The notes under the pieces are model-generated. The model made no database searches, was not told the DNA's origin, and was given only the letters and a program-made list of their open reading frames with translations. A program made the position numbers and the translations under genes. A stretch of DNA of 64,000 nt from Planococcus kocurii (lineage in GTDB: Bacteria > Bacillota > Bacilli > Bacillales_A > Planococcaceae): NCBI RefSeq assembly GCF_001465835.2, contig NZ_CP013661.2, positions 1,116,001 to 1,180,000 of the forward strand, given 5' to 3'. The stretch's first letter is position 1, and each line of letters opens with the position of its first letter. Positions 1 to 64,000 of the stretch are shown piece after piece.

Positions 1-65
1 AAGCGTACGCGCTTTGAGCGGGGATTTCGGGTTTTGGGTAAATCGGTCTTGGTTTTGGGCGTAAT

Positions 66-136
66 GCAAACAAACTTGTCGATCACGCAAACAACAGGTG
101 GTATCCCGCAAACAAACCACTCGTCGCTGCAAACAA
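66..136 (-). repeat. 21-bp phased word array 1 (GCAAACAA x4)
   Basis: The 8-bp word GCAAACAA occurs at 66, 87, 108 and 129, exactly 21 bp apart each time, while the 13 bp between copies are unrelated. Every copy is preceded by a pyrimidine and followed by A or C. The array starts 11 bp beyond the stop codon of the leftward gene at 148-630, and no terminator hairpin is visible between them. The same word with the same 21-bp period returns at 3915-4027. Bases 1-65 hold nothing else that I can identify. Confidence 0.9.
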
Positions 137-147
137 CGCCTTCATCA

Positions 148-630
148 CTACTGTTTCCTTGCTTTAATCAGAGAAGTCACACCTGAAATCACCAAAACAA
201 AGCCCATAATGAAGAAAAGCCGCGAAAAAAGTTCGAGTCCCAGTGTTGGCGATGACATGAGTAGCGTACTCATGACGAAAAGTCCGGCGGCACACGCTAT
301 GTGAAACAGACTCAACGCAATTTTACTCCTCTTAAAAATCCACGCAGCCAGTTGCAACAACAAAACGAAAGCAGCAACAAACATGATGATCGGAAACAAC
401 GGCGCGAATTTTGCGGCATAAACTAAGTAGTCGATTGTCAAAATATCAGTTGCTGTTTCAGCACCGCCGCTTAGCCAATTAGTAAAGATAGCAGAGTATG
501 GCCATTCCCAAGGGATGTTGTCTAACCGACTACCTTCGTACAAACTAAAAAATGTCGCGACGACGAAAAAGATGAGTGCACCAAAAAACAAAATGAATTC
601 TTTCGTATTTTTTACTAGGCTCTCTTGCAT
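148..630 (-). CDS. Small integral membrane protein, YjdJ/DUF4306-like
   Basis: A 160-residue protein with about four hydrophobic segments (near residues 10-28, 70-95, 105-125 and 135-153) and no enzymatic motif. The stretch YEGSRLDNIPWEWPYS just after the first segment, and YAAKFAPLFP before the second, resemble what I recall of the DUF4306 (B. subtilis YjdJ) family; I could not check this. An AAGGAGG-type ribosome site lies about 10 bp before the ATG. It stands alone, downstream of the CNNM operon and separated from it by a terminator. No substrate or partner can be named. Confidence 0.75.
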   Translation of the reverse strand: MQESLVKNTKEFILFFGALIFFVVATFFSLYEGSRLDNIPWEWPYSAIFTNWLSGGAETATDILTIDYLVYAAKFAPLFPIIMFVAAFVLLLQLAAWIFKRSKIALSLFHIACAAGLFVMSTLLMSSPTLGLELFSRLFFIMGFVLVISGVTSLIKARKQ

Positions 631-681
631 AAACCTCTCTCCTCCTTGTAACTGTTCTGTTCACCTTACCAATAATTTACC

Positions 682-717
682 AAAAAAAGAAGAGAAACCT
701 GGAGGCTTCTCTTCTTT
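682..717 (-). terminator. Rho-independent terminator after CNNM gene
   Basis: An 11-bp perfect stem (686-696 with 707-717) is followed on the minus strand by seven T. It lies directly after the stop of the gene at 726. Confidence 0.85.
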
Positions 718-725
718 CATGCACA

Positions 726-1781
726 TTAAATGGGTTGTGTTTCGAACGAATCGTCGCTAATTTCACCGACGATTTCTTCTAAAATGTCTTCCATTGTTAC
801 GAGTCCGGACATGTCACCAGCTGCTGTGGTGATGATGGCCATATGCGTGCGATTTTGTTGCATTTTAGTCAACACTTTTTGAATTGGTGTCGTTTCTGGA
901 AAACGCGACATCTCGTGGATAAACGACTCCGGATGTTGCTTTCTTCCTGCTGCCATACTGGTCAACAGCTCTTTCGTGTTGATAAACCCAATCAACTTGC
1001 CATCTTTGCTGTGATCGGCAACTGGGTAACGCGTGTATTGGTGGTTATCCAACACGGCAAAAAGTTCTGCCTGTGTAAAACGGCTATCGACTGACACGAT
1101 TTCTGCTTTTGGAATCATGATGTTCCGAACAATGCGGTCATCAAACGCGAAAATATTCTTTAAGTACGTTAACTCGGTTTGGTTGATTTCGCCGCTTTGG
1201 AAACTTTCCGCCATGATCAGCTTTAACTCTTCTTCCGAGTGAGCTTCTTCGTGACCGGCTGGTTTTACGTTGAATAAACGCAGGAGCAAACGCGCCGACC
1301 CATTCATCATCCAGATGAATGGGTTCATCACTTTACCAAACCAGTATAGCGGGGGCGCTAGTAACAAGGTTACTTTTTCAGCGTATTGAATGGCTAAGGT
1401 TTTTGGCGCTAATTCGCCGATAACTACGTGTAAAAATGTCACGATGCTAAGAGCAATAGCGTAGGACAACACGGTCGATAACGCGGATGGCACATCAAAC
1501 GCAACGAATAGCGGATGAAGCATCCGTTCGACGGTAGGCTCTCCAAGTGCACCAAGGGCTAAAGCGGTAACGGTAATTCCTAGCTGACAGGCTGATAAAT
1601 AATAATCCAAGTTATTGGCTACTTTTTTTGCCAGTACGGCTTTTTTATTGCCTTCGGCGATTAATTGGTCGATTCTCGACATTCGCACTTTTAAAATAGC
1701 GAATTCGGCACCGACGAAAAATGCAGTTGCGATAATTAGCATCGCGATGAGTAGTAAGCTAATGCCTATTTGTCCGTCCAA
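726..1781 (-). CDS. CNNM/CorC-family (hemolysin-like) membrane protein lacking the C-terminal CorC domain
   Basis: An integral membrane DUF21 (CNNM) domain fills residues 1 to ~190 and carries the motif AFFVGAEFAI. A CBS pair follows (~205-335). The family includes Mg2+ exporters such as B. subtilis MpfA (YhdP); a role in Mg2+/divalent-cation efflux is inferred from that. The protein stops right after the second CBS (EEIVGEISDD), whereas its neighbour continues for ~85 residues as a CorC_HlyC domain, so this copy is C-terminally short. I chose the TTG start at 1781 because the product then aligns residue for residue with the paralogue (MD...TAFFVG at 24) and an AGGGA ribosome site lies 6 bp upstream; the ATG at 1814 has no ribosome site. 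It is the last gene of the MerR-CNNM-CNNM operon. Confidence 0.88.
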   Translation of the reverse strand: MDGQIGISLLLIAMLIIATAFFVGAEFAILKVRMSRIDQLIAEGNKKAVLAKKVANNLDYYLSACQLGITVTALALGALGEPTVERMLHPLFVAFDVPSALSTVLSYAIALSIVTFLHVVIGELAPKTLAIQYAEKVTLLLAPPLYWFGKVMNPFIWMMNGSARLLLRLFNVKPAGHEEAHSEEELKLIMAESFQSGEINQTELTYLKNIFAFDDRIVRNIMIPKAEIVSVDSRFTQAELFAVLDNHQYTRYPVADHSKDGKLIGFINTKELLTSMAAGRKQHPESFIHEMSRFPETTPIQKVLTKMQQNRTHMAIITTAAGDMSGLVTMEDILEEIVGEISDDSFETQPI

Positions 1782-1786
1782 TTGGT

Positions 1787-1812
1787 ATCCCTCAAATGAG
1801 GGATTCACCTCC
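1787..1812 (-). promoter_or_regulatory. Leader hairpin covering the ribosome site of the second CNNM gene
   Basis: On the minus strand GGAGGTGAAT is followed by the hairpin CCCTC-ATT-TGAGGG and then the start codon TTG GAC. The 3' arm of the hairpin contains the AGGGA that would serve as ribosome site. The same arrangement precedes the paralogue at 3148, so this may be a shared translational control element. The function is inference. Confidence 0.45.
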
Positions 1813-1831
1813 ATTAATTGTTAAGTGGAAC

Positions 1832-3148
1832 TTACGTATTCAACTTTTTCGAATGACTGTGGAACATCACTTGCTTGATTTGCTGGTGATCCATTTCTAC
1901 GATGGTCCACGAATTTGTTGACTCTGTAGAAGTAGCGCCGGTTTTGACATCTCCCGGGCTCTTGAAATGAATCCAGCCACCAATCGTATCGATGTCGTCG
2001 CTTTCATCAAAGGTTATACCAAAACGCTCTTCCAGGTCTTTCAATAACACGCGACCATTGATCACGTATTGATTGTCGCTGACTTTGTTAATGTCGGCCA
2101 CTTCGTCCGCATCAAATTCATCTCGAATTTCACCGACGATTTCTTCTAAAATATCTTCCATAGTAATCATACCGGCCGTCCCCCCGTATTCGTCCGCAAC
2201 GAGGGCAATATGAACGCGCGCATTTTGCATAATCAATAACGCGTTTTGCAAGCCTGTCGCTTCAAACACAGTCGGCAGTTCCAGGACAAAATCCTCGAGC
2301 TGCCATTCGCGTCCTGCGACAATATGCGGCAGCATTTTCTTGGCACTAACAAATCCAAGAATTTTGTCTTTGTCGCCATCTTCGGTTACAGGGTAACGTG
2401 TGTAATTGTTTTCATCTAAAATCTCGATAATTTCAGCAAGCGGCATGTCTTTATCTAGCGTGACGAGTTCGGTACGCGGCACCATAATGTCTTTAGCTAC
2501 ACGTTCATCAAACGAAAACACATTTTCCATATACGAAAGTTCGGTTTCATTGATCGCTCCGCCTTCAAAGCTCTGAACCATAACAATTTTCAACTCTTCT
2601 TCTGAATACGCTTGATCGTGACCTGCGGGTTTAACACCGAAGATTCTCAGCAACACGCGAGCCGCCCCGTTCAATGCCCAGATAAAAGGTTTCATAACCT
2701 TTCCGAACCAATAAAGCGGGGGTGCCAATAATAACGACATCTTTTCCGCAAATTGAATGGCCAAAGTTTTTGGCGCCATTTCACCGACAACGACGTGCAA
2801 ATAAGTCACAAGTAAAAACGCGATGGCGTAGGAAGCCGTTGAGGCCACTGCGTCTGACACAGCAAAAAATTCAAAGATTGGGTACATTAATCGTTCAATG
2901 GTCGGTTTCCCGAGCGCTCCCAGTCCAAGTGCTGTGACGGTAATTCCGAGCTGACAGGCAGATAAATAATAATCCAAGTCGCTCGCTACTTTTTTCGCAG
3001 TTACCGCTTTTTTATTGCCTTCTGCAATCAGTTGATCGAGCCGCGACATGCGAATTTTAACAATCGCGAATTCCGAGCCAACGAAAAATGCCGTCAAGGC
3101 AATTAATAGTACTAATAAAACTAAATTCAATAAGGTTACTATGTCCAC
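1832..3148 (-). CDS. CNNM/CorC-family transporter (hemolysin family), full length
   Basis: A 438-residue protein with the complete family layout: DUF21 transmembrane domain (1 to ~190), two CBS domains (~205-330) and a C-terminal CorC_HlyC domain (~345-425, with IGGWIHF). Members export Mg2+ or related divalent cations from the cytosol across the plasma membrane; the exact ion is not readable from sequence. It starts at GTG 3148, preceded by AGGGA at 6 bp inside a small hairpin. It lies 37 bp downstream of the MerR gene and 18 bp before the start-proximal end of the shorter paralogue, which suggests one operon that arose by tandem duplication. DUF21 identity between the two copies is high. 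Confidence 0.92.
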   Translation of the reverse strand: MDIVTLLNLVLLVLLIALTAFFVGSEFAIVKIRMSRLDQLIAEGNKKAVTAKKVASDLDYYLSACQLGITVTALGLGALGKPTIERLMYPIFEFFAVSDAVASTASYAIAFLLVTYLHVVVGEMAPKTLAIQFAEKMSLLLAPPLYWFGKVMKPFIWALNGAARVLLRIFGVKPAGHDQAYSEEELKIVMVQSFEGGAINETELSYMENVFSFDERVAKDIMVPRTELVTLDKDMPLAEIIEILDENNYTRYPVTEDGDKDKILGFVSAKKMLPHIVAGREWQLEDFVLELPTVFEATGLQNALLIMQNARVHIALVADEYGGTAGMITMEDILEEIVGEIRDEFDADEVADINKVSDNQYVINGRVLLKDLEERFGITFDESDDIDTIGGWIHFKSPGDVKTGATSTESTNSWTIVEMDHQQIKQVMFHSHSKKLNT

Positions 3149-3152
3149 GTGT

Positions 3153-3178
3153 CTTCCCTGTAAAAGGGATTCACCTCC
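3153..3178 (-). promoter_or_regulatory. Leader hairpin covering the ribosome site of the first CNNM gene
   Basis: GGAGGTGAAT is followed by CCCT-TTTAC-AGGG and, 6 bp after AGGGA, by GTG GAC. It is closely parallel to the element at 1787-1812 in front of the paralogue, although the loops differ. Preservation of the pairing with changed loop sequence argues that the hairpin matters, but two copies are thin evidence. Confidence 0.45.
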
Positions 3179-3185
3179 AAGTAAA

Positions 3186-3572
3186 TTACAGCAACGCGAT
3201 CAAAGCAGTTATAGCTGCTAACTGGTGCTCAAGCGCTTTGCTGATGTGTAGCTTCACGGGGCTTGGGGCATCTTTTAATTGCTCCTCCAAGCGCGTGATT
3301 TTTCGTTGCAGGCATTCGAATTCTTCATATACTTCATCGACAAGAAGTGTTGTTTCTGAAGTCTCTTGTGTAGCAAGCACGTCTTTAATTTCCGAAATCG
3401 ACAGGCGCTGTTTTTTCAAAACTTGTATACGTTTGAGCGTCTGCAGGCTAGACGCCGGATAAAGCCGGTAATTGGTTTTAGTTCGCTGACTTTGTAGCAA
3501 TCCCGATACCGTATAATAATCGATGGTTCTCGTTGATACCCCACTCAATTTTGCAATCTCTCCGATTTTCAT
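3186..3572 (-). CDS. MerR-family transcriptional regulator
   Basis: A 128-residue regulator. The winged helix-turn-helix begins at residue 1 (IGEIAKLSGVSTRTIDYY) and is followed by the YRLYP wing typical of MerR proteins, a long coiled-coil dimerisation helix (~75-108) and a short C-terminal tail with no Cys motif or ligand-binding domain. The ribosome site AAGGA lies 5 bp before the ATG. As the first gene upstream of two CNNM transporters and on the same strand, it probably controls them and itself. A dyad at 3614-3631 is a candidate operator. The inducer is unknown. Confidence 0.88.
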   Translation of the reverse strand: MKIGEIAKLSGVSTRTIDYYTVSGLLQSQRTKTNYRLYPASSLQTLKRIQVLKKQRLSISEIKDVLATQETSETTLLVDEVYEEFECLQRKITRLEEQLKDAPSPVKLHISKALEHQLAAITALIALL

Positions 3573-3613
3573 TAAGTCCTTCCCAATGCAGACACCCCCT
3601 TATTTGACTCACA

Positions 3614-3631
3614 TTAACCTAACGTGGTTAA
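3614..3631. promoter_or_regulatory. Candidate MerR operator (18-bp dyad)
   Basis: TTAACC-TAACGT-GGTTAA is a dyad with perfect 6-bp arms and a 6-bp spacer, 42 bp upstream of the MerR start codon. Its position suits autoregulation; assignment to this protein is inference. Confidence 0.4.
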
Positions 3632-3851
3632 CTTCCGATCTGATCCATTGCACGAAAGCAATTTCTCTTAGTAATAAAAAATAATAGCACATTTCGATAA
3701 AAAGCATACAGTCTAACGTTCTGGTTTTGGACAGAAATAGACATCTTTTTGAGTAAGCGACATGATATCGACATGATTTGGAACTGTGGCTGTGACTAGT
3801 GACTAACTGGCTATCGCTTTGTGTGACGGGCTGCATACGTTTGTTCCATTT

Positions 3852-3887
3852 GATTCACTTGATTCACTTGATTCACTTGATTCACTT
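3852..3887. repeat. Four tandem copies of a 9-bp repeat
   Basis: GATTCACTT is repeated four times head to tail (3852, 3861, 3870, 3879). It lies in the 550-bp gap between the MerR gene and the small gene at 4125, next to phased array 2. This is a simple slippage-prone microsatellite. Confidence 0.9.
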
Positions 3888-3914
3888 GGAACAGTCTCGT
3901 TTTTTGGGCGATTT

Positions 3915-4027
3915 GCAAACAAATCAGCCTATCCCGCAAACAACACAATAAATAGCGCAAACAACACGCTCGCTCCTGCAAACAACATAGCGAGTTGCGC
4001 AAACAAACTACTCATTCCTGCAAACAA
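3915..4027 (-). repeat. 21-bp phased word array 2 (GCAAACAA x6)
   Basis: The word GCAAACAA occurs at 3915, 3936, 3957, 3978, 3999 and 4020: six perfect copies at exactly 21 bp. The 13-bp spacers are dissimilar. All copies are preceded by a pyrimidine and followed by A or C. The array lies ~55 bp beyond the terminator (4084-4115) of the leftward gene at 4125. The word and period are the same as in array 1 (66-136). Confidence 0.92.
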
Positions 4028-4083
4028 ATTCACTCTGCCGCTATTTCACACTCGTTCACTAGTGCAAAACGCTAAAATTTCAT

Positions 4084-4115
4084 AAAAAAAGAGCCAAGCG
4101 CAATCCGCTTGACTC
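4084..4115 (-). terminator. Rho-independent terminator after small gene at 4125
   Basis: A 10-bp stem with one mismatch (4091-4100 with 4106-4115) is followed on the minus strand by seven T. Confidence 0.85.
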
Positions 4116-4124
4116 CACCAACAC

Positions 4125-4298
4125 TTATTTTTTCGTCTTTTCTTTGATTTTGTTCGCCACGTCGTCTTTCATGACCATCGCTTTGTCTTTATAGGTAGCA
4201 GCTTTTTCTTTGTAATCGTCTTTGTTTTCTTCCCAATGGGTTTTGCCTTTTTCAATCGACTTGTCTTTGAATTGGTTGAGTTTGTCTAGAAATGCCAT
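4125..4298 (-). CDS. Small charged helical protein, unknown function
   Basis: A 57-residue, Lys/Glu/Asp-rich protein predicted to be almost wholly helical (AFLDKLNQFKDKSIEKGK...KEKAATYKDKAM) with no membrane segment or Cys. The spacing of K/D/E with periodic hydrophobics resembles small stress-type or late-embryogenesis-like bacterial proteins, but I do not recognise a named family. I chose the ATG at 4298 because GGGAGG lies 9 bp upstream; upstream in-frame ATGs lack a ribosome site. It has its own terminator and is monocistronic. Confidence 0.7.
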   Translation of the reverse strand: MAFLDKLNQFKDKSIEKGKTHWEENKDDYKEKAATYKDKAMVMKDDVANKIKEKTKK

Positions 4299-4470
4299 TT
4301 GAATCATCCTCCCGTTTGTCCTGCCGCCAAGACGGTCAAGTAAACTAATGTAAGCATAACGTGTTTCCATCTCACTGTCGAAAAATAACCGTTACTGAAA
4401 CTTCCTGCGCCCGCACGCGTGTAAGCTATACCGGTTGAACTAGTGATTTTTACTTGTATCGTAGAATCAC

Positions 4471-4509
4471 AAAAGGTCCACTGCACAACTCTTGTGCGGT
4501 AGACCTTTT
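4471..4509 (-). terminator. Hairpin terminator after ABC exporter operon
   Basis: A long imperfect hairpin (AAAAGGTC...GACCTTTT with an inner GCACAA/TTGTGC stem) sits 6 bp after the stop of the exporter gene. The T-run is short. Confidence 0.6.
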
Positions 4510-4514
4510 GTGTT

Positions 4515-6341
4515 TCACACAGCCACTTTCGCGGTAAATTGGCTGCGGTATAGTTCGGCATAAAAGCCGTCTCTATCGAGCAATTGCTGATGTGTGCCTT
4601 GTTCGATAACTTTTCCTTGGTCCATAACTAAGATCAAGCTAGCGTCTTTAATCGTAGACAACCGATGCGCTATCACAAAACTTGTACGTCCAGCCATCAA
4701 TTGACTCATCGCTTTTTGGATAAAAATTTCCGTCCGTGTATCAACGCTCGATGTCGCTTCGTCTAAGATCATCATTGGCGGATCGGCAAGAATGGCACGT
4801 GCAATGGTCAATAATTGCTTTTGTCCTTGTGAAATATTTGATACTTCTTGGTTCAAAATGGTGTCATAACCGTCCGGCAGCGTGCGGATAAAGTGGTCGG
4901 CGTGTGCCGCTTCTGCAGCCGCACGAATTTCTTCTTCCGTAGCTCCGGTTTTGCCGTAGCCAATATTGTCACGAATGGTGCCGTTAAAGAGCCAGGTATC
5001 TTGCAACACCATTCCAAAGTTCTGACGCAATTCGTGTCTTGACATCTCTCGTGAATCCAGGCCATCAATGGTAATCCGGCCGCCATCCAGTTCGTAAAAA
5101 CGCATCAATAAATTGATCAAAGTCGTTTTACCAGCACCCGTTGGCCCGACAATCGCGACTGTTTGACCTGGTAAAACATCAATGTTCATCTTGTCGATTA
5201 ATCGTTTTTCACCGTAACCAAAATCGACGTCTTCAAAAGCAACTGCGCCTTTTGCACGTTCAAGAACAGCAGTCGTTACTTCTTTCACTTCTTCTTCCTC
5301 ATCCAGCAATTCGAAAACTCGTTCAGCCGCAGCAATTGTCGACTGAACAATGTTGGCGATGTTCGCCGTCTGCGTGATTGGTTGTGTAAACTGTTTGGAA
5401 TACGTAATAAACGCTTGAATGTCCCCAATCGAAATTGCACGCTGCGTGACCAAAATACCCCCAACGACACTAATCAACACATAGCTCAAGTTGCCGATCA
5501 ACGTCATCATCGGCATGATAATCCCGGAAATAAACTGCGCTTTGCGTCCTGCATCATATAGCTCTTCATTAACGGCATCGAATTGTTCATTGGATTTTGC
5601 TTCGTGCCCAAACGCTTTGACGACTTGATGGCCGGTGTACATTTCTTCTACGTGACCATTCAAACGTCCCAGATTTTTTTGCTGGCTCTTAAAATACTTC
5701 TGCGATTTTTTCAAAATGGGTCCGATAACGAACAACGATAGCGGCAAAGAAACAACCGCGATTAGCGTCAGCAATGGACTGATGGTCAGCATCATAATCA
5801 TAATCCCGACGAGCGTAACAATTGACGTAATAAACTGCGTCAAGCTTTGCTGTAAGGTGCTGCCGATCGTATCGATGTCATTGGTCATACGGCTTAAGGT
5901 TTCGCCATTTGCCCGTCCGTCAAAATATTTGAGCGGCAATTTTTCTAGTTTTTTGTTGACGTCTTGCCGCAAATCGTAGACGGTATCTTGCGCTACTGTG
6001 GACATCATGTATTGCTGAATGTAGTTGAAAACACTGCTAAAAACGTAAAGTCCAGCAAGCAGCGTCAGAATTTGACCAATTACACCAAAGTCGATGCCCG
6101 CTCCCGGCGTCCCTTGCAATTTCCCATAGGCACCTTCAAACAATTCCGTAATCGCCATTCCCATAATTTTCGGACCCACGATTGTGAAGACGGTGCTGAG
6201 AATAGCTACAACAAACACGGCCGCTAGTTTTTTACGTCGCGGTTTTAAATACGAAACTAAGCGGCGGAAGGTACCTTTGAAATTTTTTGCTTTTTGCGGC
6301 GGCATACTTCCTCCGCCATGTGGAGGTCCCATTTGGCTCAT
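4515..6341 (-). CDS. ABC exporter half-transporter (catalytic partner of heterodimer)
   Basis: A 608-residue fused TMD-NBD exporter subunit. Six transmembrane helices lie within ~40-330. The nucleotide-binding domain carries Walker A GPTGAGKT (~396), a signature ISQGQ that deviates from LSGGQ (~501), Walker B with the catalytic Glu (ILDEATSS, ~524) and an H-loop His (AHRLST). The N-terminus is Gly/Pro-rich. It overlaps the upstream subunit gene by 4 bp (ATGA). In such heterodimers (BmrCD, LmrCD, TM287/288) one NBD is degenerate and this is the competent one. Efflux of drugs or lipophilic compounds is inferred from family and MarR control. Confidence 0.93.
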   Translation of the reverse strand: MSQMGPPHGGGSMPPQKAKNFKGTFRRLVSYLKPRRKKLAAVFVVAILSTVFTIVGPKIMGMAITELFEGAYGKLQGTPGAGIDFGVIGQILTLLAGLYVFSSVFNYIQQYMMSTVAQDTVYDLRQDVNKKLEKLPLKYFDGRANGETLSRMTNDIDTIGSTLQQSLTQFITSIVTLVGIMIMMLTISPLLTLIAVVSLPLSLFVIGPILKKSQKYFKSQQKNLGRLNGHVEEMYTGHQVVKAFGHEAKSNEQFDAVNEELYDAGRKAQFISGIIMPMMTLIGNLSYVLISVVGGILVTQRAISIGDIQAFITYSKQFTQPITQTANIANIVQSTIAAAERVFELLDEEEEVKEVTTAVLERAKGAVAFEDVDFGYGEKRLIDKMNIDVLPGQTVAIVGPTGAGKTTLINLLMRFYELDGGRITIDGLDSREMSRHELRQNFGMVLQDTWLFNGTIRDNIGYGKTGATEEEIRAAAEAAHADHFIRTLPDGYDTILNQEVSNISQGQKQLLTIARAILADPPMMILDEATSSVDTRTEIFIQKAMSQLMAGRTSFVIAHRLSTIKDASLILVMDQGKVIEQGTHQQLLDRDGFYAELYRSQFTAKVAV

Positions 6342-8062
6342 GCGATTTCCTCCTCTGATAGCTGTGATAAGGCAATTTCTCGGTATACGTTGTTATGTTT
6401 CACCAAGTCTGCGTGGGTGCCCATGCCCACCATTTTGCCTTTTTCCAAAACAATGATGCGATCCGCATCCACCACTGTGCTAACGCGTTGCGCGACCAGC
6501 AACACCGTCGCGTTTTTGGTTTCGTCTTTTAACGCGTTGCGCAGTTTGGCGTCTATTTTAAAATCAAGCGCTGAAAAACTATCGTCAAAAATGTATAAAT
6601 CCGGTTGGCGAATTAAAGCCCGCGCAATGGATAATCGTTGTTTTTGTCCGCCCGATAAATTCGATCCGCCTTGTTCGATAGCTGCTGCGTAGCCGCCTTC
6701 GATTTGATCGATAAACTCTTTAGCTTGTGCAATGTGAGCTGCGTGCGTCAATTCTTGATCGCTGGCATATTGTTTGCCAAATCGAATATTGTCTGCAATG
6801 GTGCCAGTAAACAACACCGATTTTTGGGGGACAAAGCCAATTTTCGAACGAATTTCTTGTTGCGATGCTTGGCGTATGTCCACGCCATTCACCCGTACTG
6901 TCCCACTGGTCACTTCATAAAAACGTGGCACCAAATTCACTAGCGTCGATTTTCCAGAACCGGTTCCGCCAATAATTGCCGTAATTTCGCCAGGCTTTGC
7001 TTGAAAACTAATATTCGACAGCGCCGGTTCTTCCGCACCCGGGTAATAAAACGTCACATCATCAAATTCCAATGTGCCACGATCCACATTAGCTTGAGCC
7101 GTGCCATCGTCTTTAAACGCCGGCTGCATGTCCAACACTTCATTGATTCGTTTAGCCGACACGGCTGCTCGCGGAATCATGACGAACATGAACGAGGCCA
7201 TGAGCAACGCAAACATGATCATCATGACGTATTGAATAAACGCCATCAAATCGCCAATTTGCATCGCACCGTTATTGATGCGAAGGCCGCCAAACCATAT
7301 GACCGCAACAACCGTAAGGTTCATGACCAACATCATCATTGGCATTAAAAACGCCATGACTTTATTGACTTGAATCGATACATCCGCCAGTTCGCGGTTG
7401 GCTTTTTGCAGCCGTCTTTTTTCTTCTGTTTCGCGGTTAAATGCACGAATGACGCGAATGCCCGTCAAATTTTCACGGACCACCAAGTTTAAGCTATCAA
7501 TGCGTTTTTGAACTTGTTGAAACAACGGCATAGCGTATTTCAATATCAATAAAATGGCAATCACCAAAAACGGCATCGCGCCAATAATCACGAGTGATAA
7601 TTTTGCATCTTTGGACACGGCTAACAAGACGCCGCCTACTAACATAATCGGCGCACTAATAACCATTCGCAACATCATGATGACCACTTGTTGCACTTGC
7701 GTAATGTCGTTTGTCGTCCGTGTGATCAACGACGCCGTGCCCACTTCATCAAATTCCTGCAGCGAAAACTGGCCAACATGCTTGAAGACTTTTTGTCTCA
7801 AATCACGACCCAGCCCCATTGCTGCTTTAGACGAATAAAAACTCGCAAAAACAGCAGCGACCGCTCCGATTGCGGAAACCCCTAACATCCAACCACCAAT
7901 TTTCCAAATGTATGGAAGATCGCCTTTGACCACGCCATTATCAATAATGTCAGCCATTAAGGTCGGCAAAAACAATTCTGCCATCGATTGCGCAAACACC
8001 AACGCCACAACGCTCAAAACAATCCATTTATAAGGACCTAAGTTTTTCAACACTTTTATCAT
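6338..8062 (-). CDS. ABC exporter half-transporter (degenerate NBD partner)
   Basis: A 574-residue TMD-NBD subunit. It keeps Walker A GGTGSGKST (~364) and a canonical LSGGQKQR (~467), but the catalytic Glu after Walker B is Asp (IFDDSFSALD, ~491) and the H-loop His is Gln (VAQRVST, ~522). Those substitutions mark the non-hydrolysing site of asymmetric heterodimeric exporters, and they complement the partner, which has the Glu and His but a poor signature. It is translationally coupled by 4-bp overlaps with the MarR gene upstream and the partner downstream. Confidence 0.93.
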   Translation of the reverse strand: MIKVLKNLGPYKWIVLSVVALVFAQSMAELFLPTLMADIIDNGVVKGDLPYIWKIGGWMLGVSAIGAVAAVFASFYSSKAAMGLGRDLRQKVFKHVGQFSLQEFDEVGTASLITRTTNDITQVQQVVIMMLRMVISAPIMLVGGVLLAVSKDAKLSLVIIGAMPFLVIAILLILKYAMPLFQQVQKRIDSLNLVVRENLTGIRVIRAFNRETEEKRRLQKANRELADVSIQVNKVMAFLMPMMMLVMNLTVVAVIWFGGLRINNGAMQIGDLMAFIQYVMMIMFALLMASFMFVMIPRAAVSAKRINEVLDMQPAFKDDGTAQANVDRGTLEFDDVTFYYPGAEEPALSNISFQAKPGEITAIIGGTGSGKSTLVNLVPRFYEVTSGTVRVNGVDIRQASQQEIRSKIGFVPQKSVLFTGTIADNIRFGKQYASDQELTHAAHIAQAKEFIDQIEGGYAAAIEQGGSNLSGGQKQRLSIARALIRQPDLYIFDDSFSALDFKIDAKLRNALKDETKNATVLLVAQRVSTVVDADRIIVLEKGKMVGMGTHADLVKHNNVYREIALSQLSEEEIA

Positions 8063-8544
8063 ATGCTTGTCACCTCGAGTTCTGCTTCCGTTAAATGGTT
8101 GGAAATTTTTTGATGCGCTTCTAGCAGTTCTGCTACTTGTTCAGCTGAAAATTGCTCACTGGCCCCTTTAAAGACTTGGTACAAGCCACCTTCTTGACGA
8201 TGAAATTCTGCTACAATTTGTTGTCCTTTTTCACTGAGCGACAACATCATTTCGCGACGATTGCCAGCTACTTGCTGACGATTGAGATAGCCTTCTTTCA
8301 CCAGACCATCCACTGACTGACTCAATGTACTTTTCGGCAAGTACGTAATCTCACCCACTGTTTTTTGTGTCATTTCGTGACAATTAAATATGGTCATCAA
8401 AATCGAATATTGCGGCACCGATACGTTTTTTTCCATTGCCGCTTTTTGAATAAAACGCATCATGCTTTTTTGCACATTGGCAAATGACTTCATTAATTTT
8501 ACATAGTCTTCAGACGAGTTGTTGGTTGGCATTACAGACACCAT
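8059..8544 (-). CDS. MarR-family transcriptional regulator
   Basis: A 161-residue MarR regulator with a winged helix around residues 55-110 (TVGEITYLPKSTLSQSVDGLVKEGYL...GNRREMMLSLSEKGQ) flanked by helices that form the dimer interface. It is the first gene of a three-gene operon whose other members are the two halves of an ABC exporter, so it probably represses exporter expression until a substrate binds. An ATG at residue 5 is an alternative start, and the ribosome site is weak in either case. A dyad lies 16 bp upstream of the start. Confidence 0.9.
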   Translation of the reverse strand: MVSVMPTNNSSEDYVKLMKSFANVQKSMMRFIQKAAMEKNVSVPQYSILMTIFNCHEMTQKTVGEITYLPKSTLSQSVDGLVKEGYLNRQQVAGNRREMMLSLSEKGQQIVAEFHRQEGGLYQVFKGASEQFSAEQVAELLEAHQKISNHLTEAELEVTSI

Positions 8545-8559
8545 CTTTCATTTTTGAAC

Positions 8560-8575
8560 TGTTCCAAATGGAACA
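8560..8575. promoter_or_regulatory. Candidate MarR operator
   Basis: TGTTCCA-AA-TGGAACA is a 16-bp dyad with perfect 7-bp arms, located between the start codon and a possible promoter (TTGACC, 17 bp, TAGGTT on the minus strand). Binding there would block the operon. Confidence 0.55.
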
Positions 8576-8641
8576 ATCTTTTATGTATTCTTAAACCTAC
8601 GCTCATTTCAAGTAGCGGTCAACTGTAAGGAATTTATTCGC

Positions 8642-8677
8642 AAAAAAAAAAACAACTCACGGCTCGTGTGAATTGTT
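8642..8677 (-). terminator. Rho-independent terminator after sigma-like gene
   Basis: A stem around AACAATTCAC/GTGAGTTGTT is followed by about eleven T on the minus strand. Confidence 0.88.
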
Positions 8678-8683
8678 AAGGGA

Positions 8684-8947
8684 CTAGGTTTTATTGTGTA
8701 AAAAGAGGAGCTGGGTTCGACAGCAGTCGATTAACGAAGCCAGCAGCTTTCGATGGTGCATAAAGTCTTGAGGTTTGGTCCATACCGCGCGAAACACATG
8801 CGTCACCAGTTGCTCACAGACAGAATGATTCGGGTCAGCTTGGCGGGCTATGTTCCAAATGATGCGATGGTAACGATCGTACAAGTCTGCTAACGCTTGC
8901 TCATCCCGATTGCGGATTCCCGTCATTATTTTTTCGTCTATGCTCAA
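8684..8947 (-). CDS. Stand-alone sigma-70 region 2-like protein (no region 4)
   Basis: An 87-residue product resembling region 2 of ECF sigma factors: SIDEKIMTGIRNRDEQALADLYDRY matches region 2.1 and the VFRAVWTKPQDF block matches 2.2/2.3. Region 2.4 is degenerate, and there is no region 4, so it cannot be a complete sigma factor. It might be a truncated relic, an RNA-polymerase-interacting modulator, or half of a split factor. I chose the TTG start at 8947 because AGAGGTGA lies 5 bp upstream; an in-frame TTG at 8980 has none. It is monocistronic with its own terminator. Confidence 0.6.
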   Translation of the reverse strand: MSIDEKIMTGIRNRDEQALADLYDRYHRIIWNIARQADPNHSVCEQLVTHVFRAVWTKPQDFMHHRKLLASLIDCCRTQLLFLHNKT

Positions 8948-9046
8948 CTTTCTCACCTCTTTCTCTAAGCATTTCCGCAAACCATTCCTCTCAAACCCAA
9001 ATATCTCGAAATAAAGGAATTAACTTGAAATAAAAAAATAACACGT

Positions 9047-9075
9047 AGAAAAATTCTTCCAATGAAGAACTTTCT
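9047..9075 (-). terminator. Rho-independent terminator after TIGR01777 gene
   Basis: A stem around GTTCTTC/GAAGAAT with an AATG loop and a run of T on the minus strand, 13 bp after the stop codon at 9088. Confidence 0.75.
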
Positions 9076-9087
9076 AGTGCTATTGGT

Positions 9088-9984
9088 TCACTTGTTTGAT
9101 TTGTTAAGGATGTTTTCAAGCGCTCGGTCTAATGTAGGGTAAGCAAAACGGAAGCCTGCTTGTTCCAGTCGCTCGGGCAAACTCCAGCGGCTTTTTAAAA
9201 TCAATTCCGGTTCCGTCCCAATGATGCGTCCGCCAATGCTCAGTATCCATTCGGCAGCGGGCAAGCCAATTTTACGATTCATGGCTTTGCGCAATTCTTG
9301 CATCAGTTCGCGATTGGTCACCGGCTCAGGAGATGTCGTGTTGATCACGCCACTAATAGCATCGTTATCGCGGATGTACACAATAATTCTGTAGACGTCT
9401 TCGATGTGAATCCAGCTAAACATTTGGTTGCCGTTGCCTTGTTTACCGCCGAGACCAAACCGTACCATGTTTTCATAAGGAGTCATGACACCGCCGTCTT
9501 TTCCAAGGACAATCGATAACCGCAAAGCGACTTGACGCGTAGTTTTCAAATTAAATGAAAACAATGCTTGCTCCCACGCCTTACCGACTTCAACCGAAAA
9601 GCCTTTGCCAAATTCCCCATTGGCTTCAGTCATGGGCCGATCTTCCGCGTGTCGGTAAATGGTGGATGTGCTGGCATTGATCCACAACGGAGGTGGCGTG
9701 TCGCAATTTAAAATCGCGGCGCCCAGCGCTTCGGTCGTTTCCATCCGCGAATCGAAAATTTCACGCTTATTGGCTTCTGTGTATCGACAATTAACAGATT
9801 TCCCTGCCAAATTCACAACCATTTCAGCATCTTCTAACGCATGAACAATCGCTGCATGATTGGACCAATTGACATGTTGAGGTTGCCTGGAAATGATAAT
9901 GACTTCGTAGCCTTGGTCTTTAAACTTTCGTTCTACATATTGCCCAACAAACCCTGTGCCTCCAGCTAATACCACTTTCCTCAT
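9088..9984 (-). CDS. TIGR01777-family NAD-dependent epimerase/dehydratase-like protein
   Basis: A 298-residue extended SDR protein. The N-terminal Rossmann motif VVLAGGTGFVGQYV (residues 3-16) binds NAD(P), and NLAGKSVNCRYTEANK with the C-terminal W.LPERLEQAGFRFAYP is diagnostic of the TIGR01777 (YfhF / SDR39U1) family, whose reaction is not firmly established. I chose the ATG at 9984 because AGGTGG precedes it closely and the Rossmann fold then begins at residue 3; an upstream ATG at 10047 would add 21 unrelated residues. It follows the DUF4385 gene by 65 bp and is probably co-transcribed. Confidence 0.9.
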   Translation of the reverse strand: MRKVVLAGGTGFVGQYVERKFKDQGYEVIIISRQPQHVNWSNHAAIVHALEDAEMVVNLAGKSVNCRYTEANKREIFDSRMETTEALGAAILNCDTPPPLWINASTSTIYRHAEDRPMTEANGEFGKGFSVEVGKAWEQALFSFNLKTTRQVALRLSIVLGKDGGVMTPYENMVRFGLGGKQGNGNQMFSWIHIEDVYRIIVYIRDNDAISGVINTTSPEPVTNRELMQELRKAMNRKIGLPAAEWILSIGGRIIGTEPELILKSRWSLPERLEQAGFRFAYPTLDRALENILNKSNK

Positions 9985-10049
9985 TGTGCCACCTATTTTC
10001 TGTAAGTTGTTATGGTAGTTGACGTCCGGTGTGCGTAAAGGATGCATGC

Positions 10050-10496
10050 CTACCCAAATTCTTTTTGGTGTTTCTTTTTGCGAGCTAAGTAATCTTCGTC
10101 TTCGCGAATTTCATCCCAGCGCTTTTTAAAAATAGCTGCAGACTCTGCCTTCACAGGGTCAATGTCACGTTCTTTAATGCTGCCGTCTTCATTGTATTTG
10201 CGGCCGCCTTTGTAGTTGGTATAGCGCCTTGCGCGCGTATAGCCCATTTGAATAAATTTACGTGCCATGTCCATGCCAACAAAATCATCTTGTTTGCGGT
10301 ATTCTTCAAACATCTCCGAAATTTTGTCGCACGACTCTTGTGCGATTTCCGGCGTTTTAAATCGCCAATGTGGTAAAATTTCTCCTTTATACGGTTCTAC
10401 TAACAGTACGCCTTGCTCTCCTTTGCCCACGCGATACAATTCCGGATGCTTGCGCAAATCTAAATTTTTATAGTCCAACTCATAATCAAACGCCAT
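10050..10496 (-). CDS. DUF4385 family protein
   Basis: A 148-residue soluble protein. Motifs DYKNLDLRKHPELYRVGKGEQGVLLVEPYK near the N-terminus and the RYTNYKGGRKY segment (~100) are typical of DUF4385, a family of unknown function found in bacteria and some phages. It is basic and charged with no membrane segment. AAGGAG lies 9 bp before the ATG. It probably shares a transcript with the TIGR01777 gene downstream. Confidence 0.85.
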   Translation of the reverse strand: MAFDYELDYKNLDLRKHPELYRVGKGEQGVLLVEPYKGEILPHWRFKTPEIAQESCDKISEMFEEYRKQDDFVGMDMARKFIQMGYTRARRYTNYKGGRKYNEDGSIKERDIDPVKAESAAIFKKRWDEIREDEDYLARKKKHQKEFG

Positions 10497-10599
10497 CGTT
10501 ATCCGCTCCTTTGTGCATCTGCTTTGTTAGGAATATACCCCAGTTTAAGCTGTGTAATCTTTTTGACAGCAAAATGGAAGAGATGCAGATAAAAGATAG

Positions 10600-10646
10600 C
10601 GAACACTGGTAAGAGGGGCGAACACCCGGGTTAAAACAACGAACAC
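10600..10646 (-). repeat. Phased word array 3 (CGAACAC x3)
   Basis: CGAACAC occurs at 10600, 10619 and 10640 (spacing 19 and 21); the last two copies extend to CGAACACCCGGGT. The array lies in the intergenic space beyond the terminator (10683-10711) of the leftward VOC-DUF2200 gene, the same geometry as the longer arrays. Confidence 0.7.
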
Positions 10647-10682
10647 CCGGGTAAGAACCTCCCCCCTCACTTCGCTCGCTAC

Positions 10683-10711
10683 AAAAAAAGCTGATTCCGT
10701 GGAATCAGCTT
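10683..10711 (-). terminator. Rho-independent terminator after VOC-DUF2200 gene
   Basis: An 11-bp perfect stem AAGCTGATTCC/GGAATCAGCTT with a 2-bp loop is followed by seven T on the minus strand. Confidence 0.9.
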
Positions 10712-10719
10712 CAGCTTGT

Positions 10720-11499
10720 TTACTGTCGTAAAATTTTGTCCATCGATTTGCCTTTGGCTAACTCATCAATCAATTTATCCAAATAACGAATTTCTCGCAT
10801 CGTGGGTTCTTCCACATTTTCGACGCGGACGCCACACACCACGCCTTTGATCAACGTGCGCGAAGGGTTTAACGCCGGGGCTTCTAGCAAGAACGGGGCA
10901 AACGCGGTTTCTTGCGCAAGCTCGGCTTCTAGTTGATCTTGACTATACCCAGTAAACCACCGAATGATTTCATCGACTTCTTCTTTGGTGCGATTTTTCC
11001 GCTCTGCTTTAGCGATGTAGCAATCGTAAATTTTGGCGGCGGTCATTTTGTAAATCTTATGCTCTGTCATTAATGATTCACTCCTTGCATCGTCTTGATG
11101 TGCGTGTGGCAAATTCAGTTGCCACGAGATTCCGAATTGGTCGACGAGCCAGCCGAACTTTTTACTGAAGCCGTAATCGCCGATAGGCATCAACGCGTTG
11201 CCTTTTTGCACCATGGTTTCGTACAGTTCATCTATTTCTTTTTCACTGTCACATGTTAAGTAAATGGAAAAAGAAGGTGTAAACGCAAAATCATGATCCA
11301 CATAGCTGTCGATGCACATAAACGATTGGCCTTTTAACGCAAATTCCGCTTGAATAACGGTTCCTGCTTTTCCGGGTCCCTCTGTTCCATACCGACTAAT
11401 GCTATGAATTTTAGAATCCTCAATTAAAGAAGTGTAATACGTCATAGCTTGTTCAGCAACGCCTCCTTGGAACATTAAAAAGGGTTTCACATTTTTCAT
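10720..11499 (-). CDS. VOC (PhnB-like) domain fused to DUF2200 domain
   Basis: A 259-residue protein made of two parts that are normally separate. Residues 1 to ~138 form a PhnB-like vicinal-oxygen-chelate domain (KPFLMFQGG...[20 protein letters not shown]). Residues 144-259 form a complete DUF2200 protein ([26 protein letters not shown]). At the junction AAGGAGTG stands ~8 bp before the ATG (position 11070) of the DUF2200 part, and no stop codon separates the two, so DUF2200 may also be made separately from its internal start. I chose the ATG at 11499 on the basis of GAGGGAG 6 bp upstream. Neither domain's substrate is known. Confidence 0.85.
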
Positions 11500-11551
11500 C
11501 CACAACTCCCTCTCTTACTATTCTATGGTTTCATTATAACCATTCTAGCGT

Positions 11552-11591
11552 AAAAAACCCTGTAGAAAGCACAAGCTTTCTACAGGGTTTT
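11552..11591 (-). terminator. Rho-independent terminator after GH13 gene
   Basis: A 17-bp perfect stem (11554-11570 with 11575-11591) with an ACAA loop and a T-run on the minus strand. Confidence 0.93.
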
Positions 11592-11604
11592 CGTGGACGT
11601 TCGT

Positions 11605-13242
11605 CTATTCAAAAGAAGCATCTTTTGGAATTTTGTAAACACGGGCTTCGTAAGGAAACAATTGTGCAGGGTCGGGGTGTTGATAATTTGCCAACAGCAA
11701 AGTTGCACCTTCAGGGTTGACGCCGCATAAGCACGGGTGTTGGCCCAAATTGGTGACGATGAGTACCTTGTCATCGGCTGATTCTCGTGTATAAGCAAAT
11801 ACAGATTCGTGACCCATTTCAATCAGTTTGTATTCCCCGTATACAAAAACTTCCATGTGTTTTCTCAGCCAAATCATTTGTTTGTAAAAAGCTAGTACCG
11901 AATGCGGGTCATGTTCTTGCGCTTCGACATTTAGCCACGTGTAATTGGGATTGACGCCCATCCATGGCATTGCACTCGAGAATCCTGCATGCGCGCCCGC
12001 ATTCCATTGCATTGGAGTTCGTGAATGATCACGACTTGTTGCACGTAGCAAAGTCATAATGGATTCGTGTTCCATGCCTGTTTCTTTTTTATGGAAATAC
12101 AAATTATGCGTATGCACGTCATCAAAATGTTCCAGTTCTTCAAACGGCGCGTTGGTCATGCCAATTTCTTGCCCTTGGTAAATAAACGGTGTACCTTGCA
12201 TGAAAAAGTACATGCATGCTAACGCAGTCGCACTTTCACGCCGGTAGGTTTGATCATCGCCCCAAGTGGAAACAACACGCGGCTTGTCATGGTTTTCAAT
12301 AAATAACGCATTCCATCCGACGCCGTTTACTTTTTCTTGCCATTTGCTCAATACTTTTTTTAACTCAGGTACATTTACACCATTTTGGATTTCAACATTC
12401 CACAAATCAATGTCTTCAAACTGGAATATCATGTTGAATTTCCCGGTTTCTTCACTGACCCACTCATCGATCTCGTCCGCAGAAACGCCATTGGCTTCAC
12501 CAACCGTCATGATGTCATACTTGCTAAACGTTTCATCGTAAAGTTCTTGCAAAAACACCTGAATGCCGTCAACATTCATAAATTTATCCCATGACGGAAC
12601 AAACAATTGTCCATCGGCATCTGCTGTGTGGGCGTATTCTTTTTTGATGTGGCTAATGGCATCTACACGGAAACCATCAATTCCTTTTTCAATCCACCAG
12701 TTGACCATGTTATACAGCTCTTGGCGAACCTCTGGATTTTCCCAATTTAAATCTGGCTGTTTTTTTGAGAAAATGTGCAAATAATATTGCTGCGTTTTTT
12801 CATCAAACTCCCAAGCAGGCCCACCGAAAATACTTTCCCAGTTTAACGGCTCGTCACGCCAAACATACCAATCGCGTTTTGGGTTGTCACGTGATGATTT
12901 TGATTCCAAAAACCATGGATGTTCATCACTTGTATGGTTGATGACCAAGTCGATAATCAATTTCATGTCGCGCGCGTGCACTTCTTCCATCAAGCGATCA
13001 AAATCATCCATCGTGCCAAACTCTTCCAATATGGCTTGGTAATCACTAATATCGTAGCCATTGTCGTCGTTGGGTGATTTGTACATTGGGCAAATCCAAA
13101 TAACGTCAATGCCCAAGTCTTTTAAATAATCCAATTTGCTGGTGACCCCGTTCAAGTCCCCCAAGCCATCGCCGTTCGAATCCATAAAACTGCGTGGGTA
13201 CACTTGGTACACCACTGCTTCTTTCCACCAAGTTTTGTTCAT
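11605..13242 (-). CDS. GH13 alpha-glucosidase (oligo-1,6-glucosidase/dextran-glucosidase type)
   Basis: A 545-residue cytosolic GH13 enzyme with no signal peptide. All conserved regions are present: DLVINHTSDEHPW (region I), GFRVDAISH with the nucleophile Asp (region II, ~193), the acid Glu in TVGEANG (region III) and FIENHDKPR with the transition-state Asp (region IV). The N-terminal calcium-binding-type loop DSNGDGLGDL is present. It hydrolyses terminal alpha-glucosidic bonds of imported oligosaccharides. It is the last gene of malF-malG-lacI-GH13 and is paralogous to the gene at 19168. The GFRVDAISH motif differs from the MalL-like GFRMDVINM of the other copy, which hints at different linkage preference. 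Confidence 0.92.
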   Translation of the reverse strand: MNKTWWKEAVVYQVYPRSFMDSNGDGLGDLNGVTSKLDYLKDLGIDVIWICPMYKSPNDDNGYDISDYQAILEEFGTMDDFDRLMEEVHARDMKLIIDLVINHTSDEHPWFLESKSSRDNPKRDWYVWRDEPLNWESIFGGPAWEFDEKTQQYYLHIFSKKQPDLNWENPEVRQELYNMVNWWIEKGIDGFRVDAISHIKKEYAHTADADGQLFVPSWDKFMNVDGIQVFLQELYDETFSKYDIMTVGEANGVSADEIDEWVSEETGKFNMIFQFEDIDLWNVEIQNGVNVPELKKVLSKWQEKVNGVGWNALFIENHDKPRVVSTWGDDQTYRRESATALACMYFFMQGTPFIYQGQEIGMTNAPFEELEHFDDVHTHNLYFHKKETGMEHESIMTLLRATSRDHSRTPMQWNAGAHAGFSSAMPWMGVNPNYTWLNVEAQEHDPHSVLAFYKQMIWLRKHMEVFVYGEYKLIEMGHESVFAYTRESADDKVLIVTNLGQHPCLCGVNPEGATLLLANYQHPDPAQLFPYEARVYKIPKDASFE

Positions 13243-13254
13243 ATTCGATCCCTC

Positions 13255-14274
13255 TCAAAGACGGCGGCATGAGCCTCTTTCAATCAGCCGGGATGCAACC
13301 ACGACTTGTTTTGGAGGTGTCGACTCGTCTGTTATTTTCTCTAAAACCAATTCTGTTGCGTGCAGACCGAGTTCATAAATTGAAATGTCTACTGTGCTCA
13401 GCGGCGGTTTCAAATGCTTCGAAATGGTGTGGTTATTAAATCCAATGATGGAGACATCTTCAGGTACGCCAATTTCCAAGTCTTCTAAATAACCGATCAC
13501 TTCATATGCCACCATGTCATCATGCGTCACAATGGCGGTTGGCGGAACTTCATGTGCCATCAAGCGGCGAATCGACTCGCGTTCGTTGCCTTCGATGACA
13601 TCTTGGTTAACGATGTAATTAGCATCAAACGGAATTTGATGTTCGCGAAGCGCTTGTTTATAGCCTTCTAGCCGGTCAATGGACACGACAAAATCAGAGG
13701 CACCTCCAACAAACGCGAGATGCTGATGACCCAACTCGATCAAGTATTCCACCGTTTCTTTAGCCGTTTGGATGTTGTTGTTGTTGACGTAGCTGACAGA
13801 CTGCGAATTTTTATCCGGTCTTCCCACCACGGCAAAAGGCAAACTGCTTTCACTTAAATAAGCAAGAACGGGATCCTCCACTTTTGAATAAAGCAAAATG
13901 ATGCCATCTACTCGGCGGCCTTGCACCATCTCGACCACTTCTTGGTAAATTTCTTCTTGAGTGGCCCCTGTGGATAAATACAATCCGTATTGACTGTCAT
14001 GCGCTTGCGTAGAGATTCCTCGCAACACTTCTGGAAAAAACGGATTCTGAAAAGCAAGCGTTGCTGAATTTTCCATAATCACACCCAATGTCTGGGTTTT
14101 ATTTGCCACTAAATTACGCGCTTGGAAGTTTGGGTAATACCCCATCGTTTTCATTACTTCGCGCACTTTTTGTTTGGTTTTGGTACTAATTCGCGGATTG
14201 TCTGCGATTACGCGAGATACCGTAGCCGGTGAGACACCCGCTTGCTTCGCAACGTCTTTAATTGTGATGGCCAT
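13255..14274 (-). CDS. LacI-family transcriptional regulator of the alpha-glucoside locus
   Basis: A 339-residue LacI/GalR regulator: helix-turn-helix and hinge at residues 3-55 (TIKDVAKQAGVSPATVSRVIADNP), then a periplasmic-binding-like effector domain (~60-335). It lies between the permease gene malG and a glucosidase gene with 12-13 bp gaps, so it most likely represses this locus and responds to maltose, maltodextrin or isomaltose. A LacI-type dyad at 18084-18099 in front of the binding-protein gene is a candidate target. GGGAG lies 8 bp before the ATG. Confidence 0.92.
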   Translation of the reverse strand: MAITIKDVAKQAGVSPATVSRVIADNPRISTKTKQKVREVMKTMGYYPNFQARNLVANKTQTLGVIMENSATLAFQNPFFPEVLRGISTQAHDSQYGLYLSTGATQEEIYQEVVEMVQGRRVDGIILLYSKVEDPVLAYLSESSLPFAVVGRPDKNSQSVSYVNNNNIQTAKETVEYLIELGHQHLAFVGGASDFVVSIDRLEGYKQALREHQIPFDANYIVNQDVIEGNERESIRRLMAHEVPPTAIVTHDDMVAYEVIGYLEDLEIGVPEDVSIIGFNNHTISKHLKPPLSTVDISIYELGLHATELVLEKITDESTPPKQVVVASRLIERGSCRRL

Positions 14275-14287
14275 TTGAACGTCTCCC

Positions 14288-15103
14288 TTATTTTACTGCC
14301 CCATCTGAAACGCCTTTGATGATTTCGCGTTGAGCGAAAAAGTAGAAAACGATAACAGGAACAATCGCGAGCGTTAATCCGGCAAGAGCTAAATGCCATT
14401 GTTTCGTGTATTCACCAAAGAAGAAGAACATCTTCAATGGAATAGTTTCACTTCCTGGTGTATTGATAACGAGTGATGGCAATAAATAATCATTCCAAAT
14501 CCAAATAATGTTAAGAATCGCAACCGTTACCGTAATGGGTTTAAGGATTGGAAAAATGATGTACCAAAATACTTGAAAGCGATTGGCTCCATCAATTGTC
14601 GCAGCTTCATCAAGCGAACGCGGAATGTTGTTGAGTGCACCATGATACAAGAAAATCGACAAGCTGGCCCCAAAGCCAATGTACATGAAAATTAACCCAC
14701 CGCGATTTAACATATCGAATTTACCAAACACCGTGACTAACGGAATCATCACCGATTGAAACGGAATGAGCATTGCTGCCACAAATGTGAAAAACAACAC
14801 GGTACTCAACTTGCTTTTCGCGCGTGACAAGGCATAAGCAGCCATTGCCGAAAACACAATAATTAATACAACGCTAATGACCGTAATTAATAAAGAGTTA
14901 AATAATGTCTGCATAAAATCCAGTTCGTCAAAAGCTTTCACGTAATTGTCGAAGCTCCATGATTCTGGCGGGCTGATGGTGTCCATAAAAATTTCTTTTT
15001 TTGATTTAAACGAGTTGACGAACATTAAGTAAAACGGCGCAAGCCATAAAATCGCTAATAACAAGCCGAGTATTTCTAATTTCACATTCCATTTTTTCTT
15101 CAT
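14288..15103 (-). CDS. Sugar ABC transporter permease, MalG type
   Basis: A 271-residue permease with six transmembrane helices and the EAA loop (AATIDGANRFQVFWYIIFPILKP, ~180) that docks onto the ATPase. It forms the membrane channel with the MalF-type subunit upstream. Its start overlaps the malF stop (TAATG), and AAGGAGG lies ~10 bp upstream. No ATPase is encoded in the operon; the MsmX-type ATPase at 21956 is the probable partner. Confidence 0.93.
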   Translation of the reverse strand: MKKKWNVKLEILGLLLAILWLAPFYLMFVNSFKSKKEIFMDTISPPESWSFDNYVKAFDELDFMQTLFNSLLITVISVVLIIVFSAMAAYALSRAKSKLSTVLFFTFVAAMLIPFQSVMIPLVTVFGKFDMLNRGGLIFMYIGFGASLSIFLYHGALNNIPRSLDEAATIDGANRFQVFWYIIFPILKPITVTVAILNIIWIWNDYLLPSLVINTPGSETIPLKMFFFFGEYTKQWHLALAGLTLAIVPVIVFYFFAQREIIKGVSDGAVK

Positions 15104-15963
15104 TACATTTCGACCTCCTTGCGTTTGTTCAGATACACCTGGACAAGAGCGATGAGCGCAACGATCACAAAGAAAATAACGGCTTTCGCTTGCGCATAAG
15201 CAAAGGCATTTTGCATAAACGCTGTTTTAAAGATTTCCATCGCCACCATTTCTGTGGAGTTATACGGTCCACCAGCTGTTAACGATAAGTTTTGGTCATA
15301 CAATTTAAACGTATTCGATAAAGTTAAGAACATACTGACAGTAAACGCAGGTGCCACAAGTGGAAATACGACGTAACGAAAGCGTTGGAACGAAGAAGCT
15401 CCGTCGATTTCAGACGCTTCAAGCAGTTCTTTCGGCATTCCTTCCAAATAAGCGATATAGATAACCATAATATAACCAGCCATTTGCCAGCTCATCAAAA
15501 TAACCAAGCCCCAGAATCCAGTGTCTGTTGTCGACAACCAGCCTTGTAAACTTTCCATGCCGACGATTTCGCCGACACTTGCAAATACTTTAATGAAAAT
15601 AAACTGCCAAATAAATCCTAAAATTAATCCACCGATCAAGTTCGGCATAAAGAATGTTGTACGCAATAATTTGCTAGAACGCACGCGACCTGTAACCAGT
15701 AGTGCGAGTGACAAACCGATTACGTTAATTAAGATAACAGAGACTACTGAGAATTTTGTGGTAAACCATAGCGAATCAAGGAAACGCTGATCTTTGAACA
15801 AGTCGATGTAGTTTTGGAATCCGACGAATTCTCCAGTATCAATCCCATTCCAAGTTGTGAATGAGTAATACACGCCTAGTAGCATCGGAACGATAACGAC
15901 TAGCGTAAGTGCCAGTAAGACAGGGGCAAGAAACAACCAATAAGATAAATCTTTTGTACGCAT
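15103..15963 (-). CDS. Sugar ABC transporter permease, MalF type
   Basis: A 286-residue permease with six transmembrane helices and an EAA loop (EASEIDGASSFQRFRYVVFPLVAP, ~185). It pairs with the MalG subunit encoded immediately downstream. Unusually, it is separated from its binding-protein gene (16754-18058) by ~790 bp of GC-rich repeat elements plus a terminator, so it needs its own promoter or read-through. No convincing promoter could be picked out directly upstream. Confidence 0.92.
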   Translation of the reverse strand: MRTKDLSYWLFLAPVLLALTLVVIVPMLLGVYYSFTTWNGIDTGEFVGFQNYIDLFKDQRFLDSLWFTTKFSVVSVILINVIGLSLALLVTGRVRSSKLLRTTFFMPNLIGGLILGFIWQFIFIKVFASVGEIVGMESLQGWLSTTDTGFWGLVILMSWQMAGYIMVIYIAYLEGMPKELLEASEIDGASSFQRFRYVVFPLVAPAFTVSMFLTLSNTFKLYDQNLSLTAGGPYNSTEMVAMEIFKTAFMQNAFAYAQAKAVIFFVIVALIALVQVYLNKRKEVEM

Positions 15964-16021
15964 ACGGGCATCATTCCTTTCTTGAGTTGTTCTTTTTGTG
16001 AAGTTGGCGAAGAAATCGCTA

Positions 16022-16120
16022 CAGGCGGACGCTTTCCGCGGGCGAGCACCAAGCAGCTTCGTCGCTCTGCTCCTGCAGGGTCTCGGCTGTCTCGCTTTCC
16101 CGCAGGCGTCTCCGCCGTTT
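16022..16120. repeat. GC-rich Bacillales-type palindromic repeat element
   Basis: It starts with GGCGGACGCTTTCCGCGG and ends with GGCGTCTCCGCC, so it can fold into a long imperfect hairpin. The opening motif recurs at ~57888 in this window. Elements of this look are dispersed in many Bacillales genomes. It lies between malF and the binding-protein gene; no coding capacity is credible. Confidence 0.75.
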
Positions 16121-16143
16121 TGCTACCTATCTTTTATTTTTCG

Positions 16144-16361
16144 AGTAACAATACTAATTACTTTCACTTTGTATCTAACAAGCTCCTAGCGCCGGCGCGT
16201 CCACGGGCTAGGCGGAGACGAGCGCTCTTCTCGGCTTATTGCAGGAGCCATGCCCAAAGTGGTCGGCGCGGCTTTACACTTCTCTATTTAATCTTAGTAA
16301 CAATACTAACCGCTCTCACTTCGTATCTAACAAATCTTCTAGCACAGGCGCGTCCACGGGC
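16144..16361 (+). repeat. Diverged direct repeat (~66 bp unit, 152 bp apart)
   Basis: Two copies (about 16144-16209 and 16296-16361) share AGTAACAATACTAA, a CTTYGTATCTAACAA block and GGCGCGTCCACGGGC. They look like two insertions of one dispersed GC-rich repeat, or a local duplication, inside the mal intergenic region. Confidence 0.7.
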
Positions 16362-16525
16362 ACGGCCTCTGCCGCTTTTCCCCCAGGAAAGATAGTGGCC
16401 GAAACCTGTGAGGGCAAGTCTTTGCGACGAAGCTAGCGGAGCAATTCAGGAGCACATCTTTGCCCTTCGCCGTCTTTCGCTTTTTCTTTTAAGTATCCTC
16501 TACTAACAATTCACCAAGATATGGA

Positions 16526-16631
16526 GCAAACCAACGGAGACTCCCGCGGGATAGCGAAGTGTCGAAATCCACTCGGGCGTTAAGCCCGAGTTAGTTCGGC
16601 GCAAGCCCGCAGGAAAGCGGAGTTGGTTTGC
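16526..16631. repeat. GC-rich repeat element with 10-bp terminal inverted repeats
   Basis: Perfect 10-bp ends GCAAACCAAC (16526-16535) and GTTGGTTTGC (16622-16631) enclose GGAGACTCCCGCGGG and CCCGCAGGAAAGCGGA, i.e. the complementary-strand form of the GC-rich palindromes seen elsewhere in the window. An inner GGGCGTTAAGCCC hairpin is also present. It is about 106 bp long with no coding potential. The stretch 16362-16525 between elements is similar GC-rich non-coding sequence. Confidence 0.75.
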
Positions 16632-16690
16632 GGAATATTCTTTGTAAAATGATTTCTGTTATAAATCACAAGTCTAATTTACTCTAGTAA

Positions 16691-16722
16691 CAAAACAAAG
16701 TAGCACAGAGGCTACTTTGTTT
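16691..16722 (-). terminator. Rho-independent terminator after sugar-binding protein gene
   Basis: A 12-bp perfect stem AAACAAAGTAGC/GCTACTTTGTTT followed by T-rich sequence on the minus strand. It separates the binding protein transcript from malFG. Confidence 0.85.
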
Positions 16723-16753
16723 GAAACACTCATAATGATTGATCACTTGCTAC

Positions 16754-18058
16754 TTATTTAGCTCTTTCTGTCTTCCATGCTTCTTTAGCAGACTCCATGA
16801 CCTCGTCCCAAGTAGCTTCTTCGCTCAAGTATTTCTGAATGTTCGAACCCAGTACATCTTCACCCCATCCAGTTGGATAGCCCATGAAGACCCAGCCAAT
16901 GGTGTTCCCTGATTCAGATGCTTCATAGATAGCTTTCGACATTGGATCAGAAATTTTCGATGTGTCGTAACCTTCGTAAGCTGGAATGAATTTAAAGTCT
17001 TCTACCACAGCTTTTTTCCCTTCATCTGAAGTATATAACCAGTCTAAAAATGCTTTCGATTCTTCTATCACTGCTTCGTCAGCTTTTTTGTTTACGCCCC
17101 AATACATCGGTACGCCAACTGGTATTCCTGTATCTTCTACGCCTTCAACTGGGATTGGCATAAGGCCGATTCCATTGTCTGCAAGTTCTTGGTCGATGCC
17201 AGCGATTGAGCCGTAAGCCCAGTTTCCTTGTTGGATAATCGCTACGCGCTCAAGTGAGAACAACTCTTCAACTTGTTGCGAGTAATCAAGACTAACTGTT
17301 GGTTGTTTCGAGTATTCATTTTGCAAATCAACGATTTTCTTAAAGCCTTCTCCATATTTAAACTCCACAGACTCCGCATCAAATGCCGTTAATACATTGT
17401 TATCGAATTCCGGTGCTAAGAAGGTGTTTGATAAGTGAAGTCCCGTTACCCACGTTTCTTTACCCGGGAAAGCGAACACTGATTCAAGACCAAGCTCGTC
17501 TTTTTTCGAATCCAATGTTTTCACAGCTTCTTCAAGTGATGCATAATCCGTGATTGATGCAGGATCAATTCCAGCTTCTTCAAAGAGACGCGTGTTGTAA
17601 ATAAAGCCGTATCCTTCTTGGTTGTATGGCAGTCCAAGTACTTCAGACTCAACTGTTACGCCGTCAAGTGTGCCTTCAAGAGCTGCGCCTGAAGCTGCTG
17701 TGTCTGTTAAATCTGCTAAGTTATCTTTCCAGTCCGCTACATCTTGAGGTCCGCCGATGTTAAAGATTGCAGGTTCGTTACCAGATGCAAAGCGTGAGCG
17801 AAGTGCTGCGCCGTAATCTTCTCCTCCACCAACTGTTGTAATTTCGATGTTAACGTCTGGGTTTTCTTTTTCATAAAGTGCAACAACGTCTTCAAACTGC
17901 TCTTTAAATTCCACTTTGAATTGGAAAATATCAACTGTAACTTGTTCGCCTTCAGATCCTGACCCTTCTTTTTCTCCGTCACTACTGCATCCTGCTAAAA
18001 CTGCTGCCGATAGCATCAATGACGCCACAAGTCCCTTGCTAAACGTTAACTCCTTCAT
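16754..18058 (-). CDS. Extracellular sugar-binding lipoprotein of ABC transporter (MalE type)
   Basis: A 434-residue lipoprotein: basic n-region, hydrophobic segment and lipobox LAGC with the lipidated Cys near residue 24, then a Ser/Glu/Gly-rich linker and a family-1 solute-binding domain. I chose the ATG at 18058 because AAGGGGGAA precedes it and it gives a normal signal peptide; an upstream ATG at 18109 would add 17 residues that spoil it. It delivers alpha-glucosides to the MalF/MalG permease. It follows glucokinase but is separated by a terminator and its own regulatory region with two LacI/CcpA-type sites. Confidence 0.93.
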   Translation of the reverse strand: MKELTFSKGLVASLMLSAAVLAGCSSDGEKEGSGSEGEQVTVDIFQFKVEFKEQFEDVVALYEKENPDVNIEITTVGGGEDYGAALRSRFASGNEPAIFNIGGPQDVADWKDNLADLTDTAASGAALEGTLDGVTVESEVLGLPYNQEGYGFIYNTRLFEEAGIDPASITDYASLEEAVKTLDSKKDELGLESVFAFPGKETWVTGLHLSNTFLAPEFDNNVLTAFDAESVEFKYGEGFKKIVDLQNEYSKQPTVSLDYSQQVEELFSLERVAIIQQGNWAYGSIAGIDQELADNGIGLMPIPVEGVEDTGIPVGVPMYWGVNKKADEAVIEESKAFLDWLYTSDEGKKAVVEDFKFIPAYEGYDTSKISDPMSKAIYEASESGNTIGWVFMGYPTGWGEDVLGSNIQKYLSEEATWDEVMESAKEAWKTERAK

Positions 18059-18083
18059 CTGTAATTCCCCCTTTAAATTTGTA

Positions 18084-18099
18084 GTGCAAACGATTGCAC
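18084..18099. promoter_or_regulatory. LacI/CcpA-type operator before binding-protein gene
   Basis: GTGCAA-ACGA-TTGCAC is a dyad with perfect 6-bp arms and a central CG, 26 bp upstream of the ATG. It matches the cre consensus except at the first base and could equally be the operator of the LacI regulator at 13255. Confidence 0.65.
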
Positions 18100-18170
18100 A
18101 AAACTGCAAATAAAAAATGGAAACGGACTGGTTCGTGTTCCCAATAATTAATTAGTTGTATCATATCATC

Positions 18171-18185
18171 ATGAAAACGTTTGCA
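18171..18185. promoter_or_regulatory. cre (CcpA) site
   Basis: ATGAAAACGTTTGCA matches the cre consensus WTGNAANCGNWNNCW at every defined position. It lies ~115 bp upstream of the binding-protein start. Catabolite control is inferred. Confidence 0.7.
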
Positions 18186-18226
18186 CAAGATGTCTTTTAC
18201 AAATAAATTGAATTTTTTTATTTTTA

Positions 18227-18255
18227 TAAAAGAGAGTAGACCAAGGTCCACTCTC
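18227..18255 (-). terminator. Rho-independent terminator after glucokinase
   Basis: Stem GAGAGT-GGACC/GGTCT-ACTCTC with a 2-bp loop followed by TTTTAT on the minus strand, 23 bp after the glucokinase stop. Confidence 0.8.
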
Positions 18256-18277
18256 CTTTCCGTTGAATTATTACTAG

Positions 18278-19144
18278 TTACAGCACCAATAACGCCGCTC
18301 CTAAAATACCCGCATCGTTTTCAAAACGTGCTACTTCAACTTCTACCGGATTGAGTAATCCGGTCTCTAATTTTTGTTGAAGTTCTTCCATCCACATAGC
18401 TGCCGCTTCTGAAACGCCTCCACCAATAATGACCATTTCCATGTCAAACACAGCTTGTAAACTACTAATGACAAGTGCTAAGTCTGTTGTAAATCCGTCG
18501 ACTACTTTCTGTGCACTTGGATTGGTAGTTGCTTGTTGAAACAGTTCTGGAGGTGACATGTGAAGGCCAGCTTCTTTAATCCGGCGCTCGAGTGCAGTAC
18601 CCGATACATACATTTCGCTGCAGCCTAATCTGCCACAAGCACATGTGACGCCATTTGGGTGGAGGATCATGTGGCCCAGTTCTGCCGCACCTCCGTGAGG
18701 TCCGCCACTTAATAACTTGCCATCCCACAACACACCACCGCCAAGACCTGTTCCAAGTGTTAACACAACTACACGATTTAACCCTTGTGCGGCACCAAAC
18801 TTCGCTTCTGCAAGGGCTACCACATTGGCGTCATTTTCAACTTCGACGCGTTTTCCTGTTGCTTTTTCGAGCCATTCTTTAACGGGTGTATTGCTCCATC
18901 CTGGCAATGTGTCAGCCGAATAAATAACTTTCCCTTGTTTTGGATCGACAAAGCCATGTGTCCCTATGCCGATTGCTTGAACATCTGGATGTTCTGCCAA
19001 AATTCGCATGATATTTTCTTCAAGATAAGGATACAGTGGGATGTTCGTTGGAATTTTTTCCTCGTATAAAATTTGTCCGCTCGAATTAATGATTCCTAAT
19101 CGAATTTTGGTGCCACCAATATCGACTCCTAATACTTTTTCCAT
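18278..19144 (-). CDS. glcK: ROK-family glucokinase
   Basis: A 288-residue ROK kinase. The phosphate loop GVDIGGTKIRLG (5-16) and the ROK signature around GTGLGGGVLWDGKLLSGG are present, as are the catalytic Asp in ENDAN and the zinc-binding set GH...CACGRLGC (~155-180). It phosphorylates the glucose released by the two GH13 enzymes. It lies 23 bp downstream of malL and was probably transcribed with it. It could act on another hexose; glucokinase is the best fit from context. Confidence 0.88.
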   Translation of the reverse strand: MEKVLGVDIGGTKIRLGIINSSGQILYEEKIPTNIPLYPYLEENIMRILAEHPDVQAIGIGTHGFVDPKQGKVIYSADTLPGWSNTPVKEWLEKATGKRVEVENDANVVALAEAKFGAAQGLNRVVVLTLGTGLGGGVLWDGKLLSGGPHGGAAELGHMILHPNGVTCACGRLGCSEMYVSGTALERRIKEAGLHMSPPELFQQATTNPSAQKVVDGFTTDLALVISSLQAVFDMEMVIIGGGVSEAAAMWMEELQQKLETGLLNPVEVEVARFENDAGILGAALLVL

Positions 19145-19167
19145 GGCTCCTCCTTATGATCTTCGTT

Positions 19168-20760
19168 TTATTGTTGATAATACACCATTGCTTCATATGG
19201 CTTGAGTACCCATTCGTCTTCGTCCGTGTGACGAGGATAGTTGCCAATTATTTTTTTGCCTTCTAGTCGTGTAATACGTTTAGATTTACTTGAAAAGTTG
19301 CAGTAGACGGTCAAGGTCTCATCCTGCCAAGAACGTCGATATGCAAATAATTCTTCGTCTTCACGATGCAATAACGTAAAATCTCCGTATGTGATGATAT
19401 CCATATTCTTTCGCAAAGCAATTAGTTTTTTGTAATACTGAAAGATTGAATTTGGATCACGGTACTTTAACGCATTGATTTCTGTGTAATTTGGATTAAC
19501 TTGAATCCACGGCGTACCGGTACTGAAACCACCATTTTCCTCATCTGACCATTGCATTGGTGTTCTCGCATTATCTCGGCCTTTCGTATAAATCTTCTTC
19601 ATGATGTCATCGTGTGACACGCCAGCTTGTTGTTTTTCTTTGTACATATTCAGTGTTTCGATGTCTTTGTATGCAGCAATAGAGCCAAACTTTACATTCG
19701 TCATGCCTAGTTCTTCGCCTTGGTAAATATACGGCGTCCCTTGCATAAAATGAAGACACGTGGCAAGCATCTTAGCTGATTCAACCCGCCATTGTTGATC
19801 GTTGCCAAAACGCGACACAATACGCGGCTGGTCGTGGTTGTTCCAGTACAAACTATTCCAGCCTTCGTCGTGTAATCCGTGTTGCCATTTTTCTAGATTC
19901 TCTTTTAAGTCGATTAAATCGAGCGGTTTTAAATCCCATTTTTCGCCGGATGCTTGGTCAAGATCCATATGCTCAAATGTGAAAATCATATTGAGTTCTT
20001 GATTTTGTGCTGCGGTATAATCGCGTGCTTCTTTCGGCGTTGTGCCTGGTGATTCACCAACTGTGACGATGTCGTATTGAGACAACACTTGTTTATTCAT
20101 TTCTTTTAAATAGGTGTGAACATTGGGACCGTTCATAAATTGACTGCTGCCATCGCCGTTTGGTGCGTCTTTCATCTGTGGATCTTTTGAAATCATATTA
20201 ATGACATCCATCCGGAAGCCATCAACGCCTTTGTCGAGCCACCATCGCATCATTTGGTAAACGGCGTTACGCAATTCTGGATTTTCCCAGTTTAAATCAG
20301 GCTGTTTTTTAGAAAACAAATGTAAGTAATATTGGTTTCGCTCTTCATGGAAGTCCCAAGCGAGGCCACCAAAAAACGAACGCCAATTGGTTGGTTGATC
20401 GCGCCATATGTAAAAATCGGGATGGTCTGAAAACCAAGCATGTTCATCAGATGTGTGATTAACGACTAAGTCCATGACCAATTTCATTCCCCGTGCATGA
20501 ACTTGGTTTAACAACTCATCAAAATCAGTCATCGTTCCAAACTCATTCATAATTTTGTAGTAATCACGAATGTCGTAGCCATTGTCATCATTCGGAGAAT
20601 CATACACTGGAGACAACCAGAGAATGTCTACACCCAGTTCTGACAAATAATCGAGCTTCTGGATAATGCCTTGAATATCGCCGATTCCGTCGCCGTTTGA
20701 ATCCATAAAACTCCGTGGGTAAATTTGATACACCGTCGATTTTTTCCACCATTCTGTCAT
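19168..20760 (-). CDS. malL: Oligo-1,6-glucosidase (GH13, MalL type)
   Basis: A 530-residue cytosolic GH13 enzyme with all four conserved regions: DLVVNHTSDEHAW, GFRMDVINM (nucleophile Asp), TVGESPGT (acid Glu) and YWNNHDQPR. GFRMDVINM and NNHDQPR are the forms found in MalL-type oligo-1,6-glucosidases and sucrase-isomaltase-like glucosidases. It hydrolyses alpha-1,6 (and often alpha-1,4) bonds at non-reducing ends. First gene of a malL-glcK unit, with a promoter at 20801-20828. Confidence 0.9.
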   Translation of the reverse strand: MTEWWKKSTVYQIYPRSFMDSNGDGIGDIQGIIQKLDYLSELGVDILWLSPVYDSPNDDNGYDIRDYYKIMNEFGTMTDFDELLNQVHARGMKLVMDLVVNHTSDEHAWFSDHPDFYIWRDQPTNWRSFFGGLAWDFHEERNQYYLHLFSKKQPDLNWENPELRNAVYQMMRWWLDKGVDGFRMDVINMISKDPQMKDAPNGDGSSQFMNGPNVHTYLKEMNKQVLSQYDIVTVGESPGTTPKEARDYTAAQNQELNMIFTFEHMDLDQASGEKWDLKPLDLIDLKENLEKWQHGLHDEGWNSLYWNNHDQPRIVSRFGNDQQWRVESAKMLATCLHFMQGTPYIYQGEELGMTNVKFGSIAAYKDIETLNMYKEKQQAGVSHDDIMKKIYTKGRDNARTPMQWSDEENGGFSTGTPWIQVNPNYTEINALKYRDPNSIFQYYKKLIALRKNMDIITYGDFTLLHREDEELFAYRRSWQDETLTVYCNFSSKSKRITRLEGKKIIGNYPRHTDEDEWVLKPYEAMVYYQQ

Positions 20761-20800
20761 GACGCCGCCTCTTTTCTCGTAAAGTGAATACTATTCTAAC

Positions 20801-20828
20801 ATCATACAGCAATCTTCTAAATTGCCAA
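20801..20828 (-). promoter_or_regulatory. Sigma-A-type promoter for malL-glcK
   Basis: On the minus strand TTGGCA (20823-20828), a 16-bp spacer and TATGAT (20801-20806), about 40 bp upstream of the malL start codon. Confidence 0.5.
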
Positions 20829-20959
20829 CCATGAATTTAAACAAGAGAATCTTGAAAGCTGTCTACTTCTCTTCGTTCCAACGGCAAGCTGACTTTATTG
20901 TATAATGAATGAATTATGCACGTTTTCAGAATCGTAAAACTCATGAAAAGAGGTACCAA

Positions 20960-21847
20960 ATGATTACGCAACTAAAAGAAATCTATCCTTCTCTTCAACT
21001 GCTTGAACATGGCATGCCGCCTGCTGACTTTTCTTTTAAATGGTTTGTTTCTACAGACGGTACGATTATTGGCATTCATGAAACAGAGCTATCGCCGCGA
21101 GACTTGGCATTACTCACCACCTTTTTGGCGCCTTATAACCCGTCATTTCCTATGCTCACAGCTGACGAAAAAAACTGGTTTGCTGCAGTCGATTCCACAA
21201 CTCCTGATAACTCAAGCTTTGCTTTGCCTTCTGCTTTTCGTTTTGTTCATTTTACAATTCAAGAAAAACAAATCAGTCCACTTGCTTTTAAACAAGCCGT
21301 GACTGATTTTTATGCGCAACCTGTCTCTATTCTTTGGCAAAACGATCACCAAGGCATTCTGGTGGAATACGTCTCAAAAGAAGATGAGGCACTTTCCTAC
21401 GAAGAAATTATTGATGTATTGATGAGTGATTTGTACATCAACATTCACTTTTTTGTCGGTCCGCTTCGGACAAGTTTAGAAGGGGTGTCTCGTCATTACC
21501 GCACGATGATTGAGGGAGCTAACATAACTAGTCTTTATTCCACTCGCGCGGTAGTAAGTTATACAGACGCTGTGCCGTATTTCTTGTTGCACCAAACCGA
21601 TGCGACACTTCAAGATGAAATTAAACAGTCGGTGTTGCAAGTTTACCAAGACGATGAAGAAACCATGAACATGATTTACGTATTTGTTCGTCACAACTTA
21701 AACTTATCTGAAACCGCAAAAGCCTTGCATATGCATCGCAATAGCTTGCAGTATCGTTTCGATCGATTTTATGAACAGACCGGCATTGATGTACGAAAAT
21801 TTCAAGGCGCACTAGCTGTATACATAGCTTTTTTAATCAAAAAGTAA
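20960..21847 (+). CDS. PucR/CdaR-type helix-turn-helix regulator
   Basis: A 295-residue regulator. The C-terminal ~55 residues (FVRHNLNLSETAKALHMHRNSLQYRFDRF) form the HTH_30 DNA-binding domain of PucR/CdaR proteins. The N-terminal ~230 residues lack a recognisable sugar-diacid sensor and may hold a divergent GAF/GGDEF-like fold. AGAGGT lies ~6 bp before the ATG at 20960; an upstream ATG at 20909 lacks a site. It sits directly upstream of the MsmX-type ATPase gene and divergent from malL, so control of sugar uptake is plausible, but the inducer is unknown. Confidence 0.82.
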   Translation: MITQLKEIYPSLQLLEHGMPPADFSFKWFVSTDGTIIGIHETELSPRDLALLTTFLAPYNPSFPMLTADEKNWFAAVDSTTPDNSSFALPSAFRFVHFTIQEKQISPLAFKQAVTDFYAQPVSILWQNDHQGILVEYVSKEDEALSYEEIIDVLMSDLYINIHFFVGPLRTSLEGVSRHYRTMIEGANITSLYSTRAVVSYTDAVPYFLLHQTDATLQDEIKQSVLQVYQDDEETMNMIYVFVRHNLNLSETAKALHMHRNSLQYRFDRFYEQTGIDVRKFQGALAVYIAFLIKK

Positions 21848-21955
21848 AAGTGCACAAAAATAGCGTTGTATTTTTAGGCATTGTTGATATTTCCTTGCCT
21901 TCGGTTGTTCGGTAAGCTGTGAAGCAACGACAAAGAAATCATTGGAGGAAATCAT

Positions 21956-23053
21956 ATGACAGGCTTAACGTTAGTTAATATTAAAAAAGAGTACGAAAAA
22001 GGCGTTGTTTCCGTACAAGATTTCAACTTAGAAATTCGCGATAAAGAATTTTTGGTATTGGTGGGTCCTTCGGGATGTGGGAAATCTACAACGCTGCGGA
22101 TGATTGCAGGGCTCGAAGACATCACTGAAGGCGATTTGTTTATCGGTGACAAACGTGTCAATGATGTCTCGCCAAAAGACCGTGACATCGCAATGGTGTT
22201 CCAAAACTACGCATTGTATCCGCACATGACTGTCTATGAAAATATGGCGTTTAGTTTAAAGCTGCGCAAAATGAAAAAAGACGAGATTAAAGCACGAGTT
22301 GCCAATGCTTCTAAAATTTTAGGCTTGGATGATTACTTAAACCGCAAACCAAAAGCGTTGTCTGGCGGGCAACGTCAACGTGTTGCACTTGGTCGTGCCA
22401 TTGTTCGCGACGCCAAGGTCTTTTTAATGGATGAACCTTTATCAAACTTGGATGCAAAATTGCGTGTGCAAATGCGTGCGGAAATTCAGAAGTTACATCG
22501 TCGCTTGCAAACCACTACGGTATACGTAACACATGATCAAACTGAAGCCATGACAATGGCAACGCGTTTAGTGGTGATGAAAGATGGCTTTATCCAACAA
22601 GTCGGTACACCTAAAGAAGTATACGACTTGCCAGAAAATATGTTTGTGGGTGGATTTATTGGGTCCCCATCAATGAACTTCTTGCGTGGCAAACTCGTTG
22701 GCAACCAATTTATCATGGGCGACATTTCTATTTTCATCCCCGATGGCAAATTGAACGTTCTCAAAGACAAAGGCTACGACAACAAAGAGTTAATCCTTGG
22801 CATTCGTCCAGAAGATATTCACGACGAACCGCTATTTTTAGAACATTCGCCACAGACCAAACTACAAGCCTATATTGATGTCGCTGAACTGATGGGTGCA
22901 GAAATTATTTTGTACTCGAAAGTCAACGACCAAGATTTTGTGGCGCGAGTTGATTCACGTTTTAATGTGGAAGCTGATTCGACGATTGACATGGCATTCG
23001 ATATGAATAAAGCCCATTTCTTCGACAGTGAAACGGAATTACGTATTCGTTAA
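21956..23053 (+). CDS. msmX: MsmX/UgpC-type sugar ABC transporter ATPase
   Basis: A 365-residue ATPase with Walker [10 protein letters not shown], signature LSGGQRQR, Walker [14 protein letters not shown] and H-loop THDQTEAM, followed by the C-terminal TOBE/regulatory domain typical of CUT1 ATPases. In Bacillales one such MsmX protein energises several sugar permeases. The MalFG permease of this window has no ATPase gene of its own, so this is its likely partner. GGAGG lies 7 bp before the ATG. Its own terminator has been split by an IS. Confidence 0.92.
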
Positions 23054-23072
23054 TCATACGTATTCGCTTGCA

Positions 23073-23086
23073 AAAACCCTCACCGA
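23073..23086 (+). terminator. Left half of msmX terminator, interrupted by IS
   Basis: AAAACCCTCACCGA here is perfectly complementary to TCGGTGAGGGTTTT at 24384-24397 on the far side of the IS. Removing the IS and one copy of the TAC duplication restores a 14-bp stem with a 7-nt loop and a T-run, 19 bp after the msmX stop. Confidence 0.85.
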
Positions 23087-23128
23087 GTACTGAACTGACC
23101 CGGTAATATGAGACACAAGAAAAAACAC

Positions 23129-23980
23129 CTAGGCTGCCATTGTCCGATATTCAATCGGGGAATGGCAGTTTAATTTTTGGAACGGTCGGATGTAGTTGTA
23201 ATAATACATGTAATCCTCTACTTTTTGTTGTACAATGTCATTGGTTAGATGCACCCTTTCCTGGGTGTAGAATTCTTCCGACTTTAGCGAGGAGTGGAAG
23301 GATTCGATGACGGCGTTATCAAAGCAGTTTCCTTTGCGGGACATGCTGGTGATAATGCCGTTTTCTTTTGCCGTCACTTGAAACACACGAGATTTATACT
23401 GGGCGCCCTGATCACTGTGTAAAATGGTTCCGGCCGTCTTCCGTTTCCGGCAAGCCATTTCAAGTGTATCCACCACAAGCTGGGCATTTTGTGTATCACT
23501 GACTTTGTAGGCAATCACTTCGTTGTTGTATAAATCCAGAATCGTTGACAAGTAAAGCATGCTTTCCCCGAAGGGAAGATACGTAATATCTGTCACCCAC
23601 TTTTGATTAGGGGCATCCGCTTTAAAATTTTGCTCTAACAGATTCGGAACCACCAAATTGCTTTCACCAGCCATCTTCTTGGCCCGTTTCGGTTTGACCC
23701 GACACTGGCTGTTGTATTTCTGCATGATTCGCTGCACCGTTTTTCGATCAACGATCGTGCCACTATTTTTCAATAAGCCTTTCACCGTTCGGTGACCTAC
23801 CCGGAACTTCAGTTGTTCACAAATCGCGATAATCTCTTTCTCCAATTCTGTTTTCTCATACTTCTTCAGACGCCACCGATAGTAAGTAGGGCGTGGGACG
23901 CCCATGCATTCACAGATCGTTTTAATGGAATACTTCTTTTTAAAACAATCCACCAGTTCTACGAAGAGGGCCGGTTCCAC
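23129..23980 (-). CDS. IS3-family transposase OrfB (DDE integrase domain)
   Basis: A 283-residue protein with an N-terminal HTH_21 region (~25-75) and an rve integrase core with all three catalytic residues: WVTDITYL (D), LHSDQGAQY (D) and NCFDNAVIESFHSSLK (E). It overlaps orfA by 22 bp in the -1 frame. The overlap contains A3G5 (minus strand, 23980-23987), where programmed -1 slippage would yield the OrfAB transposase. The GTG at 23980 is its only nominal start. Confidence 0.93.
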   Translation of the reverse strand: MEPALFVELVDCFKKKYSIKTICECMGVPRPTYYRWRLKKYEKTELEKEIIAICEQLKFRVGHRTVKGLLKNSGTIVDRKTVQRIMQKYNSQCRVKPKRAKKMAGESNLVVPNLLEQNFKADAPNQKWVTDITYLPFGESMLYLSTILDLYNNEVIAYKVSDTQNAQLVVDTLEMACRKRKTAGTILHSDQGAQYKSRVFQVTAKENGIITSMSRKGNCFDNAVIESFHSSLKSEEFYTQERVHLTNDIVQQKVEDYMYYYNYIRPFQKLNCHSPIEYRTMAA

Positions 23981-24291
23981 CCCCTTTCCAGTTCCCGATA
24001 CTTTCCCATCAGTTCTTCTTTGATTTCGTAATACAGCACTTTTCTTTTCAATTCCTCCACTTCGCTCAACTCCGCGTTGTAACTATATTGTCTTCCTCCA
24101 GGTTGAGCCAGTCGGAATTCTTCTCCCTCTCGATGCCATTTCATCCACGTCTTGATCTGTGTTCTGTTCTTGATTCCATGAATCGCCATGATTTCGGCAT
24201 TGGTATAGTCACCACTAAGCTTCATCCGGATCACCTCTAACTTAATTTCCTCCGGATAAAATTGTTTTGTCGATCCCTTTTTTGAACCCAT
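23959..24291 (-). CDS. IS3-family transposase OrfA (helix-turn-helix)
   Basis: A 110-residue HTH_Tnp_1-type protein (FYPEEIKLEVIRMKLSGDYTNAEIMAIHGIKNRTQIKTW) with a C-terminal leucine-zipper-like helix (SEVEELKRKVLYYEIKEEL), as usual for IS3 OrfA. It binds the IS ends. The start at ATG 24291 is preceded by GGAAGTG and gives the usual OrfA length; an upstream ATG at 24360 lies too close to the IS end. Confidence 0.9.
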   Translation of the reverse strand: MGSKKGSTKQFYPEEIKLEVIRMKLSGDYTNAEIMAIHGIKNRTQIKTWMKWHREGEEFRLAQPGGRQYSYNAELSEVEELKRKVLYYEIKEELMGKYRELERGWNRPSS

Positions 24292-24436
24292 ACAGAAAAA
24301 CACTTCCAGTTTGTCGTTATAACTACATACGACGGTGGGGGTGTTTTTTCCTTGTCTCATTTTATTGGGTCACTCTATACTTGTCGGTGAGGGTTTTGAT
24401 TATGTTTCTAAAACTGGCTGTCCTAAATTTAATGAA

Positions 24437-24466
24437 TGAAAAAAAGCTACCCCATAGGGCAGCTTT
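24437..24466 (-). terminator. Rho-independent terminator after hydrolase gene
   Basis: Stem around AAAAGCT/AGCTTTT with an inner CCC/GGG pair, then a T-run on the minus strand just beyond the stop at 24470. Confidence 0.85.
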
Positions 24467-24469
24467 TGG

Positions 24470-25111
24470 TTAAAAGTTTTTGATTCCGGCGATGATTTGC
24501 TTTAACGCATCAATGGATTTGAGCGGATCGGTTTCACAATCCAATCGGTGGTTGATGTCTGGGAGTAATGTCGATTCTAAATTCGGGTTTGTTTTTAACA
24601 ATTCAAACGCACCGGCTGAGTAGTAGCGATCTTTGTCACCGATGTAGCATTGTGCTGGGTTTTTGCTGTTGACCATCGTGTTTAATACTTGTTCTTGGTT
24701 TAATAGCGGCGTCACCCATACTGCTTTGGCATCGCTAAATTCCGGACGCAGCATTTCCGCTCCCATTGCAATGGTGCCTAGTGACTTGCCGACGATGTAA
24801 AACGTTTGATAGTTTCTTCCTTTGAGTACTTCTCTTATGACTAAACGCACATCGTGAATAATGGCCTCGCTCAACTCTTCCATGGTAAAGCCATCATACG
24901 CATTGCTTGTGTATTGATAGTTCACACGCAATACATCGTAGTATTCATTTAAAAACATTTCTTCTGCAAAGTGAAATAACGGACTTTTCGTTGTATAGCC
25001 AGCACCTGGTAAAAAGATGGCTAATTTTTTTGTGTAGTCTTCAGTTAACATCACGGTATAAGGCACTTCAATCCCTTTGTAACCTGTGACTTTGTTGTTG
25101 ATTGCTTTCAT
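24470..25111 (-). CDS. Alpha/beta-hydrolase family protein
   Basis: A 213-residue cytosolic alpha/beta hydrolase. The nucleophile elbow is GKSLG (Ser near ~108), an Asp lies in the CYIGDKDRYYS segment (~160) and the His in DINHRLD (~190). GAGYTTKSPLFHF near residue 35 fits the oxyanion-side loop. The substrate is unknown. I chose the ATG at 25111 because AGGAG lies 8 bp upstream; a GTG three codons earlier sits too close to it. It is monocistronic between the IS and a divergent acetyltransferase gene. Confidence 0.8.
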   Translation of the reverse strand: MKAINNKVTGYKGIEVPYTVMLTEDYTKKLAIFLPGAGYTTKSPLFHFAEEMFLNEYYDVLRVNYQYTSNAYDGFTMEELSEAIIHDVRLVIREVLKGRNYQTFYIVGKSLGTIAMGAEMLRPEFSDAKAVWVTPLLNQEQVLNTMVNSKNPAQCYIGDKDRYYSAGAFELLKTNPNLESTLLPDINHRLDCETDPLKSIDALKQIIAGIKNF

Positions 25112-25225
25112 AAATCCCACTCCTGTCTTTCTTTAGTATAAAGAATATTCCATCAGTTTACGAACAATTTTTCAAATTGGCTGTGATACAATCGACTTAC
25201 TATGATTCTTTCGGGAGGGTACCCC

Positions 25226-25786
25226 ATGACAACTGAAAAAGAAAAAATGCTTGCTGGTGAAATGTACGACCCGCACGATTCTGCATTGCGCCAAAAACGG
25301 ATGAACGCTCGCCGCCTCAGTCGTATTTTTAACGATACCACTGAAATGGATGGCCAAGATCGCGCCGATTTACTAAAAAAATTATTTGGCTCAACAGGTG
25401 ATTTGATCCATGTCGAACCCAATTTCCGTTGCGATTACGGCTTTAACATTCATGTCGGCCACAATTTTTATGCTAATTTCGATTGCGTCTTTTTAGATGT
25501 TTGCGAAATAAGAATTGGAGACAATTGCATGGTATCGCCTGGTGTTCATATTTACACTGCGACTCATCCGCTCGACGCAGCTGCACGCAATTCCGGAAAA
25601 GAATTTGGAAAACCGGTCACGATTGGCAACAATGTTTGGATTGGCGGCCGGGCTGTGATTACGCCAGGAACCACCATTGGCGACAACGCCGTCATTGCAG
25701 CGGGTGCTGTAGTCACAAAAGATGTTCCCGCCAACTCACTTGTCGGCGGCAATCCCGCAACAGTTTTCCAGCAAGTTAACGAATAA
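25226..25786 (+). CDS. Maltose/galactoside O-acetyltransferase family (LbH hexapeptide)
   Basis: A 186-residue protein of the maltose-acetyltransferase (Maa/LacA) family: N-terminal Mac domain ([19 protein letters not shown]), then left-handed beta-helix hexapeptides ([31 protein letters not shown]) with the active-site His in ATHPLD. It transfers acetyl from acetyl-CoA to a sugar hydroxyl. GGGAGGG precedes the ATG at 25226 by 6 bp; an in-frame ATG 24 bp upstream has no such site. It has its own promoter region, divergent from the hydrolase gene. Confidence 0.9.
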
Positions 25787-25893
25787 CGTCACGTGTGATG
25801 ACATGTTTCATTTTTTAACTTTCCATCATTATACAAATAAATTATAAAAAAGCCAGTATTTTTAGTAAGTTTCGATTAACTTTGTCGATTGCT

Positions 25894-25938
25894 AAAAAAA
25901 TCCCCCAAGCGACAATTTGTCACTTGGGGGATTTTTTT
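25894..25938. terminator. Bidirectional terminator
   Basis: A ~20-bp stem with one mismatch, CCCCCAAG/CTTGGGGG at its core, flanked by A-run and T-run, between two convergent genes. It can serve both strands. Confidence 0.92.
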
Positions 25939-25940
25939 GT

Positions 25941-26924
25941 TTACAATTGAACTTCCATACCTGTCCCCATTGCACTGATTTTGTTGTACACACCTTTGGC
26001 TACTGCTAAATCAAAATAAGCAGCACCTACACATTTGAAGAATGTAATTTCCGATTGTGACTCACGCCCTGCAACGTCTCCGACTACAACTTGCCCAAGC
26101 TCTGCGTGTAGCTGATCAAATGACCACGCCCCGGTTTCGACCGTGTAAATCAATTCGCCTGCTTCGTCTTTAACACCTGGCAAATCGTCAGCAACGATTT
26201 TGTCAGCACGCAAGATGGTTGTTTCGTCAACTTCGCGCATGGTTGGCAAATAAGAACCGACACCGTTAATATGGGTTCCGGGTTTTACATCGTCTCCGTT
26301 AAACACCGGATCGTTTGAACGAGTCGCACAGCAAATGATGTCTGCTTGCTGAACTGCGGACGACACGTTGGTTTCCACGATGTAGGGAAGATTGATCCCG
26401 AATTCGACAAGTCGCTCACCAAAACGGTGTGCTTTTTCTGGTGTGCGGTTTACTAAAATTATTTTTTCGATGGGTCTCACGGCTACTACGCCAAGCACTT
26501 GCTCGAACGCCATGCCGCCTGTACCGATTACGGTCAGTACGCGGCTTTCTTGTCGCGCCAGCAGATCCGTCGCAATGCCACTGAGTGCACCTGTGCGCAA
26601 CCGCGTTAAATACGAAGCCGTCATCATCGCCACATGCTCGCCATTATCGCCGTCTGACAATAAAATAACACCTTGTGTCGTCGGCTTTCCTTGCGCTGGG
26701 TTTTCCGGGAATATCGTCACCACTTTCACGCTTGAAACTTTATTGACCATGTCCGCACTTGGCATATACAACGCGGACGCTTGTCGTTCTGGAAATCCAA
26801 GAACGGTGCGATGCGGGTTATTGATCTGGCCTCGTTCTTTTGCTTGAAGCATGGCCGTTACGTCACGGATCGCCTCACGCATTCCGTATTGTTGCTGAAT
26901 CTGCTGTTCGTTGATGATAAGCAT
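25941..26924 (-). CDS. Ornithine cyclodeaminase/mu-crystallin family dehydrogenase
   Basis: A 327-residue OCD_Mu_crystall protein. Substrate-side residues include the Arg of LTRLRTGALSGIATD (~108) and the Lys of VSSVKVV. The Rossmann motif is VIGTGGMAFEQ rather than the usual GTGxQA. It contains VGSYLPTMREVD and VVADDLPGVKDEAGEL typical of the family. Members act as ornithine cyclodeaminase, alanine dehydrogenase or ketimine reductase; which applies here is open. It lies 24 bp downstream of an MHS transporter gene, so its substrate is probably the imported amino acid. Confidence 0.88.
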   Translation of the reverse strand: MLIINEQQIQQQYGMREAIRDVTAMLQAKERGQINNPHRTVLGFPERQASALYMPSADMVNKVSSVKVVTIFPENPAQGKPTTQGVILLSDGDNGEHVAMMTASYLTRLRTGALSGIATDLLARQESRVLTVIGTGGMAFEQVLGVVAVRPIEKIILVNRTPEKAHRFGERLVEFGINLPYIVETNVSSAVQQADIICCATRSNDPVFNGDDVKPGTHINGVGSYLPTMREVDETTILRADKIVADDLPGVKDEAGELIYTVETGAWSFDQLHAELGQVVVGDVAGRESQSEITFFKCVGAAYFDLAVAKGVYNKISAMGTGMEVQL

Positions 26925-26948
26925 GAAGTCCCTCCTAAAAATATGCGC

Positions 26949-28262
26949 CTAAGCGCGACTTTCCTTTGCTACTAACGCTGCTGCTTTTGCTTGATTTTGT
27001 GTACCGCTTAAATCTTTTACTGCCCAAATGGACAACAATGAAATGACTGCTGTTAACATGATGTAAAGTGCCACCGGTACGTATGAGTTATCAAATGTTG
27101 CGAGCAAGAAAGTTGCGACTAAAGGCGCTGTTCCTCCTGCTAATGCTGCACCAATTTGGTAACCTAATGTAACGCCTGTATAACGTACTTTCGCATCGAA
27201 AATCTCAGAGAACATAGTGCCAAGAACCGCTGTGATTGGCGCCCAAATAACACCGAGCCCGATGATTGTTGCGACAATCAATAAAATAACAGAGCCTTGC
27301 TGCAACATCCAGAAATAGGGAAAAGCGAACAAGCCCATCGCTACTGCCCCCGTCACATACATTTTCTTACGTCCAACACGGTCAGATAACGCTCCCATAA
27401 TCGGGATTAAAATCGTTGTGATAACCGTTGCAATCATAACTGCTGCGAGTGTAGCAGTTCTTGAAAACTCAAGATTTGTGGTTGCGTAAGATACGACGAA
27501 CGTTCCGAAAATGTAAAAGGGTGCTGTTTCCACAACTTTTGCTCCAATGGCGATCAATACTTCGCGCCAGTGGTATTTCAACGTCTCAACAATCGGCAAT
27601 TTCGGAATTTCTCCCGATGCTTGAACTGCTTTAAATTCTGGCGTTTCGTCGATTCCTTTACGAATCCACAAGCCAAACACCACAAGAAATGCACTTAAAA
27701 TGAACGGTACGCGCCAGCCCCAACTCATAAACGCCGCTTCTGGCAATAACGTCATAATATACAAAGCCAACGTTCCCATCATCATTCCGATGGTTACGCC
27801 CATTTGCGGGATACTGCCAAAAAATCCGCGCTTTTCAGGTGGTGCATATTCGGTTGCCAGTAATAATGCTCCGCCCCATTCGCCGCCGATGCCAAGTCCT
27901 TGAATCAATCGTAATGTGATTAACAAAATTGGTGCTGCCACGCCAATTGCTTGATAGGTTGGCAATAAGCCCATGGCGAATGTCGCAAAGCCCATCATAC
28001 TTAATGTGATGACCAATGTTTTTTTGCGGCCAATGCGGTCACCAATATGACTAAAGATGATGCCGCCAAATGGACGAATAAAAAATGATAATGCGAACGA
28101 TGCATATGCGAGCATGAGTCCAACAGTTGGGTCTTCATTGACGAAAAAGATTTGATTGAAAACCAATGCTGCCATCGTGCCGTATAAAAAATAATCAAAC
28201 CATTCAATCGAACTGCCGACAAGACTTGCGGTTAATACTTTGCGTGTTTGCTTTTTATCCAT
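26949..28262 (-). CDS. MFS transporter, metabolite:H+ symporter (MHS) family
   Basis: A 437-residue, 12-helix transporter. SIEWFDYFLYGTMAAL at the N-terminus, the GDRIGRKK loop between helices 2 and 3 and QGLGIGGEWGGALLLATEYAP are hallmarks of MHS symporters (ProP, ShiA, KgtP relatives). It imports an organic acid, betaine or amino acid with protons. Co-transcribed with the ornithine-cyclodeaminase-family gene, and divergent from an XRE-cupin regulator that probably controls both. GAGGGGG lies upstream of the ATG. Confidence 0.9.
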   Translation of the reverse strand: MDKKQTRKVLTASLVGSSIEWFDYFLYGTMAALVFNQIFFVNEDPTVGLMLAYASFALSFFIRPFGGIIFSHIGDRIGRKKTLVITLSMMGFATFAMGLLPTYQAIGVAAPILLITLRLIQGLGIGGEWGGALLLATEYAPPEKRGFFGSIPQMGVTIGMMMGTLALYIMTLLPEAAFMSWGWRVPFILSAFLVVFGLWIRKGIDETPEFKAVQASGEIPKLPIVETLKYHWREVLIAIGAKVVETAPFYIFGTFVVSYATTNLEFSRTATLAAVMIATVITTILIPIMGALSDRVGRKKMYVTGAVAMGLFAFPYFWMLQQGSVILLIVATIIGLGVIWAPITAVLGTMFSEIFDAKVRYTGVTLGYQIGAALAGGTAPLVATFLLATFDNSYVPVALYIMLTAVISLLSIWAVKDLSGTQNQAKAAALVAKESRA

Positions 28263-28420
28263 CTTATTTCCCCCTCGAAATAAATTGAAGTGACACTTTA
28301 ATTACCCTTTCCAACAGTTTAGTCAGTTAGCAATATTCTGTCAATGCCCTATATAAATTTTATTTTCATTCGATGTACGTTATGATGAGAACAGAACATT
28401 TAGTAAAGTGAGGTTTCTAC

Positions 28421-28939
28421 ATGTCACATGGAACAATTGGGGTTACCTTAAAAAACCTTCGCAAAGAGCGAAACATGACGTTGAAAGAGCTAGCGGAGCA
28501 AACCGCTGTCTCCATTAGTTTCTTGTCGCAAGTCGAGCGTGGAAAATCGAGTGTGACACTGGAATCTTTGCGGAAAATAGCAGATGCTTTAAATGTCGAT
28601 CCCAGTCTTTTTTTCGCAAATGAAACCGAAAAAACCGGTTGGGCGACGCGTCTTGAAGGATTTCATTACCAAGATTTGTCTCATGGTGTTCAAGCAACGA
28701 ATTTAGTACCGATGCTCGTGACGATGAAGCCCGCTGAATCAGAAGGCAATCCATTTGCCCATAGCGGCTATGAATTTTTGTTTGTCGTGGAAGGCGTGCT
28801 GACCGTCGAAGTGGACGACGCACGCACCGAGTTAACTGAGCATCAATCGATCTTGTTTGATGCGCGCAAAAAGCATTACTGGTTCAACTTAACAGATCAA
28901 GATGTACGATTTTTACTAGTATCATCCAAAACGAATTAA
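28421..28939 (+). CDS. XRE-family regulator with C-terminal cupin domain
   Basis: A 172-residue regulator: helix-turn-helix at residues 7-62 (LKNLRKERNMTLKELAEQTAVSISFLSQVERGKSS) and a cupin_2 sensor domain (~105-170, AHSGYEFLFVVEGVLTVEVDD). This architecture (PuuR/SutR-like) usually represses uptake or catabolism of a small metabolite sensed by the cupin. It is divergent from the MHS transporter gene with 158 bp between, so that pair is the probable target. GTGAGG lies 7 bp before the ATG. Confidence 0.88.
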   Translation: MSHGTIGVTLKNLRKERNMTLKELAEQTAVSISFLSQVERGKSSVTLESLRKIADALNVDPSLFFANETEKTGWATRLEGFHYQDLSHGVQATNLVPMLVTMKPAESEGNPFAHSGYEFLFVVEGVLTVEVDDARTELTEHQSILFDARKKHYWFNLTDQDVRFLLVSSKTN

Positions 28940-28952
28940 GGGGAATCCGTCT

Positions 28953-29309
28953 ATGCATCCAATCAAAGATCCGCAAGTAGATGAATTTATCGACAGACTG
29001 GAAAATCCAGAACACGAAATCGTCTCAGAGCTTCGCACATTGGTGTTCGAAGCCTACCCAGAAATGGACGAAGGCTTTAAATGGTCTAATCCCAGTTACG
29101 CGAAAGAAGGCCTCGTCTGCTATATGCAAACTGCCAAAGGCCACGTTAATTTCGGATTTTACCGCGGTGCCGAGCTTCGTGACGAATCCAATCTATTGCA
29201 AGGTGACGGCAATAAAATGCGCCATGTGCGACTAAACCGAACCGATGACATTCGAGCTGATGAGTTGAAGCTGCTGATTTGGGACGCAGTAGAGTTAAAT
29301 AGGAGATGA
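28953..29309 (+). CDS. DUF1801 domain protein
   Basis: A 118-residue protein of the DUF1801 / YdhG-like fold: VDEFIDRLENPEHEIVSELRTLVFEAYPEMDEGFKWSNPSY at the N-terminus and FYRGAELRD ... LQGDGNKMRHVRL centrally. Function unknown; relatives were linked to iron/frataxin-like folds by structure. It lies 13 bp after the XRE-cupin gene and is probably co-transcribed. Confidence 0.87.
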   Translation: MHPIKDPQVDEFIDRLENPEHEIVSELRTLVFEAYPEMDEGFKWSNPSYAKEGLVCYMQTAKGHVNFGFYRGAELRDESNLLQGDGNKMRHVRLNRTDDIRADELKLLIWDAVELNRR

Positions 29310-29340
29310 CAAAAGCGCAAAAATCATTGGGCTTAACCAT

Positions 29341-29375
29341 TAAAAAACCGAGACAGAACTTCTGCCTCGGTTTTC
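29341..29375. terminator. Bidirectional terminator between convergent genes
   Basis: A 13-bp stem AAAACCGAG.../...CTCGGTTTT containing one G-U pair, with A-run and T-run flanks, between the DUF1801 gene and the methyltransferase gene. Confidence 0.88.
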
Positions 29376-30128
29376 TTATTTCGTCGCTTCAAAAGTGATG
29401 ATAGCGTCTGCATTTTTTGGGTAGTTGCCAAACTGATAGTCTGTTGTAATTGTAACGTCAGTAAAACCAATCGCTTCGAGAATCGCTGTGAATTCTTCAA
29501 CCCCGTACCAACGCATAGGATAGCGTTCGAGCTCCGTCTCAACCAACCGTCCCTCATGCCAGCGTTCATAGCGTCCTTGCGAGACGAAATGTTGTTGAAT
29601 CCAGTCTACTTCGACCTTCTTACTTTCTACTGTCAACGTGTCGCCATTAGTAGCTTGCCACTTACGTGTGGAAGTTTTCTCGAGTTCAATGCCCGATGGC
29701 ACATGTAGATCGACAATCAACCTGCCCCCTGTTTCTAAATGGCTGTAAAAATTCTGCAAAGCTTGCAGCGATTTTTCACGTTCATAGAGCAATAAGAACG
29801 TCCCTGTCGGTATAACAATTGCCGCATATTTTGCATCAATTGAAAACGACTCCATTTTTGCATTGAACAACTCCGGCGATAATCCACGTTCTTTGCAATT
29901 GGCACGACACACTTGCAGCATTTCTTCAGACACGTCAAAACCATCAACCTGAAATCCATTTTCCAACAACGGCACAAGCATGCGTCCTGTACCAACTGCC
30001 GGTTCTAGTATGCGGCCTTTACATGAAGCGAGCCGCTCTAAGTAATACTCAATGTCTCCAAACGAACTGCCGATTGGCTTATCGAGATCGTAAACTTCCG
30101 CTGACAAACTGCTGTAATACCCTAACAC
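29376..30128 (-). CDS. Class I SAM-dependent methyltransferase
   Basis: A 250-residue methyltransferase: motif I ILEPAVGTGRMLVPLL (~38-53), motif II acidic GFDVSEEML, and FNAKMESFSIDAKYAAIVIPTGTFLLL (motif IV region). The substrate is not evident. GTG start at 30128 with GGGGTGA upstream. It follows a small membrane protein gene by 18 bp on the same strand. Confidence 0.88.
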   Translation of the reverse strand: MLGYYSSLSAEVYDLDKPIGSSFGDIEYYLERLASCKGRILEPAVGTGRMLVPLLENGFQVDGFDVSEEMLQVCRANCKERGLSPELFNAKMESFSIDAKYAAIVIPTGTFLLLYEREKSLQALQNFYSHLETGGRLIVDLHVPSGIELEKTSTRKWQATNGDTLTVESKKVEVDWIQQHFVSQGRYERWHEGRLVETELERYPMRWYGVEEFTAILEAIGFTDVTITTDYQFGNYPKNADAIITFEATK

Positions 30129-30146
30129 CGCTTCACCCCATCTGCA

Positions 30147-30431
30147 TTATGAAATCATGATTAAGTTCACGATAACTGCAACCATATTCGGCACAGCAAT
30201 CATAACTGCATTTTTCATTTTCGTTACGCGCTGTTGTTTTTCTCGACGTTTTTCAGAACTTGTTGTTCTTGTTGATTTATTTTTGCCAGCTCCTAGCGCC
30301 AAGACGCCCCAAATCAACGCAATGCCGGCAGCGATGCCGCTAATAATCGAAACTAGTGACCAATCCATCGTTGCATAAGCAACCAGCACGCCAACCAAGG
30401 CAATGACTGTTCCAATTAAAAAGTATTTCAT
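30147..30431 (-). CDS. Small membrane protein, DUF5316-like
   Basis: A 94-residue protein with two N-terminal hydrophobic segments (~3-20 and 28-48), a basic loop (KNKSTRTTSSEKRREKQQR) and a C-terminal hydrophobic segment with IAVPNMVAVIVNLIM. The layout and the final 'PN' segment recall the DUF5316 family as I remember it. Function unknown. AAGGAGAG precedes the ATG. Likely operon with the methyltransferase. Confidence 0.72.
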   Translation of the reverse strand: MKYFLIGTVIALVGVLVAYATMDWSLVSIISGIAAGIALIWGVLALGAGKNKSTRTTSSEKRREKQQRVTKMKNAVMIAVPNMVAVIVNLIMIS

Positions 30432-30565
30432 TATGTTCTCTCCTTCAGATGCTGTGTTTGACTTACACTCACCTACACATTGATTTTATCAAATGTCACA
30501 CGATAGAGGTAGTCGGAGCGCGGAAAATTTGTTTTCAGTCTGTGAGTTTGCTGGCGCATGAGTTG

Positions 30566-30693
30566 CGACATGCGCGTTCTGATTCTTTACACGTACTTTT
30601 GAACCTGCTAGACGTATTTTTCTACTTTCTACACGCATCACGATTTCTACATGAACTTTTGTGCTTGTTACATGAGCCAGCTGTTTCTACACA
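30566..30693 (-). repeat. Phased word array 4 (YTACAYG-like x7)
   Basis: Copies of a degenerate word CTACACG (variants CGACATG, TTACACG, CTAGACG, CTACATG, TTACATG, CTACACA) start at 30566, 30587, 30608, 30629, 30647, 30668 and 30687: spacings 21, 21, 21, 18, 21, 19. The array lies just beyond the 3' end of the leftward ABC-2 permease gene, past a weak CTGTC/GACAG hairpin. It is looser than arrays 1, 2 and 7. No gene is visible in 30432-30731. Confidence 0.65.
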
Positions 30694-30731
30694 AAAGTTC
30701 TGTCCACGAAAACAGACAGCTCTTGTTGATT

Positions 30732-31754
30732 TTATAATTTTCGGTAACGCTTTAAAGCAAAAATGTTCAGGAAGATGAAAACTACCGCAAAGACAGCGAG
30801 CGCCAGCAGGTTACTAGCCACATCAGCCAATCCTTCACCTCTGTACATAATGGCTTTTAACGCATCAGCCGCGTAATACAAAGGCATGATGCGACTGAGA
30901 TTTTGCAGCCAATCAGCCATTCCTTCCAGTGGAATAATACCCGCAAAGAAGATTTGTGGAATGACGACAATCGGAATAAACTGAACCATTTGAAATTCCG
31001 ACGACGCGAAAGTCGACAGCAAAATGCCGAGCGTCAGCGCCACTAAAGCGAGTAGCAAGTTGACAACAATCACGTGCCACACCTGACCGACCATGACCAT
31101 ATCCAATACTTGTATAGAGTAAAACACCACAATGATCGTCTGGATTACAGCAAAAATACCAAAGCCCGTTAAGTACGCCAGAACAATTTCCCAGCGGCGA
31201 ATCGGTGTCGCCAGTAACCGTTCCAAAGTTCCCGATACTCGTTCTTTCAACAAACCGATGCCAGAAATCAAAAAGACGAAAAAGAAAACGAAAAAGCCAA
31301 CAAGTAGTGGACCCAGTACATCAAAAAACGCCGTTTCCGCGTCTCCGTAAATATATTCTGTGGCAATACGAGTAGGAGCACTGTTTCCAGCTTGCATCGA
31401 TGCCACTTGCGTAATCCGCATTAGCAGTATCCGAGACGTAGTTGGATCATTATTTTCTAGAACCACCTGAAAATGGCCTTCTGTTATTTTTAGCAGTCCA
31501 GCTAATTCATCGGTAATAATGGTTTGATTGTCAGCAGTGTCGTAAGAAATCGCCTCAATCGACACCTCTTCCATTGCTGCAATCAAAGATTCATTTCCTC
31601 CGACAACAGCAAGTTTCGGATTTTGAGAGTCTCCGTTAAAGAAAAAATACATCAAGGTCAGAACAAGTAGAGGCGCAAAAAATAACAACGCCATTGTTCT
31701 TTTGTCACGTAGCAGCTGCAACATAATCCGTTTGATCAATGCCAAAGTTCTCAT
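30732..31754 (-). CDS. ABC-2 type transporter permease
   Basis: A 340-residue ABC-2 permease: an N-terminal transmembrane segment (~20-38), a large extracytoplasmic domain (~40-165) and five to six C-terminal helices including GIGLLKERVSGTLERLLATPIRRWEI, the cytosolic coupling segment of this family. It exports an unidentified compound with the ATPase encoded just upstream (4-bp overlap). Confidence 0.9.
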   Translation of the reverse strand: MRTLALIKRIMLQLLRDKRTMALLFFAPLLVLTLMYFFFNGDSQNPKLAVVGGNESLIAAMEEVSIEAISYDTADNQTIITDELAGLLKITEGHFQVVLENNDPTTSRILLMRITQVASMQAGNSAPTRIATEYIYGDAETAFFDVLGPLLVGFFVFFFVFLISGIGLLKERVSGTLERLLATPIRRWEIVLAYLTGFGIFAVIQTIIVVFYSIQVLDMVMVGQVWHVIVVNLLLALVALTLGILLSTFASSEFQMVQFIPIVVIPQIFFAGIIPLEGMADWLQNLSRIMPLYYAADALKAIMYRGEGLADVASNLLALAVFAVVFIFLNIFALKRYRKL

Positions 31755-32476
31755 CGTGCAGCCCTCCCTGCTTGCAAAAAGACCTCTTCTAAATTTGCCG
31801 CACCATAAGCCTCTTTCAATTCGCCCGGTGTTCCACTGACCAGAATTCCGCCTTCACGAACCATCGCAATACGGTCGCATTTTTCTGCTTCGTCCATGAC
31901 ATGCGTCGTTACGATAATGGTCTTGCCTTGCTCGCTTTTCAATAACATCAATTCGCGCCAAATCGATAAGCGAAGTTCCGGATCGATGCCGACGGTTGGC
32001 TCATCTAAAATCAAAATTTGCGGATCGTGAACTAAGGCAATTGCCAAAGACAATCGCCGCTTCATGCCACCTGAATAAGCTGACACCTTCTTACTCAATT
32101 CGTCAGTCAGTTGAACTAAATCTGCTGCATAAGCAATTCGTTCTTTCAATACTGCTTTTTTCATGGTGTACAGCGAAGCGAAAAAAGCCAAATTTTCTTT
32201 GCCCGTCAATTCTGGATATAAGGCATCCGATTGTGCCATATAACCAATGTTCTCAAGCAAGGTCAAATTGGGTATCTGTTTTCCGAGTACTTCTACTGTT
32301 CCACTGCTAGCCGATTCGATCCCAACAATCAGCTTGACCAAAGTCGTTTTACCTGACCCGGATGGTCCAATCAAACCAAAAATTTCACCACGTGCAACTG
32401 TTAAATCTACGTTTTTTAATACCGTCGTCTTCTTGTATATTTTGCTGAGCTTACTGATGGAGATACTCGTGTCCAT
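31751..32476 (-). CDS. ABC transporter ATPase partner of ABC-2 permease
   Basis: A 241-residue ATPase: Walker A GPSGSGKTT, signature YSGGMKRRLS (the form common in ABC-2/DrrA-like ATPases), Walker B ILILDEPTVGIDPE and H-loop THVMDE. GGAGG lies 8 bp before the ATG at 32476; in-frame starts further upstream overlap that site. Drug or lipid export is typical of the family; the substrate is not readable. Confidence 0.91.
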   Translation of the reverse strand: MDTSISISKLSKIYKKTTVLKNVDLTVARGEIFGLIGPSGSGKTTLVKLIVGIESASSGTVEVLGKQIPNLTLLENIGYMAQSDALYPELTGKENLAFFASLYTMKKAVLKERIAYAADLVQLTDELSKKVSAYSGGMKRRLSLAIALVHDPQILILDEPTVGIDPELRLSIWRELMLLKSEQGKTIIVTTHVMDEAEKCDRIAMVREGGILVSGTPGELKEAYGAANLEEVFLQAGRAAR

Positions 32477-32536
32477 GGACATTTCCTCCAATCGATTAAA
32501 AGCTTCGTGTTACTTTGTATTGTACGCTCATTTCAT

Positions 32537-32568
32537 AAAAAACAAAGTAGCATTTCTGCTACTTTGTT
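32537..32568 (-). terminator. Rho-independent terminator overlapping the GNAT stop
   Basis: A 12-bp perfect stem AACAAAGTAGCA/TGCTACTTTGTT with a T-run on the minus strand. The 5' arm includes the last codons of the gene at 32559. Confidence 0.9.
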
Positions 32569-33113
32569 GAAGTTCCGTTATGCGCGTCTGAAAGCATGCC
32601 ATATACGACGTGGTCGACATAATGATCGTATAACCATTCGGCTTGGCGAATGGTACCTTCTTGTGTATAGCCCAGTCGTTCCGGAATACTGCGGCTCTTA
32701 TGGTTTTCAGCAGCTACGCGAATTTCGACTTTGTTGAGCTTGAGTTCGGTCAGTGCATAGTCAGTTAATGCTTTAGCGACACGCGTCATGATGCCGTTGC
32801 CTTGATATTCTTGTCCGAGCCAGTAGCCAATATAAGCGGTTTTATTGGCATGATTGATGTTGTTGAAGCCGCCAATACCGACAATTTCCCCTTTGTAAAT
32901 AATGACTGCCCCCAGACTTTTTCCTTCAACAAAATTACGGCTGCCGGATTTAATAAAGTCTTTCGTGTCTTGCAACTCGGTTGTAAAATCGAGCCAAGGT
33001 AGCCATTCTCTTAAATAATCTCTTGATGCATCAGTCAATGCAAAAATCCGTTCTGCATCACGTAGTTCTTGAAGCTTCAGTGATAGTTCTTCATCGATTT
33101 TGTGGACAAACAT
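32559..33113 (-). CDS. GNAT N-acetyltransferase, RimJ/RimL (YdaF-like)
   Basis: A 184-residue acetyltransferase with GYWLGQEYQGNGIMTRVAKALTDYA (acetyl-CoA-binding motif A) and NHKSRSIPERLGYTQEGTIRQAEW (motif B) as in ribosomal-protein Ser acetyltransferase relatives such as B. subtilis YdaF, which has about the same length. AAGGAGGG precedes the ATG at 33113; an upstream in-frame ATG at 33152 has no site. Target unknown. Confidence 0.9.
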   Translation of the reverse strand: MFVHKIDEELSLKLQELRDAERIFALTDASRDYLREWLPWLDFTTELQDTKDFIKSGSRNFVEGKSLGAVIIYKGEIVGIGGFNNINHANKTAYIGYWLGQEYQGNGIMTRVAKALTDYALTELKLNKVEIRVAAENHKSRSIPERLGYTQEGTIRQAEWLYDHYVDHVVYGMLSDAHNGTSTK

Positions 33114-33277
33114 GGAAATCCCTCCTTTTTCTCTATCGTCATATCGTAACATAATTATCAGAATTTTCCATCCAAAATATTTTACTTTAGTGATTTTTCA
33201 AATGCGCTAATACTTGCTGGCCGAAACGTGTAAAATGGACATTATACTAAATGCGTAGATTGATTTCGAGGAGGAGC

Positions 33278-33526
33278 GTGAAAAGCATGGAAGCTGATGT
33301 GAATTCCGTAAATCTCGTAATTCCGCTATACCTGTGGATGCTGCTATTCTTAGTGTTTTTGGTGATGGCGTTTATTGGGCTAATTGTTTACACGAGCCGT
33401 AAAATTCTGCCTCCGCACGGTAAACAAGTAAAATTTCTGGAACAACAGTATGAAAATGGAGACATGAATGAAGAAGAATTTCAGCACCGCATCAAGCAGT
33501 TGAAAAACCGCTCGACTAAACGCTAG
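33278..33526 (+). CDS. Small single-pass membrane protein with C-terminal SHOCT-like helix pair
   Basis: About 82 residues: one membrane helix (LYLWMLLFLVFLVMAFIGLIVYT) followed by a short cytosolic tail with FLEQQYENGDMNEEEFQHRIKQL, the L..Y..G.I..EEF...K.L pattern of the SHOCT domain. AGGAGG sits between a GTG (33278) and an ATG (33287); both are possible starts. The next gene has the same layout, so they form a pair of paralogues. SHOCT helices are thought to mediate oligomerisation. Confidence 0.72.
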   Translation: MKSMEADVNSVNLVIPLYLWMLLFLVFLVMAFIGLIVYTSRKILPPHGKQVKFLEQQYENGDMNEEEFQHRIKQLKNRSTKR

Positions 33527-33536
33527 AAAGCTTACT

Positions 33537-33812
33537 ATGGAAGGGATGTTGAAGACAATGGGAGAATTTTTCACAGCTGGTAATCCAGTACTTGGTATTA
33601 GCATTGCTGTTGGATTTGTAGTTTTGTTAACTGCAATTGGAACAGCGCTTTGGTTTGCGCTAATCAAAGCACGCACAAAAGCAGCTAGTACCGAACCAAA
33701 TGAAACAACTAAAGCAGCCGACTTGTTGCGACAGAGCTATGTTAACGGTGACATAACGAAAGAGCAATACGATGAGCAATTGCGGAACTTGCAAAATCCA
33801 ACCAAGAACTGA
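33537..33812 (+). CDS. Small single-pass membrane protein with SHOCT-like tail (paralogue)
   Basis: A 91-residue protein: one membrane helix (ISIAVGFVVLLTAIGTALWFALI) and a tail ending ADLLRQSYVNGDITKEQYDEQLRNL, the SHOCT pattern. It starts 11 bp after the previous gene. The start codon is uncertain: ATG 33537 has a poor site and ATG 33558 is an alternative. Co-transcription with its neighbour is likely; function unknown. Confidence 0.72.
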   Translation: MEGMLKTMGEFFTAGNPVLGISIAVGFVVLLTAIGTALWFALIKARTKAASTEPNETTKAADLLRQSYVNGDITKEQYDEQLRNLQNPTKN

Positions 33813-33911
33813 ATGTGCAGTTTTTGTGGAATTTCTCTCTTTCTGTTTAATTGACAATTAAAAGGGAAAGTGAGTAAGAGAAACAACAAACTGAAACTGG
33901 AGGTTTTATTG

Positions 33912-34238
33912 ATGGCACATGAACAACATGCAGAACTGATCCAGACCTTGCACGATTGCGCAGCGGCATGCAACCATTGTTTTGATGCGTGCTTACAAGA
34001 AGATGACGTAAAAATGATGGCGGGATGTATTCGTCTAGACCGAGAATGTGCGGATATGTGTGCATATCTAGAGCATGCGATTACTCGCAATTCGCCATTT
34101 GTGGCAGAACTTGCACAAGCGTGCGCAGCAATTTGTGAAGCATGCGCAGCAGAATGTTCAAAACACGAACATGATCACTGCCAGAAATGTGCAGAAGCGT
34201 GTGCAAAATGCGCAGAAGCCTGTAAAAATGTAGCCTAA
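33912..34238 (+). CDS. Cys-rich four-helix-bundle copper-storage (Csp-like) protein
   Basis: A 108-residue protein with 16 Cys, mostly in CxxxC/CxxC helical spacing (CAAACNHCFDAC, CADMC, CAAICEACAAEC, CQKCAEACAKCAEAC), as in cytosolic Csp proteins that bind many Cu(I) ions inside a four-helix bundle. No signal peptide. GGAGG lies 8 bp before the ATG at 33912. Met/His-rich lipoproteins and a two-component system encoded 2-5 kb away support a copper context. Confidence 0.9.
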   Translation: MAHEQHAELIQTLHDCAAACNHCFDACLQEDDVKMMAGCIRLDRECADMCAYLEHAITRNSPFVAELAQACAAICEACAAECSKHEHDHCQKCAEACAKCAEACKNVA

Positions 34239-34247
34239 TTTCTTCAT

Positions 34248-34293
34248 TTAAAGCCCGGTGGCTAGTATGATTTCTAGCCACTGGGCTTTTGTG
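34248..34293 (+). terminator. Rho-independent terminator after copper-storage gene
   Basis: A 16-bp stem with one G-U-type mismatch, AAAGCCCGGTGGCTAG paired with CTAGCCACTGGGCTTT, then TTTTGTG. Confidence 0.9.
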
Positions 34294-34345
34294 TTGGCAG
34301 GAATGATTATCTTTCGCCATAATGAAGAAAAAGGAGTGGATCTGG

Positions 34346-35824
34346 ATGGCACGAACGGTATTAGTAGTAGGAGCTGGTATTGGCGGATTAACGGCTGGTT
34401 CGTTACTCGCAAAAGCAGGTTGGCCGGTAACGCTGTTGGAAGCTTCTTCTGAACTTGGCGGCTGCGCTAGCAAATTCAAACGCAATCACTATTTATTCCC
34501 TGTCGGTGCAACGCTCGGCATGGGGCTTGAATCCGGTGGTATCCACGACCGTGTTTTTCGCTACCTCGGCAAACCGCTGACGATTGAGCCGCTGGAACGT
34601 GTGATGGAAATGGTCCATCCCGAAGCGACTTTTGTTTTTCATAAAGATCGCTTGCGCCACGTCGGTGAAGTCGCAGCGCACTTCCCTCAACATAGCGACC
34701 AAATCCACGCATTCTACAAAGAAATTTTTCATACTGCGACCATCGTTCGTACCTTGATGGACCCGCTCCCAGTGTTGCCTCCCACAACAGTTAAAGAATG
34801 GGCGTTTTTGACAACATCTATGCGTCCAAAACACCTGAAGCTATTGCCTTTTTTCAATCAAACCTTGGATCAGCGGCTAAAAAAACATGGACTTGCTGAC
34901 TTAAAAGAATTTCGCCAAATGCTTGATGGGTTGTTAATTGATAGCATGCAAACCGGTAGTGAAAATGTGGCGTATTTATTGGCTGCGGTGGCACTCGATA
35001 TTTATCACGAAGGTGCATACTACGTTCCTGGTGGCTTGTATCGTTTTGCTGAATTAATGGGCGACAGCCTGAAAGACAACGGCGGTGTACTCAAAAAACG
35101 CCGTACCCTTGAAAAGTTGGAACGACAAGGCGAACAATGGATTGCGACTGATCATCGTGGCAATGTCTACGAAGCAACCGACGTTATCCTCAATGTGCCG
35201 ATTCAGCAATTGCCCCAAATTTTGGCACCCGAGTTGGTAGCAAAATTGAAATTTCCGCTACGCGATGGCATTGCGGGTGAAACGTGGACGACGATGACGC
35301 TGTATTTAGCAATCGATTCGACAAAACTTCAAGAGGCCTTACCACGGTTCCGTCAAATTTCTACGGGGGATGGGCTTGACGCAGGTGGTCATTTTTTCAT
35401 GTCTTCTTCTGTTCCCGGTGACGAATTACGTGCGCCCGAAGGCTTTCAGACCGTGACGATTTCTACACATTCGCGCATTGAGGACTGGAACACACAAGAA
35501 AAATACGAGTCGAGTCGAACGGTTTTGACAGAGCGTATGCTGCAAGCCATTGAGAAGCTTATTCCAGAATTCCGCGCTTCTATTGTTCATATGGAAAGTG
35601 GTGCACCAAAAGCCTGGGAACGGTTTGCAGGTCGGACCAATGGGTTAGTCGGGGGATTTCCTCAAACTTTGGATGCAGCTTTGTTTCATTCGATTTCGCA
35701 TCGTTCTGGATTGCCGAATCTGTATGTCTGCGGCGATCACATTTTTCCAGGCGGTGGAACAATCGGCGCAGCGGCTAGCGGCATTCACGCTGCACGCTCG
35801 GTTTCTGGCAAACGCTTGCTATAA
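34346..35824 (+). CDS. CrtI-like FAD-dependent oxidoreductase (carotenoid desaturase/isomerase superfamily)
   Basis: A 492-residue flavoprotein: N-terminal FAD-binding VVGAGIGGLTAGSLLAKAG (5-23) followed by LLEASSELGGCASKF, and the C-terminal FAD motif LPNLYVCGDHIFPGGGTIGAAASGIHAA typical of phytoene-desaturase-like enzymes. It may desaturate or isomerise a carotenoid; Planococcaceae are often pigmented, but no other crt gene is in the window, so the substrate is open. AAGGAG lies 9 bp before the ATG at 34346. Confidence 0.85.
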   Translation: MARTVLVVGAGIGGLTAGSLLAKAGWPVTLLEASSELGGCASKFKRNHYLFPVGATLGMGLESGGIHDRVFRYLGKPLTIEPLERVMEMVHPEATFVFHKDRLRHVGEVAAHFPQHSDQIHAFYKEIFHTATIVRTLMDPLPVLPPTTVKEWAFLTTSMRPKHLKLLPFFNQTLDQRLKKHGLADLKEFRQMLDGLLIDSMQTGSENVAYLLAAVALDIYHEGAYYVPGGLYRFAELMGDSLKDNGGVLKKRRTLEKLERQGEQWIATDHRGNVYEATDVILNVPIQQLPQILAPELVAKLKFPLRDGIAGETWTTMTLYLAIDSTKLQEALPRFRQISTGDGLDAGGHFFMSSSVPGDELRAPEGFQTVTISTHSRIEDWNTQEKYESSRTVLTERMLQAIEKLIPEFRASIVHMESGAPKAWERFAGRTNGLVGGFPQTLDAALFHSISHRSGLPNLYVCGDHIFPGGGTIGAAASGIHAARSVSGKRLL

Positions 35825-35858
35825 AAAAAATGCCTGCAGAAAACTCTGCAGGCATTTT
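35823..35858. terminator. Bidirectional terminator
   Basis: A 14-bp perfect stem AAAATGCCTGCAGA/TCTGCAGGCATTTT between convergent genes, with A- and T-runs on either side. Confidence 0.92.
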
Positions 35859-36536
35859 CTAATTGATCCATTTATAACCGATTCCCCACACCGTCTGGAA
35901 GTGTTCGTCCACAGGAAAGCCAGCTTGGCGCACTTTTTCACGGACGTTGCGAACATGTGAATCGACCGTCCGTCCTTCTGTTTCTGAGTCGAAGCCCCAA
36001 ACCAATTCCAAAAGACGGTCACGTTCGAATACTTTGTTTGGATTTTTCATTAACAGTCCCAGCATTGAAAACTCTTTCGGCGTCAGACGGATCAGTTGGT
36101 GATTATAGCTCAACTCGAAACGATCTTCTTCCCATACCAATCCTTTTAACTCGATTCGTTTTGCAGGAATCGTTCGGCGCAGTAAAGCTTCCATACGTGC
36201 TAGCAATTCTTCTTCACCGAAAGGTTTGGTCATGTAATCGTCCGCACCAAGGCGCAGTCCTTTCACAATATCTTCTTGTTGTTCGCGCGCTGTCAGCATA
36301 ATGATTGGTACATTAGAAAATCCACGAATATTTCGACAGACTTCAAAGCCATCCATATCAGGCATCATGATGTCTAACAGTACCAAATCGAACACCTCGC
36401 TTTCCAGTAAATCCAGCGCCTGCTTGCCGCTATCCGCTTTTGAGCAAATATAATCATGTGGCTTCAAGTAAAGCGCCACTAAATCAAGCATCCGTTTTTC
36501 ATCGTCTATTAACAATACTTTATGAATGGTCCACAC
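35859..36536 (-). CDS. OmpR/PhoB-family response regulator
   Basis: A 225-residue regulator: receiver domain (VLLIDDE, phospho-acceptor Asp in LVLLDIMMPDMDG ~54, Lys of the TKPFGEEEL loop ~104) and a winged-helix Trans_reg_C domain (~130-223, LTPKEFSMLGLLMKNPNKVFERDRLLELVWG). It overlaps the kinase gene by 17 bp. The start is awkward: GTG 36536 abuts AAGGGG, leaving no normal spacing, so a non-canonical start a few codons later is possible. Probably controls the adjacent lipoprotein genes. Confidence 0.92.
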   Translation of the reverse strand: MWTIHKVLLIDDEKRMLDLVALYLKPHDYICSKADSGKQALDLLESEVFDLVLLDIMMPDMDGFEVCRNIRGFSNVPIIMLTAREQQEDIVKGLRLGADDYMTKPFGEEELLARMEALLRRTIPAKRIELKGLVWEEDRFELSYNHQLIRLTPKEFSMLGLLMKNPNKVFERDRLLELVWGFDSETEGRTVDSHVRNVREKVRQAGFPVDEHFQTVWGIGYKWIN

Positions 36537-37908
36537 CCCTTTTCAATTGGACAGTAACAGCTGTACCTTCTCCAAATTGACTGTCCATCCAAATTTGTCC
36601 ACCATGCGATTCCACAATTTCTTTGGCAATTGCTAGTCCAAGTCCCGATCCGCCACGTTCACGCGATCTCGATTTTTCCACACGGTATAACCGATCAAAA
36701 ACAAACGGCAATTCTTCTTCAGGTATTCCCTGACCTTCATCGGTAATGCAAATGGTGATATTCCCTGCTTCTTGCCTGCATTCTATTGTCACGCGTCCTC
36801 CGGCGAAAGAATGTTTGCGAGCATTGTCTAAAATGTTCAACAGTACTTGTTGAATGCGTTCCGGATCAATTGATGCCGGAACATCTTCCTCGCAGTTGAC
36901 TGACAGTTCGATTTCTTGGTCATCAAATGCAGGCTTGACCAACACTGCGACCGAGGTCAATAATTCCACAATGGAAACGTCTTGTTTTTGAATCGTGAAT
37001 TGATTGCGGTCGAGCTTCGCCAGTTCAAACAAATTTCCGACCAACACGGTCAAATGAGCGGCTTCTTCACGGATGATGCCCATGTATTCCTCACGTTCAC
37101 GTTCTGTCGTATCTGACCGGTCCAGAATATCAGCATAGCCTTTAATATAAGTCAGTGGCGTTCGCAGTTCATGTGAAATACTCGATAGGAATTCATTGCG
37201 AGCATTTTTCAATCGATCAAGATCGGTCGATAATTTGGTGATGGCATTTGCTAATTCGCCAAGCTCATCGTTTCGATCACTCGTCAAATTCACTTGATTG
37301 TCTCCTTGACTCAATTGCTCAGTCGCTTCTTTCATGCGGATTAGCGGCAGTGTAATGATCCGCGACAACAGCAAAATCGTAACGATCGTTAAGACAACCG
37401 TAATAATCCCGACTAATAAAAATTGGTTTTTCAAATGATCGACAATGCGCTTGATATCTTTAGTAGGTGCGAACATAAAGACATGACCCGCATGCTCGTC
37501 GTGAATCGTAATTGGACTGTCTGTTGCGATATAGCGCTTTTTTTGCCAATCTTTTTCAACTATTTTACTATAAATTGGCATTTCCGCAAAATCAGTATGT
37601 TTTAATACTGTCAGCATCTCTGGTTCTAGGTCATCCGAATTGACTAAAATTTCGCCCGTTTCGTCAGTAATGACCGCAATAAAGTCAGTTGCTGCTTCCA
37701 TCATGCCTACGTGTTCTAGCGTCATTTCTTCAAAACTGTCTTCTAATACTTCACTATGTGTGTCACCACGCGCTAATAGATTTTCCATCACTTCTTCAAC
37801 GCGTTCATCAACTAACGTAAAATACAGCGTTGAAAACAAAAATGCTTCAATAATTAAAATAAAAACAAAAAACAATAACCCGATTTTCAACGATAATTTA
37901 TTGAACAT
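36520..37908 (-). CDS. Sensor histidine kinase
   Basis: A 462-residue kinase: transmembrane helix 1 (~8-30), extracytoplasmic sensor (~31-165), helix 2 (~168-190), HAMP (~190-240), HisKA with SHELRTPLTYIKGYADIL (His ~248) and HATPase_c with NILDNARKHS (N-box), DEGQGIP (G1) and GGSGLGLAI (G2). AAGG/GGAGG lies 5 bp before the ATG at 37908. Paired with the response regulator downstream. The stimulus is unknown; the Met/His-rich neighbours suggest a metal or envelope signal. Confidence 0.92.
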   Translation of the reverse strand: MFNKLSLKIGLLFFVFILIIEAFLFSTLYFTLVDERVEEVMENLLARGDTHSEVLEDSFEEMTLEHVGMMEAATDFIAVITDETGEILVNSDDLEPEMLTVLKHTDFAEMPIYSKIVEKDWQKKRYIATDSPITIHDEHAGHVFMFAPTKDIKRIVDHLKNQFLLVGIITVVLTIVTILLLSRIITLPLIRMKEATEQLSQGDNQVNLTSDRNDELGELANAITKLSTDLDRLKNARNEFLSSISHELRTPLTYIKGYADILDRSDTTEREREEYMGIIREEAAHLTVLVGNLFELAKLDRNQFTIQKQDVSIVELLTSVAVLVKPAFDDQEIELSVNCEEDVPASIDPERIQQVLLNILDNARKHSFAGGRVTIECRQEAGNITICITDEGQGIPEEELPFVFDRLYRVEKSRSRERGGSGLGLAIAKEIVESHGGQIWMDSQFGEGTAVTVQLKRGVDHS

Positions 37909-37942
37909 AGCAACCTCCATCGTTATGAAGCATCTCTCTTCA

Positions 37943-38869
37943 TTACTCCACTTGTCCAGCTTTCAGAATTTGCTGCCACTTATCATTTTCAAAAACAAAG
38001 GCGTGGCCAGCTGCTGTATAAATGACCCGTTCTTTTGCGTCAGACGGATTTTGCGCGATGTACAAAACTCCGTCTTCTGGCAGGTCAGGCAATTCGAGCA
38101 TCTGCTGCTCACCATTTCCCCAAGTATACTGGATGAGCTCTGCTTGTGTACTGAAAGTTGCAAAATACAAAGTGTCTTCACTGAAAAACACAGCAGTTCC
38201 GGTGAGGCCCTCTTCTGTCAACAATGTGAAGGTGTCCCCGCCATCTTCCGATAAGAAAATTCCTGCCGTCGTCGCTGCAGCAATCAATTGAGAATCGCTT
38301 GGGTGCATGGCAAAAGAAGAAATGTCCCCTTGTAACCCAGATCCATCGACTTGGCTCCAATCTTTTCCTTTATCTTCGCTGCGGAAATACCCAGGTCCCA
38401 TCATTGAATTTTGCTGTGGATTCATCACAAACATGTGATGACTTTGGTAACCAACTGCCATGCCATGAAAATCGGTTTCACCTTCAAAACCCATATGATT
38501 TAACGAGCGACCGCCGTCATCGCTGCGCTGGATGCCCATCGGATTTTGCATCATTGAATCGGATCCTGGGTGTCCTGATGTATAAAAGCCATCATCCACC
38601 GCATTAAATCCCATGTAATCATGCGTATTATCACTCGTCTCAAACCACTCCCCATCACGGTAAATTTTCAAGCCTTCGTGTGATGCAAAATACAAGCCGT
38701 CTTCATTTTCAATATAATTCATCCCATGAACATGATCCATCTGGCCGTCGAATGCTACTTCAAATTCCTCCGTATTTTTGTCGACTTTGGCAGTAGACGT
38801 CTCCGTTTCTCCACAACCCGCAAGCAACAAACTTGTCAGTAAAAAAAGCCATACCCCATTTTTATTCAT
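37943..38869 (-). CDS. Lipoprotein with BNR/sortilin-like beta-propeller (F510_1955-type)
   Basis: A 308-residue lipoprotein: signal peptide and lipobox LLAGC (Cys ~19), then a propeller-like domain with BNR/Asp-box repeats (RSDDGGRSLNHM, RSEDKGKDWSQV, LSEDGGDTFTLL). It is rich in Met and His near the start (QMDHVHGMNY) and middle (HHMFVMNPQQNSMMGPGYF), as in the family called F510_1955 glycosylhydrolase, whose enzymatic activity is doubtful. AAAGG lies ~9 bp before the ATG at 38869. It is divergent from the YdhK-like gene. Confidence 0.82.
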   Translation of the reverse strand: MNKNGVWLFLLTSLLLAGCGETETSTAKVDKNTEEFEVAFDGQMDHVHGMNYIENEDGLYFASHEGLKIYRDGEWFETSDNTHDYMGFNAVDDGFYTSGHPGSDSMMQNPMGIQRSDDGGRSLNHMGFEGETDFHGMAVGYQSHHMFVMNPQQNSMMGPGYFRSEDKGKDWSQVDGSGLQGDISSFAMHPSDSQLIAAATTAGIFLSEDGGDTFTLLTEEGLTGTAVFFSEDTLYFATFSTQAELIQYTWGNGEQQMLELPDLPEDGVLYIAQNPSDAKERVIYTAAGHAFVFENDKWQQILKAGQVE

Positions 38870-39002
38870 TACACTCAACCTTTCATCACTTGATTTTTTT
38901 TATTATAGAGGAAAAGTTTTGAGTTTCGGTGCAGATTCTGCACAGTATTTGCATAATTTCTGGGTAAAGTAAAATCATTCATATAATGAAAGAGGGATTT
39001 AG

Positions 39003-39608
39003 ATGATGAAAAACAAGTTTTTGTTAGTAACCATGTCAACTTTAACGGCCATTACGTTAGCAGCTTGTGGTGATACAGAAGAAACTGAAATGAATCCAGC
39101 CAACCCTGATAATCAAAACGAGATGAATGAAGAAATGGATAAAGATACAGAAGAAGATATGGGTCATGGCGACATGAGTCATTCGAGTTCTGGCGAAGTG
39201 CCCGAAGGACTGATGGAATCTGCCAATCCCACATTCGAAGTTGGCAGCCAAGCTAGCATAAGTGCTGACCACATGGCGGGGATGGATGGTGCTGAGGCGA
39301 CCATCGTCGGCGCTTACGACACGACGGTTTATGCGTTGAGCTTTACACCTACTACTGGTGGTGAGCCTATTGAAAATCACAAATGGGTCATTCACGAAGA
39401 GTTAAAAGATGCGGGCGACACGCCACTAGCAGCGGGTGACAAAGCTGTTATTGCCGCGGATCACATGGAAGGCATGGATGGTGCCGAAGCGACAATCGAC
39501 TCTGCCGAAGAAACCACCGTTTACATGGTCGACTTTACGACTACCGACAGTGGCGAGGAAGTGACCAATCATAAATGGGTAACCCAAAGCGAATTATCCG
39601 CTAAATAA
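39003..39608 (+). CDS. ydhK: YdhK-family lipoprotein (two DUF1541 repeats)
   Basis: A 201-residue lipoprotein: lipobox LAAC (Cys ~22), an acidic Met/His-rich linker (MGHGDMSHSSS) and two tandem ~60-residue DUF1541 units, each with DHM.GMDGAEATI and ...NHKWV. The repeated DHMxGMDG motif suggests binding of a soft metal such as Cu(I)/Ag(I); this is inference. AGAGGG precedes the ATG. It is divergent from the propeller lipoprotein gene across 133 bp, and its terminator is followed by phased array 5. Confidence 0.9.
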   Translation: MMKNKFLLVTMSTLTAITLAACGDTEETEMNPANPDNQNEMNEEMDKDTEEDMGHGDMSHSSSGEVPEGLMESANPTFEVGSQASISADHMAGMDGAEATIVGAYDTTVYALSFTPTTGGEPIENHKWVIHEELKDAGDTPLAAGDKAVIAADHMEGMDGAEATIDSAEETTVYMVDFTTTDSGEEVTNHKWVTQSELSAK

Positions 39609-39611
39609 ATC

Positions 39612-39645
39612 AAAAATCCCCTGCTTTTTGCGTAGGGGATTTTTT
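39612..39645 (+). terminator. Rho-independent terminator after ydhK
   Basis: A 10-bp perfect stem AAAATCCCCT/AGGGGATTTT with TTTTTT on the plus strand. Confidence 0.9.
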
Positions 39646-39674
39646 AATGCGTTTGGTTGTGCGCTGACGTTTGG

Positions 39675-39968
39675 TTACGCTCGTTCAACGCGAAATATGC
39701 ACGTTCCACAACACTTACACACGTTCAACGCGAAATATGCACGTTCCACAACACTTACGCACGCTCAACGCGAAATATGCACGTTCCACAACACTTACGC
39801 ACGCTCAGCGCGAAATATGCACGTTCCACAACACTTACGCGCGCTCAACGCGAAATATGCACGTTCCACAACACTTATGCTCGCTCAGCGCGAAATATGC
39901 ACGTTCCACACCGCTTACGCACGCTCAGCGCGAAATATGCACGTTCCACAACACTTACGCACGTTCAA
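39675..39968 (-). repeat. Phased word array 5: seven 40-bp units, each two 20-bp half-units
   Basis: Seven near-identical 40-bp units start at 39689, 39729, 39769, 39809, 39849, 39889 and 39929. Each contains two copies of a core that reads GAACGTGCGTA or GAACGTGCATA on the minus strand, 20 bp apart, giving about 15 cores with a degenerate one at the left edge. It fills the space between terminators 39612-39645 and 39985-40016. All three plus-strand frames are free of stop codons across it, so long apparent ORFs here are an artefact of the repeat. Confidence 0.95.
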
Positions 39969-39984
39969 AAAAAGCACCATTACA

Positions 39985-40016
39985 CAAAAAAGCACGGCAG
40001 GAAAATCCTGCCGTGC
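39985..40016 (-). terminator. Terminator of nag operon (cassette copy A)
   Basis: An 11-bp stem GCACGGCAGGA/TCCTGCCGTGC and a T6 run on the minus strand, then GTGTAATGGTG. The same terminator and trailing sequence occur in opposite orientation at 45888-45919. Confidence 0.93.
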
Positions 40017-40026
40017 GCTCAGACCG

Positions 40027-40761
40027 TCAGGACAGCAGCGAAATACGCTCACTATACATCTCGATCAATTTGCTATTATGCTCGTCTGCTCCGTCGATAT
40101 TGCCACTTAAGAAGATTGGTGGGGCAAAGCCTGCGTCCGCCATTTCTTTAATGGCTTCGGCGAAAATGGCATTCAGGATAGTTGCTCCGACGACAGTGGA
40201 CGTAGGGCCAAATGGAATTTCAACGCCTTCGTACGCTAAGACCGCATCACCCAAAACCGAATGATTATCAATCACCAGATCCACCGTATTAAACAGGTGT
40301 TTGCCTGTCTCGTGCCGTGAAGACTGGCTTCTGGAATATTCGAGTGAAGTGAGGCCGACAACAAACGCGCCTTTTTCTCGAGCAGCTAATGCTACGTCTA
40401 TTGGCACAGGGTTACGCCCTGAAGTCGAAATAACAAAGACGATGTCACCTGGACGAAAGTCCTGATCTTGCAAGAAGCTTGCTGCGTAATCATGTTGACG
40501 TTCCAGTAGGGAAGATTGAACCGCCCCTTCGTGAAGCATGAGCGGCTCGACGAAAATCGGTTTGATTGGCACGAGTCCTCCTGCACGATAGAACACTTCT
40601 TCCGTTAAAACATGCGAATGACCGCAACCGAACAAATGAATGATGCCCCCAGCTTGAATCGCGCTCGCTACTTTTTTGGCAGCCGCTAGCATTGCTGGTT
40701 TTTCATTTTTTTCCACAGTCTCGAGACGTTCTTGTACTTGCTTGAAATAACGAGTCAACAT
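40027..40761 (-). CDS. SIS-domain sugar-phosphate binding protein (UPF0309 type)
   Basis: A 244-residue SIS protein: GGIIHLFGCGHSHVLTEEVFYRAGG (~38-62) and VFVISTSGRNPVPIDVALAAREKGAFVVGLTS (~108-140) form the phosphosugar site. It matches the UPF0309 family and resembles GmhA/MurQ-like isomerases or lyases; the reaction is not established. It is the last gene of the nag operon, so an amino-sugar phosphate is the likely ligand. GGAGG precedes the ATG. Confidence 0.87.
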   Translation of the reverse strand: MLTRYFKQVQERLETVEKNEKPAMLAAAKKVASAIQAGGIIHLFGCGHSHVLTEEVFYRAGGLVPIKPIFVEPLMLHEGAVQSSLLERQHDYAASFLQDQDFRPGDIVFVISTSGRNPVPIDVALAAREKGAFVVGLTSLEYSRSQSSRHETGKHLFNTVDLVIDNHSVLGDAVLAYEGVEIPFGPTSTVVGATILNAIFAEAIKEMADAGFAPPIFLSGNIDGADEHNSKLIEMYSERISLLS

Positions 40762-40786
40762 AGTAATTTACCTCCAGCACACTTAC

Positions 40787-41056
40787 TTATGCTTCTCCTA
40801 GTCCTTCAGCCACAATCAATTCGTCAACTTTAGCCATTAGTGATTCTTCATCGCTGCCGTCAGCCGTAATTTTGACCGTGTTGCCTTTTGAAACACCTAG
40901 TGACATAACACCCATAATTGATTTCAAATTGACTTCTCTTTCTTTATAAAGCATTTTTACGTCTGCAGAAAATGGCGATACTGCGCCGACTAATTTGGAT
41001 GCTGGACGAGCGTGAAGTCCCTCGTCGCTAGTAATGGTGTACGTTTTTTCAATCAT
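40787..41056 (-). CDS. HPr-family phosphocarrier protein encoded in the nag operon
   Basis: An 89-residue HPr. With the start at ATG 41056 (AAGGAG 8 bp upstream) the PEP-dependent phosphorylation site is exactly His15 (EGLHARPAS) and the HPrK/P regulatory site exactly Ser46 (NLKSIMGVMSLG), so it can work both in sugar uptake and as a CcpA co-regulator; it is not a Crh, which lacks His15. No ptsI follows, so this is either an extra HPr dedicated to the NagE/MurP permeases or a relocated ptsH. Confidence 0.93.
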   Translation of the reverse strand: MIEKTYTITSDEGLHARPASKLVGAVSPFSADVKMLYKEREVNLKSIMGVMSLGVSKGNTVKITADGSDEESLMAKVDELIVAEGLGEA

Positions 41057-41074
41057 GTTCATTTCTCCTTTTGA

Positions 41075-41797
41075 TTATCTTTGAATGTCTGTTGTAAATT
41101 TATAACGATCTGCACGATATGTACTACGAACCACTTCGAATGGAACATCACCAGCTAAATAACTGATGCGTTCAATCATTAAAATAGCTGCAGGTGATTT
41201 GATTTGCAACAGCTCAGCATCTTCTTTTTTCACCAGTCCCGCTTCCATTCGTTGGGTAGCATGACTAATTTTCAGGTGCTGGTTATTTTCAATCATCGCA
41301 TACAGTGACCCTTGCAGCAAATCTGGCTGCAGTCCAGGAAATCGGTCGACTGGCAAATACGTTCGTTCGATTGCCATCGTTTTGTCATCGGCAAAGCGAA
41401 TACGTTCAATAAAATATACTTGATCGTCAGCAGCCAATCGCAAGTCAGCCGCTATATCGATATCCGGGACCAATATTTCAAACCTAATTATTTTATTGCT
41501 CGGTACCATGCCACGCGCCTTCATATCTTCCGTAAAGCTCGTCAAACCATTTAATGGCTGCTCCACTTTCGGAGAAGCCACAAATGTGCCACGTCCTTTT
41601 TCTCGGTACAACAAACCGTCATTGACTAAATTTGTGATAGATTGACGTACCGTCATCCGGCTGACGCCGAAACGCTCGGTCAGTTCTCGTTCAGAGGGAA
41701 TTGCTGTGCCGATAGGAAAGTCGCCTTGCTGAATTTGTTGCTTCAACTGTTCTTCTATCTGACTGTAAATCGGAATCGGCGATTGTTTGTCCAGCAC
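41075..41797 (-). CDS. nagR: GntR-family repressor NagR (YvoA), HutC subfamily
   Basis: About 240 residues: winged helix (LTERFGVSRMTVRQSITNLVNDGLLYREKGRGTFV) and a UTRA effector domain (~85-235) that binds GlcN-6-P or GlcNAc-6-P in B. subtilis NagR. The GTG at 41797 has GAGGAG 8 bp upstream and gives the LDKQSPIPIYSQI N-terminus seen in family members; an overlapping GTG at 41806 is the alternative. It is in the operon it presumably represses, and a fitting operator lies at 45740-45757. Confidence 0.92.
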   Translation of the reverse strand: MLDKQSPIPIYSQIEEQLKQQIQQGDFPIGTAIPSERELTERFGVSRMTVRQSITNLVNDGLLYREKGRGTFVASPKVEQPLNGLTSFTEDMKARGMVPSNKIIRFEILVPDIDIAADLRLAADDQVYFIERIRFADDKTMAIERTYLPVDRFPGLQPDLLQGSLYAMIENNQHLKISHATQRMEAGLVKKEDAELLQIKSPAAILMIERISYLAGDVPFEVVRSTYRADRYKFTTDIQR

Positions 41798-41802
41798 AGC
41801 GA

Positions 41803-42543
41803 TCACTCCTCTTTTGCCGTCACTAAGCTATAAGCATCTTTGTCTACAATCAGTGTGACGTGATTGTGTTCCCATAAAAATGAAGCCGGAAAATCGGTGC
41901 TGATGCGGCCTTCTAAAAATCGTTTTACTGCCTGTGCTTTGTTTTTACCAGAAGCCAGAACGACAATTTGTTCACTTTTTAAAATAGATTGGATGCCCAT
42001 CGTAATGGCATGAGTTGGTACTTCGTCACGATCACTGAAAAATCGTGCATTGCTATTGCGTGTTGATGCCTCAAGTTGAACACAATGAGTCACACTCGTT
42101 TCAGGTGTACCGGGTTCATTAAAGCCGATATGACCGTTCATTCCCATGCCGAGAATTTGTAAATCGGGTGGTCCGATTTTGTCGATTAACTCCTCATAAC
42201 GTTGGCATTCCGCTTCTACTGGAACCGCTTTGCCATTTGGAACATAGGTGTTTTCAAACATAATATCGATATTTTGAAATAATTTTTCATTCATAAAATA
42301 GCGGTAACTATTCGGGTGGTCTCCTGACAATCCACGGTACTCGTCCAAATTGACGGTCCGGATATGCTTGTAAGAAATGTTCCGTTCTTTGACCCCTTGA
42401 ATCAATTTTTCATAAAGACCAAGTGGAGTCGAGCCTGTTGCAAGCCCCAGCACCGAATGGTCATCTCTTTGGATTTGTTGTTCGACTAATTGTGCCGCCT
42501 TGCTGCTCATCTCTTCGTAGTTTTCGACGCAGATCAGTTTCAT
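41803..42543 (-). CDS. nagB: Glucosamine-6-phosphate deaminase
   Basis: A 246-residue NagB: LGLATGSTPLGLYE (~38), NLDEYRGLSGDHPNSYR (catalytic Asp region, ~66-82) and the GMGMNGHIGFNEPGT active-site loop (~133). It converts GlcN-6-P to Fru-6-P and ammonia. AAGGAG lies 8 bp before the ATG, which overlaps the nagA stop by 4 bp; its own end lies just before or overlaps nagR. Confidence 0.96.
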   Translation of the reverse strand: MKLICVENYEEMSSKAAQLVEQQIQRDDHSVLGLATGSTPLGLYEKLIQGVKERNISYKHIRTVNLDEYRGLSGDHPNSYRYFMNEKLFQNIDIMFENTYVPNGKAVPVEAECQRYEELIDKIGPPDLQILGMGMNGHIGFNEPGTPETSVTHCVQLEASTRNSNARFFSDRDEVPTHAITMGIQSILKSEQIVVLASGKNKAQAVKRFLEGRISTDFPASFLWEHNHVTLIVDKDAYSLVTAKEE

Positions 42544-43709
42544 TTTTGACACTCCTTCTGGTAAGCGATAGTTCCTTTGCAAATGGTCATTTGGACCGTG
42601 AAGCTGTTGTCTAGTATCGCTATATCGGCGTCCAGATCAACTTGTATTTTGCCTTTATTCGAAAGCTTGAGATCTTTTGCTGCGTTGGCTGAAGTCATTG
42701 CCACCAGCTCGTTTAAGCTACAGCCTGTGAGTGACTGGACATTTTGAACAGCTTTTTCCATCGTCAGAATGCTGCCGGCCAACGTCCCATCGGCAAGCCG
42801 TGCATCTTTGTCAGTAACTTGTACATCTTGTCCACCCAAGTCATAAACACCCGGTGGTAGACCTTTGGCGCGCATGGCATCGGTGATAAGGATCAGTCGT
42901 TTTGCTCCTTTTTGGCGGAAAGCTAGTTCAACAGAAGAGGCATGACTGTGAATAAAATCAGCAATTACTTCTACGGTTAAGCTTTCTTCTACTAACGCCG
43001 CACCGACTACCCCTGGATTGCGGTGATGAAATGGACTCATTTGGTTGTACAGATGCGTCACGTGACTGGCACCTGAACGAACCGCTGCTTGCACTTCCTC
43101 AAATGTAGCATCTGAATGGCCAATCGATGCAATGATGCCCTCATCCGTCAAACTTTTAATCACAGCCAATCCATTTGTCGTTTCTGGAGCAATTGTCAGC
43201 AAACGAATTTGGTTGCCGCTAAGTTTTTGCCAGTTTTGGAATTGTGTTAAAGACGGCTCGATAATATGTTCAATTGGCTGTGCTCCGGCTCGTTTATCGG
43301 AAATGAACGGTCCTTCTAAATGGACACCCAGCATTTCGGCTTGTCCATCCTGTGCTTGAAACTTCTCGATGTTTTGCAAAGCCGCTGAAATTGCGCTGTC
43401 TGTTTGAGTCATCGTCGTTGCCAGAAAACTCGTTGTGCCTTCTTTTGGCAATGCCCCGGCTAATCCTGCTAACGCTTCCGGTGTTGCATCCATCGTATCG
43501 TGTCCTGCAGCTCCGTGAATATGAATGTCAATAAATCCAGGAAACGCTGTCCAATTTTTGCCGATTGCGTCTACATAGCTATCTGCTTGGGCATCGATTT
43601 TTTCAGCAACTCGACTTATTTTTCCGTCTTCAATGAGGATATCCCCAACGAAGCTTTGGTTAATAGCATCTGCAATGGTAATGCCTGAAATTAATATACT
43701 GTTCTTCAT
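42540..43709 (-). CDS. nagA: N-acetylglucosamine-6-phosphate deacetylase
   Basis: A 389-residue amidohydrolase with GFIDIHIHGAAGHDTMDA (metal HxH, ~56-72), the Glu in GVHLEGPFIS (~125), His in SIGHSDATFEE (~190) and HLYNQMSPFHHRNPG, and the catalytic Asp in LITDAMRA (~270). It deacetylates GlcNAc-6-P before NagB. AAGGAG lies 8 bp before the ATG at 43709. A hairpin with T-run separates it from nagE upstream, which may adjust the ratio of permease to enzymes. Confidence 0.95.
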   Translation of the reverse strand: MKNSILISGITIADAINQSFVGDILIEDGKISRVAEKIDAQADSYVDAIGKNWTAFPGFIDIHIHGAAGHDTMDATPEALAGLAGALPKEGTTSFLATTMTQTDSAISAALQNIEKFQAQDGQAEMLGVHLEGPFISDKRAGAQPIEHIIEPSLTQFQNWQKLSGNQIRLLTIAPETTNGLAVIKSLTDEGIIASIGHSDATFEEVQAAVRSGASHVTHLYNQMSPFHHRNPGVVGAALVEESLTVEVIADFIHSHASSVELAFRQKGAKRLILITDAMRAKGLPPGVYDLGGQDVQVTDKDARLADGTLAGSILTMEKAVQNVQSLTGCSLNELVAMTSANAAKDLKLSNKGKIQVDLDADIAILDNSFTVQMTICKGTIAYQKECQK

Positions 43710-43725
43710 GTAGACCACTCCTTGC

Positions 43726-43763
43726 GAAAAACCAGGAAAATCGCGGTGGATGTCCCTGGTTTT
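43726..43763 (-). terminator. Intercistronic hairpin between nagE and nagA
   Basis: A 9-bp stem AAAACCAGG/CCTGGTTTT with an 18-nt loop and T5 on the minus strand. It probably allows read-through, because no separate nagA promoter is evident. Confidence 0.6.
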
Positions 43764-43773
43764 CCGGCTCGTA

Positions 43774-45690
43774 TTATTCGACTTTCAAAATCGAAGCTGT
43801 TCCTTGTTCTTGGAAACCATTTTTTAACATCGTTACTTTTTGTTCTGTTAAGTTTGTGAAAATCACAGGCGTCGCAACAGACGGCGCATTGGCTTTTAAG
43901 AATGTTAAATCTAGTTTCAGCAAGGCATTTCCGCGTTGAACAAGTTGACCTTGTTCTACCAAAGTCTCAAAACCTTCACCTTTAAGTTTTACAGTATCCA
44001 AACCAACATGAATCAATAATTCAATTCCGGTATCTGTTTCGATACCAATGGCATGTTTTGTTGGGAATACGCTAACAATACGACCATCAACTGGCGAATG
44101 GAGAACGTTGCCGGTCGGCATAATCGCAAAGCCTTGCCCCATCATGCCTTGTGCAAATACATCATCTGGCACTTCTGATAGTGGAATAATTTCTCCTTGA
44201 ATCGGCATTTCAAAATCTTTAGCGATAATTTGTTTCATTGCAGGTTCTTCTGTTGTTTCGTTTTTCGTACCAGCAGTTTCAGAACTAGCAGCTGGAGCTG
44301 GATTGCCATTTGCTAAGCGCGGCTTCATGGCATCTCCTAGAAATTCAACAGCTGTGCCGATTACGACTTGTACGTTTGTTTTATTGATTTTCATAACGCC
44401 CATAGCACCATGACGTTTCAATTCTTTTTCATTGACCAAATCAGAATCTTTAACAGTCATGCGTAGACGTGTCGTACAATAGCCGACTGCAGTAATATTA
44501 TCAACACCGCCAAGTCCTTCAATTGTGTGGTAGGCTCTTACATCAACTGCTGTATTGCTTGAGTTTGCATTTTCTGCACCCTCTTCGTCCTCGTCTTCAC
44601 GACCAGGCGTTTTCAAATCTAATTTGATAATCAAGAAGTAGAAGATAAAGAAGTAAATAACGCCGACCACTAACCCCATGACCAGCAGCAGCAATGGATT
44701 TTTGGCTAAGCCATAGTTCAAGACAAAGTCAATCGCTCCGGCAGAGAAACCGAAACCGTGATGGATATCCAATGCATAAGCAACCATCATCGAACCACCG
44801 GTTAACAATGCATGGACAACATATAAAATTGGAGATAAGAACATGAATGAGAACTCAATTGGTTCTGTAATTCCTGTTAAAAACGATGTAAAAGCGATAC
44901 TGAACAACATACCCCCAACGATCGCTTTGCGTTCTTTTTTAGCAGTTGCATACATAGCGAGACACGCTGCAGGCAGACCAAACATCATAATCGGGAAGAA
45001 ACCAGATAGGAATGGACCCGCTGTTGGGTCACCTTTTAGGAAACGGTTAATTTCTCCGCGCACAACTTCTCCAGAAGCATCGGTAAATGTTCCGAAATCA
45101 AACCAGACAACCGTGTTGATGACGTGATGCAAACCAGTTGGTAGCAATAAACGGTTCAAGAAACCATAAGCACCTACACCAAACATGCCTGCATTTAAAA
45201 TCCACTCCCCCGCACTGTCGATTCCTTCTTGAATTGGAGGCCAAGCGTAACCCAGTAACCCAGCTAAAATGGTCATGGTCGCAGCGGTGATTATTGGCAC
45301 AAATCGCCGTCCCCCGAAAAACGCAAGCCATTGCGGGAATTTCACATTGTAGAATTTATTATATAGAAGACCTCCGACGATACCGGATAAAATCCCAGCA
45401 AAAACGCCCATGTTAATCGTTTCGTTAATCGTTACGATCGATGAAGTTAGTACGAGATAAGCAACCGCACCGGCTAAAGCCGCTCCACCATTGCCATCAT
45501 GAGCAAGGCCCATGGCAATACCAATGGCAAAAATGATGGCCAAGTTATCGATAATTCCAGCACCGGCAGCCGACATAAACGGAATGCCAAGCATATCTTC
45601 TTGTCCAAAACGCAGCAGCAATGCAGCAGCTGGCAATGTAGCAATCGGGAACATCAACGATTTCCCTATTTTCTGTAGAAAACTGAACAT
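43774..45690 (-). CDS. nagE: PTS N-acetylglucosamine transporter EIICBA
   Basis: A 638-residue three-domain permease: EIIC membrane domain (1 to ~365, ten or so helices), EIIB with phospho-Cys in GYCTTRLRM (~405) and EIIA with phospho-His in LLIHVGLDT (~560). It imports and phosphorylates GlcNAc to GlcNAc-6-P. AAGGGGTGG lies 6 bp before the ATG at 45690; an upstream ATG at 45726 lacks a site and extends into the promoter. First gene of the nag operon with a NagR box and a cre upstream. Confidence 0.95.
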   Translation of the reverse strand: MFSFLQKIGKSLMFPIATLPAAALLLRFGQEDMLGIPFMSAAGAGIIDNLAIIFAIGIAMGLAHDGNGGAALAGAVAYLVLTSSIVTINETINMGVFAGILSGIVGGLLYNKFYNVKFPQWLAFFGGRRFVPIITAATMTILAGLLGYAWPPIQEGIDSAGEWILNAGMFGVGAYGFLNRLLLPTGLHHVINTVVWFDFGTFTDASGEVVRGEINRFLKGDPTAGPFLSGFFPIMMFGLPAACLAMYATAKKERKAIVGGMLFSIAFTSFLTGITEPIEFSFMFLSPILYVVHALLTGGSMMVAYALDIHHGFGFSAGAIDFVLNYGLAKNPLLLLVMGLVVGVIYFFIFYFLIIKLDLKTPGREDEDEEGAENANSSNTAVDVRAYHTIEGLGGVDNITAVGYCTTRLRMTVKDSDLVNEKELKRHGAMGVMKINKTNVQVVIGTAVEFLGDAMKPRLANGNPAPAASSETAGTKNETTEEPAMKQIIAKDFEMPIQGEIIPLSEVPDDVFAQGMMGQGFAIMPTGNVLHSPVDGRIVSVFPTKHAIGIETDTGIELLIHVGLDTVKLKGEGFETLVEQGQLVQRGNALLKLDLTFLKANAPSVATPVIFTNLTEQKVTMLKNGFQEQGTASILKVE

Positions 45691-45724
45691 AAATTTCCAC
45701 CCCTTTAATGTATTCTTAATTTTC

Positions 45725-45757
45725 ACTATAGCTACAATCGGTATAGTTGTCTATACC
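45725..45757 (-). promoter_or_regulatory. nagE promoter with overlapping NagR operator
   Basis: On the minus strand TAGACA (45748-45753), 17 bp, TATAGT (45725-45730). The -35 is embedded in a perfect dyad GGTATAG-TTGT-CTATACC (45740-45757), which resembles the TGGTCTAGACCA-type NagR/DasR box. Repressor binding would block polymerase. Confidence 0.75.
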
Positions 45758-45780
45758 AATTTGAGAATTAATGAAAATAA

Positions 45781-45795
45781 AGTAAGCGTTTTCTT
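45781..45795. promoter_or_regulatory. cre-like (CcpA) site upstream of nagE
   Basis: AAGAAAACGCTTACT on the minus strand fits the cre consensus with one mismatch, ~30 bp upstream of the -35. Confidence 0.55.
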
Positions 45796-45887
45796 ATGAA
45801 TGCAGAAAAACTTTGGCGTTTTTTATATAGCGGAACTTGGACGGCACGGGTAGCGAGAAAATTAGGGCGTCTTGAGATTGGCTCTTA

Positions 45888-45919
45888 GCGCACGGCATGT
45901 TTTTCTGCCGTGCTTTTTT
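45888..45919 (+). terminator. Orphan terminator (cassette copy B)
   Basis: Stem GCACGGCA/TGCCGTGC with T6 on the plus strand, followed by GTGTAATTGGTG. No plus-strand gene lies upstream, since nagE runs leftward. Near-identical to the nag operon terminator at 39985-40016 but in the opposite orientation, and followed by array 6. Confidence 0.88.
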
Positions 45920-45941
45920 GTGTAATTGGTGGATTACGGGG

Positions 45942-46620
45942 AACGTGCGTATTTTTCCAGGAGCGTGCATAGCCAGCTTCCGAGCGTGCGTATTTTTCCA
46001 GGAGCGTGCGTATCCAGCTTCCGAACGCGCGTATTTTTCCTGGAGCGTGCGTATCCATCTTCTGAACGCGCGTATTTCTCAGGAGCGTGCGTATCTAGCT
46101 TCTGAACGCGCGTATTTTCAGGAGCGTGCGTATCCAGCTTCCGAACGCGCGTATTTTTCCTGGAGCGTGCGTATCCAGCTTCCGAACGTGCGTATTTTTT
46201 CAGGAGCGTGCGTATCCAGCTTCCGAACGTGCGTATTTTTTCAGGAGCGTGCGTATTTCTCAGGAACGTGCGTATCCAGCTTCCGAGCGTGCGTATTTTT
46301 CAGGAGCGTGCGTATCCAGCTTCCGAACGTGCGTATTTCTCAGGAGCGTGCGTATCCAGCTTCCGAACGTGCGTATTTTTCCAGGAGCGTGCATATCCAT
46401 CTTCCGAACGTGCGTATTTTTCCAGGAGCGTGCGTATTTCTCAGGAACGTGCGTATCCAGCTTCCGAACGTGCGTATTTTTCCAGGAGCGTGCATATCCA
46501 GCTTCCGAGCGTGCGTATTTTTCCTGGAGCGTGCATAGCCATCTTCCGAACGCGCGTATTTTTCCTGGAGCGTGCGTATCCAGCTTCCGAGCGTGCGTAT
46601 TTTTCCTGGAGCGTGCATAG
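45942..46620 (+). repeat. Phased word array 6: 34 copies of an ACGTGCGTA core
   Basis: The core A(A/G)CG(T/C)GC(G/A)TA begins at 45942, 45962, 45983, 46003 and so on to 46610, 34 times, with spacing alternating 21 and 20 bp (a few 18 or 19). Spacers alternate between CCAGCTTCCG-like and TTTTTCCWGG-like, giving a ~41-bp dimer. The core is the same as in array 5. Apparent overlapping ORFs on both strands arise because the unit has no stop codon in most frames. The stretch 45796-45887 holds nothing recognisable. Confidence 0.95.
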
Positions 46621-46655
46621 CCATCTCCCACTCAACACCCAACGAGATTTTCTCC

Positions 46656-46703
46656 ACAAAAAAACTGCAACTAACTCGAACTAATCGAGTTAGTTGCAGT
46701 TTG
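46656..46703. terminator. Bidirectional terminator after mupG
   Basis: An 18-bp perfect stem (46662-46679 with 46685-46702, AAACTGCAACTAACTCGA) with a 5-nt loop and A/T-runs. Confidence 0.95.
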
Positions 46704-46719
46704 AAAAGTTAATTTTTCT

Positions 46720-47772
46720 TCAAATCCACTTTATTTGAAATTTAACTCCGCCTTTTATGAATGCTAGTAAAGCAAGATCTTCTTCTATCACTTTGCCAAT
46801 CACATTCACTTTATCATCAGCTGGCAAATCCCTTTTTGTAATTTGCAGCTCACCTCTATAGCGTCCGTACTGTTCATTATCCACGGTGATGCTTCCTTTA
46901 CTTCGAAAAATAGTGTTTTCGGACTTTAGTAAATGAGTGCCGATCAAGCCATATTGACGAGATTCCATTGACCGAATGCAATCACGAGCAGCATCCCACC
47001 GATTGGTTTGAGCCGGCATCTCATCTAGTTGCACAAAATTCTTTGCTCTCAGAGAAATAATCCCTTGCCCAAACATCTCAAATTGCTGCAAGCTTTTCTC
47101 GCTGAGCGTGATATCACCAATCAGTACTTTATCCACTGCCCCATTTTCTTTTAAATATAGATACGCTTCAAAAGGAGCCATTCCCCGATGTTCTTCTAAA
47201 GTTGGTAACCCTTTGTACAAAGGGCCTCGAAGAGTTTTGTCTCCCGGGATAAACGCCATTACCGTCAAGCCTTCGCTTTTTAACCATAGATTTGTTTTCA
47301 CAAACTCCATGGCATCTAACCCAGTTTCTGGTCGCGGATAAAAATTATGCCACATTTCTACAGTTTCTTTCTGCATCCCAGATTCCACTAATGCAGCAAG
47401 TCCCTCTTTAGTCAATGTGCTGGCGTTTAATGCGATTTTCATCTTGTGCGACAAAGCAGCAATTATTTGGTCATCGACTCCATAATCAATTCGTAAACCA
47501 GTGACGCCCCAGTCCAACAAACCTTCTGCATTGTGCCAATCAAAGCCAAGGTGAGCCAAAGATTGCGGCGCAATATCCGCTACTAACTCCATATCAAATT
47601 GCTGCGCCCAGTTTCCTAGTTGCTGCAATCGTTCTTTGTAGAGGCGCGGATTGTCCTCTGGTATATGGAGTGAAGTAAAAATAGCGGCAAATCCGTTTTT
47701 GCTCAACCGTTCAATATAAGGTTTTAAGTGTGTGAAAGACTCGTCGCCCAAATACACCGAAATACCAAGCAT
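46720..47772 (-). CDS. mupG: 6-phospho-N-acetylmuramidase MupG (DUF871)
   Basis: A 350-residue DUF871 protein: N-terminal TIM barrel (LGISVYLGDESFTHLKPYIERLSKNGFAAIFTSLHIPED) and a small C-terminal beta domain (~240-350). MupG cleaves MurNAc-6-P-GlcNAc, the product of MurP uptake, to MurNAc-6-P and GlcNAc. GAGGAG lies 8 bp before the ATG at 47772, which excludes a 47-residue N-terminal extension that would run into murP. Last gene of the murQ-murP-mupG unit. Confidence 0.93.
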   Translation of the reverse strand: MLGISVYLGDESFTHLKPYIERLSKNGFAAIFTSLHIPEDNPRLYKERLQQLGNWAQQFDMELVADIAPQSLAHLGFDWHNAEGLLDWGVTGLRIDYGVDDQIIAALSHKMKIALNASTLTKEGLAALVESGMQKETVEMWHNFYPRPETGLDAMEFVKTNLWLKSEGLTVMAFIPGDKTLRGPLYKGLPTLEEHRGMAPFEAYLYLKENGAVDKVLIGDITLSEKSLQQFEMFGQGIISLRAKNFVQLDEMPAQTNRWDAARDCIRSMESRQYGLIGTHLLKSENTIFRSKGSITVDNEQYGRYRGELQITKRDLPADDKVNVIGKVIEEDLALLAFIKGGVKFQIKWI

Positions 47773-47819
47773 TTTGTCAGCTCCTCTGAATAGAAAAAAG
47801 AGAGATTTCTCTCCCTTTT

Positions 47820-49199
47820 TTAAATACCTTCTGCCATCTCTTCTTTGAACCCAAACAGATATGTAAAGATGAATCCAAAAACATACGAAACAACCAATCC
47901 AACAAAGTACCAAACATATTTATTTTCAGCAATTAAAGGAATCAATGAAATACCGGATACTCCGATTCCAAGAGCGGCGGTCTGCATAACTGCTTGGAAC
48001 GCGCCTCCAAATGCAGCTCCCATACAAGCTGTAATAAACGGTCGACCCAGTGGTAATGTCACACCGTAAAGCAAAGGTTCTCCGATACCAAGAAAACCTA
48101 CAGGCAATGCGCCTTTAATAATATTCTTTAAACGCTGATTTTTTGTTTTCACAAATACCGCAATCGTTGCACCAACTTGACCTGCTCCAGCCATTGCTAA
48201 GATCGGCAGTAACGCTGTCGCACCTACAGTGTTCATCAACTCTAAGTGAATCGGTGTCAGTCCATGGTGCAATCCAAGCATAACAAGCGGCAAGAAGAAC
48301 CCTGCCAGAATCGCACCCGCTACAGCGCCACCAACATCAAGTACAGAAGTTAATACGGTCATGATGCCATCTGATAAAACACCGGCGACTGGCACAATCG
48401 CATAAAGAGCGAAGAATCCGACGATTAATAGCGTAAAGAGTGGTGTAAATAAAATATCCACCGAACTATGCATCACTTTACGAACATTTTTCTCAACAAA
48501 CGTCATCAACCAAGCAGCAAAGATGACACCAAACAATCCGCCTCTGCCCACAATTAATGGTTCTCCGTAAATCACGATATCCGCTAACAATGGATTAAAC
48601 AAAATTCCGCCGGCAATCGCGCCTAGTACCGGTGTTCCTCCAAATTCTTTTGCTGTGTTCCAACCAACTAAAATCGCTAAGTAGGCAAATACCGTGCTGC
48701 CGAGCAATAATAAAATCTGCATCCATGTTTCCGTTCGATCAGCACCACCATTTATTGCAAAGTTAGCTGCTCCGTTAATCAGTCCTGAAGCGACTAATCC
48801 AGGAATCAATGGAATAAAGATATTTCCCACACTACGCAAAAACAATTTGAAAGGTGTTTTGTTTTTTTCTTTTAATTTTGCTTTTTTCATCACGGCTTTT
48901 TCTTCGAAACTCATGTTATCTTCATTAATATCGGCCATTTCCCCAATAGACAGTCCCGTTTCGTTGCTCATTTCAGCTGCTACTTTATTAACCGTACCCG
49001 GGCCTATAACAATTTGAAGCGTATCGTCTTCGACAACACCCATTACCCCGTCTACACGCTTGAGTTCATTAAGATTTACTTTGCTGTCATCTTTAAGTGA
49101 TAATCTCAATCGTGTCATACAATGCGCGACTTGCTGAACATTCTCTTTCCCACCAATTTTCTCGAGAATATCCTTCGCCATTTGTTGTTCTTTTTTCAT
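47820..49199 (-). CDS. murP: PTS EIIBC, MurNAc (or MurNAc-GlcNAc) permease
   Basis: A 459-residue permease: EIIB at the N-terminus with phospho-Cys27 (AHCMTRLRL), then EIIC (~110-455) with about ten helices. It lacks an EIIA domain, so it must borrow one, as MurP proteins do; NagE's EIIA is a candidate. Position between murQ and mupG supports MurNAc-type substrates. GGAGGGG precedes the ATG. Confidence 0.93.
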   Translation of the reverse strand: MKKEQQMAKDILEKIGGKENVQQVAHCMTRLRLSLKDDSKVNLNELKRVDGVMGVVEDDTLQIVIGPGTVNKVAAEMSNETGLSIGEMADINEDNMSFEEKAVMKKAKLKEKNKTPFKLFLRSVGNIFIPLIPGLVASGLINGAANFAINGGADRTETWMQILLLLGSTVFAYLAILVGWNTAKEFGGTPVLGAIAGGILFNPLLADIVIYGEPLIVGRGGLFGVIFAAWLMTFVEKNVRKVMHSSVDILFTPLFTLLIVGFFALYAIVPVAGVLSDGIMTVLTSVLDVGGAVAGAILAGFFLPLVMLGLHHGLTPIHLELMNTVGATALLPILAMAGAGQVGATIAVFVKTKNQRLKNIIKGALPVGFLGIGEPLLYGVTLPLGRPFITACMGAAFGGAFQAVMQTAALGIGVSGISLIPLIAENKYVWYFVGLVVSYVFGFIFTYLFGFKEEMAEGI

Positions 49200-49223
49200 A
49201 CAACCCCTCCGCTCCCCTAACTG

Positions 49224-50108
49224 TTATAAAGCTTTGCGAACAAATCCACCTGCTATTTCCAGTTTTTCAATTGCTTGTTCTTTTGTACAATCTAGTAAAC
49301 TCATCACAATTGCTGTCTTCACGTGACCATCCGCTTTTTCATAAAAACGCTCTGCAGCATCGTAATCGACTTGCGTTGCATCCATAATAATCCGTTTGGA
49401 CCGCTCAATCAGTTTTGCGTTCGTCGCTTGGACATCAACCATCAAATTCCCATAAACTTTCCCTACGCCAATCATCGCAGCTGTTGAAATCATATTGAGT
49501 ACGAGCTTTTGAGCAGTTCCGGCTTTTAGACGTGTAGAACCCGTTAATACTTCTGCACCTGTTTCGATCTCGATTGCGGTATCGGCAAATTCACTGATTT
49601 CCGATTGTGTATTGCAGGAAACGGCGACTGTCCCCGCACCCATTTGTTTAGCATATTGAAGTGCGCCAATAACATAGGGTGTACGACCACTTGCTGCAAT
49701 GCCGACAACTGTATCATTTTTCGTTAAAGAAACCGCTTTCAAATCATCCATCCCGAATTGACGACTATCTTCCACACCTTCAATCGCTGTCTTTATCGCT
49801 TCTGCACCACCTGCAATAATTCCAACGACTTGATTTGGTGAGACACCAAAAGTCGGCACACATTCAACTGCATCCAAAATTCCTAAACGCCCACTCGTTC
49901 CAGCGCCAATATAGATCAATCTGCCCTTCGCCTTAAAGGAATGGATTACTTTTTCAACCGCTTCTTCAATGCTCGCCAATTCTTTTTCAATGATTCCTGG
50001 AACACTTTTGTCTTCTTGGTTCATCGTTTTCAATATTTCTAGCACTGACATTTCATCCATTTTCATGGTGTTGTTGTTACGCTTTTCTGTGGACAAGTTT
50101 TCCAGCAT
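49224..50108 (-). CDS. murQ: N-acetylmuramic acid 6-phosphate etherase
   Basis: A 294-residue SIS-domain etherase: LIYIGAGTSGRLGILDAVECVPTFG (~64-88), the catalytic Glu in this segment, and GIAASGRTPYVIGAL (~138). The C-terminal helical domain is present. It removes lactate from MurNAc-6-P to give GlcNAc-6-P, which feeds NagA/NagB. First gene of the unit, with its own promoter and a MurR-like dyad. Confidence 0.95.
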   Translation of the reverse strand: MLENLSTEKRNNNTMKMDEMSVLEILKTMNQEDKSVPGIIEKELASIEEAVEKVIHSFKAKGRLIYIGAGTSGRLGILDAVECVPTFGVSPNQVVGIIAGGAEAIKTAIEGVEDSRQFGMDDLKAVSLTKNDTVVGIAASGRTPYVIGALQYAKQMGAGTVAVSCNTQSEISEFADTAIEIETGAEVLTGSTRLKAGTAQKLVLNMISTAAMIGVGKVYGNLMVDVQATNAKLIERSKRIIMDATQVDYDAAERFYEKADGHVKTAIVMSLLDCTKEQAIEKLEIAGGFVRKAL

Positions 50109-50144
50109 CAGCTCACCCCTTCTTTACATTTATTTGTTGTCTTC

Positions 50145-50172
50145 ATTCTATCCTCAAGAAACTTAATGTCAA
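50145..50172 (-). promoter_or_regulatory. murQ promoter
   Basis: Minus strand TTGACA (50167-50172), 16-bp spacer, TAGAAT (50145-50150), ~37 bp before the murQ start. Confidence 0.75.
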
Positions 50173-50189
50173 TATATTTTAAAAAAATA

Positions 50190-50206
50190 ATGAATTTTAA
50201 TTTCAT
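50190..50206. promoter_or_regulatory. Candidate MurR operator
   Basis: ATGAATTTTAATTTCAT is a 17-bp near-palindrome just upstream of the murQ -35, with an overlapping TTTCATGAAA. RpiR-type regulators bind AT-rich dyads of this kind. Assignment is inference. Confidence 0.5.
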
Positions 50207-50216
50207 GAAACTCTAT

Positions 50217-50242
50217 AAAAAAAGAGCCGAATCATCGACTCT
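50217..50242 (-). terminator. Rho-independent terminator after murR
   Basis: Stem AGAGTCGA/TCGGCTCT (one G-U) with TGAT loop and T7 on the minus strand, right at the murR stop. Confidence 0.83.
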
Positions 50243-51090
50243 TATCTTCTCAAGCGTTCCATTTCACCGCGTGCATCATAATATTGCTGCAATACTTTTT
50301 CTCCAACATGATGGAAAATACTCAAATACAAGGTATCGATCACAGTCAATTGCGTCATACGAGAAGCAAGACTGCCAATGCGAAAATCTTGTTCGACGTT
50401 TGGTGTACATAAGTGAACATCCGCTTCTTTGTATAAAGGAGATTTGCTAAGTGTGGTGATAGCAATGACAGTCGCGCCTTTTCTTTGAGCGAATCGAGTA
50501 AGCTCTAGCACATCTTTTGTTTTACCGGATGTACTAATCGCAACAAAAACATCCTTTTCAGTCAAATGCGGAATCACAGAAAGCATATGATGGAAATCCA
50601 ATGAAGTAATCGAGTGATACCCAAGTTTCGTGAATTTATATTGCGCATCGACTGCAGCTGTTGAAGAACCGCCAACGCCAAAAAACACGATTTTTCGTGC
50701 ATCGCGAATTGCATCTACCGCTTTGGTTAACTCTTTGCGATCTAGTGAATCGGCACAAGATTCAATTGCTGACTTGTTGACATGAATTACTTTATGAAAA
50801 AGGTCATAGGGCGAGTCTTTTTTATTTAATACTGAAAAATCCGTTAAACTTGTATCTGTTAAAGTTAAGTCTTTCATCAAAGCAAGCTTAAAAGATTTAT
50901 AACTTCCAATACCGATGGACTTACAAAAACGAATAATGGTCGCTTCACTCACAGCTGCTTTTTTTGAAAGTTCTTTTGTCGTCATATGAGGAACCGCTTC
51001 AGAATTCCCAAGAACATACTCTCCAATGCGACGCTCTGCTTCCGATAATTCCAAAAGCGCTTGTTCGATTTTCTGTCTTAAAGAAGTCAT
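50242..51090 (-). CDS. murR: RpiR-family regulator MurR
   Basis: A 282-residue RpiR regulator: N-terminal HTH (MTTKELSKKAAVSEATIIRFCKSIG, ~35-60) and a C-terminal SIS domain (~125-255) with VFFGVGGSSTAAVDAQYKF and VAISTSGKTKDVLELTRFA that binds MurNAc-6-P. It lies upstream of murQ on the same strand but is separated by a terminator, so it probably regulates murQ-murP-mupG in trans. AGGAGG precedes the ATG. Confidence 0.93.
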   Translation of the reverse strand: MTSLRQKIEQALLELSEAERRIGEYVLGNSEAVPHMTTKELSKKAAVSEATIIRFCKSIGIGSYKSFKLALMKDLTLTDTSLTDFSVLNKKDSPYDLFHKVIHVNKSAIESCADSLDRKELTKAVDAIRDARKIVFFGVGGSSTAAVDAQYKFTKLGYHSITSLDFHHMLSVIPHLTEKDVFVAISTSGKTKDVLELTRFAQRKGATVIAITTLSKSPLYKEADVHLCTPNVEQDFRIGSLASRMTQLTVIDTLYLSIFHHVGEKVLQQYYDARGEMERLRR

Positions 51091-51198
51091 TTTGAACCTC
51101 CTGTAATTCTGTTTGTATATGCTGAATCTATTATCTTAAACTCTTTTGTTCATCTTATATAGCATACACGATTTTTTTAGTAGTCAGCTATTTTTTTG

Positions 51199-51227
51199 TT
51201 GACAGTTTCTTGAAACAAGCATAGAGT
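51199..51227 (+). promoter_or_regulatory. Promoter of K+ transporter gene
   Basis: TTGACA (51199-51204), 17 bp, TAGAGT (51222-51227); the spacer contains the dyad GTTTC-TT-GAAAC. Confidence 0.65.
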
Positions 51228-51268
51228 AGGCTCATATTTTATTTCTATAGGATGAGGAAGTGTCTGGT

Positions 51269-52597
51269 ATGCAGTCCTGGAAAAAAAAGCGGATGTCGAT
51301 TTCTCCTCCTTTAGTCATTTCCGGAAGTTTTCTGTTTTTGATTATGACAGGCACATTGTTGCTGAAACTCCCTTTCGCAACAACACAGCCAATTTCTTGG
51401 ACTGATGCCTTATTTACCGCTACATCCGCTACGACCGTGACAGGTCTTAGCGTTTTTGACCCCGCCACGGTTCTTACCGGATTTGGCGAATTGGTTCTAT
51501 TGGTATTGATTCAATGCGGCGGCATCGGCTTGATGACTTTCGCGGTTGCGATTCTCATCTTGTTCCGTAAAAAGGTTGGCCTTCAAAACCGAATTTACCT
51601 GCAGGAATCGTTAACTCAAAGTTCAATCGGCGGCGTTGTTAAGCTCGTCAAATCGATTTTGACATTTGCTTTAACCGTGGAAGCTATCGCGACTGTCTTA
51701 CTGACTATTTACTGGACCCCTGAATTCGGCTTTAAAGATGCACTCAACTACAGTGTCTTTCACGTCATTTCCGCTTTCAACAACGCAGGATTTTCATTGT
51801 TTCCTGATAATATGATCAGCTTTGCTGGAGATCCACTAGTCACTATCTTACTATCCTCATTGTTTATTATCGGGGGCATTGGATTTACAGTCGTTATGGA
51901 TATCGCACAAAAAAAATCATTTCATCGTTGGTCTTTGCACACGAAACTGATGATTGGGGGCACTCTGATTTTGAATGCTGTCGCGACAATTGTCATTTTC
52001 ATTTTGGAGTATAATAATCCTGGGACACTTGGTAACATGTCCTTATACGAAAAATTATCGACTTCTTATTTTAGTGCGGTAACCCCGCGAACTGCCGGAT
52101 TTAATATGTTGAACTACGGCGAACTTGAAGACCCGACTTTATTGTTCACGATGTTGTTAATGTTTATTGGTGGTGGTAGCGCTTCGACAGCTTCGGGCAT
52201 TAAACTCACTACGTTTATTGTCGTCATTTTAGCGACTGTTTCATTCTTGAAGTCACGCCGCGAACCTGAGCTTTTCGGTCGCTCAATTCGACTGGAAACG
52301 GTCATTCGTTCACTTGCCATTACTACCATCAGCGTCTTGCTCGTCGTTCTCTTCCTATTTTTGTTGACTGTGTCAGAAAAAATTCCGTTCTTGCCACTCG
52401 CCTTTGAAGTGGTATCTGCCTTTGGTACGGTCGGCTTATCTATGGGCATCACAGGAGACTTGAGTAGTATCGGCGAAGTGCTTTTGAGCCTCGTGATGTT
52501 TACGGGTCGCATTGGACCATTGACGCTTTTCTTTATTTTAATGAAACCTCGCAAAGAAAATTATCGGTATCCATACGATCCTGTATTTACTGGATGA
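51269..52597 (+). CDS. KtrB/TrkH-family K+ channel subunit
   Basis: A 442-residue membrane protein with four M1-P-M2 repeats whose selectivity-filter segments are readable: TTVTGLSVF, SAFNNAGFS, TPRTAGFN and SAFGTVGLSMG. Length and lack of extra N-terminal helices fit KtrB/KtrD of Bacillales. It needs a cytosolic RCK partner (KtrA/KtrC), which is not in the window, as is usual for ktrD-type loci. The ATG at 51269 has AGGAA 9 bp upstream; a GTG at 51260 is the alternative. Confidence 0.93.
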   Translation: MQSWKKKRMSISPPLVISGSFLFLIMTGTLLLKLPFATTQPISWTDALFTATSATTVTGLSVFDPATVLTGFGELVLLVLIQCGGIGLMTFAVAILILFRKKVGLQNRIYLQESLTQSSIGGVVKLVKSILTFALTVEAIATVLLTIYWTPEFGFKDALNYSVFHVISAFNNAGFSLFPDNMISFAGDPLVTILLSSLFIIGGIGFTVVMDIAQKKSFHRWSLHTKLMIGGTLILNAVATIVIFILEYNNPGTLGNMSLYEKLSTSYFSAVTPRTAGFNMLNYGELEDPTLLFTMLLMFIGGGSASTASGIKLTTFIVVILATVSFLKSRREPELFGRSIRLETVIRSLAITTISVLLVVLFLFLLTVSEKIPFLPLAFEVVSAFGTVGLSMGITGDLSSIGEVLLSLVMFTGRIGPLTLFFILMKPRKENYRYPYDPVFTG

Positions 52598-52600
52598 TAT

Positions 52601-52638
52601 AAAAACGCAGCTCCCTGTATTTCTGGAGCTGCGTTTTT
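52601..52638 (+). terminator. Rho-independent terminator after K+ transporter gene
   Basis: A 14-bp perfect stem AAAAACGCAGCTCC/GGAGCTGCGTTTTT. It may work in both directions but lies 70 bp from the convergent gene. Confidence 0.93.
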
Positions 52639-52708
52639 GTATTTACTCTATTTCCTGCTAACTAACGAGCAATGTTCAATTACAGTTGAGCGCTTAAACC
52701 TTGTCAGA

Positions 52709-53830
52709 TCAATTATCTGCGACTTTAATCATTCCGTACGAAGTAATCAAGTTCCACATATTTTGCGGAATATCCAATTTACCGACCATTTGTTGGGTAA
52801 TCGCCGGATGGATTTCTTGTTCTTTTCCTTGTCTTACTTTATCCGTCCACTCAGGATCAATTAGCGCTTGACGTCCGAAGACGACAATATCTGCGCCTTC
52901 TGCCAAAGCCGTTACCGCATCTTCTGGTGTTTTAATGCTGCCGACTGCTACAAAAGCGGCACGGCCATTGATTTGATCCGCTAAGATGCGAACGATGCTA
53001 TCGCCTTGTTCAGCGCCTTTTGGTGTTTTCTTGAATTCGAACAGCGATACATGAATATAATGGATACCACGTTGAACCAATTCTTCGACGAGTATCTTCG
53101 TTTCTTCTATTGTATAGCCCGTCGATTTTTCATTGTTTTCTTCTGGTGATAGACGGTAGCCGACAATAAATTGCTCATCCGCATATTTTGCGACCGTGTC
53201 TTGAACTTTCTTCATGACAGCAAGTGGGAATCTCATGCGATTTACTAGACTGCCGCCCCATTGATCTTCACGCTGATTGGTAACCTTCGATACAAATTGC
53301 TGGAGCAAGTACGTATTGGCACCGTGAATTTCCACACCATCAAAGCCGGCTTCGATTGCTCTTTTAGTCGTTGCCCCAAAATCTTCGATAATTGCGTAGA
53401 TTTCTTCTTCCGTCAATTCGCGCGGTGTTGGCTTGCCCGCTTCTCCTACAGCACTTGGCGCTACGGTTTCATTGGCTTTTATCAATTCAGGCTGTCCTTG
53501 ACGACCGCCATGTTGCATTTGCAAAATTGCTTTGCTGCCTTTTGATTTCATTTCTTTTGCCAATTGTTTTAGGCGTGGAAGTGCGCTGTCGTCAAACCCG
53601 ATAAATTGGTTTGGAAACGCAATGCCATTTTCTGAAACGGCGATGCACGCTGTGATGTATAAACTACCTAGACCTGCACGACGATTGTAATACGTTAATT
53701 CTTCGTCTGAAACAGTCCCGTCTCTATTTCCCGAATAAGTTGTCATCGGCGCTACACCCAAACGATCGTTTAATACTACGCCGTTTGGCAAAGTAATTTC
53801 ATGGAATAACTCTTTATATAATGGTTTCAT
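52709..53830 (-). CDS. Old-yellow-enzyme family NADH-dependent flavin oxidoreductase
   Basis: A 373-residue (beta/alpha)8 flavoprotein: FMN-side APMTTYSGN, LQMQHGGRQG (His pair), AGFDGVEIHGANTYLLQQFVSKVTNQREDQWGGSLVNR and the C-terminal ADIVVFGRQALIDPEW phosphate site. It reduces activated C=C bonds or nitro compounds; physiological substrate unknown. AGAGGAAC precedes the ATG at 53830. Divergent from the next oxidoreductase gene, possibly a shared electrophile/redox stress response. Confidence 0.92.
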   Translation of the reverse strand: MKPLYKELFHEITLPNGVVLNDRLGVAPMTTYSGNRDGTVSDEELTYYNRRAGLGSLYITACIAVSENGIAFPNQFIGFDDSALPRLKQLAKEMKSKGSKAILQMQHGGRQGQPELIKANETVAPSAVGEAGKPTPRELTEEEIYAIIEDFGATTKRAIEAGFDGVEIHGANTYLLQQFVSKVTNQREDQWGGSLVNRMRFPLAVMKKVQDTVAKYADEQFIVGYRLSPEENNEKSTGYTIEETKILVEELVQRGIHYIHVSLFEFKKTPKGAEQGDSIVRILADQINGRAAFVAVGSIKTPEDAVTALAEGADIVVFGRQALIDPEWTDKVRQGKEQEIHPAITQQMVGKLDIPQNMWNLITSYGMIKVADN

Positions 53831-53948
53831 GGAAGTTCCTCTTTTCTTCGTGCTCATCTTCTCCGAAAGCTATCGGTATTTCAAAATAGCATATGAATTT
53901 TAAGGAATCAAGAATACGCGCTCGCTCCCTTTTTTCGGTACATTATTT

Positions 53949-53977
53949 TTGACCACTTCTACTCCGAGTGGTACGCT
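53949..53977 (+). promoter_or_regulatory. Promoter with dyad upstream of MDR gene
   Basis: TTGACC (53949-53954), 17 bp, TACGCT (53972-53977). The inverted repeat ACCACT...AGTGGT spans -35 and spacer and may be a repressor site controlling one or both divergent genes. Confidence 0.45.
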
Positions 53978-54013
53978 TTTCATCGAATCTACATACATAA
54001 GGAGGAATTTTCC

Positions 54014-55042
54014 ATGACCGTTCAAAAATATAAAGAAATTCATTTAGTGAATCGTCCTGAGGGCATGCCGACAAACGACGATTTCAAATTTGTTGAGAAA
54101 GAAATTCCGACACCAGGCGAAAACGAAGTCCTATTGAAGACTCTTTACCTATCAGTGGATCCGTATATGCGCGGACGAATGAGAGATATAAAATCATACA
54201 TTCCACCATTCCAGCTAAACGAAGCTTTAGTCGGTGGCGTGTTAGCTGAAGTTGTTGAATCACGTTCGGATTTATTTGAAAAAGGGGACATTGTCAGCAA
54301 CAATCTTAGCTGGTCGGAGTACAACGTGGCGAATGCCACCAAACTTCAAAAAGTTGATCCAACTGCAGCATCTATCACAGCACATTTGAGTGTTCTTGGA
54401 TTGACTGGACTGACTGCTTATTTCGGATTGCTCGACATTGCCAAACCTCAAGCTGGTGAAACGGTTGTTGTTTCTGGCGCAGCAGGTGCAGTCGGTTCCA
54501 TCGTTGGCCAATTGGCGAAAATCAAAGGTGCACGTGCTGTCGGCATCGCAGGCTCTGATGACAAAATTGATTACTTGATCAACGAACTCGGTTTTGACGC
54601 AGCTGTTAATTACAAAAAAGACAGCTTTAAAGAAGACTTGATAGCCGCTCTTCCAGATGGTGTTGATGTTTACTTTGATAATGTCGGTGGTGACATTTCC
54701 GATGCAGTCATGAATGAGTTAAACAAGCATGCGCGTGTTACCGTGTGCGGCGCAATTTCTTCTTACAATTCTGTAGATGGGGATGTTGGACCCCGCATTC
54801 AAGGTCAATTCATCAAAACAAGCGCAATGATGAAAGGCTTCACACTCGGCGATTACGCCAAAGATTTACCAACAGGCGTTGTGGCACTAACGCAATGGCT
54901 ACAAGAAGGCAAATTGAAATACGATGAAACGATTGTCGAAGGCTTTGAAAATACACCGGATGCGTTTCTCGGCCTATTTAAAGGCACCAATCTCGGCAAA
55001 CAATTGGTCAAAGTCGCTGATCCTGAGTTTGCTAAGCTATAA
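54014..55042 (+). CDS. Zinc-independent MDR-family NADP-dependent oxidoreductase (YfmJ/CurA-like)
   Basis: A 342-residue medium-chain reductase: VDPYMRGRM near residue 52 (typical of leukotriene B4 dehydrogenase/CurA enzymes), Rossmann VVSGAAGAVGSIVGQLAKIKGARAVGIAGS (~154-183) and VYFDNVGGDISDAV. It lacks the zinc ligands of alcohol dehydrogenases. It reduces alpha,beta-unsaturated carbonyls with NADPH. AAGGAGG precedes the ATG. Followed by a terminator and phased array 7. Confidence 0.92.
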   Translation: MTVQKYKEIHLVNRPEGMPTNDDFKFVEKEIPTPGENEVLLKTLYLSVDPYMRGRMRDIKSYIPPFQLNEALVGGVLAEVVESRSDLFEKGDIVSNNLSWSEYNVANATKLQKVDPTAASITAHLSVLGLTGLTAYFGLLDIAKPQAGETVVVSGAAGAVGSIVGQLAKIKGARAVGIAGSDDKIDYLINELGFDAAVNYKKDSFKEDLIAALPDGVDVYFDNVGGDISDAVMNELNKHARVTVCGAISSYNSVDGDVGPRIQGQFIKTSAMMKGFTLGDYAKDLPTGVVALTQWLQEGKLKYDETIVEGFENTPDAFLGLFKGTNLGKQLVKVADPEFAKL

Positions 55043-55049
55043 AACGATG

Positions 55050-55078
55050 AAAAAGCCGCCTAGACTAGGCGGCTTTTT
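55050..55078. terminator. Terminator after MDR gene
   Basis: A 13-bp perfect stem AAAAAGCCGCCTA/TAGGCGGCTTTTT with a 3-nt loop. Confidence 0.95.
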
Positions 55079-55091
55079 CCATTTATTGGCG

Positions 55092-55182
55092 ATACTGTCG
55101 AGATGGGCTAGAATACTGTCGGAATCGTATAAAATACTGTCCAAATGGAGATACATACTGTCCAATTTCAAGAAATACTGTC
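55092..55182 (+). repeat. Phased word array 7 (ATACTGTC x5)
   Basis: ATACTGTC occurs at 55092, 55113, 55134, 55155 and 55175 with spacings 21, 21, 21 and 20. All five copies are identical while the 12-13-bp spacers are unrelated. It starts 14 bp beyond the terminator of the rightward gene and ends 20 bp from the convergent 43-aa gene. Confidence 0.92.
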
Positions 55183-55201
55183 CGAATCGTCAAATCCTCG
55201 C

Positions 55202-55333
55202 TTATCGGTACACTTCCAAAACGATTCGCAAAACTAAACGCGGGATATAAAATAAAATCTCCAGACCTTCAAGAATCACATCAAAAATCCACCAGCGATT
55301 CTTCTTTTCTTTCTCCTTCGTTTTGATTTCCAT
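55202..55333 (-). CDS. 43-residue membrane-associated peptide
   Basis: A short reading frame with a convincing ribosome site (AAGGGGCGG, 8 bp before the ATG). The product is highly basic at the N-terminus (EIKTKEKEKKNRWWIFD) and then amphipathic/hydrophobic (VILEGLEILFYIPRLVLRIVLEVYR), compatible with a membrane-surface or single-pass helix. The WWIFD...GLE..FYIPR pattern looks like a small conserved Bacillales protein, but I cannot name it. It lies 57 bp upstream of the flavin monooxygenase gene on the same strand. Confidence 0.7.
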   Translation of the reverse strand: MEIKTKEKEKKNRWWIFDVILEGLEILFYIPRLVLRIVLEVYR

Positions 55334-55389
55334 CTACCACGCCGCCCCTTCTACTTTTTTACTTTATACGTAGCAAGCAAGGATTGGTT

Positions 55390-56397
55390 TCATTTTTCAG
55401 ATAAATCGAATGCCGATGCCAATAAACGCAATACGTTCATGCGATTTGTTATACCTGAAATGTTCGGGATGATGGTGATTTCATCTGGTTCAAAGTGTTC
55501 AGCAATCTCTTCAATTTGCTCTTTCACCTGTTCAGCGGTACCAATCAACATGCGCTTACGATTGCGTTCGATTTTTTCTTGCTCACTTGCGCTAAAGCCA
55601 CGTTTTCGAGCCGTTTCAATCGATGGATAATAAGGCGGTGGTGAATCCGACTCAATAAACAATAACCACAAATCAAAAGCGGTCGCCAACGCCTCCGCTT
55701 GTTCCATCGTTTCGGCAACTACTGCAAAAACAGCAATGATGACTTGCGGTTGTTGTAAAAATACCGAAGGCTGAAAGTTTGAACGATAAGTTTTTATAAC
55801 ATCCACTGCTTGTTCAGACGGTTTTGCGAAATGCGCATAAGCATAACTCATCCCTTTTTCAGCAGCAAGCCGGGCACTGCCAAATCCTGTACCAAGAAGC
55901 CACAATTCAGGTGCTGTTTCAATCGTCGGCATTACTTGTAAGGCTTGAAAACGATGTTCGCTCGTTGTATCATCTGAAAAATACTTTTGAAGGTCCGTCA
56001 ACTGTTGTTCATAAGGCAACCGTTTTGTTTTGCTTTCATTCAATGCTTCGTTAACGATTCGGTAGCTGCGCGAACGCCCGATGCCGAGATCGATGCGCTC
56101 CGGGTGCAAGGCTTCAAGTAGACGAAAGTTTTCTGCAACTTTATAAGCACTATAATGAGGCAGCATGACACCACCTGAACCGATGCGAATGGTTTTTGTA
56201 GAAGTCGCCAAATGCATCATCAACAGTTCGGGCGAGCTGCCAGCAACTGAGTCGACTTTATGGTGCTCAGCTACCCAAAAACGCTTGAATCCAAGCTTTT
56301 CTGCTAGCTGTGCAAGTTGAGTCGTTTGTTTGAGCGCAACTGACGCTGTCTGCCCTTCATCAATAGGTGAATAATCCAAGACGTTCAGTAGAACCAT
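55390..56397 (-). CDS. LLM-class (luciferase-like) flavin-dependent monooxygenase
   Basis: A 335-residue bacterial-luciferase-family protein: LLNVLDYSPIDEGQT at the N-terminus, FWVAEHHKVDSVAGSSPELLMMHLATSTKTIRIGSGGVMLPHYSAYKVAENFRLLEAL and DLGIGRSRS identify the MsnO8/YtmO-like subgroup. It uses FMNH2 and O2 to oxidise an unknown substrate. AAGGAG lies 9 bp before the ATG at 56397; an upstream in-frame ATG at 56436 lacks a site. The 249 bp upstream hold no further feature that I can support. Confidence 0.9.
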   Translation of the reverse strand: MVLLNVLDYSPIDEGQTASVALKQTTQLAQLAEKLGFKRFWVAEHHKVDSVAGSSPELLMMHLATSTKTIRIGSGGVMLPHYSAYKVAENFRLLEALHPERIDLGIGRSRSYRIVNEALNESKTKRLPYEQQLTDLQKYFSDDTTSEHRFQALQVMPTIETAPELWLLGTGFGSARLAAEKGMSYAYAHFAKPSEQAVDVIKTYRSNFQPSVFLQQPQVIIAVFAVVAETMEQAEALATAFDLWLLFIESDSPPPYYPSIETARKRGFSASEQEKIERNRKRMLIGTAEQVKEQIEEIAEHFEPDEITIIPNISGITNRMNVLRLLASAFDLSEK

Positions 56398-56646
56398 TTG
56401 CCTGCACTCCTTTTCATTATACTTAAAGCTTAGCATGCAAATCGATGCCCTTTCTACTTTGCTGTCCTACAAATCTTACAGATACACTTCTAACTTAATA
56501 TATCTATTCTGTGACAGCCGCCGCAATTTAACAGTTATTTCCGAATCGCTTCAGTTCCCCTTTTTCTGACATTCTATTACACTAAAGATAATAAAAATGG
56601 AAAAGCGCTTACACGTCCCTCCACCAAGAAAGGCAGGAGCTTCACT

Positions 56647-57786
56647 ATGAAAAAACTCTCATTTGCAGGTTTTATTGTTTTAGTATTATTGGTGCTTTCA
56701 GGCTGTTCTACTTCGAATGCTTCCGAGTCTAGCAGTTCAGCTTCTGGGCAAGCAACCAATACAAGCACTTCTAAATTTCCGGATAATCCGAATGTGGATC
56801 TCGAGTTCGATACCGATAAATTGCAGGATATCTATTTGGCCGGCGGCTGCTTCTGGGGAGTCGAAGCTTATATGGCACGCGTTTACGGCGTTTATGATGT
56901 GACGTCAGGTTATGCCAATGGCAATACCGAAAATCCGACTTACGAAGAAGTTATCCGTGAAAACACTGGACATGCTGAAACCGTTCACGTTCGTTACGAC
57001 CCAGAGCGTGTCGATTTGGAGAAGCTACTCGGCCATTACTTCATGATTATCGATCCAACACTCTTGAATCAGCAAGGCAATGATCGCGGCGAACAATACC
57101 GCACAGGAATTTATTATGAAAATGAAGACGATCGAGCTGTTATCGATAAGGTTTTCGCAGCCCAAAAAGAGCGCTACGATGAGCCGATTGTGACAGAAGT
57201 TGAACTGCTGGATAATTATTATTTAGCTGAAGAATACCATCAAGATTACCTTGAAAAAAATCCAGATGGCTACTGTCATGTTGAGTTTGATACGTTAGAA
57301 GGTCAAGACGTAGAAGGAGATGCACAGTCGGTAATCGACCCGACACTTTACCCGAAACCGAGTGACGAAGAACTAAAAGCAACATTGACTGATATTCAAT
57401 ACGATGTGACACAAAAAGACGATACGGAGCGCGCTTTTTCTAGCGAATACGACGGCTTTTATGAGCCCGGTATTTATGTAGATATCACTACTGGAGAACC
57501 GCTTTTCTCTTCTGCAGATAAATACGATTCCACAACAGGATGGCCGAGTTTCACGAAGCCAATCGATCCGGCAGTTGTCACCGAGCATGATGACGGTTTT
57601 CTCTTCCTGCAACAAACCGAAATCAGAAGCCGTGCTGGCGATAATCATTTAGGCCACGTTTTTACTGACGGTCCGGAAGACAAAGGTGGCTTACGCTATT
57701 GCATGAACGGTGCAGCGCTATTGTTTGTACCTGAAGCAGATATGGAAGCAGAAGGCTACGGCTTTTTGTTAGATAAAGTAAATTGA
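56647..57786 (+). CDS. msrAB: Bifunctional methionine sulfoxide reductase MsrA-MsrB, lipoprotein
   Basis: A 379-residue fusion: lipobox LSGC (Cys ~20) and Ser-rich linker, MsrA (~55-210) with the catalytic Cys68 in AGGCFWGVE, and MsrB (~240-378) with the catalytic Cys352 in LRYCMNG. The usual MsrB zinc CxxC pairs are absent. It repairs S- and R-methionine sulfoxide in proteins outside the membrane, anchored to its outer face. GGAG precedes the ATG by 7 bp. Followed by a dispersed repeat element. Confidence 0.95.
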
Positions 57787-57791
57787 TTTAC

Positions 57792-58126
57792 ACTGCCCTC
57801 AGGTCGTAGACAAAAGAATTTTTACGTTAATTAAAGAATAAATAGTCGCTGCATCTTGGATATACTGGATTCTGTGCTCCATGCGGACGCTTTCCGCGGA
57901 CGAAGTGCTGAGCCTTCTCGTCGTAAGCTTCTGCGGGGTCTCATCACTTCGTTCTTCCGCAGGAGTCACCGCATTGCGCTCCGAATCCTTGAGAGAGTGC
58001 TTATGAAAAGTAGATTCGTTAGGTACTCTCGCTGATTTGAGACCGCGGAAAGCAAAGTGGCCGGACCGGTTGGATTATGCACGACTATTTATTTTTTATA
58101 GACTTTGTCTACAGTCTAAGGGCAGT
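57792..58126. mobile_element. MITE-like element with long interrupted inverted ends
   Basis: Ends ACTGCCCT (57792) and AGGGCAGT (ending 58126) are inverted copies. Matching inner blocks follow in order: GTAGACAAA (57806-57814 / 58104-58112) and AATAAATAGTCG (57837-57848 / 58082-58093). The middle carries the GC-rich motif GCGGACGCTTTCCGCGG also found at ~16023. About 335 bp, no coding capacity. Non-autonomous mobility is inferred from structure only. Confidence 0.65.
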
Positions 58127-58152
58127 CAGCATTTAGCTGACTGCCCTTTTTC
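58118..58152 (+). terminator. Terminator downstream of msrAB
   Basis: An 11-bp perfect stem GGGCAGTCAGC/GCTGACTGCCC with ATTTA loop and T5. The 5' arm includes the right end of the MITE-like element. Confidence 0.88.
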
Positions 58153-58213
58153 TATTTATAGCTGGTGAATTATGAGACTCAGAAATACTCACTTTAGATA
58201 GAATCGCCAGTGG

Positions 58214-58460
58214 CTACACGGCTGCTTCCGCTTTTCTTCTTTGTCTAGACTCCAGCAGCCAGATTCTAGGGTCATAAGCCACTCTGGCTGTGCGGCAAAG
58301 TACGCCACTTCGCCAGCGCGTCTTATGCCCGTCGAATCTACACGGCTGCTTCCGCTTTTCTTTGTCCAGACTCCAGCGCCCAGCTCTGTGGCAAAGTGCG
58401 CCACTTCGCTAGTCTGTCTTATGCCCGGCAGAGCTACACGGGCGCTTCCGCTTTTCTACT
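58214..58460 (+). repeat. Tandem dispersed-repeat copies (CTACACGG...GCTTCCGCTTTTC)
   Basis: The block CTACACGGCTGCTTCCGC begins at 58214, 58338 and (variant GGGCGC) 58434; between them CAGACTCCAGC and GGCAAAGT(A/G)CGCCACTTCGC recur. This looks like two full and one partial copy of a dispersed Bacillales repeat, placed directly at the metH 3' end. Confidence 0.8.
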
Positions 58461-58461
58461 A

Positions 58462-61400
58462 TCAGTCAACTACAAAATACCTGGCATCTGGATGCGCAAA
58501 TACGATTGCGGACACGGATGCTTCGGGGTCCATCATATATTCTTCGGTTAAATGCACGCCGATGTCTTCGGGTTTGATCAAGTTAAATAATTTGGCTTGG
58601 TCTTCTAAGTTCGGGCACGCGGGGTAACCGAATGAGAAGCGCTGGCCTTGGTATTTGGCGGCAAAACGGTCGCGCATGGAGAAATCGGTTGTATCTGGGA
58701 AGCCCCATTGATCGCGTATTTCTTGGTGGATGCGTTCAGCAAAACCTTCTGCGAGTTCAAGTGCTGTTGCTTGCAGTGCATGGCTTTCTAAAAATTTGCC
58801 TTGTTCTTTCAGGCGTGTTGCTTGTTCGCGTACGCCAAAGCCTGCAGTTACTTGCATAAAGGCCACGTAATCCATTTCGCCACTGTCGACTGATTTTAAG
58901 TAATCGGACAAGCATAAGAATGGTAACGCGGATTGGCGTGGAAATGTAAATCGTTCGATTTCTGTTTTGCCATCAGCAGGGTCATAAACGATGACATCGT
59001 CTCCGTCACTTTGAGCTGGGAAAAATTGATACAGCCCTGATGGTTTTAACAGTCCTGATCCTAAAAACTCGGTCGTCAGTTCATGAAGCTGAATAGCACG
59101 CGGATCGCCTTTCGCTAACGTATTATCGTTATAGCCTTTTAATCCAAGGTGATGACCAATCAACGTGCGCATATTGACGTATGGATACAAATGAGCCACA
59201 GAATACTCTTTCAATACGTGACGACGCAAATCGTTCGGCACGTAAACCGTAACATCTTCGCGTACCGTTTTCACTGGTTTTTCAGCAACGGCAACAGCGG
59301 GCTTTGCTGCTCGCACTGCTTCAGAGGCTTGGCGTTTTTCTTGTTGTGCATCCAACTCTAGCAGCAACTCTGCTTTTCCGGCACCGCTTTGCAGCCGATT
59401 TGCTAGGTCTAATCCTTGCATCGCATCTTTCGCGTAAATGACCGGCCCGTCGTATTCCGCTGAAATTTTGGTTTCGGTAAAGCGTCTCGACAATGCCGCC
59501 CCGCCCACTAAAATGGGTACATCAATGCCCGCTTCTTTAAAGTCTTGCGCGGTGATGACCATTTGCTTCGCCGACTTAACGAGTAACCCCGACAAGCCAA
59601 TCATATCTGGTTTTTCTTTTCGAATTACTTCGATCAAGGTAGCCGGCGTCACTTTAATCCCAACATCAATCACTTTAAAGCCGTTATTGCTTAAGATAAT
59701 TTCCACTAAGTTTTTACCGATGTCATGAACATCGCCTTTAACAGTAGCCAAAACGATTTTCCCTTTTCCAGAATCGTCTTCTTTTTTCTCCATAAACTGC
59801 TCAAGAAATGACACGGCTGCTTTCATGACGCCTGCACTTTGCAGCACTTCCGCAACAATTAATTGGTTGTCATTAAACAAGCGCCCTACTTCCGCCATAC
59901 CTTTCATCAACGGTCCATTAATGACATCAAGCGGTTCATCATACATCTCTAGTGCTTTTTCCAAATCTGGAATCAACCCTTCTTTTGTTCCTTCTATAAT
60001 ATAGTAAGCGAGTCGATCTGGTACTGTTTTCGGAATATCATCTTCTGTTTTTTCTTTTTTCTTATCGCGGTAAAAAGCCGTAAAGTCAGCTAAAGTTTCA
60101 TCTGTTGTCGTAAACAGCAATTCATTAGCCATATCGATTTCCTGTTTTGGAATGGATGCATAACGCTCTAACTTTTCCGTATTGACGATGGCATAGTCCA
60201 AACCTGCCTGCGTGCAATGGTACAAATACACGGCATTTAACACTTCACGACCAACCGGTGGTAAGCCGAATGAAACGTTACTAACACCTAAAATCGTCAA
60301 TGCGCGTGGCAGTTTTTCTTTAATTAACCGAATACCTTCAATCGTTTCTACTGCAGAACCAATGTATTGCTGATCGCCCGTACCGACTGGGAATACCAGT
60401 GGATCAAAAATGATGTCTTCCGGTGCTAGCCCCCATTTATTGACCAGCAAGTCATATGACCGTTCGGCTATTTCCAACTTACGCTCACGCGTGACCGCCA
60501 TCCCAACTTCGTCGATTGTACCCACAACGACTGCCGCACCATATTTTTTCACGAGTGGCATCACCGCATCAAAACGCTCTTCTCCGTCTTCTAGATTAAT
60601 TGAGTTGATAATCGCTTTTCCTTGTGAAAATTTCAATGCGACTTCAATCACTTCTTCGTCTGTAGAATCGATAACGAGCGGTACTTTTACTTTTTTGACG
60701 ACTTCTTTCATGAATTTTGTCATGTCTTCAACTTCGTCACGATCCGGATTTGCTAAACAAATATCAATAACGTGCGCTCCGTTTTTCACCTGTGCGCGAG
60801 CAATTTCAGATGCTTCTTCAAATTGGCCATCGACTATTAATCGTTTAAATTTACGAGAACCAATAACATTCGTCCGCTCTCCGATAAACAAAGGACGCAT
60901 CGTTTCGTCGTATTGCAAAGGCTCAATTCCAGACACGACATGACCGCGCTCAACAGGGTCTGGTTTTCTCGGTGGCAATCCGTCCATAGCCAAACGCACT
61001 GCTTTAATATGTTCCGGTGTGGTCCCGCAACAACCACCGACGACGTTCAGCCACCCTTTATCTGCAAAACCTTTTAATTTTTTCGCAAGTGATTCGGGTG
61101 TTTCGTGATAATGACCGTCTTCATCTGGCAAGCCTGCATTTGGGTAACAACTAACATAGCCGTCCGACAGCTCTGACAGCGAACGAATATGGTCTGTCAT
61201 AAATTCTGGACCTGTTGCACAGTTTAACCCGACGGATAGCGGCTTGACATGTTCAATGGAAATGTAAAACGCTTCAATGCTTTGACCGGCAAGTGTCGTC
61301 CCCATCGGTTCAATCGTTCCGGACACCATAATCGGCAATTCGATTCCCGTTTCTTCAAAAGCTTGTTTAATGCCAATTGTCGCCGCTTTCACATTCAACA

Positions 61401-61899
61401 TGTCTTGACTGGTCTCGAGCAAGATGAGATCTGCTCCGCCTTCAACAAGTGCCTTGGCTTGCACGTAAAAATTTTCCAGCATGACATCAAATGTGACGCC
61501 ACCCGTTACAGACAAAGTTTTCGTTGTCGGTCCAATCGCACCTGCCACAAAACGAGGCCATTCCGGGGTGGAAAATTCAGCAGCCGCTCGTTTCGCAATT
61601 TCGACTGCGCGTCTATTAATATCCGCCGCTTGGTCACCGATTCCGTATTCGTCCAAAACAATCGGTGTACCTCCAAATGTATTGGTGCAAAGAATATCGG
61701 CTCCAGCTTCAAGATAAGCCGTATGGATATTTTGAATAACATCCGGTCGGACAATGTTCAAGTATTCATTGCAGCCGTCAAATTCTTCTCCGCCAAATTC
61801 TTCAGGTGACAGATCGGCATTTTGAATCATCGTCCCCATCGCTCCGTCGATAATTAAGATTCTTTTTTCAAGCTGTTGTTCAATAAGATGTTTGGACAT
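58462..61899 (-). CDS. metH: Cobalamin-dependent methionine synthase
   Basis: A 1145-residue MetH with all four modules: homocysteine-binding barrel (~1-310, zinc Cys in NCATG and GGCCGTTPEH), methyltetrahydrofolate-binding pterin domain (~330-600, FIGERTNVIGSRKF), cobalamin module (~620-870, B12-ligating His in GDVHDIGKN ~725) and C-terminal SAM-dependent reactivation domain (~890-1145, with YFVVD at the end). It transfers methyl from CH3-H4folate to homocysteine. It overlaps the upstream gene by 20 bp and is under its riboswitch. Reactivation also needs a flavodoxin-type reductant encoded elsewhere. Confidence 0.97.
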   Translation of the reverse strand: MSKHLIEQQLEKRILIIDGAMGTMIQNADLSPEEFGGEEFDGCNEYLNIVRPDVIQNIHTAYLEAGADILCTNTFGGTPIVLDEYGIGDQAADINRRAVEIAKRAAAEFSTPEWPRFVAGAIGPTTKTLSVTGGVTFDVMLENFYVQAKALVEGGADLILLETSQDMLNVKAATIGIKQAFEETGIELPIMVSGTIEPMGTTLAGQSIEAFYISIEHVKPLSVGLNCATGPEFMTDHIRSLSELSDGYVSCYPNAGLPDEDGHYHETPESLAKKLKGFADKGWLNVVGGCCGTTPEHIKAVRLAMDGLPPRKPDPVERGHVVSGIEPLQYDETMRPLFIGERTNVIGSRKFKRLIVDGQFEEASEIARAQVKNGAHVIDICLANPDRDEVEDMTKFMKEVVKKVKVPLVIDSTDEEVIEVALKFSQGKAIINSINLEDGEERFDAVMPLVKKYGAAVVVGTIDEVGMAVTRERKLEIAERSYDLLVNKWGLAPEDIIFDPLVFPVGTGDQQYIGSAVETIEGIRLIKEKLPRALTILGVSNVSFGLPPVGREVLNAVYLYHCTQAGLDYAIVNTEKLERYASIPKQEIDMANELLFTTTDETLADFTAFYRDKKKEKTEDDIPKTVPDRLAYYIIEGTKEGLIPDLEKALEMYDEPLDVINGPLMKGMAEVGRLFNDNQLIVAEVLQSAGVMKAAVSFLEQFMEKKEDDSGKGKIVLATVKGDVHDIGKNLVEIILSNNGFKVIDVGIKVTPATLIEVIRKEKPDMIGLSGLLVKSAKQMVITAQDFKEAGIDVPILVGGAALSRRFTETKISAEYDGPVIYAKDAMQGLDLANRLQSGAGKAELLLELDAQQEKRQASEAVRAAKPAVAVAEKPVKTVREDVTVYVPNDLRRHVLKEYSVAHLYPYVNMRTLIGHHLGLKGYNDNTLAKGDPRAIQLHELTTEFLGSGLLKPSGLYQFFPAQSDGDDVIVYDPADGKTEIERFTFPRQSALPFLCLSDYLKSVDSGEMDYVAFMQVTAGFGVREQATRLKEQGKFLESHALQATALELAEGFAERIHQEIRDQWGFPDTTDFSMRDRFAAKYQGQRFSFGYPACPNLEDQAKLFNLIKPEDIGVHLTEEYMMDPEASVSAIVFAHPDARYFVVD

Positions 61900-63739
61900 G
61901 GCTGCGATCGCTCTCTTTCTGTTGATCTAGTTGTCGAATATACCGAATCAATTCCACGGTCATGTCGTAACGGACAAACGGTGTGATCAAGTAAATACCG
62001 TTGAATAGCTCTGCTGCTGTGTCAATCAATTCTTTAGCGATTTGAATGCCTTCCGCTGTTGCACGGTCCTTGTCATCTCCACATGCACGCATGCGTTCAA
62101 GTGCGTCTTCTGACAACTTGATACCCGGCACTTCATGATGCAAAAATTCAGCACTGCGAATACTAGTCAACGGCATTACCCCAATAAAAATGGGCGTATT
62201 CAAATGCTTTGTCGCTTCGTACATTTCAATGATTTTTTCTTTTGTGTATACGGGCTGCGAAATAAAATAATCCGCTCCGCTTTCAATTTTCTTCTCAAGT
62301 CTTGCTACGGCTCGGTCAAGCACGCGAACATTCGGATTGAACGCTGCAGCGACAGAGAAATTAGCTTTTTTCCGTAGCGGTTTACCAGAAAACGAAATGC
62401 CTTCATTTAGTTTTTTGATCAATTGAATCAATTCCATACTGGACACGTCATAAACGCTTGTCGCTCCTGGGAAATCTCCAACTTTGGTCGGATCGCCCGT
62501 GACAGCGAGAATGTCGTGCATACCGAGTGCATCGAGTCCCATCAAATGTGACTGCAAACCAATTAAGTTGCGGTCGCGACACGTAATATGAGCGAGCGGC
62601 CGAATTTTTTCTGTGTGCTTGAGGATCGAGCCCATTGCCATATTACTAATACGCGGCGACGCTAATGAATTATCGGCCATGGTGACAGCATCCACACCTT
62701 CTTCATGCAAAGCGACAGAGCCTTCAAGAAATTTTGTGACGTCCAAATGACGTGGCGTATCGAGTTCCACAATAATGGTTCGTTGTGTTTTCGCTTTTTC
62801 GTGAAGCGGCTTTACTTCTAGCGCTTCGGCCTCTCGGATGACAATCGGCTTTCTTTTGGTTACTTCTTTATAAAAAATCGGCGGTAACTTACCGAGGTGT
62901 TTTTTCACCGCTTCAATATGCTTTGGTGTTGTACCACAGCAACCGCCAATCAAGCGAACGCCTTCTTGTCTTAACAATAAAGCAGCACGTCCGAAATAAT
63001 CTGCTTCTGATTCGTAAACAATCCGCCCATCTTCTACGTCAAGCAGGCTAGCATTTGGGTATGCAGAAAGAAAAGCTTTTTCGGGTAAGGTTACTTCTTC
63101 AAAAGCTTGAATTGTATGATGCGGTCCTAGACGACAATTGACACCAACAATGTCTGCTCCAAGTGATTCTAGTTGATGCAAAGCGTCATTCAATGACATG
63201 CCGTTTTGCAAAATACCCGGGTCATGCATCGATACTTGTGCAATCAATGGGGTGTCTGTGATGCCTTTCAAATGTTTAACAGTTGCTGCTAATTCTTCAA
63301 AATCGTAATAAGTTTCGAGTAGTAGGCCGTCGGGATCGCCCGCAAGCAACTGACTCGCTTGCTGGTCGACCATCGCAATGATTTCCTGCAAGGTGGCGTC
63401 ACTTTTACGAATTCCGCGAATGCCGCCAATCGTTCCAAAGACAAATTGACCACCCGGTGCTGCTGCGCGTTTCGCAATTTCAATAGCAGCTTTGTTGATG
63501 TCTGCAACTTGTTCATCTAATCCGTAACGAGCAAGTTTGAGTGCATTAGCCCCGTACGTATTGGTTTGAATGATATCTGCTCCAGCTCTGATATAGTCTT
63601 GATGAATCTTTTCGATTACTTCCGGGCGCTGTAAATTCAATTCCTCGTTGCAATACTCAATGCCATACGAATACAGCAAGGTTCCCATGCCACCGTCCGC
63701 CGTCAAAATTTTCGTCTTCAGTTCATCTAATAAACCCAT
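61880..63739 (-). CDS. Bifunctional homocysteine S-methyltransferase / 5,10-methylene-THF reductase (YitJ type)
   Basis: A 619-residue fusion: an N-terminal Hcy-methyltransferase barrel (~1-290; zinc Cys in VNCRLGP and GGCCGTTPKH) and a C-terminal MTHFR domain (~320-605; AVTGDPTKVGDFPG, FISQPVYTKE, PIFIGVMPL) that binds FAD and makes CH3-H4folate, the substrate of MetH encoded next. The arrangement couples production and use of the methyl group. GGGGG lies 8 bp before the ATG, directly after the S-box terminator. Confidence 0.94.
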   Translation of the reverse strand: MGLLDELKTKILTADGGMGTLLYSYGIEYCNEELNLQRPEVIEKIHQDYIRAGADIIQTNTYGANALKLARYGLDEQVADINKAAIEIAKRAAAPGGQFVFGTIGGIRGIRKSDATLQEIIAMVDQQASQLLAGDPDGLLLETYYDFEELAATVKHLKGITDTPLIAQVSMHDPGILQNGMSLNDALHQLESLGADIVGVNCRLGPHHTIQAFEEVTLPEKAFLSAYPNASLLDVEDGRIVYESEADYFGRAALLLRQEGVRLIGGCCGTTPKHIEAVKKHLGKLPPIFYKEVTKRKPIVIREAEALEVKPLHEKAKTQRTIIVELDTPRHLDVTKFLEGSVALHEEGVDAVTMADNSLASPRISNMAMGSILKHTEKIRPLAHITCRDRNLIGLQSHLMGLDALGMHDILAVTGDPTKVGDFPGATSVYDVSSMELIQLIKKLNEGISFSGKPLRKKANFSVAAAFNPNVRVLDRAVARLEKKIESGADYFISQPVYTKEKIIEMYEATKHLNTPIFIGVMPLTSIRSAEFLHHEVPGIKLSEDALERMRACGDDKDRATAEGIQIAKELIDTAAELFNGIYLITPFVRYDMTVELIRYIRQLDQQKESDRSHVQTSY

Positions 63740-63761
63740 CTACTCAACCCCCTATATATAC

Positions 63762-63915
63762 AAAAAAAGCCTCCATGAAAAAGAAGGCTTTACGATATCA
63801 AACTCGTTCCTTTTCATCTGTCAGGCAATCTCTTGCCTGCTGGATTTAGCACCTGACCTTTCGGCTGGTTGCTGAAGCGTCATAGGGCCAGTCCCTCAAC
63901 TTCTCTCGATAAAGA
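63762..63915 (-). promoter_or_regulatory. SAM-I (S-box) riboswitch with terminator
   Basis: Reading leftward: TTATCGAGAG, GTTGAGGGACTGGCCC, ATGACGCTTCAGCAACC and AAGGTGCTAAATCC-like segments are present in S-box order, followed by an antiterminator region and the terminator AAGCCTTC...GGAGGCTT with T7 (63762-63792). SAM binding would favour termination before the YitJ-type gene and metH. Confidence 0.97.
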
Positions 63916-63943
63916 TTCACTATTCAGTTTTAGTATTCTTAGT

Positions 63944-63972
63944 ATAGTACAGGTATCTATTGGTCAGGTCAA
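63944..63972 (-). promoter_or_regulatory. Promoter of the riboswitch transcript
   Basis: Minus strand TTGACC (63967-63972), exact 17-bp spacer, TACTAT (63944-63949), ~30 bp before the S-box aptamer. Confidence 0.8.
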
Positions 63973-64000
63973 TATATTTTGTTAGAAAAAAATGAACTTT

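Follow-up and report, generated by a model that had tools for sequence, protein, structure and literature searches.

The window analyzed here is the whole 64,000-nucleotide stretch of the Planococcus kocurii genome (contig NZ_CP013661.2) in which an IS3-family element of 1,287 bp, with its transposase on the minus strand, lies between two TAC copies downstream of a gene for an MsmX/UgpC-type ABC transporter ATPase (msmX). The features of the locus, in window positions, are as follows.

21956-23053, plus strand: MsmX/UgpC-type ABC transporter ATPase, owner of the split terminator (NF008653, 496.6 bits)
23073-23086: left arm of the split terminator, AAAACCCTCACCGA (from the sequence and the fold of the joined site)
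23088-23090: target duplication TAC, copy 1, within the hairpin loop (from the sequence)
23091-24377, minus strand: IS3-family IS, 1287 bp, with ends TGAACTGACCC... and ...GGGTCACTCTA (from the NF033516 match, the ends and TAC)
23129-23980, minus strand: OrfB, DDE transposase with D131, D190 and E226 in DD35E spacing, in the -1 frame relative to OrfA
23130-23172, plus strand: terminator-like hairpin carried by the IS where the transposase gene ends (3'), facing msmX transcription (-26.6 kcal/mol, z -6.3, 0 of 200 shuffles)
23959-24291, minus strand: OrfA, helix-turn-helix, with a proposed ATG start inside a longer open frame that reaches 24360
24296-24348, both strands: terminator-like hairpin carried by the IS on the 5' side of the transposase (plus strand -20.8 kcal/mol, z -3.9, 0 of 200 shuffles; minus strand -15.4 kcal/mol, z -2.3, 7 of 200)
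24378-24380: target duplication TAC, copy 2 (from the sequence)
24384-24397: right arm of the split terminator, TCGGTGAGGGTTTT (from the sequence and the fold of the joined site)
24470-25120, minus strand: alpha/beta hydrolase gene, convergent (26.6 bits, slightly below the cut-off of 27)

The element splits the msmX terminator exactly. Its surroundings read CACCGAG-TAC-[IS]-TAC-TTGTCGGTG, and deletion in silico of the IS together with one TAC restored a perfect 14-bp stem with the loop GTACTTG, which holds the TAC. The rejoined hairpin had a folding energy of -24.1 kcal/mol (z -6.9), a value equalled by none of 200 shuffles. The original prediction of an exact insertion into the terminator loop was confirmed, including the arms, the TAC duplication, the 14-bp stem and the 7-nt loop. 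The T-run of the split terminator on the msmX side is just TTTT, and the hydrolase gene has a terminator-like hairpin of its own at 24442-24467.

The window transposase matched NF033516 with 298 bits (cut-off 160) and rve at 3.4e-27, and the terminal inverted repeats TGAACTGACCC / GGGTCACTCTA and the 3-bp duplication are hallmarks of the IS3 family, whose duplications measure 3-4 bp. Residues D131, D190 and E226 were invariant among the four OrfBs compared. The open frames of OrfA and OrfB stand in a -1 relation and overlap at GGAAAGGGGGTGG, frameshifting between them being predicted, and the start codon of OrfA was placed on the basis of an upstream GGAAGTG. This is the single copy of its kind found in the P. 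kocurii genome. When the window IS was compared with E. coli, nothing matched, and no match on plasmids covered 80% of the IS.

The region downstream of msmX-like genes was then surveyed for the empty site at 29 loci from other Planococcus genomes, with one genome per species, which makes this a comparison of sister species rather than sister strains. Six of these loci (L158, L159, L161, L162, L164, and L165) carry an uninterrupted hairpin with the same core and the hydrolase alongside, as exemplified by L162 (CCACCGAGTATTTCTCGGTGGTTTTTT), where the hairpin CCACCGAGTATTTCTCGGTGG is followed by T's. At two others (L160 and L163) the hydrolase is nearby and the terminator has a different sequence. 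The empty site that had been proposed as a check is therefore present, as an intact terminator at the orthologous place, in six sister Planococcus species. This indicates that the terminator is older than the insertion and that the IS entered a pre-existing loop.

Relatives of the window IS were collected by a search of 150 related genomes and a scan of 84,980 species, the latter yielding 65 loci with OrfB identities from 91% to about 30%. Thirty-eight of them were scored singly, 10 Aquibacillus contig ends were paired into five sites, and 17 loci were excluded: 11 whose ends were unresolved or masked (L056, L076, L077, L079, L082, L084, L085, L087, L089, L091, and L094), two at a contig edge (L060 and L083), two distant ones (L092 and L095), and two contig ends that lacked a matching partner (L037 and L071). 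Partial copies from the 150-genome search were not counted, nor were L004 and L005, which by eye are in hairpins. Minimum free energy folding with the duplication forced into an apical loop gave 30 of 44 sites and was rejected, since it over-counted helices (null 34% at 4 pairs and 15% at 12 pairs) and did not discriminate. A stem-alignment score and a free-axis score were used instead. With the former, 37 of the 44 resolved sites exceeded the 95th percentile and 28 the 99th percentile of a null of 3,660 random flank positions.

The free-axis score lets the hairpin axis move within 8 nt of the duplication and takes as nulls 2,604 intergenic positions from the same loci. It was applied to three sets. 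Set A is the window clade, with 46 sites (the 44 and two more of group G021); set B brings together eleven further IS150-like groups of those genomes, with 39 sites; set C holds 10 sites of the IS3/IS2 subgroup (G161b, G157b, and E. coli IS3 and IS2). The IS3 groups that accompany the window clade in its genomes had first been intended as negative controls, but most proved to be in hairpins and became set B. Of the 60 loci collected for these groups, 49 were scored, and 11 (G156a, G157a, G155b, G168c, and L156) were left out because their ends were unclear or a partner was lacking; G156a, G155b, and G168c were inspected later. The split between sets B and C was made after the flanks had been inspected and was not blind, and a tree later supported it for G161b and G157b. 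The 95th percentile was exceeded at 33/46 sites of set A (17/46 above the 99th; Mann-Whitney p 1e-18), at 29/39 of set B (10/39 above the 99th; p 4e-17), and at 1/10 of set C (0/10 above the 99th).

A blind test was performed with the score fixed beforehand, by searching the E. coli IS150 OrfB against 398 Bacilli genomes. IS150-like OrfBs at E<=1e-40 occur in 186 of these genomes, targeting having been tested in only some such groups. The blind set comprised 13 groups with at least two copies among the matches listed, with ends set by comparison between copies, and 57 of its 60 loci were scored (L262, L268, and L272 were skipped). The 95th percentile was exceeded at 39/57 sites and the 99th at 23/57 (1,811 intergenic nulls; Mann-Whitney p 4e-22), and 31 of the 39 passing sites lie on the axis within 3 nt. 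In 12 of the 13 groups, one site or more exceeds the 95th percentile. The exception is G308 (L290-L292), whose three scored copies all sit in a single imperfect palindrome; the same genome has 19 copies of this palindrome that are uninterrupted. This target looks like a REP-like palindrome and, by analogy, a counterpart to the target of IS1397.

Pooling the three sets, 101 of 142 sites pass the hairpin threshold where about 7 would be expected, and in 78 of these 101 the duplication is no more than 3 nt from the hairpin axis. When the left flank of one site was paired with the right flank of another, the pass rate fell to 6.5% (set A), 8.3% (set B), and 7.5% (blind set). That the window holds a one-off coincidence, as the solitary copy in its genome might by itself suggest, is already contradicted by these counts and retains a practically negligible probability. 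The original prediction had regarded copies in non-palindromic sites as the sign of such a coincidence; the proportions above the 95th percentile in all three sets favour targeting instead, and the copies in other genomes were found in terminators with unrelated sequences far above chance.

Insertion at random, followed by selection that purges all but harmless copies at gene ends, would also place sites mostly between genes and near stop codons, as is the case here. We consider it very improbable, since the null is itself intergenic and drawn from the same loci, and the position of the axis within 3 nt in most passing sites is hard to reconcile with it. It is also opposed by the IS3-subgroup copies within two of the same genomes, of which 1/8 exceed the 95th and 0/8 the 99th percentile, and by a weaker second IS3-subgroup control, in which 2/20 pass, just 6/20 having a target site duplication (TSD) and both passing sites being among those six. 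The second control drew on 20 loci and L126-L128, of which L306 and L310 lacked ends and L127 contained N. With so few controls (10) and such poorly resolved ends (6/20 with a TSD), the contrast with the IS3 subgroup is suggestive, and the second control is weak in both directions.

The threshold was failed by 13/46 sites in set A, 10/39 in set B, and 18/57 in the blind set, or 41/142 overall. Some of these are gapped hairpins that the score missed (L048, which passes the stem-alignment score, and L248, by eye), and others have no hairpin (L064, L249, and L284). Flank exchange is one way in which failing sites can arise. Two Metabacillus halosaccharovorans copies (L150 and L151, group G155) lie on one contig, on opposite strands and about 2 Mb apart, and their own flanks give neither a TSD nor a hairpin. 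Once their right flanks are swapped, one site shows the duplication GTA and an imperfect stem of 19 positions (score 33.7), the other the duplication AAG and a perfect stem of 21 bp (score 49). The simplest reading of these sequences is an inversion of about 2 Mb through recombination between two copies, each of which would once have been inserted in a terminator. Among the 33 passing sites of set A, 9 have the duplication 4 to 7.5 nt off the axis, so that it falls in the 3' arm and not in the loop; most of these 9 belong to the A. pseudofirmus/B. massiliglaciei clade. Separately, in Erysipelothrix inopinata (L143-L145, group G168b) two of three insertions lie at the foot of a complete hairpin, possibly a variant target geometry.

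Averaging the 85 sites of sets A and B revealed no sequence motif, just a symmetric composition: an A-tract around -13 to -20, a C-rich arm followed by a G-rich one, A/T where the duplication lies, and a T-tract around +13 to +20. AAAA on the left together with TTTT on the right was found at 32/46 sites in set A, 31/39 in set B, and 2/10 in set C, against 12% of nulls. Neighbouring genes at 77 sites, taken from open reading frames and not from annotation, were convergent in 31 cases, co-directional in 40, and divergent in 6, and the median distance from the facing stop codon to the IS, likewise based on open reading frames, was 39 nt (quartiles 21 and 138). The orientation of the IS relative to the T-run showed no bias at the 85 sites (the T-run was longer at 37, the A-run at 29, and the two were equal at 19; p 0.39). 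Composition, gene-end position, and the absence of orientation bias together suggest that most targets are intrinsic terminators, used regardless of direction. A different palindrome was observed in Aquibacillus halophilus (L047, around 2550-3945), where a window-clade copy lies within a long, imperfect palindrome whose core is of the CTTTCCGCGGG type; by eye the palindrome resembles a repeat found after msmX-like genes in Planococcus L169, L175, and L176.

These targets bear on how the choice might be made. Targeting coupled to transcription, with RNA polymerase pausing at terminators or an RNA hairpin exposing the DNA, would fit the resemblance of most targets to real terminators with gene ends facing them, but the lack of orientation bias and the use of a REP-like palindrome make it improbable. 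Alternatively, the transposase may read the shape or composition of the duplex (a phased A-tract, GC arms, a flexible AT centre, and a T-tract) and not an extruded hairpin, terminators merely sharing that shape. The averaged target does have such a symmetric composition, whereas the three scored sites of G308 and L047 are in long imperfect palindromes without AAAA/TTTT tracts, and we regard this explanation as a serious one, if rather doubtful. REP-like targets devoid of A/T tracts favour pairing over tracts, and for the hairpin preference itself both an extruded cruciform and a symmetric duplex shape are possible means of recognition.

We hold it highly probable, from the sequences compared, that the window IS belongs to a broad branch of the IS3 family, the IS150-like elements, and that the transposase of this branch prefers hairpin-forming palindromes, mostly intrinsic terminators. 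The original suggestion that the element may recognise terminator hairpins is supported, and the trait is wider than proposed, extending over many IS150-like groups rather than one element. A tree of 45 OrfBs placed two non-targeting groups with E. coli IS3 in a clade of their own (support 100/100) and grouped E. coli IS150 with five groups of set B (support 100/97). No supported fork unites the window clade with IS150, so a single origin of the trait is possible; IS2 and two decayed long-branch rows had no firm place.

For E. coli IS150, 12 of the 40 listed records were examined, and hok or mok was annotated nearby in 10 of them, with similar flanks in the other 2. The K-12 copy adjoins mokA/sokA. 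Thirteen copies (L187 and L191-L202), plasmid copies being left out, correspond to 7 distinct sites, which repeatedly adjoin different hok loci (hokA, hokB, mokC, and hokE). The duplication falls in the hairpin arm at 5 of 6 folded sites, unlike that of the window IS, which is in the loop, and four have an end of the GGGGC(C/T)TT type. Apart from the annotated sokA, we take these hairpins to be Sok RNAs. One listed copy (H50) overlaps the gene rbsR, and IS150 is known to insert into genes in laboratory evolution, both of which count against the targeting reading. Given the homology of hok loci, a possible selection for hok inactivation, and the rbsR copy, the E. coli sites are non-independent and provide a lead only.

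The two hairpins carried by the window IS were not listed as terminators by a simple scan of the window, probably because their stems contain mismatches. Of 23 IS150-like elements, 22 carry terminator-like hairpins at the 5' end, 21 at the 3' end, and 20 at both ends, and of two IS3-subgroup elements scanned one had weak 5' hairpins and one had none, both counts being without a shuffled control. Their presence at both ends in 20/23 elements suggests that the split terminator is probably replaced. Within 24291-24348, the proposed ribosome site of OrfA (GGAGGTG in relatives) falls inside the 5'-end hairpin, where transcripts coming from outside could hide it, and hiding of the ribosome site in such transcripts is known from IS10 and IS50. 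Separately, three Planococcus genomes (L016, L024, and L025) retain in the same intergenic gap, around 1501-1597, just the IS 5'-end hairpin of ~75-100 bp, shortly past the stop codon, and in L025 it carries a paired change from GTCG..CGAC to GCCG..CGGC. This remnant looks like an IS hairpin adopted as a host terminator.

Members of the IS3 family transpose by copy-out/paste-in via an excised IS circle. We envisage that the transposase and the excised circle capture target DNA that is two-fold symmetric and hairpin-forming, and that the ends would be joined with a stagger of 3 bp, usually on the axis and hence in the loop, and for some groups about 6 nt aside, in the stem. The host terminator would be cut in two, and the IS hairpins at both edges would end transcription from either neighbour, which may keep the cost to the host low and shield the transposase gene from read-through. 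The gene-end positions and the IS-borne hairpins would be consistent with a safe-harbour purpose. A broader view appears plausible to us, though we lean slightly against it: hairpin-directed choice may be basal to the IS150-like half of the IS3 family as a whole. In Bacilli, terminators would then act as safe harbours throughout the genome, while REP-like palindromes and Sok-type RNAs would be local variants, and the end terminators would have co-evolved to replace the broken ones.

Comparable target choice has been described in other elements. IS1397 and ISKpn1 of the IS3 family, as well as ISPsy8, ISPa11, ISPpu9/10, and ISRm19/22, insert in palindromic extragenic REP DNA, for which the transposase was deemed responsible (PMC1525189). 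The likeness lies in the palindromic extragenic target and in the IS3-family members on both sides; however, the REP-targeting ISs use one repeated sequence family (REP/PU), whereas the targets of the window clade and its relatives are mostly terminators with no common sequence. The window target does not belong to a repeated palindrome family but is a gene-end terminator conserved between species, and the targets of the relatives share no motif. IS1272 (IS1182 family) likewise has an inverted-repeat structure as its target, which it replaces in a structure-dependent manner for which a cruciform model was proposed (PMC5678879). It has a transposase of another family and replaces the stem-loop with no TSD, while at IS150-like sites both arms are kept with a TSD of 3-5 bp. 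Group IIC introns also use intrinsic terminators as landing sites (PMC3522654), but they are retroelements that land downstream of the terminator, guided by pairing to short exon motifs, and not inside the hairpin as the window IS with its DDE transposase does. Our literature search, with ISfinder and most subscription papers outside its scope, found no account of terminator-targeting IS3 elements.

Target choice by insertion sequences is usually described as near-random or bound to short sequences, and Tn7 is known for a safe-harbour strategy. If our reading is true, the existence of a common group of ISs that read structure and land in terminators would account for the ability of these elements to multiply while doing little harm. 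It would be a further safe-harbour strategy beside those of Tn7 and group IIC introns, and would also provide a transposase that could be used to insert DNA into designed hairpins. Split terminator arms would serve as a ledger of IS-mediated rearrangements.
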